Origin: Chrysochromulina tobinii
Lineage: Eukaryota; Haptophyta; Prymnesiales; Chrysochromulinaceae
Assembly: GCA_001275005.1 (NCBI GenBank)
Contig: JWZX01002935.1
Location: forward strand, 1 to 26,321
Reading direction: 5' to 3'
Length of the DNA: 26,321 nucleotides
Positions 1-26,321 of the stretch are shown in pieces. The position numbers were made by a program, and so were the translations under genes. Every line of letters starts with the position of its first letter. Position 1 is the first letter of the stretch. The notes below the pieces were generated by a model. The model saw only the letters and a list, made by a program, of their open reading frames with translations, made no database searches and was not told where the DNA came from.

Positions 1-90
1 TCCTTTGTAGAGGAGTCGGCCAAGGTCTTCCTGGACGTGATGACGTTGGCCGCCGAGGAGGAGAGTGCTCCTGGCGCCGCAGCCGCGTGA
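1..90 (+). CDS. 3' end of an unidentified gene
   Basis: Frame 1 is open from the first base and ends at TGA 88-90, giving 29 residues that run off the left edge. The tail is helical and acidic (FVEESAKVFLDVMTLAAEEE) and ends in a short Ala run. The first part loosely recalls the last helix of Rab-type small GTPases, but it lacks the prenylated C-terminal cysteines of that family, so no product is assigned. GC-rich codon use matches the confident genes further right. Confidence 0.5.
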   Translation, partial: SFVEESAKVFLDVMTLAAEEESAPGAAAA

Positions 91-491
91 GCGCAGGCCA
101 GAGCCGGCTGTCACCTCTGGCTGTTGAAAACGAAATAACTGTGCGAGTCTGGTGACTGGTCTCTCATACATGCGAGTACTCAGTACTTGTGTTCAAGTTC
201 AAGTTCAAGTTCAAGTTCAAGTTGATGATGTGGCAGCGCCTCTGCCTCAGGCGAGGCAGCTGTATGGCACGGCGAATGAGGACGTCGAGGAGGAGTCTGA
301 GATCGACGAGGCGGTGCGCTGTGCGCCCTTTTGGCAGGCGACTCAGCAATAAGGTGGCGGGTGGGTCGTCGGCTGGCGATGATGCTGAGATCGACGATGA
401 TGATGCGGTGCGACGGTGCGGCTGGCCTGACGCGCAGCTGGCAGAGAGCCCGAGGGGCCTCGCCGCGATATAGGCTGCGTGCGGACTTGAG
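91..491. other. Stretch without a confident gene
   Basis: The stretch follows the stop of the partial gene. It holds a (GTTCAA) array at 191-223 and short open frames on both strands. One plus frame (152-352) contains an acidic segment, NEDVEEESEIDEA, immediately followed by GTGCGC at about 312. That hexamer matches splice donors used elsewhere in the window, so an upstream exon of the acidic ORF at 492 is possible. I cannot find a convincing acceptor. Confidence 0.4.
191..223 (+). repeat. (GTTCAA)5 hexanucleotide array
   Basis: Five perfect GTTCAA units plus a final GTT. Read in different frames it gives alternating V-Q, F-K or (minus strand) L-E, which explains the odd peptides predicted here. 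A shorter array in inverted orientation lies at 1731-1746. Confidence 0.95.
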
Positions 492-1010
492 ATGGACGAT
501 GAGCTCACGGGCGGGCCGAGCGCGGCGAGAGAGGAGGCTAAGTGCATGAGTGAGATGGCGCCTGATGACGCTCATGATGAGCTGATGTGTAGCATGGATG
601 TAGTAGCGGAGGTGCATGCACAGGATGCAGAGAGGGAGCAGCAGAGAGAGGGGGCGTCTGTTGGGTGCGTCATGCCGAACGGCAATGGCGCGGGCGGCGA
701 CGACTGCGAGGCCGGACGAGCGCTCGAGGGTGATGACGGCGGCTACATGGGCTGCGAGGGCGCCGACGGCGTCGAGCAGGGGGCGTCGATGGCTGCGCGC
801 GAGGCAGAGGACAGCGACGAGGACGAGGTCATGGCGGGCAAAGAGAACGTCTCGATGCAGCACGAGGAGAGGGGCGGCGGTGCAACGGGTGGCATCAAGA
901 AGGGGAAGCGCAGGCGGGGCAAGCAAGGGTGCGCTGGCCATCGGCAGCGACAGGCGGCTAAGGGGGCTGTTCTTCGACAACCGGCGGCAGGCGACACGAG
1001 CATGAGTTGA
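492..1010 (+). CDS. Possible acidic, disordered hypothetical protein
   Basis: This ATG frame encodes 172 residues. It is strongly acidic through about residue 130 (for example EAEDSDEDEV) and then has a basic patch, KKGKRRRGK, that could be a nuclear-localisation signal. No fold or family is recognisable. Third codon positions are mostly G or C, but so are those of the opposite strand, where a frame at 180-1055 is also open, so coding status is uncertain. It could be the last exon of a longer gene with upstream exons around 150-320. Confidence 0.3.
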   Translation: MDDELTGGPSAAREEAKCMSEMAPDDAHDELMCSMDVVAEVHAQDAEREQQREGASVGCVMPNGNGAGGDDCEAGRALEGDDGGYMGCEGADGVEQGASMAAREAEDSDEDEVMAGKENVSMQHEERGGGATGGIKKGKRRRGKQGCAGHRQRQAAKGAVLRQPAAGDTSMS

Positions 1011-1026
1011 GCTCTGAACGGCGTGA

Positions 1027-1358
1027 GGGAGGAGGTTCCAGTCCTGCGCCTTCATTGTGCTGCAGTACGGGCCTTCTTGCTTGCGTTTTGATCATCTCGA
1101 CGAGTGTGACGCGGTGCCGACCGGCCTCGAGCTCCTTGGTCGAGCAGGCGCCTATGCTCCCCTCTTTCTCTTCCCCAATCCCCCTCTCTCTTTCGTTTTC
1201 TTCGATCTCTATCTGTACTCTGAGGGCACGCAGGCTAGCACCCTGTGGCGTGTCTCCTCCTGGTCTCCTTCCCGTTCGTGTTCCTTCCGTTGTGTCTCAC
1301 CATCTCCGACGACTCTCACCCCCACTGCTAGCTTAGAGAGCACATTCGATAGGCTTCC
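1027..1358. repeat. Tandem duplication, copy 1 (332 bp)
   Basis: This is the left copy of a direct tandem repeat starting gggaggaggttcca and ending with cattcgataggcttcc. It contains a pyrimidine-rich tract of about 60 bp in the middle. No RNA gene or conserved protein is recognisable in it. Confidence 0.95.
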
Positions 1359-1704
1359 GGGAGGAGGTTCCAGTCCTGCGCCTTCATTGTGCTGCAGTAC
1401 GGGCCTTCTTGCTTGCGTTTTGATCATCTCGACGAGTGTGACGCGGTGACGACCGGCCTCAAGCTCCTTGGTCGAGCAGGCGCCTATGCTCCCCTCTTTC
1501 TCTTCCCCAATCCCCCTCTCTCTTTCGTTTTCTTCGATCTCTATCTGTACTCTGAGGGCACGCAGGCTAGCACCCTGTGGCGTGTCTCCTCCTCGCTCCT
1601 GGTCTCCTTCCCGTTCGTGTTCCTTCCGTTACCCGTTGTGTCTCACCATCTCCGACGACTCTCACCCCCACTGCTAGCTTAGAGAGCACATTCGATAGGC
1701 TTCC
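1359..1704. repeat. Tandem duplication, copy 2 (346 bp)
   Basis: This is the right copy, directly abutting copy 1. By eye it differs by two substitutions (1117/1449 and 1129/1461) and two 7-bp insertions, near 1592-1600 and 1630-1637. Each insertion duplicates adjacent sequence. Short plus-strand frames in both copies encode similar peptides, but both substitutions change the amino acid, so selection on a protein is not evident. Together the copies fill 1011-1705, which otherwise has no gene. Confidence 0.95.
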
Positions 1705-1705
1705 A

Positions 1706-2251
1706 TTAGGTTGTCTGTTGTTTACGAAGTAACTTGAACTTGAACTCGCCTCGGGGCCGGGACACAGTACCGTAGTTCTCTACTTGTAGCCCTGGCAGAC
1801 TCGGACACATACGACTCGTCACACACGACACGCAGGGCCAGCGCGAGCGCGCGCGAGGCTTGCTCGCGGCGCAGCCGCCCCCTCGGACGCGCACCATCCC
1901 CGTCAGTCGCTCCTCTGCCGCCTCGGCATTCGCCTCCGCCTCCGCCTCCGCCTCGACCGCTGCCTGAGCCGATTGCGCCGCCACTGCAACGGCGTCGTCA
2001 ACGTCGTCGATGTCGTCGAGATTGGTGTCGTCTCCGTCGTCGCAGGCAATAGACCGCACGGGGCCAAGTGCCTCGGATACCTCGTCGACATGAGAAGCAA
2101 GCGTCAGAAGCTCACTCAACTCCTTCCAAAGAGTCGCTCCGCCGTCCTTGGGCTGCACACGAACGTGTGTCCCGGAGCGCTTGATGACAGTGCCGGTAGT
2201 TTCGACTCTCTTATGCTTGAAGCGCACGTAGTCGCCCTCCTTCGGGTCCAT
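1706..2251 (-). CDS. Small acidic protein with N-terminal SH3/KOW-like barrel
   Basis: The ATG at 2251 starts a frame of 181 codons. Residues 1-50 (GDYVRFKHKRVETTGTVIKR, then THVRVQP) look like a small beta-barrel of the KOW/Tudor/SH3 kind. This is followed by an Asp-rich stretch (residues 70-88) and an Ala-Glu repeat encoded by CGCCTC units. The sequence after residue 119 looks non-coding. A GTGCGC donor at 1894 could splice to a CCAG acceptor at 1792-1793, an intron of 103 bp, and end the protein four codons later at TAG 1780-1782. That model is an inference from the other introns in this window. Its function is unknown; the barrel suggests binding to a nucleic acid, histone or protein partner. 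Confidence 0.6.
   Translation of the reverse strand: MDPKEGDYVRFKHKRVETTGTVIKRSGTHVRVQPKDGGATLWKELSELLTLASHVDEVSEALGPVRSIACDDGDDTNLDDIDDVDDAVAVAAQSAQAAVEAEAEAEANAEAAEERLTGMVRVRGGGCAASKPRARSRWPCVSCVTSRMCPSLPGLQVENYGTVSRPRGEFKFKLLRKQQTT
1731..1746 (-). repeat. Short (AACTTG) array, inverted copy of the 191-223 motif
   Basis: Two AACTTG units plus AACT. This is the reverse complement of the GTTCAA array at 191-223, so the two arrays flank the acidic ORF and the tandem duplication in opposite orientation. Confidence 0.85.
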
Positions 2252-2462
2252 CGCACGGGTGTGAGGGAGACGATCGATCGGGCTTCGTTGTGTTTGCTCG
2301 CGCGCTCCAGAGCCGTTGAGCCTTCACGACGCGCCCTCGGCAACACTGTTCCGCCGCCCAGTGAGGTCGGTCTCTCCCTTTCTCCCAGTACACAGGGTAA
2401 AATCAACGCCAGCATCCAGATTGAACAGGCACATGCGGACGTGCGGACGATACAACAGAGGA

Positions 2463-2900
2463 TCAGAGGTAATGTACAGGAGTGAGTGAAGAGACCTCGG
2501 GAAGAAGACGGGCCTCGGGCTTGTTGGATGGCGGTAGGGCGGCGGCGGCGCGGCGCGAAGGCGGTGGAGAACGGCGAAGGAGGCGGGGGCGAAGGCGGCG
2601 GCGGGGGAAGGCGGCGGCGGCGGCGAACAAGGTCCTCGCTCCAAGATTGACATCGTAGTTGCCCATGTTGAGCATTTCCTTGCCTGTCTGGTTTTGCGGC
2701 AGAACAACCAGATCAAGCTTGAGATCAAGCTTAAGATCAAGCGTAGTTGCCCGCGTTGAGCACTCCCGGAGCTTTGGGTCAAACCTCCTCCACTTGTTGC
2801 CCTGAGCATCCTCCCCGTCCCACTCCCAGACGTAGCCATACAGCCCCAAGTGGCGGACCGACTTGTTCCGATACATCTGCTGATTCTGAGGGGCGGGCAT
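2463..2900 (-). CDS. WWE-domain-like small protein
   Basis: The ATG at 2900 gives 145 residues. Residues 9-45 contain YVWEWDGE (W25, W27) followed by NKWRRFDPKLRE (W37). This is the W-x-W...W arrangement of WWE domains, which bind ADP-ribose-type ligands or proteins in ubiquitin and PARP pathways. The expected later strand (MLNMGNYDVNL, residues 76-86) is separated from the first part by an insert of repeated LDLK units. The C-terminal third is Ala/Pro/Arg-rich, comes from a GGC-repeat tract, and may be untranslated. It begins 94 bp after the stop of the GT25-galectin gene and lies in a different frame from that gene's last exon. Recognition rests on a short motif, so confidence is moderate. 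Confidence 0.5.
   Translation of the reverse strand: MPAPQNQQMYRNKSVRHLGLYGYVWEWDGEDAQGNKWRRFDPKLRECSTRATTLDLKLDLKLDLVVLPQNQTGKEMLNMGNYDVNLGARTLFAAAAAFPRRRLRPRLLRRSPPPSRRAAAALPPSNKPEARLLPEVSSLTPVHYL
2526..2640. repeat. GGCGGC-rich low-complexity tract
   Basis: Imperfect GGC/GAAGGC repeats on the plus strand, read on the minus strand as the Ala/Pro/Arg-rich tail of the WWE ORF. Confidence 0.8.
2654..2762 (-). repeat. Duplicated 21-mer flanking a GATCAAGCTT-type 12-bp repeat
   Basis: A 21-mer starting cgtagttgccc occurs at 2654-2674 and again at 2742-2762 with two mismatches. Between the copies, 2711-2742 is built from 12-bp units, gatcaagcttga and gatcaagcttaa, plus a partial third. The arrangement interrupts the WWE-like domain. 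Confidence 0.85.
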
Positions 2901-2994
2901 GCTGCGACTTTGCGAGGTTTTCGAGGTTGGCCGGGTTTCGGATTCTGCCGCGGCTGCCCAAGGTTTCAACAGCTCGTAAACAGCTCGCTCTCCT

Positions 2995-5900
2995 TCAGCG
3001 TCCGGTCTGCGACGGGGAAGGCATCCGCAACAGATCGAGAATGAGCTCCGGCGGAAGCGTTGCGCAGCAGCTGTAGCAGTCGAGCTCGCCCCAGCAGAGC
3101 AAGTAGCCACCGGCGACCTCCACGAGGCTCTTCGCGACCTGGATGCGCATGTGCAGTTGCGACTGCACGCACGATGGCAGCGTGAACGGCAGCGAGACGC
3201 GCACGACCGCAAAGGGTGGCTTGGCTTCAAACAGATAGAGCAGATTGGCGTAGTTGCGTGTCTCCTTCTTACCCACCCACGAGCCGGTGCGCAAGCGGAC
3301 GAGCGTGAGGTAGTGGCCGCTGTCGAAGCGCAGGGGCGGCGTGCCACCATGCAGCTCGACGCCTGCGGCGAAGCCGTGAGGGGTGACGTGTAGCTGAGTG
3401 CACGTGCCGGAGGCAGGAAAGATCTCGACGACCATGTGGGGAGAAAACCAGCGGACAGCGAGTAGGCGCCCCTCGTGCTCGAACGGCATCCAATTCTTCT
3501 CCTGTGTGTGCGCATCGAGATATGGAAGACAGGGAAGGGTTCAGCAAGGGGCGGTAATGGAGCACATGGTGAGGAGGAGGAGGATGGGCTTGAGTAGGGC
3601 AGAGTCGTGGTGATGGACCGGCTCGTCATTTGATGCGCGCGCACCCAATATTTGAAATCCACGTTGTCGCAGACGAGCGCTGTGCCATTCGACGGATGGC
3701 GCACATCGAAAAGGAAGGGACGGCGTGCCTGGTTGGCTCGGCGCGCCGAAGATTCCCGCGACTTGATCTCGATGAGCGACGCGACGGCAAGCAGTTGGTT
3801 TTGATACCTGGCGATGGCGAGGCGACCAGCGGAGGACCACAAATGTGAGAGCTTCTTTTGTGGCCAAGCGCCTCGAAGGGCATGGCAAAGCATCACAGCA
3901 GCAGGAGGGCAGTGCAGTTCATGCGGGACTCGAGCGGAGTCGAGCGAGAGGGCACACGGGCCGCACCGGAGCAGCACGAGATCCTCAGTTGCAAGCTCTG
4001 GCACGAGCCCAAGCCTGCTCAATGCCCCGTCGATGGCCACACGCGTCAGGTCGCTCACTCGCAGCTCAGAAGGAGCGCCTTCGCCTGCTGGTGCTGCCTG
4101 GAGGGTGCAGGTGCCGAGCCACCACGCGCCGTATAGGTTCTCCATCAGGTGGTCTGTCGCCTCGCGCGTGAGCACGAGCGGGTTCCCACAGTAAGAGTAG
4201 GTAGACTCTCGAAGGACGCAAGGCATCGTCGCATGGGAGATGCTACGCGTCGCTGAAGAGCGTGTTGTCGCAGGCCCCGAGGGCGACTGATCAGGCGCAA
4301 CCATGGCCACATTGTACCATCGGGTGGGCGCTTCCCGCAGCCGCAGGTTGAGGTCCCAGCTGTCTGCCTCGTGGATCTCGCACGCCGAGATGGCTGTGGT
4401 CAGGAGGAGCCCCTGCAGCCTGCACAGCCCTTGGCCGTCACTGGTGGCCGTCGCCGGTTCGAGTGATGCCTTCACGAAGGCGAAGCCGGTACACGTGTTG
4501 GCTGCCGCCAAGCACGCGTCGCGGCACTCGCTCCAGCTTCGACCGAGACTCTGTTCTATCGGCTCAAGCAACGAGCTTCCCTCGGCGGTTTCGTTGGCAA
4601 TGGCGTCCCCGCCATCAGCTCTGCGTCGTCGAATGGCCTCGTTGGCACAAGCGGACGCCTGGAATGTGCGCCACCTTGTGCGGCCAAAGGCGATAACGGC
4701 GTGCTCGATCACACTCCCCATAATGGAGATCTGGTTGACCAGCCGCGAAGGGGCCCCCGCATGCACGCCACCAGCGCTGCCTACTTCAACAGTGGCGACC
4801 GTCTCGCCACCCACGACAATGGTCATGCGCGTCGATGCCCGCGTGAAGTTGAGTGCAAAGAGCTCGCCCAGCCGGAAGGGAAACGCGCGGGCTGTGCCAG
4901 CGCCATGCACGGGATGCTCACCGCCCCACTTGCCATCGGTGTTGGTGCTGATCCACGTGCGCTTGCGCTTCCATCCGATGTAGAAGGCGAGGTGGGCTTC
5001 ACGCCCCCTGTCCTCGTCCCCCTCGGGCAAGCTCGAGAAGACAACCTTCGTGGGCACATTCGACAGATGTGTGCGCTTCCCCCTGATACTCAGCGCGTCG
5101 CCGGCACCAAAGCCGACTGCCTCCCTGAACGGCTTGCGAATGACACGTGTACTCTCCGGCAGTGCAAGGGTCTGCGCGGACACAGGCATCGTGGGCTGTA
5201 GAATGAACGGGCGCCGCAGCTTGACGAGGTCGCAGTCGGAGGCTCGCCTGGAGTGCAGCCCTTGGATCATGACGCAGTGCGGCGGCGATCTGACCCGCCT
5301 GTCGACACGGTAGCCAATGCACGAAGGCAGCGAGGCGCACTGCGTCGCACAATCTGTGGGGGTTACCGTCGCGCCCAAGTCCTTGGCGCTAAAGTCCTTG
5401 GCGCTAAAGCCCTCGACGCCAAGATCCTCGGCCACCGCAAGCTGCTCCTGCATGTGCGCGACGACGCTGGGATCGAGCACGACCTCATTGGCGCAGCGCA
5501 CCTTGGGGTAACGGATGAAGCGAGGCTGCTGCAGAGGTTGCGATTCACTCGAACCTAGGGCTGGAAGCAGCAGGGGCTGTGAGGCCACGCCCAGCTGCAA
5601 TGCCTTGCGCCATTCAAGCACTCGGCTAGAGGCAGGCGCCGCCGAGTGCGATGTGCCTCCGAGGGGTCTATCAGCCACCGTTTGGCCATGATCGCCGCCG
5701 CTGCCGCTGCTGGTCGACATGTGGGCAGTGCACGGGGCGCTGATCCGCGGGGGGGCGATTGCAGTCGTAGCCGTCCACGTCCGTCGGCCCGCAGGGTAGC
5801 ACGTGTGCTTCAAACTGCTGCTCCTGCGGGCTGTGTGTGAACGTGCATGATCGGTCGACAGGGACGCAGATGCCGCGGATCCCGCGGCAGCCTCTGCACA

Positions 5901-8180
5901 AGCTTGCCACGCGAAGAAGAGCTTTGTGGGGCTAGGGAGTACAACCGCCGCGCTAAAGTCCACGGCGTCCAAGGTGGAGGGTACATGGGCGCTCGCTCGG
6001 CGGGAGATCGGGTACGCTGACCCCTCTTTGTTGGTAGAAGTAGTAGCAGCAGTAGCGCTCGTGCTGGTCGAGCTTGTCGTGGCAGACCACGAGCCGGCGG
6101 CTGAAGCCATGCTGCCGTTGCCCCACGGCTGCGCCTCCAAGAACACGCCCTCGCAGTAGAGCTCAACGCCAGCTGCCGTGAGCCGCAACGTGAGCCGGCC
6201 CGATCCGCCTCGCACCAGAGGCAAGCGTGACCAACCCGGCTCGGCATACTTGCTCACGTACGCATCCCTAGAGCCCGGCTCCGAGGGCCTCCCATTTGTC
6301 ATGGCTGACGTCGCGTCGACCGATGTGGTCGCATTGGAGGCCATCTTGCGTTTCGCCCGGGTCGCGGCGGTACCACCGTCCGCTGCGTCTCCGTCGCTAT
6401 GCGAGGCGGAGGATAAAGAGGGGCTGTGTGCCAGGTGGAGCCGCTTGCGATGACCCTTCTTGCTGCGTGGACGACCTTTCGCGTGCGTGGTTTTCGCCGA
6501 CAGGATCGGCTGCTGCTCCTCCAGCTCTCGAGGAGCGCTCCCGCTGGTCTGTTTGGCGGCTTGGCTGCTGCCACCCTCGCCGCCGCCACTGCTGCTGCCG
6601 GTACCTCTATCCGTCCTCCCGCTACTGCTGCTGCTGCTGCCATCTATCTTGTTCGTCAAGCGGTAGGTCGGGTAGCCGACGCTAGCAGTGGCGTCGATGT
6701 GGACGGTGAGGCGGAATTGCAAGCGGCCCCAGCGGCGCAGGTGGACACTGAATTCAAAGCCGTCGAGCCACGTCACGAGGAGGTGGACTTGGAGTGGGGC
6801 GCCCCGCGTGCGATAGACACCTCGAACGTCCAAGTGCGAGCAGTAGAGGTGAGACCACTCGGTATACGAAGGCGGGCGCACGCGCTGCGCAGGAGGATCC
6901 ATGGCATTCTTGAGGTGCGCAGGCTTCGAGCTGGCTCGTGTGCCGTCCAGTGCCTGGGCCGCCTTCTTCGCTTCGACAGCCCACTCGCGAGCGAGCGTCT
7001 CACTCACTTCGTGCGCTCGGTCGTTCTCGGCTGCGGCGTTCTGTGCCGCCAGACGCGTCGCGGAGTGGTGCACAATCGTTGATGCCGAGTTGGCGCAGCT
7101 CAGCAGCGGCGGCGTCGCGAGGAAAGAGGGCGATGCCAGCGAGTAAATGAGATGCACCTACAATGTGTGGGGGCGACGAAGCATGCATGTGCTCAGCCTC
7201 GCATGCGCACGAGAGTCATGTGAGTACTCTGTGTGAGCACTCTCGAGCACACGTGGCTTACATCCGCTTGGATTTCGTCCATCTCGATAGGGAACGCGAG
7301 GGTGCCGACTGGGCGACGGGCGCGCATTGCTGACGAGCCGCCCACCGACCCTGCAAGCCGGCTTGCGCCAAGTGGGGTCGCATGCACGGTGAAGGCCTCA
7401 AGAATCTGGGTGGGTAGATAGCGATCTCGTAGCGATCTCGTTAGAAGTAGCAGTGGAGAGAGCAGCAAGGAGCTGCTGTCGTGCGCAGGGACGGTGATTG
7501 TGACGCCACGGAGGTGTGCGTATACACGAGCCGCCGCGCACCTGCCGCATCCCACGAACATGCATTAGGTACGCGCCAGTTCCAAAGTGGCTGCGACGGT
7601 CATGAGGAATCGTCCAGCGAGACCTATCCACTCGCCATGCTGACATGAGGCCCATCCACTCACGCTTCTGCGCGACAAGCTGGAGCTGCACGACGGCCCA
7701 GTTCTCTGGCAGCGACGCGGCGAGCTCGGTGATCGACACGGTCCAGTGCGGTAGGAGCTCCGCGCTCACATCATCCTCCATGACGACCGCCATCTCGCAT
7801 CCAGTTGCCGTGCAGTAATCTTCCGCACGGCGAATGGCGAGCACGTGGGAGAGGGTGCATCCCATCTCAGACATTGTATTGCGCTTCAGCAGATGTTGAA
7901 GCTGCTTGCCTGTATGGGTGAATTCATTGGCGCTTGCATTGCCGTCAACCGCAGGCACGAGCTCAACGTGCCTTCCAGCTGCTTCGAAAGAGGCCTGCAT
8001 GGCGCGGCTTCGTGCTCGCCCCGTGGCTGTGCGGTTCAGCGAGAGGAAAAACACTGGCACACCATCGAAGAAGGAATGGTCGTTCATGCTAGCCACTACA
8101 AATAGGGTGTGGAGCATGACAGACAAAAGACCTGCGCGTGCGTTCATAGCACACTCGAGCCGAGCATTCCGGCGCCGCAT
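2995..8180 (-). CDS. GT25 glycosyltransferase / PAN-galectin-PAN / GH130-like beta-propeller fusion, four exons
   Basis: Predicted exons are 8180-7542, 7405-7262, 7157-3645 and 3501-2995, all joined at phase-0 GT-AG introns, for about 1600 residues. Residues 1-35 hold a hydrophobic signal peptide or type II anchor; ATG 8147 is an alternative start. GT25 (about 40-300) shows FFLSLNRTATGRARSR, SEMGCTLSHVLAIRRAED and acidic VVMEDD, and its C-terminal part (ATPPLLSCANSASTI) continues across intron 2. A Ser/Thr-rich lectin-like region follows. A Cys-rich PAN/apple-like module is at about 813-909. A galectin domain is at about 938-1088, with the W-G-x-E signature near residue 1004 and FPFRLGE. A second PAN-like module is at about 1098-1201. 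The C-terminal 360 residues resemble the five-bladed propeller of GH130/mannosyltransferase-type proteins (EKNWMPF, GGTPPLRF, YLFEAKPPFAVVRVSLPF). The likely role is lumenal glycan synthesis with sugar recognition. Domain calls are by eye; acceptor sugar and linkage are unknown. Confidence 0.8.
3502..3644 (-). other. Intron 3 of the GT25-galectin gene (143 bp)
   Basis: Donor TATTGG|GTGCGC and acceptor CACACAG|GAGAAG. Splicing joins DNVDFKYW to EKNWMPFEHEG in phase 0. The E-K-N-W-x-P-F motif, expected in GH130-like propellers, is created only by this join. Confidence 0.85.
7158..7261 (-). other. Intron 2 of the GT25-galectin gene (104 bp)
   Basis: Donor GCGGAT|GTAAGC and acceptor TTGTAG|GTGCAT. 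The join is phase 0 and gives EMDEIQAD-VHLIYSLA, restoring the C-terminal part of the GT25 domain. Without it the second half of the gene would have to start at a GTG codon. Confidence 0.8.
7406..7541 (-). other. Intron 1 of the GT25-galectin gene (136 bp)
   Basis: Donor CGGCAG|GTGCGC and acceptor CCACCCAG|ATTCTT. The phase-0 join gives YLMHVRGMRQ-ILEAFTVHATPLG, continuous with GT25-type sequence. Two near-identical cgagatcgct units lie just before the acceptor. Confidence 0.85.
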
Positions 8181-8390
8181 GCATTTGTTGCCAGGGACTT
8201 GTCAGGGCCGTCGAGAGAAAAGAATGGACGTCCTAAGTCGGTGCACCTGACAGCAATAACCCCTGACACTCTCATCTCTTTCTGTTCCGCACACCGAGCA
8301 TGCCTCTCCACATTCCGACATTGCACTTTCTTGCATCGATCTGCATCTCGCATCGGCAGACGCCGTCCGCTACATGGTACGTGGTCCGCC
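8181..8390. other. Intergenic region between CoaE-TMEM164 and the GT25-galectin gene
   Basis: A 210-bp head-to-tail gap containing the 3' end of the kinase gene and the promoter of the giant gene. I see no TACCGGTA motif and no TATA box here. Confidence 0.5.
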
Positions 8391-10001
8391 TCAGGAGCGA
8401 AGCCACCAGAGGGCGCCCCATGCGGCCGTCACTGCCGGCACCACAGCGTGCCGCATCAGCGGTCCAATCACAAAGGACAAGCAGCATCCTATGCTCAGAC
8501 GGTAGCCCTTGCCACCCAACGCCTCCACGAGTGCCACGGGCAGTTTGGGTGGTGGCCAGAGGGAATAGTTGAGGTTGTGGCCGGTGATCAGCGCGGCGCT
8601 CGTGAGGAGCAGCCCGCTGTGTAAGAACATGAAGGCGACGTACACCGTCAGGCTGAGCGCCGGCTGGCCTGGGGAGCGAAGGCTAGAGCCGGGCACACGC
8701 CCGAGTCGGCGGATGCACACCGGGGTGGCGAGCAGGAGGAGGTGGAAGCCCCAAAAGATGGCCACAGAGGCGCGGGCGGCCAAAGGCCAGCCGGCAGCTA
8801 TGAGAGCCTTGGCGGAGTCGAGGTCCGGGAAGACGAGCGCGAGCAGCGGCATCCAGCTGCAGAACTGAAGCAGCTCGCCGAGTAACGGGCGCGCCGTATC
8901 GGGCGCGCCGAGAAGCGTGAAGGCGCTGAGCAGTGTGTACACGTGGCAAGGCAGGAGGGTGAGCTCAAGGACGGAGCGTGTGAGGGAGAAGCCCTGCACG
9001 AGCTTGACGCCCGCATTGAGCGGCCAGCACAGCGCAATGGCGGTCCCTAGCGCGGCCTCTGCTCGCGTCCGATCGAGGCCAGCTGCGCTACCGGAGCGGG
9101 GTGCAAGAGCCCCTTGAACGGGTGTCCCTTGAGCCCCGTGCATTACCCAGCAGAGCACGAGGGCGACTGTCAAGACGCCCAGGTGGACGGCGAGCTCGAA
9201 GATGTGCTGCTCAGCTGCATGGTACCAAAAGCGGGGCTGCTCGCGCGCGTACGGCTCGCACCATGTACGCAGGAGCTGCGCGCTCTCCCGCTGCCTCGTC
9301 TCGTTTGGAGGGAGGAAGCCGAGAGAGCCGATGAGCAGCGCGTTGAGCGTCATGCCGAGCAGCACTGGGCCGCACAGCACGAGCTGCACCGTCGAGCATG
9401 CGGTCAGTGTCGGGAGCAGACCCTCCACACGCCCTCGCAGCTGCGTGGACGAGCCGCTATTGTCGATGATATGCGTCGCCCTTGCGGCCTTTTCCACTAG
9501 TGTCAGAGGCTGCGCTGCGATGCGCGCGCGTGCCGCGTCCTCGCCAGCGCCGTCGCGAGCCATGAGGCGGCGGAGCTGCGTGTCCGCGTCGACGGACACC
9601 ACGACGCGCATCGAGCAGATGCGGTGCAGCCCAGTCTCAAAGAGTAGTGGTGCGTCCAGCACGACAACTCTCGTGCCTATCATCACGTGATGTGCGAGCG
9701 CATACAAGAGGCGGATGGCAATGGCAGGCTGAACAATAGAATTGAGCTTCCGACGATGAGTTTCCAAGGTAAAGACGATTTCTCCAAGGCGCTTCCGGTC
9801 GATGTGTTTGCCATCCGTGCCCAGAATTGTGGGTCCGAATGCATGAAGGACGCGCGAATAGACCGAGGCTCGAGCCCCTGGCCGCAAGATGTCATGCGCG
9901 ATGGCGTCGGCATCGATGAGGGGGATGCCATTTTCGACCAGGAAACTCGAGACGGTCGACTTGCCTGCGGCGATGCCTCCGGTTAGGCCCACGATCTTCA
10001 T
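8391..10001 (-). CDS. Dephospho-CoA kinase fused to a TMEM164-like membrane domain
   Basis: ATG 10001 gives 536 residues. Residues 1-205 are a complete dephospho-CoA kinase (CoaE), which makes CoA from dephospho-CoA and ATP, the last step of CoA synthesis. It has P-loop GGIAAGKST at 8-16, then DADAIAHDILRPG, the LDAPLLFE segment, a DADTQLRRLMARDG lid region and a closing HIIDNSG. The frame runs without interruption into about 330 hydrophobic residues with several membrane helices. The motifs LLPCHVYTLL and GHNLNYSLWPPP, with a following YR, are like those of TMEM164, an ER acyltransferase acting in ether-lipid remodelling for which a catalytic Cys and His are reported. An in-frame ATG at 10091 would add a 30-residue basic, hydrophobic leader that could target an organelle. 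The kinase is certain; the TMEM164 assignment is from memory of the motifs. Confidence 0.88.
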   Translation of the reverse strand: MKIVGLTGGIAAGKSTVSSFLVENGIPLIDADAIAHDILRPGARASVYSRVLHAFGPTILGTDGKHIDRKRLGEIVFTLETHRRKLNSIVQPAIAIRLLYALAHHVMIGTRVVVLDAPLLFETGLHRICSMRVVVSVDADTQLRRLMARDGAGEDAARARIAAQPLTLVEKAARATHIIDNSGSSTQLRGRVEGLLPTLTACSTVQLVLCGPVLLGMTLNALLIGSLGFLPPNETRQRESAQLLRTWCEPYAREQPRFWYHAAEQHIFELAVHLGVLTVALVLCWVMHGAQGTPVQGALAPRSGSAAGLDRTRAEAALGTAIALCWPLNAGVKLVQGFSLTRSVLELTLLPCHVYTLLSAFTLLGAPDTARPLLGELLQFCSWMPLLALVFPDLDSAKALIAAGWPLAARASVAIFWGFHLLLLATPVCIRRLGRVPGSSLRSPGQPALSLTVYVAFMFLHSGLLLTSAALITGHNLNYSLWPPPKLPVALVEALGGKGYRLSIGCCLSFVIGPLMRHAVVPAVTAAWGALWWLRS

Positions 10002-10020
10002 GTCTGTGACTGCGCTATTC

Positions 10021-10053
10021 CTCGTGAATGTGTAAGTGTGAATGTGAATGAAG
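10021..10053 (-). repeat. TTCACA-type repeat just upstream of the CoaE start
   Basis: On the minus strand this reads as imperfect TTCACA/TTCACT units. The 14-mer TTCACATTCACACT (10035-10048) recurs on the plus strand at 14480-14493. It lies within 55 bp of ATG 10001, so it is either 5' UTR or, if translation starts at 10091, codes FIHIHTYTF. Confidence 0.7.
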
Positions 10054-10094
10054 AGGCGTGGAAAGATAACGCCAACGAAACGCGTCCGCAAACC

Positions 10095-12580
10095 TCACAA
10101 CATCTCAGAGCGGCAGGAGCCTCTGGTTATGTGACTGGCTGCGTCGCGGTGTGCGATCAGTCGGGGGTCGCTGCGCGAATGGGCGTGGGCGAGCACCGCC
10201 ACCGTCGGCTCCTGCGACTGTCCGCGGTCTCGCGGCGGCAGCTGGACCAGAGCCTCCCGCTCCGCTCTCGGCATAGTGACAACATGCGGGGGTATCCACG
10301 GCGGGGTAGGCTCGCGCATCGAGATCAAGCGCCTCGCCTGCTCGCCCATCATGGCGCCCATGCCTTTGGCGTTGGGCTCGGCAGCAGCCTCGCTGCCACC
10401 CTCTTCCACACCCGTCACGTGGCCCTCGTGCTGCTGCTGCAGCTCCCGAGGCCGCCGGTAATCGATCTCGACGAGCTGCTCGGCGCGCAGCTGGTGGGCA
10501 AACGACCAGTTCGTCCGCCACGGCCGGCCTTTCGCCTTCGCGGCCAGCGTCCGAGAGTCTCCGTGATGCTTCTGGTGCGCGAGCATGTACGCGTGTTGCC
10601 GCTTGGCCTCGTCCTGCGCGCGCCACCGCTCCTCCTCCGTGGGAGACGCCCGATTCTCGGGGGGGCTCCTCGCGCACCAGCCCCAGAGCGCCGAGGACCA
10701 TCCTCTGCTGAGCCCACTCGTGCACCATCGTCGTTTCATCGTCGAACCCCGGTGGCGCCGTCACGGGCGAACCTACTCCACCACGCACCAACTCCGCCGT
10801 TGGCGATGCGCTCGTGCTGTTGCGGCTGCTCGCTGAATCAGGGCGGCTGGTGCTGAGGGTGCCGTCGGCTGCTTTGGTGCCAACCCGAGTTCGCAGGCCG
10901 ACCGCACCGGCACTGCTGGCACCGCCGCCTGCCGAGGCGATGGAGTGGCACATGGCCTTGAAGCCGGGCGCGAGCTGCACGAAGCGGTCAATGTGCCCAG
11001 AGGGGAGGACGAGCAGGATGCTCGACTCCGTCGCAAGCGCATCCGCCTCGTGCTTGGCCGTCGAGTCCCACAGTAGCTCCTGAGAGGGAAGCAATCAGTT
11101 GCACTCATCATGCAATCGGTGCGGCTTTCAGGTAGCCTTTCGAGTCCCCACACATGCGCCATGCGCACCTGACTGAACCAGGGCGAGCTCGAGCCCTGAC
11201 GATCTCGCCCACGAGATGAGCCTTGGCGCCACCCGAGGCGCGCGTGGGACGCGCCAGCCGGCGCCACCGCTCGATGCAGCCGGCGAGCAGAACAAAGACC
11301 GCGCTCGCCGGCTCGCCTTGCTCGACGCACCTCTCACCCTGTGCGACGCAGCGCACGACAAAGAGGCTCGAGATATGCTCCTGCGTGAGGCGTGGCAGCG
11401 TGGTGAAGAAGGGCACGCGGCGCAGCGCGCGCTCGATGTACAAGCTCTCGACACCGCGGAGCAGCTTGGTGACTGTGGCCACGCCCTGGATGCGGTAACG
11501 CGAGCAAAAGGCGGGCCGGCGCAGGTGCGCGATCGCGGCCGGGCTGATGACGAGCAGCTCGACAGGCTCAAGGGTGATGAGTGAGCGCTCACGTGAGGCG
11601 CTGGGCAGGACCAGCCCTTCCTCGCCCAGCACCTCCGAGACCAGCGCCACGCCGGCCACGGATCCGACGCCGGAAGTGAGTACCTCGACGATCCGTCCAT
11701 CAGGCTGGATGCTCGCCTTCATCTGCCGATTGAGCTCGTCGCGCTCGGCCTGCGAGCGGTAGATTTCAAGGCTGCCCGCGAGCACGACGAAGCAGCACTC
11801 ACACGCGGCGCCCTCGCGCATCGCATGCGTGTACCGCGGCAGCAGCCGGCGCGAACTGGCATGCAGCACTGCCAGTAGCTCATCCGCGCTCAGATGGCGC
11901 AACGCGCGCACCTTGCGCAGGATGGTGTGGGCCACTTCCTCACTCACAGGGGTGAGGGCCACATCGAGAGCGATCGACTCAGCGAGCGCCGTCGCGGTCG
12001 AGAGCTTCTCGGGCGACTCCCACAGCTCGTGCAGCGTCTCGTTCAGGGCCTCGTGCATCTTCTGCACCTCCTTCTGCTGGTCAGGACTGATGCGCGCTCG
12101 CGCCCTCGACGCACAGATCTCCTCGCCGTGGCGTCGCTCGTCAGCGGGCAACGATCCACGGGCCACGTTCTTGTTCGAGGGGTCGTTGCGCTGCTGCTGC
12201 TCCTGCTGCTGCCGCTTGTGCTCCTGCTGCTGCTCCTGCTGCGGCTGCTTGTTGATCTTGTCACCCGAGCGCTCCGCGAGGTAGATGAGCAGCCGTTGCT
12301 CGGTCATCACGAGCTCCGCTGGCGTGGGCCCCAGGGAAGGGATCGGCGGCACCTTGCCCGGCGCGAGCAGCGTGATGCGCTTCTGCGGCAACGGCTTGGG
12401 CGGCGGCCACACAGTGCTCGGCGTCAACCATCTTCCCATTTCAAGCTTGCCAATCGAGAACTCGCGGATTCGTTCCAGTGCAGCGTTGTCGGTGTTGTTG
12501 CTGTGCGCGGCAGCTTTGAGCTGCGCGTGCTCGCTCGTGACCATTCCGGCGGTACCGGACCAGACCTTTGCGGACGACAT
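10095..12580 (-). CDS. Protein with two cyclic-nucleotide-binding-type domains (contains a one-base frame shift)
   Basis: ATG 12580. Exon 1 is 12580-11201 (460 codons) and exon 2 is 11079-10095, about 787 residues if one base of a seven-C run is discounted. A Gln-rich linker lies at about 107-134. The first CNBD-like barrel is at about 220-355 (ACECCFVVLAGSLEIYRSQ). The second is at about 377-493 (VAQGERCVEQGEPASAVFVL, then HLVGEI joined to ELLWDST). The conserved Gly-Glu survives in the second domain, but the Arg-Ala of the phosphate-binding cassette is not visible, so cAMP/cGMP binding is doubtful. The C-terminal part is charged and helical (TEEERWRAQDEAKRQH). No kinase or channel domain follows, so this may be a scaffold or regulatory subunit. 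The frame changes at the C run at 10659-10665. Confidence 0.75.
11080..11200 (-). other. Intron of the CNBD gene (121 bp)
   Basis: The acceptor CCTCTCAG|GAGCTA is clear. The donor is chosen by phase and by the resulting VGEI-ELLWD sequence, a normal CNBD turn: GAGATC|GTCAGG. A second GTCAGG, 33 bp downstream, is also in phase and cannot be excluded. Confidence 0.6.
12188..12255 (-). repeat. CAG/CAA-type repeat encoding poly-Gln
   Basis: Imperfect CTGCTG/CTCCTG units on the plus strand encode the QQEQQQ...RQQQEQQQ segment of the CNBD protein. Confidence 0.85.
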
Positions 12581-12897
12581 CGTGGAGCTCAAATACGGCG
12601 TGAAAGGTGAAACCGCGGAGCGTCCAAACGTCCAAAAGGACCGGAAAAAAGGAAGAATGCATGCTAGATTCTAAATACGATGTACGTGAACCAGCACTAG
12701 CGTTGTTTCTCGGACGGATCCCTTCGCTTGCAGCTGAGAAGATCTCACACAGACACAAAGAACGTCCAACGACACCAGCCTTTTATGCCATCACATCTGA
12801 CCAGAAACATGCTCCTCCGACCGCTTCCATTTCAGCGGCGCTCGCACTCCGGCATGCCACGCACATTACATCGCTCATCGGAATCAACATCGGGCCG
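12581..12897. other. Intergenic region upstream of the CNBD gene
   Basis: This 317-bp gap holds the promoter of the CNBD gene and the 3' end of the zinc-ribbon gene. Several CGTCCAA(A/C) words occur at 12620-12640 and near 12766. I see no further gene. Confidence 0.5.
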
Positions 12898-14018
12898 CTA
12901 CATGCATGCCACAGACGCAAGCATCGCAATCGCATCCGCGTCGGCCGCCTTGCCCTGGGCGCTGCGCGTGCTCGGCGGCGCCGGCGGCGCCGGCGGCGCG
13001 CGGAGCACCCCCTGGGCCTCGGCGGGCACCTTGGTAAGCAGCACGCGCAGCTTGTGCAGCCGACGAAGCTTGAGCAGACCCGCGGGGCTCAGCCGCGCGA
13101 TGGCCTGCGCGATCGCATGCGCGCGGGCGGCGGGGGGCCACGGCAGCAGCAGTGGGCTCGGCAGGCGTGGCAGCCGGCTCGTCCACGATGGCGGCGCTCG
13201 ACACGGCCTCGAAATCGGACGCTGTGCCATTGACGGCCAGCAGCGCGTACGCATCTGCCGTCGCAGGCGCGCTGTCCACAGCCAGTGAGGGCTGCGTGGC
13301 AATGAGCTTGAGAGAGCTAGCGGCGAGGGCAGCCTCCGCGGCCATGGTAGCCTGGTCGCGCGCCGCGCGCTCCTGCCTCTCCTTCTCCTCGTTGGCGGAG
13401 AGCATCGTCCGCTTAGACATCTGCAGCGAGCCACACGAAGTGCACTTCGTGCGCCGGACGTGGAGTTCGTGGCCGCACATGTTGCACGCACGCATCCAAA
13501 TCTTGCGCTCCGAGTCGGGCGAGAGGGCCAGATGATGTGCGCCGGTGGGCGAGGAGGTCGAGGACCCATCGTGGCAGGGCGAGGGCGCGCCTGACGCGCA
13601 GTCGTCGCCAGTGCGTTGGGACACACGGCGCGCAGGCGTGTACTTGCCCGACCGCTTGGTGCCGACGATGGGGGGCGTTCGCCCGGGCGAGCCGACGTTT
13701 GGCTCCTCGGCGCCGCTTGCTGACTCGGAATCGTTCGGAGAGTAGTCACACTCAGATAGAGGCCTGTGTCCGCAGAGTCCGGGGGAGGGGGGGGGCTCAG
13801 TGTCGAGGGGGGGCCGAGGTTGAGGGAGCCAGGGATGGCGAAGGGGAGGCGAAACGCGCGGCGTCGGCGTACGAGCGGCCACCTCGCGCAGGCGAGGAGT
13901 GTGCGTTGGCAAGGGTGTGCACGCGCGCGCGCGCGCGCGAGAGAGAGCGAGAGACGCACATGTCCTCCGTCTGCACAGGGTGTGGCTTGGCGTTGTGGTT
14001 CGGGGTCGCGGTGCTCAT
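12898..14018 (-). CDS. Zinc-ribbon protein, two exons (contains a one-base frame shift)
   Basis: Exon 1 is 14018-13960 (MSTATPNHNAKPHPVQTED plus two bases). Exon 2 is 13763-12898. The predicted protein has 307 residues once one base of a six-C run (13132-13137) is discounted, and the total length is then a multiple of three. Residues 113-130 carry CNMCG...CTSC, two CxxC knuckles with a 10-residue spacer (C113, C116, C127, C130), a treble-clef or zinc-ribbon zinc site. Before it lies a Ser/Pro-rich region (SPGRTPPIVGTKRSGKYTP). After it comes a charged helix (SANEEKERQERAARDQATM). After the frame shift an amphipathic helix, LLKLRRLHKLRVLLTK, is followed by an Ala/Pro tail. Function is unknown; nucleic-acid or protein binding is possible. 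Confidence 0.65.
13764..13959 (-). other. Intron of the zinc-ribbon gene (196 bp)
   Basis: Donor GAGGACAT|GTGCGT and acceptor GGACACAG|GCCTCT, phase 2 on both sides, preceded by a long C-rich tract. The join supplies the gene with an ATG that exon 2 lacks. Confidence 0.7.
13915..13954. repeat. Alternating purine-pyrimidine tract followed by (GA)n
   Basis: 25 bp of strict purine-pyrimidine alternation, including (CG)9 at 13922-13939, run directly into GA repeats, all inside the intron of the zinc-ribbon gene. Such sequence can form Z-DNA. Confidence 0.9.
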
Positions 14019-14573
14019 CTTGCGTGGCCGTGCTCGAGTCGCAGCGTTGATCTGCGATGGGTCAGGGTCGCAAAATGTGCGTAAGGGGTGGCGCGAGGTC
14101 CCCGCACCCGTGCGCCGTGCTGGGTGCAGCAATGCACATCTGGGGCAGGCTTTCCCGATCGCTGGTCGCGGGGCGCGCCAACGGGGCGGGAGGGATGGCC
14201 AACATCCGGATGGCGTTTCAAAGGGGACTCATTCAAGATGGTGGCGCCGTGCCCGCGCGTGCGGGCGCTCGCCTGGCGCGCTTGCAGTGGTGGTTGCGGT
14301 AGTGGGCGCGCACCCTTGGGAAAGCTGAACGCTATCCGAAGAAGCTGAACGCTTCCACTGATCTGGCGATCTCCCATATTTGGGCAAAATGGAAAATGAG
14401 CAAAGTTACTTCGATTCACACATACGCACCCCCGCAAATATGAATTTTCAACATGTATCGCCAGAACGAGCAGACAAATTTCACATTCACACTCACTTCA
14501 ATTCACACGTTAGGGCACAGGCTGTCGTTCGAGGTCTTCATTGCGAGCGCAGTCGTAGGTGTTGCTCGAGCTC

Positions 14574-15037
14574 ATGTCGGGCATGCCCGAGCGCATGTCC
14601 TCCGCTTTGCGCAAGCAAAAAGAGCAGTCCATGAGCAGCAACGATATGTGCATCGTGGACGCTCGGACGATTGCACAAGCTTCCACCAAGCGTGACGACT
14701 GCCACCACCACCGGGGCTGAGGTGATGATCATGACCATTCGCGTAACCCCATCCAGGCCTTCTGCGATATGATTCCGTGAGGCTGCCACATGCCGGTTTG
14801 CCTTCTGGTGATCTTCGGCATGTTCATGGGGACTCGCGCTGTCCTCCACAGCCTCCTGGGCTAGGCCAGTGCAACAACTCCACTTCACGATCGCCGAAGC
14901 GCACAGCCCTTCGACGACCTCTCCCTCTCTCCGATCGCGAGCCACCTCAGTCGCAGCACGATCATGACGCACCACGCACAAACCCTCTTGCGTGGTGCTG
15001 AGCCCGTCGTGCTCCGGGGCTCGCTTCACCTTTTCTA
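14574..15037 (+). pseudogene. Possible decayed plus-strand gene
   Basis: An ATG frame at 14574-14720 codes for 48 residues (MSGMPERMSSALRKQKEQSM...). It is followed in other frames by a hydrophobic stretch (MPVCLLVIFGMFMGTRAVL, from 14789) and a closing PFDDLSLSPIASHLSRST segment ending near 15037. These fragments have coding-like composition but need several frame changes with no good splice sites. It may be a relic, or chance openness in GC-rich DNA. No family is recognised. Confidence 0.2.
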
Positions 15038-15096
15038 AATTCATGCGCAGCGTCGAGTGGCTTCACCTTTTCTAAATTCATGCGCAGCGTCGAGTG
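15023..15096. repeat. Perfect 37-bp tandem duplication
   Basis: 15023-15059 and 15060-15096 are identical (gcttcaccttttctaaattc...gcgtcgagtg). Confidence 0.98.
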
Positions 15097-15417
15097 CTCC
15101 GCTGCCATGCTCATCTGCACACACTGTAGTTTCAATGTGAATATGAACATTCTTGTGTATAATCCTACCAGTACGGTGACGAAAATGACGCGCGCGGCGT
15201 CCCACGTATTGTGGGACCGAGCGGTCGCGTACACGAGGACGCGCCGCCGGCGCTGTGCCCCGGCTCGGCGCACCGGGTGGTAAACCTAAACGGCCCACGC
15301 GCGCGGGTCGGGGCTGGGGGCCGGTGCCGCGTTACCGCGTCGGATGCAGCGTATACGCAGCGTTATGCGTTATAGCCCATTGGTAGGGTAGCTCTTGTTC
15401 AGTTACACGATCTCTCT

Positions 15418-17073
15418 CTATAGCTCGGCTTTATGGATATGGGCCGCCTGCTCGCCAGACGTAGCCGCAACGCAGTGCTCATAGTATCCTTCCGCAGGCG
15501 CGCGGCGGAAGCCCGATGTGAAGCCCCTCACGACGATCGTGTCTCGCCCACCTGACGCCAAATCCTCCACGCCGTGTCGATGCTGGCACAGGTTGACGAA
15601 CGCCTGGCCGGGCGAGTGCCCGATCCACATGACATCGTCCGAGGCGGCGGCGGCAGCGGCGGCGGCGGCGGCAGAGCCTAAGCCACGGCCAAACCCGGGC
15701 TCGAAGCCCACGCGCGAGCCGCTCAGGTCCTCTGTCACTCGGAGGGCCACGTTCATGGAGACCTCGCACACGTCCGAATGCACGCCAGCGCGTGCAGCCC
15801 CACGCGATCGATTCGGCGCCGGATCCGCCGCGGCGGTGGCGTCTGCGCGTTGGGAGCCGTCCTCGGCGTTCGAGCTCGGTAGGAACCAAGACCTCTGATC
15901 GGCCGCCTGGCTGCGCCGGTGAATCGTGAAGGCATGGTACGTGTCAAGTGCCCCTCCACTGGTCCACTCGGGGTATAGAAGCCGTGCGAGAGGCTTGAGC
16001 ACCGCCGCAGCGAGCGCATGCGCCACGCCATGCAAACCAACTTCATCGAGAAGGAGCGACGGCGGCTGCAACTCCGCCCGCCTGCCGCCCGCCTGCCCGC
16101 CCGCCTGCCCGCCCGTCTGCCCGCCCGTCTGCCTGCCCGCCTGCTCCAATTTTGCCCTGGTGCCGCTGCTCAAAGTCCTATCACTGTCGTTATTCGTCGG
16201 CAGTGGGTCGAAGCCAGAGGCGTGCGCATGAATGAGCTCAGACGCAAGGCGCTCCGCCCCCGCCTCCGAGAAGATGCGCACGAGGTGCACCGGCTGCGCC
16301 GCCGATGGCGTCTGAATGAGCGGCCAGAGCGTCGAGGGGCTCGGCTGCTCGAGTGCTGCGAGGAGGGCGGGTGCTAGCACCCCTCGGAGAGCCGCGAGCG
16401 AAGGCATCGCACGCTGCTCCCAAGTGTGCAGCGGCTCATAGCGAGCTCGCCCGTGAGCCGTGCGCTTTCCATACGCCTCCTTCTCCGCACGCTCGTCCTC
16501 TCGCACGACGCGGTAGCTCTCCCGCAGCTGCTCGAGGGTCGACTCGCTGAGTGCATGTGTTCGACTGGTCGGGAGCCAAGCAGGCCTCCGCACGTGCTCC
16601 ACCACGGCGAGGGAAGCGTCGATGGGCGCGACGAGAGGCGTCGTGCTTGTACGTGGCTGCTCGAGCACGGCAACCAGACGTGTGAATCCCACAGGAAGGC
16701 GGACCGTTGCCGAGATCGTGATTGGCCGCGCAGAGACGGCGGCACATGCACGGATCCTTGGCTCTGCTGGAGGTGGTGCAACGAACCACCAATTTAGTGC
16801 GGTATCTGAGCGCACGCTCAGCTGGACGCAAACCTCAGAGCCGAGTAGCTCCGTCGCGTCCGCCGGCAGGGATACGCGCAACCGCGCTTCAACGTCGCCC
16901 GCTGCCACGACTGCACAATTCGCCACATCGCCGTCAGCATCCCATTGCAAAATGTGGCCGTCAAGCTGCGTCGCCGATGGGTGGATGGCGGCGTTGCCCT
17001 CGCCGTACGCAGCAGCCGTCGCGATGCAGAGATGCCAAGCGAGCACGCGCGGCAACGAGCGGCCCCAAGCCAT
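15418..17073 (-). CDS. Secreted or lumenal 2-oxoglutarate/Fe(II) oxygenase
   Basis: ATG 17073 is preferred because it begins a signal peptide (MAWGRSLPRVLAWHLCIATA); 551 residues follow. An in-frame ATG at 17181 would hide that signal behind 36 residues. The C-terminal 180 residues form a double-stranded beta-helix of the P4H/2OG type. The iron ligands are H432 and D434 in GVHSDVCEVSMNVAL and a distal His (H500 or H498) in CQHRHGVEDL. R510 in GGRDTIVVRGF would bind 2-oxoglutarate. The family hydroxylates Pro, Lys or sugars on secreted proteins, or small molecules. The N-terminal 200 residues have beta-rich character but no recognised fold. A GGQTGGQAGG repeat and an Ala run are low-complexity inserts within the catalytic part. 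Confidence 0.8.
   Translation of the reverse strand: MAWGRSLPRVLAWHLCIATAAAYGEGNAAIHPSATQLDGHILQWDADGDVANCAVVAAGDVEARLRVSLPADATELLGSEVCVQLSVRSDTALNWWFVAPPPAEPRIRACAAVSARPITISATVRLPVGFTRLVAVLEQPRTSTTPLVAPIDASLAVVEHVRRPAWLPTSRTHALSESTLEQLRESYRVVREDERAEKEAYGKRTAHGRARYEPLHTWEQRAMPSLAALRGVLAPALLAALEQPSPSTLWPLIQTPSAAQPVHLVRIFSEAGAERLASELIHAHASGFDPLPTNNDSDRTLSSGTRAKLEQAGRQTGGQTGGQAGGQAGGRRAELQPPSLLLDEVGLHGVAHALAAAVLKPLARLLYPEWTSGGALDTYHAFTIHRRSQAADQRSWFLPSSNAEDGSQRADATAAADPAPNRSRGAARAGVHSDVCEVSMNVALRVTEDLSGSRVGFEPGFGRGLGSAAAAAAAAAASDDVMWIGHSPGQAFVNLCQHRHGVEDLASGGRDTIVVRGFTSGFRRAPAEGYYEHCVAATSGEQAAHIHKAEL
15644..15673 (-). repeat. GCC-type repeat encoding an Ala run
   Basis: GGCGGC units on the plus strand give about ten Ala residues inserted between the first iron-ligand strand and the distal His of the oxygenase. 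Confidence 0.85.
16079..16147 (-). repeat. 12-bp-type minisatellite encoding GGQAGGQT repeats
   Basis: Repeated gcccgcctgccc / gcccgtctgccc units. They encode a flexible Gly/Gln-rich loop in the 2OG oxygenase. Confidence 0.9.
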
Positions 17074-17222
17074 TCCTGCCTGATGCAAGTGTGAAGAGAG
17101 GCGCTTCACTTCCAAAAAGACAAAGTTTGTAGCCACCTCGACCTGCACCTGGGTGACTGTGGTGCTGGGAGCGTGGGACATGGGAGCGATCACTTCAAAA
17201 AATAAATAACCTAACGGTCCCG

Positions 17223-17251
17223 ACCGACCACACACGCGAGCCGTGGTCGGT
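17223..17251. repeat. 9-bp inverted repeat upstream of the oxygenase gene
   Basis: ACCGACCAC (17223-17231) pairs perfectly with GTGGTCGGT (17243-17251) across an 11-nt loop and is followed by TTTT. It lies in the promoter or 5' UTR region of the oxygenase gene. Confidence 0.8.
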
Positions 17252-17368
17252 TTTCCCCCACCCCGACCCCACCACACACAGCAACCGTCGCGAGCCCCTT
17301 CGCTCGCACGCACGCACGCCGACTAACACGCCGATGCCCCACCTCTTGGCACTTGGAGGGGCGCATAT

Positions 17369-18787
17369 CTACATGCCATCAGTTTTGCCTTTGGCATCCG
17401 GGTGCGTCGCAAAGGGCAGCTCGCGGATGGAGCTGAACCAGCGCACGGAGGCGGCATTCACCTCGCACAGAAGGCAGCTGACGCTAAAGTTTTCGGCGAG
17501 CGAATCGCCGTTCCCAAACGGGTCGAGGAAAGATTTGGAAAGCTCGAGGAAGCCACGGTAGAAGAAGACGAGGACAGGGCTGAGCGCGATCGTGAGCACG
17601 CCGAGCTTGGGGTACAGTGCAAAGGGCGCAAGCACGACGAGCGTGTCGACGAGCAGCTGCACGAGGTGCACGTACGAGAGTGGCATGGGCGCCGCGGCAT
17701 CGTCGGCGATGTTGCCGCACACGGCGCGCAGTTTGCAGCCCTCCTCGAGGAAGCGTGCGTCAAGGCCAGCGTTGCCCTGGAGTATGCCCGTGTACCGCGC
17801 GTCGATAAAGCGCGCCATGATCCACTCGAGCACGGCGCTGTGGCGCTTCGTCTCGGACATGGCCGTGTCGTCCATGAGAAGGCTGAACTCGCGCTCGGTG
17901 AGCGCGCCGCGCTCGAGCAGCCCTCGCAACCCAACCTCCGTGCGAAGCAGCGAGTACGAGACCGCGTTGTCGCCGCGCGCCGGGCGCACCTGGCTTGCCC
18001 AAAAGAGCATGTGGTACAGCCGCATCCAGCGGGCGATCGTCTCGAGCAACTCGAGGCTCTCCGCTGTGAACTTGCCCGTCTCGGCGTCGCGACGCGCGTG
18101 AATGGCGAGCAGCATGCCCATGTCACTGAGGCGCCCCTGCACCTTGCGCACGTTGCCCTTTTGGGCGAGCCAGTACCCATACGCCTGCGAGAGAAAGAAC
18201 GAGTTGACGAACGTCGCCATGGTGAGCAGGTAGCCCCACATCGTCGTGAAGCCGAGCATCCGCGCCACCCACTCGTCCTGCGGGTTCGGCACTTCGAGGA
18301 GGGACCACGTATGCAAGCCTTCTTTGCGAGCCGTCTCCATGGCAATCACGAGCAGCACGGTGACGACCATCATCACCATCGCCGACGGCCACGTCCGCTG
18401 CAAGACGGTGCCCTGCCACTGCCGCCACAGCCAGCTCCAATGCGGATAGAACTTCGCCATGAACTTGGGCGGGTTATTCCTCTTCATTGCTCTGTCGATC
18501 ATCTCCTCTATGCCGGCTTGATCCACTCGCGTAAGCAGCGCTTCCATCCGCTGCCTGGTGCCCCAGGTCTCGTCAATAATTGCAGCAGTGGGCGTGTTGA
18601 AAGTGGAGCCTTGGCGCTTCAGCGCTTTCGTCGGCGTCCCTTTGGGCGTCGTGTCAGCAGTGGGCGGTAGCTTCATGTCGGGAATGGAGTCGCCCTCTGG
18701 GAATGGAGCTCTGGGCTTCTGACCCGATGGGGTGGGTGGAGGGGATGATTCACCTTCGTTGGCGCTTCTGCTTCCGGAGCCTCCCAT
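17369..18787 (-). CDS. Bestrophin-like anion channel
   Basis: ATG 18787 gives 472 residues. Bestrophins are pentameric chloride/bicarbonate channels; in algae some sit in plastid membranes and feed carbon-concentrating systems. The first 95 residues are polar and Ser/Pro-rich. Four hydrophobic segments follow: SAMVMMVVTVLLVIAM, MLGFTTMWGYLLTMATFVNS, YVHLVQLLVDTLVVLAPFAL and LGVLTIALSPVLVFFYRGF. The cytosolic signature LDPFGNGD is at 421-428, matching the acidic DPFG(N)D segment that forms the calcium-clasp region of the family. The frame is open further upstream to 18985, but without an ATG, and TACCGGTA at 18863-18870 falls in that extension, so 18787 is the likely start. Subcellular site and ion are not shown by the sequence. 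Confidence 0.85.
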   Translation of the reverse strand: MGGSGSRSANEGESSPPPTPSGQKPRAPFPEGDSIPDMKLPPTADTTPKGTPTKALKRQGSTFNTPTAAIIDETWGTRQRMEALLTRVDQAGIEEMIDRAMKRNNPPKFMAKFYPHWSWLWRQWQGTVLQRTWPSAMVMMVVTVLLVIAMETARKEGLHTWSLLEVPNPQDEWVARMLGFTTMWGYLLTMATFVNSFFLSQAYGYWLAQKGNVRKVQGRLSDMGMLLAIHARRDAETGKFTAESLELLETIARWMRLYHMLFWASQVRPARGDNAVSYSLLRTEVGLRGLLERGALTEREFSLLMDDTAMSETKRHSAVLEWIMARFIDARYTGILQGNAGLDARFLEEGCKLRAVCGNIADDAAAPMPLSYVHLVQLLVDTLVVLAPFALYPKLGVLTIALSPVLVFFYRGFLELSKSFLDPFGNGDSLAENFSVSCLLCEVNAASVRWFSSIRELPFATHPDAKGKTDGM

Positions 18788-18862
18788 GCTCAGGGCTCGC
18801 CTTTCGTCTTCGTCCGGACGACGTGTGCAGCGCAGCAGCTCACCAGTCCCCCCGTCGAGAAT

Positions 18863-18870
18863 TACCGGTA
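18863..18870. promoter_or_regulatory. TACCGGTA palindrome (bestrophin side)
   Basis: Perfect 8-bp palindrome with 75 nt between it and the ATG of the bestrophin-like gene. Confidence 0.5.
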
Positions 18871-19061
18871 AAAAGACACCGGGGGGAGTTTCTCGTAGAT
18901 AAACAGAATGAAATTGAGCATTAACGGAACCGGATGAGGAATCGTAAAATCTGAGTACACGATCCCACCGGTGTGCACCTAGCAATTCGTGGCAACAAAA
19001 AACTCGTCACTTCTGGCATAGCTTCACATGCATGCGCACTTGCGCAGTGGTGTTCAGAATG

Positions 19062-19069
19062 TACCGGTA
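19062..19069. promoter_or_regulatory. TACCGGTA palindrome (GH7 side)
   Basis: Perfect 8-bp palindrome with 69 nt between it and the ATG at 19139. Confidence 0.5.
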
Positions 19070-19138
19070 AAAGCGTCCTCTCATCAAACTTTTTTTTGCT
19101 TCCCCTCTGGTGTGTGTCTCCATCACGCGCAGCAAGCG

Positions 19139-21273
19139 ATGCTTTGCGAGTCCTGGTGCGCGACCTGGGCCTGCGACGGCTCCGCATGGTGCAAATCGGG
19201 CGCTGTGCCCGATAAGTGCCTCGGATGTCACGCTGCTGCTACAGCGGCACCCGCGCCCACGTGCGAGAGCTGGTGTGCGACTTGGACGTGTGACAGCGAG
19301 TGGTGTGCTGGAGGAGAAAAACCCAAGGCGTGTCAAAGCTGCGACAGCACCGCTGCACAGACGCGCGAGAGCACAGCAGGTGCTCAAGCGCCTGCTCGTT
19401 TGCACGAGAGCAAAGGTGCTCGGGGCCCCGTCATCGATGTAGATGCCCCAGCCGTGGCTGACGGCAAGACAGGCGGCGCAGGTGGCGTGGTGGACGCCTG
19501 GCATTTGCCATCCTGGCCGATGCCGATTGCGAGCTGCTCGGACCCTCAGCGCATGAGCTGCCACGTCGCGCCCGGAAGCTGGATTGGCGAGGCGTGGACC
19601 CAAACGAAGGCAACGCCAAGGGGCCCTGGGCCAACACGTGCCATCGATCAAAAGCGTGGGATCGCCATTACGGGGTCGACTCGGATGTTCTACTCCTCGC
19701 TGGTGCCGTCGCCAGAGCAGGCGGCCAAGATGCAGTGGTCCGACGTCGCCTACGAGAAGCTGGCGCCCCTCGACAAGAGCCTCTCATTCACGATTGACAT
19801 GAGCGCGGTGCCGTGTGGCTGTAATGCGGCCCTTTATCTCGTCCAGATGGACATGCCCAGCGGCGACGACGGGAGCGGCTACTGCGATATTCAGGGCTTT
19901 GACGACCCGAGCATGAAGGCATGCACGGAGTTGGACGTCATCGAGGGCAACCAGAAGGCGCTGCAGTCGACCCTGCACACGACACCGGGCAAGGGAGAGG
20001 ACGGGCGGTGCAATCAAGATGGCTGTGCTGCGAATTGGGGAAGGCACGAAGAGACGAACCCGGCCTACGGCCTGCCAAACACCAAGGGGGTGCCTTCGCA
20101 TACGATCGACTCGTCCAAGCCGCTGCATGTCACCGCCACCTTCACAAGCAAGCGCATCAATTGGTACGACGATGCGGGGTGCGCATTCGAGGTCGAAGTG
20201 GCACAGGGCGATAGACGGGTGAAGCTCCTCGACAGCACGCGAGATGGCAACGGCGTCGACCGCACGCCTCGACCCTTTGCGAGTGCCGACCTGCAGCGCA
20301 CCTACGAGGCCGTCACAAACGGCCTTGTGCTCGTCGCGTCGCTTTGGACTACCGATGACCTCTCGTGGCTCGACGGCGGCTGCGACGCCGAGTATCCCAA
20401 GTGCGTCCTCAACGAGACGACCGTGGCCATCACAAACCTATCGATCGCGCCACTCTTTACCACCTCTTCGTTGGCGCCGCCGCCCCAATGGCCCCTCCCG
20501 CCGCCGCCCTCGCCCGCGCCCGCCACGCCACCACAGTCCGAGTTCGTGCCCATGCCACGACCGCCGCCCCCTCCGTACACCGACCCTGCGCCCGCTCCCC
20601 TTAAGGCATCGCCGTCACCGTCGCCCGCCGTCGACAACCGGACAAGCATGGGCATCAGCGCACTCTTCGTGGTGGCTGCAGTTGCTATCTTCTTCTGTTG
20701 TTTGGGCGGCTTTGGCGGCAGGCGCAAGGCAGCGGGAGCAACGCCGCGCCCACGAGCATCAAAGACAGGTCAAAGGCGGGCTTTGCACGGGTTGCGAGCA
20801 TGGAGGAGACTGATGAGAATGATGGCGAGGAAGAGGAAGACGCGTCTTTACACTCTCGCACTCCTGGCTGTGCACGGAGGTCGTCCTCCGCGGGGGTCGA
20901 GGCGGCGGAGGTCGAGGCGCCGGAGGTCGAGGTGGAGGAGGCAGAGGCGGCTGAGGACGAGCCAGAGGCGCCCAGGGTTGAGAAGGCACGTGCAGACGCT
21001 GAGCACCGTGTCAAGGCCGAAGCCGAATCTCGCGCGCGTGCAGCCTTGGCAGCACGGGAGGCCGCTCGGCAGGCGGCAGCGGTGGAGGCGGAGTCAAGGG
21101 CCAAGAATGCGCGCGCCAGGGAAGAACGAGCGCGCGCCAAGGAGGAACATGAGAGGCGGCTTGCCGAGGCGCGGGCGCTCGCCAAGGCAAACAAGGCTGC
21201 CAAGGAGGGGAGCGGTGTTGAGAGGCACGAGGAGGAGCAGGTGCTGACCTTCTCGGCGAGCAGCAGACGGTAG
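19139..21273 (+). CDS. Membrane-anchored GH7-like glycoside hydrolase with Cys-rich modules (one-base frame shift near 20735)
   Basis: From ATG 19139 the protein would be about 711 residues if one base is restored near the GGG at 20734-20736. Two Cys/Trp modules (CESWCATWACDGSAWC...C and CESWCATWTCDSEWC...C, residues 3-70) come first, perhaps for carbohydrate or protein binding. The catalytic region resembles GH7 cellobiohydrolases and endoglucanases: VPCGCNAALYLVQM, GSGYCDIQG, then CTELDVIEGN with E264, D266 and E269 in the E-x-D-x-x-E arrangement of nucleophile, helper and acid/base. A Pro-rich stalk leads to a membrane helix at about 504-525 (GISALFVVAAVAIFFCC) and an acidic, then Glu/Ala/Arg-rich coiled-coil tail in the shifted frame. 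The likely substrate is a beta-1,4-glucan at the cell surface or in a vacuole. No ordinary signal peptide is visible, so a 5' exon may be missing. Confidence 0.72.
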
Positions 21274-21475
21274 CAAGGGGACGCGAGCAGTGAGGGTGTG
21301 AGGCCGGTCGGGTCGTCCGTGTGCGTCCACAGGGACGAGCCAGTCGCGGACGAACACGTCTAATTCACCTCTATATGAAACGTTGATCCTGCATACGTCG
21401 AATCGACAATGCCTTCGTACTAAAGCGTGGCGCTGGCGGTCAAGAGACTAGACCTACATCACATGCGAGGTGATA
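21274..21475. other. Convergent 3' intergenic region
   Basis: A 202-bp gap between the stops of the GH7-like (plus) and GT32-like (minus) genes, with an AT-richer centre (21360-21420). I see no gene or clear polyadenylation signal. Confidence 0.4.
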
Positions 21476-23593
21476 CTAAAAGATGAAATGACGCGCTCGC
21501 GCTGCAAAGCCGTTCGGCCTTTGTCGCGAACCGGGGGTTTGAGCACAATCATCCGACGAGGGTCGAGTGAGCACAGTCGGCTTCTTTCGAGTGCGTGTGC
21601 CTCTCGCAAACACCAGTCCAACCAGGGCCGTCATCGTGAGCGCACTCATCAAGCAGAAGGCTGCACCGAAGTGCAACTCCTCACGCGCCGAAGGCTCAGC
21701 CACGTGGCGAGGGTTGTCGCGCGTCGAGCTGAGCGCCGCTGATGACCTCTGATTGCGGGCGGCCACGTGGCGAGGGCCAACTCGATCAGTCTTCTCGGCA
21801 AGCACGCTCCGGCTCTCGCCGGGACGGCGGGTGCGAAATGTGCTCGGCAGCTCGGCGGGCGGCAGTGCCGCCGCGATGATGCCGAGCTGAGCCAGTTCCA
21901 CTCGGTGAGAGGCACTCCCACTTCTCGTTGTCGTAGGTCTCCTCCCACCGATCGTGGTCTGGGGCTCTCCGGCCACCCACAGCCCCCGCAGCTCCCCGAA
22001 ACGCCGACTGGTGAGACGCTGCAGCCGCGTGCTCCACGCGACCGACGCAATCTCGACGCCGTCGAGATGGAGGGAGAGATGTCGCTGCCCTGCGGCAGAT
22101 GCGACGACGCTGTAGTGATGCCAGCCGTTCGAGCCCACGTTCACATGCGGCGCGCGCAGAACCACACTCCCCTCCCCCACGAGCAGACGCCGACCAGCCT
22201 TCCACGTGACCATCGGCAGGATTCGCCGCGGCCCTTCGGCCATTTCGCCGGCCATTTCGTTGGCCGATTCGGGCTCCGCGGATGCACTCAGCACGGCGCC
22301 ATCGACGAAGCTGAGCGACCAAAAGGAGACGCGCTGCCCACGACGGCGCTCCGTCGAGTGCACGCACGCCCACCACGAGACGACAAATTCGCCGCCCGTT
22401 AGAGCGTCCACGGGCAGCGGCACGAAGGCCTCGAGATTGCCGTCGAGGGAGAGATGGTGGTCGCCTTGCTCCTCTGCCCACCAGCACGTCAAACCGGCTG
22501 CATCGGTGATGCCGTTTCTGCCCGTACACGCGCCGCTGTAGATCCAGCCGTGGTTGCACTGGCCCGAAAGGTCAAGCAACAGCCGCTCGGATCCCACAGG
22601 TGCTCGGCGCAGCGGCCAGTGGCCTACGATGGGTGGCGTGTGACGAAACTTGGGACGATGGGCAGGCGACCCGGCAACGGAGGACGAGCCTGCAGAGAGG
22701 AGAATGTCCTCACATGAGCAATTGCTGCCGATGCCCATCGAGGGTAGCGGCGCGAGCGGGAAGGGCGCGAAGGCTGCCTGGAGCACGCAGTTGAGCGTCG
22801 CGGGCACGCTCGTCACGTACTCGGGCGACCAGTGCTCAAGCACGTACGAGCGAGAGAGGGAGGAGTACAGGTGGATGGCAAACCCACTCAGACCCGCTGG
22901 ATGGCCGAGCGCAGCCTGCTGCAGGTGGCGGAGCGGATCGGAACGCTCGAGCAGCAGCATACGCAGATTGTCCGCGTCCCAGTCGGGCCAAAAGAACGCG
23001 TCGTACGGGAGCAGGCGCACCTCGTCGGGATGAGCGGCCGCGAGCTCTGCGGGCCTCTGCACGGAATGCGAACTCCATCCATCGCCGTCGCCGCGGCCAA
23101 ACGAGTGGTATTCGCGGAGCCAACGCCGAGCAAAGGAGGCGTTCGGCCGGGCGAGCAAGACGGCATTGCACAGGCCATGCGCGCCGCCATGCGCGTCGTC
23201 GCCCTCCTGGCCGATGACAAAAGGCGCACTCGACCTCCTCGGGCTGAGCAGCCCCGCCAACGGACGCAGCACGATCACGTCCAGATCGAGATAAATGCCA
23301 CCATGCTCGATAAGCAATTGCAGCCGGAGCACGTCGCTGCGATGAGCGGCAGTTCGCAGCGATCGTCCAAAGATCGTCGTGGCAAGCTCGACCCTGTGCA
23401 ACTCCACCAGTGGACGCGCATGCTGCCACCAAGTGCCGTTCGGCTCATGATGATAATGGAAGAGCAGCCGACATTGTGCGTGATGCTTGTGCGCTGCTCG
23501 GATGGCTAAGTAGTGCACGAACGCGAACGCGTCGGGGTCGTCAGCGAGGCCGAAGATGAAGTGGAATGGGACGGCAAGACCGGCGTCGGTCAT
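21476..23593 (-). CDS. GT32-type glycosyltransferase with LamG-like lectin domain and C-terminal membrane helix
   Basis: ATG 23593 gives 705 residues. Residues 8-130 match the DXD sugar-transferase fold of GT32 (Och1/MIPC-type enzymes that transfer hexoses from nucleotide sugars). VPFHFIFGLADDPDAFAFV is followed by RSDVLRLQLLIEHGGIYLDL with DLD at 103-105, which binds the metal and nucleotide sugar. Acceptor-side motifs run to about residue 290. Residues 345-535 look like a laminin-G/concanavalin-A-type jelly roll (NGWHHYSVVASAAGQRHLSL, HLDGVEIASV). A hydrophobic helix near 643-660 (CLMSALTMTALVGLVFA) precedes a basic tail, so the anchor is at the C terminus, unlike typical type II Golgi transferases. 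The frame is open upstream to 23683 but has no ATG there. Confidence 0.8.
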   Translation of the reverse strand: MTDAGLAVPFHFIFGLADDPDAFAFVHYLAIRAAHKHHAQCRLLFHYHHEPNGTWWQHARPLVELHRVELATTIFGRSLRTAAHRSDVLRLQLLIEHGGIYLDLDVIVLRPLAGLLSPRRSSAPFVIGQEGDDAHGGAHGLCNAVLLARPNASFARRWLREYHSFGRGDGDGWSSHSVQRPAELAAAHPDEVRLLPYDAFFWPDWDADNLRMLLLERSDPLRHLQQAALGHPAGLSGFAIHLYSSLSRSYVLEHWSPEYVTSVPATLNCVLQAAFAPFPLAPLPSMGIGSNCSCEDILLSAGSSSVAGSPAHRPKFRHTPPIVGHWPLRRAPVGSERLLLDLSGQCNHGWIYSGACTGRNGITDAAGLTCWWAEEQGDHHLSLDGNLEAFVPLPVDALTGGEFVVSWWACVHSTERRRGQRVSFWSLSFVDGAVLSASAEPESANEMAGEMAEGPRRILPMVTWKAGRRLLVGEGSVVLRAPHVNVGSNGWHHYSVVASAAGQRHLSLHLDGVEIASVAWSTRLQRLTSRRFGELRGLWVAGEPQTTIGGRRPTTTRSGSASHRVELAQLGIIAAALPPAELPSTFRTRRPGESRSVLAEKTDRVGPRHVAARNQRSSAALSSTRDNPRHVAEPSAREELHFGAAFCLMSALTMTALVGLVFARGTRTRKKPTVLTRPSSDDCAQTPGSRQRPNGFAARARHFIF

Positions 23594-23791
23594 CGGCGCC
23601 GCGCGCTGTTTTGGGCACAAAGTAGGCGTGGGAGCACCCACCCTGAGCAAAGCAGAAACTTCAAGTTCTCCAGCACCAAGCAACCGGAAGGAAGACTGTC
23701 ACGAGCCTCTGGCTCAGTTGCGCCAATCCTCGAGCTAGACTAACGAATACCGTTCAACGGAAACACCCTATACACCGGGGCTAGCCGGGAC

Positions 23792-23827
23792 ACAGACGGG
23801 ACAGACGGGACAGATGGGACAGACGGG
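23792..23827. repeat. Four 9-bp tandem units (ACAGACGGG)
   Basis: Units at 23792, 23801, 23810 (with c to t) and 23819. Nearest candidate promoter is that of the GT32 gene. Confidence 0.95.
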
Positions 23828-23867
23828 CACACGGATCACACAGACGAACCTCACAACCATATACGAG

Positions 23868-23875
23868 TACCGGTA
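23868..23875. promoter_or_regulatory. TACCGGTA palindrome (GT32 upstream region)
   Basis: Perfect 8-bp palindrome, about 275 bp before the GT32 ATG, so farther than at the other genes. A 5' UTR intron or an unseen transcript could explain the distance. Confidence 0.35.
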
Positions 23876-24105
23876 CTGTACCGGCTTGTAGACGGGTATA
23901 CAATCATGCGTTCAACATTCATGCCTACACATGCCGTCGCAGATCGCACTCCACAGGTTCGACTGCACATCCACGTGAAGCGGCGCTCAATGCCCGCCTC
24001 GAATGAGTGTGACTACACATTGATGAGGGCTGCTGACTCACCATCGTCGCAAGCGGAGGTGTCGCATCTTCGGCGACGTGTTCGAGATCCTCCGCATCTG
24101 CCCAT

Positions 24106-24759
24106 TCAGGCGCGCCGGAAGCCGAACAGGAAGCCGCCGGCGAATCCGCCGCCAGTCGCCAGGCCGTGGCCCATGATCTTGAGGTACTTATCCTTGGCAA
24201 TTGAGAGATCTGACATATCTACCTTGCCGTCGCCATCGAGGTCGCCCATGCTCTTGAAGCTGTCCGAGATCTTGGTGTAGTTGATCTTGATGATCTCATT
24301 GTGCTGAAGGACCTGTAGGAAAATCAGCACGCCCCCGGCGGCGGCGGCAGCCACCCCGAGTGCAATCCGCGTCGCGTACCCGACGCACCCACCGGCCACG
24401 AAGCCGTAAGAGAGGTCGGCGGGCAGGCCCATCTCCACACCCTCGGCGGCCTTCTGCTTGCCCCAGTCTAAGACATCCTTGCCAGTTTCCGGGACGGCCT
24501 CGGTGAGCTTTGTCCAGACGGTTGTGGCCGCCATCGTCTCTTTCAGCCCCTTCTTCTCCGTCTCAAGCTGCTTCACTGTCGTCTCAAGCGTGGCAATCTT
24601 CGCCTCGAGCTTCAGCTCTGCCGTGGACTTGCCGCCAAAGCCAAGGAGGCAGTCGGCAGGCGCGGGCGTCGTCAGCGAAGTGAAAGTCACAGTTGCCGCG
24701 GCGGCCAAGGCCGGGCGGGCGCATAGGTTGAGGCCTCGGCGGCCGAGGAGGGCAAACAT
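24106..24759 (-). CDS. FUN14-family membrane protein with inserted EF-hand
   Basis: ATG 24759 gives 217 residues. The first 36 are basic and hydrophobic (MFALLGRRGLNLCARPALAA), like a mitochondrial or plastid leader. A coiled coil covers about 44-77 (ELKLEAKIATLETTVKQLET). The FUN14 core starts near 117: GFVAGGCVGYATRIALGVAA, then VLIFLQVLQHNEIIKINYTKI, and the family's C-terminal Gly-Phe helix, GGGFAGGFLFGF. Between them sits a canonical EF-hand loop, DLDGDGKVDMSD (173-184), with Asp at the calcium-ligand positions. FUNDC1 is a mitochondrial outer-membrane mitophagy receptor; this protein lacks an obvious N-terminal LIR, so that role is not claimed. Calcium-controlled organelle contact or remodelling is a reasonable inference. 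Confidence 0.88.
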   Translation of the reverse strand: MFALLGRRGLNLCARPALAAAATVTFTSLTTPAPADCLLGFGGKSTAELKLEAKIATLETTVKQLETEKKGLKETMAATTVWTKLTEAVPETGKDVLDWGKQKAAEGVEMGLPADLSYGFVAGGCVGYATRIALGVAAAAAGGVLIFLQVLQHNEIIKINYTKISDSFKSMGDLDGDGKVDMSDLSIAKDKYLKIMGHGLATGGGFAGGFLFGFRRA

Positions 24760-25041
24760 GTGTGGACATGTGTGATGTGTGGACCGGGCGCGAAAGTACG
24801 GTGTGCATCTTTTCTTCGGAACTACCGATTTACCGGTACTTGTAACGTAGGTTGGAGTTCACAGGAACGAAGGGTGAGAGTTTGAAACGCGCAGAGTGCC
24901 GCGCGCACCGTTTATTTTTTGCCGTCTTGCGCATGCAATATCTGATGTTCTCGTATGTTCCCCATGTACAGTAGCTCCGAACGGATCGCGCGGTTGCGCG
25001 TTTTTCAAAGGGAGATTTAGCTATCTCGCGCTGATTTCTTG
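24760..25041. promoter_or_regulatory. Divergent promoter region, FUN14 / sulfotransferase
   Basis: A 282-bp region with TACCGGTA at 24831-24838, an AT-rich tattttttt-like segment near 24912 and a GCGCGGTTGCGCG inverted repeat near 24988. I see no gene inside. Confidence 0.4.
24831..24838. promoter_or_regulatory. TACCGGTA palindrome (FUN14 side)
   Basis: Perfect 8-bp palindrome with 71 nt between it and the FUN14 ATG. Confidence 0.5.
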
Positions 25042-26229
25042 ATGCCGCGCCCCTCCCGAGCAGCCGGCAAGGCAGCCGGTGAGGTTGGATACCACGTGAC
25101 CGGACCGCCCATCGAGTGCAGCACGGACAAAAGGGTACTCCCTGGGCTGGATGAGCATTACAATTCACTGTGGGCCAGTCCTCAGCGCCTTGATCATGCG
25201 CTGCGTGGCTCCTTTTGCTCCAATTCCACGCCGGGCTTCACGCAGGAGCTTGAGCCACCGAGTTGCCACACGCGGCTGTTTCATGGCCGCCTCGATAGCG
25301 CGTGCCTCGCTGCTCGTAATCTCTCCATCCATCAACTCCCGTGCGTGAGGACCTTGCTCATCACCGCGTTCCCCGGTTCAGGCACATTGAGCATGAGCCG
25401 GCGGCTCGGCCACGTATTGCGGCGCACGCATACGACGCGGCACGAGGCCCAACACCTTGAGCCCGATGTACTCCTCTCGTGGATCGCCCGTTCGGACGTG
25501 TGGCGACTCGGACGCGGCAACGCAAGCAGCCCTCCGAACGCGACGTGCGGTCTCGCATTGCGAGAGGATATCTACAGAGAGTATCGATGGACACGGAATC
25601 GGCACACGTACGGAATGGGCTCGCGCATGTTCCTCAACCGCTGCCTGTACCGCAAAGTGCTCCTGCAGACGCGCGAGCCGCTCGCCGCCATCCGCTCGGT
25701 CCTCTCGCGCTTCTGCACGGGAGTGTCCTACTTCATCATGGCCGACCAGCTCATCGCACGCAGCGGCAGCGCGAGGCTCGGCTCGTGCGTCCCACCAATC
25801 TCGCCACCTGGCGCCGCCCAGTGCCCGTTTCGCACCTACCAACAGCTCAACAACACCGAGGTGCGCCGACCACTGCTCCGCTACCTTCTGCGCTTGTACT
25901 GGCATTGGATGGGTAACGCACTCGACGTGGCAGACGGTCACTTCGCGCTAGAGGACGTGTGGCATAAGCAGCTCTTAGCCAACGGCTCCGTCTGCCAGCT
26001 CGCTGGGCTGCCGCAGGCCATGTGCCACGAGGACAGGGTGACGCGCGGAATCGCGGAGCGTCTCAGCGACAACCAGACCTCGGCGGAGGCGCGCCGCGAG
26101 CGCAACAGCCACAGCTCGAGTGCCCTCGTGCAGCCGGTTACTTGGAAAGAAGCCCACATGGCCGACAAGCAGGCGGCAACGCTCGTGCGACAGCTTGCGG
26201 CGAGGCTAGGCTACAGATATCGGGAATAG
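25042..26229 (+). CDS. Sulfotransferase-like protein
   Basis: ATG 25042 gives 395 residues. LLITAFPGSGTLSMSRRL (FPGSGT at 110-115) matches the 5'-phosphosulfate-binding loop of PAPS-dependent sulfotransferases. KVLLQTREPLAAIRSVLSRF matches the 3'-phosphate-binding segment (R...S). The region in between and the C-terminal helix are compatible with a Golgi or surface carbohydrate sulfotransferase. It has many NxS/T sites (NAS, NAT, NNT, NQT) and even-spaced cysteines, typical of lumenal proteins. No signal anchor is present at the N terminus, so an upstream exon may be missing, or the true start lies before a splice acceptor near 25060-25080. Substrate is unknown. Confidence 0.72.
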   Translation: MPRPSRAAGKAAGEVGYHVTGPPIECSTDKRVLPGLDEHYNSLWASPQRLDHALRGSFCSNSTPGFTQELEPPSCHTRLFHGRLDSACLAARNLSIHQLPCVRTLLITAFPGSGTLSMSRRLGHVLRRTHTTRHEAQHLEPDVLLSWIARSDVWRLGRGNASSPPNATCGLALREDIYREYRWTRNRHTYGMGSRMFLNRCLYRKVLLQTREPLAAIRSVLSRFCTGVSYFIMADQLIARSGSARLGSCVPPISPPGAAQCPFRTYQQLNNTEVRRPLLRYLLRLYWHWMGNALDVADGHFALEDVWHKQLLANGSVCQLAGLPQAMCHEDRVTRGIAERLSDNQTSAEARRERNSHSSSALVQPVTWKEAHMADKQAATLVRQLAARLGYRYRE

Positions 26230-26321
26230 GGCAATAGGCCTGTGGAATAGGCTGGTCTGTTTTCATGCGACATCGACGTGAGACAACGACAACGATTCAC
26301 TCGAAGTCCCGATCCCGCATC
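26230..26321. other. 3' flank of the sulfotransferase gene
   Basis: 92 bp to the window edge containing three short AATAGG words (26224-26250) and no recognised feature. Confidence 0.4.

Follow-up and report, generated by a model that had tools for sequence, protein, structure and literature searches.

A five-exon haptophyte gene encoding a predicted GT25 glycosyltransferase joined to galectin-like and PAN-like modules and a GH130-like propeller

Three apparently separate reading frames between positions 2995 and 8180 of the window (the whole 26,321-nucleotide stretch of DNA analysed here) form a single reverse-strand gene for a protein with an N-terminal GT25 domain, a galectin-like/PAN-like/galectin-like/PAN-like block and a C-terminal GH130-like propeller. 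The gene structure, the domain order and the alignment of that complete order to two further proteins are established at the sequence level. The reading we favor, with a probability of roughly 0.6, is a glycosyltransferase of the secretory pathway, about 1540 residues long, whose lectin modules would hold the acceptor and whose propeller would act on or read the same glycan.

Exon 1 (7542..8147) starts at the ATG at 8147 and encodes a weakly hydrophobic N-terminus and the beginning of the GT25 domain, including its EDDV motif. It is followed by exon 2 (7262..7405), the GT25 middle; exon 3 (3967..7157), running from the GT25 end through the whole galectin-PAN block to the propeller start; exon 4 (3645..3807), within the propeller; and exon 5 (2995..3501), from EKNWMPF through the stop codon. 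All four introns have GT-AG ends. Intron 1 (7406..7541, 136 nt), intron 2 (7158..7261, 104 nt) and intron 3 in the original numbering (3502..3644, 143 nt, between exons 4 and 5) are in phase 0, and intron 4 (3808..3966, 159 nt, between exons 3 and 4) is in phase 2, in frame and stop-free. The original prediction had proposed one gene with the three phase-0 introns, and both that unity and those introns hold: the exons are open and relatives run through all the joins. It missed the phase-2 intron, which brings the length from about 1600 to 1536 residues. Joining across the phase-0 introns only (8147-7542, 7405-7262, 7157-3645 and 3501-2995) leaves all segments open and gives 1589 residues, including 53 residues between LVLLR and YQNQLL that are absent from the relatives P0002, P0003 and P0004. 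Because the insert is missing from these proteins and has GT-AG ends, is in frame and lacks stops, we assign it as the fourth intron; 3966-3808 is the only GT-AG pair (>40 nt) within 4000-3780 that restores the LVLLRYQ-type reading of the relatives. Translation could alternatively start at an in-frame ATG further upstream, at 8180, which would give 1547 residues. The open frame spanning 2463-7157 is coding only as far as 3645, exon 5 using another frame; an open frame of 1171 codons has a chance of about 5e-14 from base composition alone. No second copy of the gene was found, and an Rfam search of the window gave nothing above gathering scores. The genome comprises 53 Mb in 2253 contigs, of which the window is one (C1776).

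At sequence level, the proof of the joins is carried by relatives and not by Pfam. Four relatives (P0001-P0004) were obtained by protein search from 7,995 scored candidates: P0001 (1386 residues, beginning at exon 3 and identical to the target at 1274 of 1286 exon residues), P0002 (1631 residues, 57% identity in alignment A1), P0003 (1638 residues, 50%) and P0004 (973 residues, 59%, without the N-terminal part). P0002 and P0003 are single proteins, unbroken through every join. Among all spanning relatives, joins 1 and 2 are each gap-free in seven of eight; the exception is P0036 both times, diverging past join 1 and having two gaps adjoining join 2. The intron 4 join lacks an insert in eight of nine, the exception P0001 retaining the intron, and the intron 3 join is gap-free in seven of nine, the exceptions being P0028, a distant propeller with gaps, and P0001, which reads through the intron. 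These relatives are not fully independent, since P0008 and P0029 overlap and seem to come from a single species. Each splice join had also been expected to restore a family motif. For GT25 the match did lengthen, from profile positions 5-97 of 199 with exon 1 alone to 5-189 with the exons joined, but the score did not rise (32.8 to 30.8 bits).

That two neighbouring genes, one for GT25 and one for a lectin-propeller protein, were wrongly joined is very improbable, and we reject it. The frames do lie apart in the DNA, and the near-identical P0001 starts at exon 3. Its start, however, is exactly the first codon of exon 3, a GTG rendered as M, and introns 3 and 4 are read through, so that P0001 evidently comes from a non-splicing gene caller; P0002 and P0003 are continuous across all the joins. 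Intron 3 is 141 nt in P0001 and 143 nt here, a length change that is out of frame. The introns 3 and 4 kept in frame in P0001 may alternatively reflect a retained-intron isoform.

The GT25 domain occupies 7038..8063 (approximately residues 29-290 in exons 1-3, introns 1 and 2 lying within the span, the end placed by conservation). As originally predicted, the N-terminal part matches GT25 (PF01755), scoring above the Pfam cut-off of 24 bits in the 1589-residue join, and it has a transferase fold in the model of a relative, the fold predictions having been made on the relatives P0031 and P0004. That model adopts a GT-A fold matching COLGALT1 (residues 336-553) and beta-1,4-galactosyltransferases (8xkd). 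Segments of the EDDV, HFGTGAY and DE.QADVHL types remain conserved across P0002, P0003 and the majority of the partial relatives. The second DXD of COLGALT1 (D461-D463), reported as essential (PMC3244457), is not kept in an alignment read by eye.

Galectin-like domain 1 (5892..6863, approximately residues 349-672) is split by a low-complexity insert; its boundaries were transferred from the P0031 alignment, and its fold match is modest and seen in the P0031 model only. It is followed by PAN-like module a (5211..5522, approximately residues 796-899), galectin-like domain 2 (4677..5177, approximately residues 911-1077), which keeps WGGE, and PAN-like module b (4332..4676, approximately residues 1078-1192), each under its Pfam cut-off. 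Galectin (PF00337) scored 16.3 bits in the target and 21.4 bits in P0002 against a cut-off of 22.1, and no Pfam galectin match was listed for P0003 or P0004; we therefore use the term galectin-like only. Likewise, PAN_4 (20.5 of 27 bits), PAN_1 (17.3 of 21.4) and PAN_2 (14.7 of 21.1), with PF00024, PF14295 and PF08276 as the profiles tested, stay under their cut-offs and the modules are called PAN-like. The PAN-galectin-PAN block proposed originally thus stands as to both module types, at this sub-threshold level, but had overlooked one of the two galectin-like folds. A text pattern for galectin-like domain 2 matched P0004 only and was left out of use.

The C-terminal GH130-like propeller (2998..4331, approximately residues 1193-1536 in exons 3-5, with introns 3 and 4 within the span) has its first strand, APTRWYNVAM, at residue 1193, ahead of a disordered insert. 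Its assignment, also made originally, is supported by the predicted five-bladed fold of a relative, which matches GH130 and GT108, and by linking viral relatives that match GH130 (PF04041) at 44 and 36.5 bits; PF04041 had no Pfam match in the target and none genome-wide at E ≤ 1. PDB sequence searches with A2, P0002, L019 and A5 returned no GT25 or GH130 chain. The query A7 found such chains, and EDPR was seen in the GH130 chains in low-scoring stretches (-3.4 to 6.3 bits). All five family rows examined have EDLV in place of EDPR and RxR in place of HxK, in contrast to ED.R in 18/18 and HxK in 17/17 of the other rows with letters there; all five retain the Asp of EDPR, the KNW loop and GGTPP. 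This uniformity suggests a changed function and not random change. Since PR of EDPR and HxK are lost while the other elements are kept, we think a glycan-binding or altered-activity domain more likely than an ordinary mannoside phosphorylase.

Identity to the relatives is highest in the GT25 domain (61-69%) and the propeller (69-75%) and lower in galectin-like domain 2 (46-54%), PAN-b (43-52%), PAN-a (32-57%) and the linker with galectin-like domain 1 (36-43%), a pattern that fits two constrained heads joined by a more variable lectin chain. In the glycosyltransferase reading, a short N-terminal hydrophobic segment, albeit a weak one, would bring the protein into the ER/Golgi, and the GT25 domain, with its GT-A fold and EDDV, would add a hexose to a glycan or glycoprotein, the most probable reaction being galactose transfer from UDP-galactose. 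On the model of other lectin-bearing transferases, the duplicated galectin-PAN modules may keep the acceptor glycan close to the site of transfer, and the propeller would act on or read the same glycan.

The protein could instead be a lectin-like adhesin, secreted or at the surface, whose two enzyme folds have both lost activity and serve only to bind sugar. Its four lectin-type modules, the altered propeller motifs and the loss of the second DXD would fit such a protein, but the conserved GT25 segments and the higher identity of both enzyme folds than of the lectin-type blocks (32-57%) fit constraint on the two folds, and we judge it quite unlikely. A two-enzyme synthase, in which GT25 elongates a glycan while the propeller adds mannosides or phosphorolyses them in the manner of GT108/GH130, so that a mixed glycan is built and trimmed, draws on the matching propeller fold, the retained Asp, KNW and GGTPP, the recurrence of transferase-propeller fusions and the dual transferase-phosphorylase nature of GT108 enzymes (PMC8950772). 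Against it stand EDLV and RxR in every family row examined, and we consider it unlikely. A related version is similarly doubtful: a GT-A galactosyltransferase paired with a re-tooled GH130/GT108-type propeller transferring or removing a second sugar, with the galectin-PAN modules holding the chain between the two sites. Such a protein would form part of a wider class in which different algal and viral glycosyltransferases are each fused to the same KNWxPF propeller, a class unreported among the literature matches listed. The processive or self-targeting glycan synthase proposed at the outset finds no support here, and the propeller motifs are altered in all five family rows examined.

The pairing of transferase and propeller recurs in the same genome, with GT4, and in viral contigs. 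Within that genome, L017, a single 1259-residue open frame, combines a propeller (BLAST E 8e-8) with PAN_4, matched in two stretches at 42.5 bits, and with a GT4-type domain at 47.7 bits; L018 has a propeller without Pfam matches, and L016 a propeller and a long N-terminal part with a CBM-type match of 16.1 bits (cut-off 27). Of 101 viral stretches that matched a pattern, 42 contain the wider propeller, with several near-duplicates among them; 25 of the 42 loci were translated, 13 had stop-to-stop frames >500 residues and 10 of these 13 were scanned. L034 matches Pfam GT2 (41.8 bits, cut-off 23.3), L052 a PHROG glycosyltransferase (64.5 bits; Pfam GT2 21.2, under the cut-off) and L030 a PHROG galactosyl transferase (40.6 bits). 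No transferase profile matched L037 (Pfam and PHROGs) or L036 (PHROGs only), and L044 (both libraries), L040, L043 and L047 (PHROGs only) match a PHROG of unknown function. On an IMG/VR contig, L053 joins a GT25-like part and then a GH130-like propeller in one 786-residue frame. Its Pfam scores are weak and below cut-off (GT25 16.8 of 24, GH130 13.6 of 26 bits); hhalign gave E 0.0006 and 30% probability against the algal GT25, and E 1e-5 and 82% against the propellers. Since it is flanked by frames matching terminase and portal, it seems to be a GT25-like and propeller protein of a tailed phage. No close relatives of P0007 or L053 were confirmed among 50,697 phage records, and in bacterial and archaeal species genomes 0 of 62 and 598 matches to narrow patterns were confirmed as relatives of the viral transferase-propeller proteins. 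A viral origin of the gene is unsupported, the search of viral contigs for a close relative of P0002 giving one pattern match and none confirmed.

Like human COLGALT1 and the bacterial-type beta-1,4-galactosyltransferases (8xkd), the protein has PF01755, the GT-A fold and EDDV; it differs from COLGALT1 in lacking a first GT domain and D461-D463, and from GT25 galactosyltransferases generally in its long lectin and propeller extension. With GH130 mannoside phosphorylases and the GT108 Leishmania mannosyltransferase-phosphorylases it has in common the five-bladed propeller and the Asp of EDPR, but it has EDLV for EDPR, escapes Pfam detection and is fused to GT25 and lectin-type modules. GH130 and GT108 have a common fold and, in some cases, substrates (PMC8950772). 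Plant GT31 Hyp-O-galactosyltransferases (GALT2, GALT5 and relatives) combine, within a single chain, an N-terminal membrane segment with a galectin domain and a transferase, as transferase and galectin-type domain are combined here; they belong to GT31 and not GT25, their galectin domain is N-terminal of the transferase, and PAN and propeller are not mentioned in the accessible part of the source (PMC4431829). L017 likewise has propeller, PAN modules and a glycosyltransferase in one chain, but with the propeller first, GT4 last and no galectin match at E 0.05; L053 has a GT25-like part and GH130-like propeller but no lectin match. GT84-GH94 cyclic glucan synthases are a fusion of transferase and phosphorylase. 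The original claim that no described protein has this order agrees with the open-access literature, where none of the matches listed describes this order or any fusion of a glycosyltransferase to a GH130-like propeller; its novelty is tempered by the precedents for GT-propeller and GT31-galectin proteins. The protein is thus a modular lectin-bearing transferase, new in its combination and already known in kind.

Haptophytes carry glycan-rich scales over their cells and release large amounts of polysaccharide, and to our knowledge few haptophyte transferases are known. The gene adds a conserved candidate transferase whose proposed division of labour can be tested, and connects this candidate with an as yet unnamed KNWxPF propeller family whose members, in algae and on viral contigs, are repeatedly fused to transferases; were the propeller active, a two-site glycan synthase would be added to eukaryotes. 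The genome itself is that of a photosynthetic organism, as indicated by 58 chlorophyll-binding-protein matches.

A sister architecture to the gene under study, with the modules in reversed order, is present in the same genome at locus L017. It is a single open frame of 1259 amino acids on the minus strand of contig C629 (708-4484), in which a GT4-type transferase and a pair of PAN_4 modules accompany a propeller of the KNW type, reading RNW where the type motif has KNW. GT25 domains also occur elsewhere in this genome, in frame with ankyrin repeats at L005 (1-2082) and with a Rubisco-LSMT-type segment, a match below the cut-off, at L007 (121-2376).

Propeller fusions were also observed in viral contigs. 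In the IMG/VR contig of locus L053, a frame at 3189-5546 joins a GH130-like propeller to a weakly GT25-like part and is flanked by frames with terminase and portal matches. The viral loci L044, L047, L040, and L043 carry frames of 585-645 amino acids in which an N-terminal part precedes the propeller; this part matches PHROG 1903, a family of unknown function, and by eye looks like a GT8-type transferase.

In the window itself, a 740-residue open frame on the minus strand (21479-23698) matches Gly_transf_sug with 39 bits, and its long C-terminal part resembles a LamG-type lectin on visual inspection; this frame is perhaps another transferase-lectin fusion. On the plus strand, the frame at 19022-21244 has a GH7 match (40.5 bits) followed by a stretch that appears proline-rich by eye.

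Within window 1020-1704 lies a duplication, absent from the Tandem Repeats Finder output, comprising 242-nt copies at 1020 and 1352 (98% identical) and 72-nt copies at 1287 and 1633 (100% identical). The minus-strand frame at 8394-10094 encodes a dephospho-CoA kinase (159 bits) and continues without a frame change into a long C-terminal half, which looks hydrophobic by eye.
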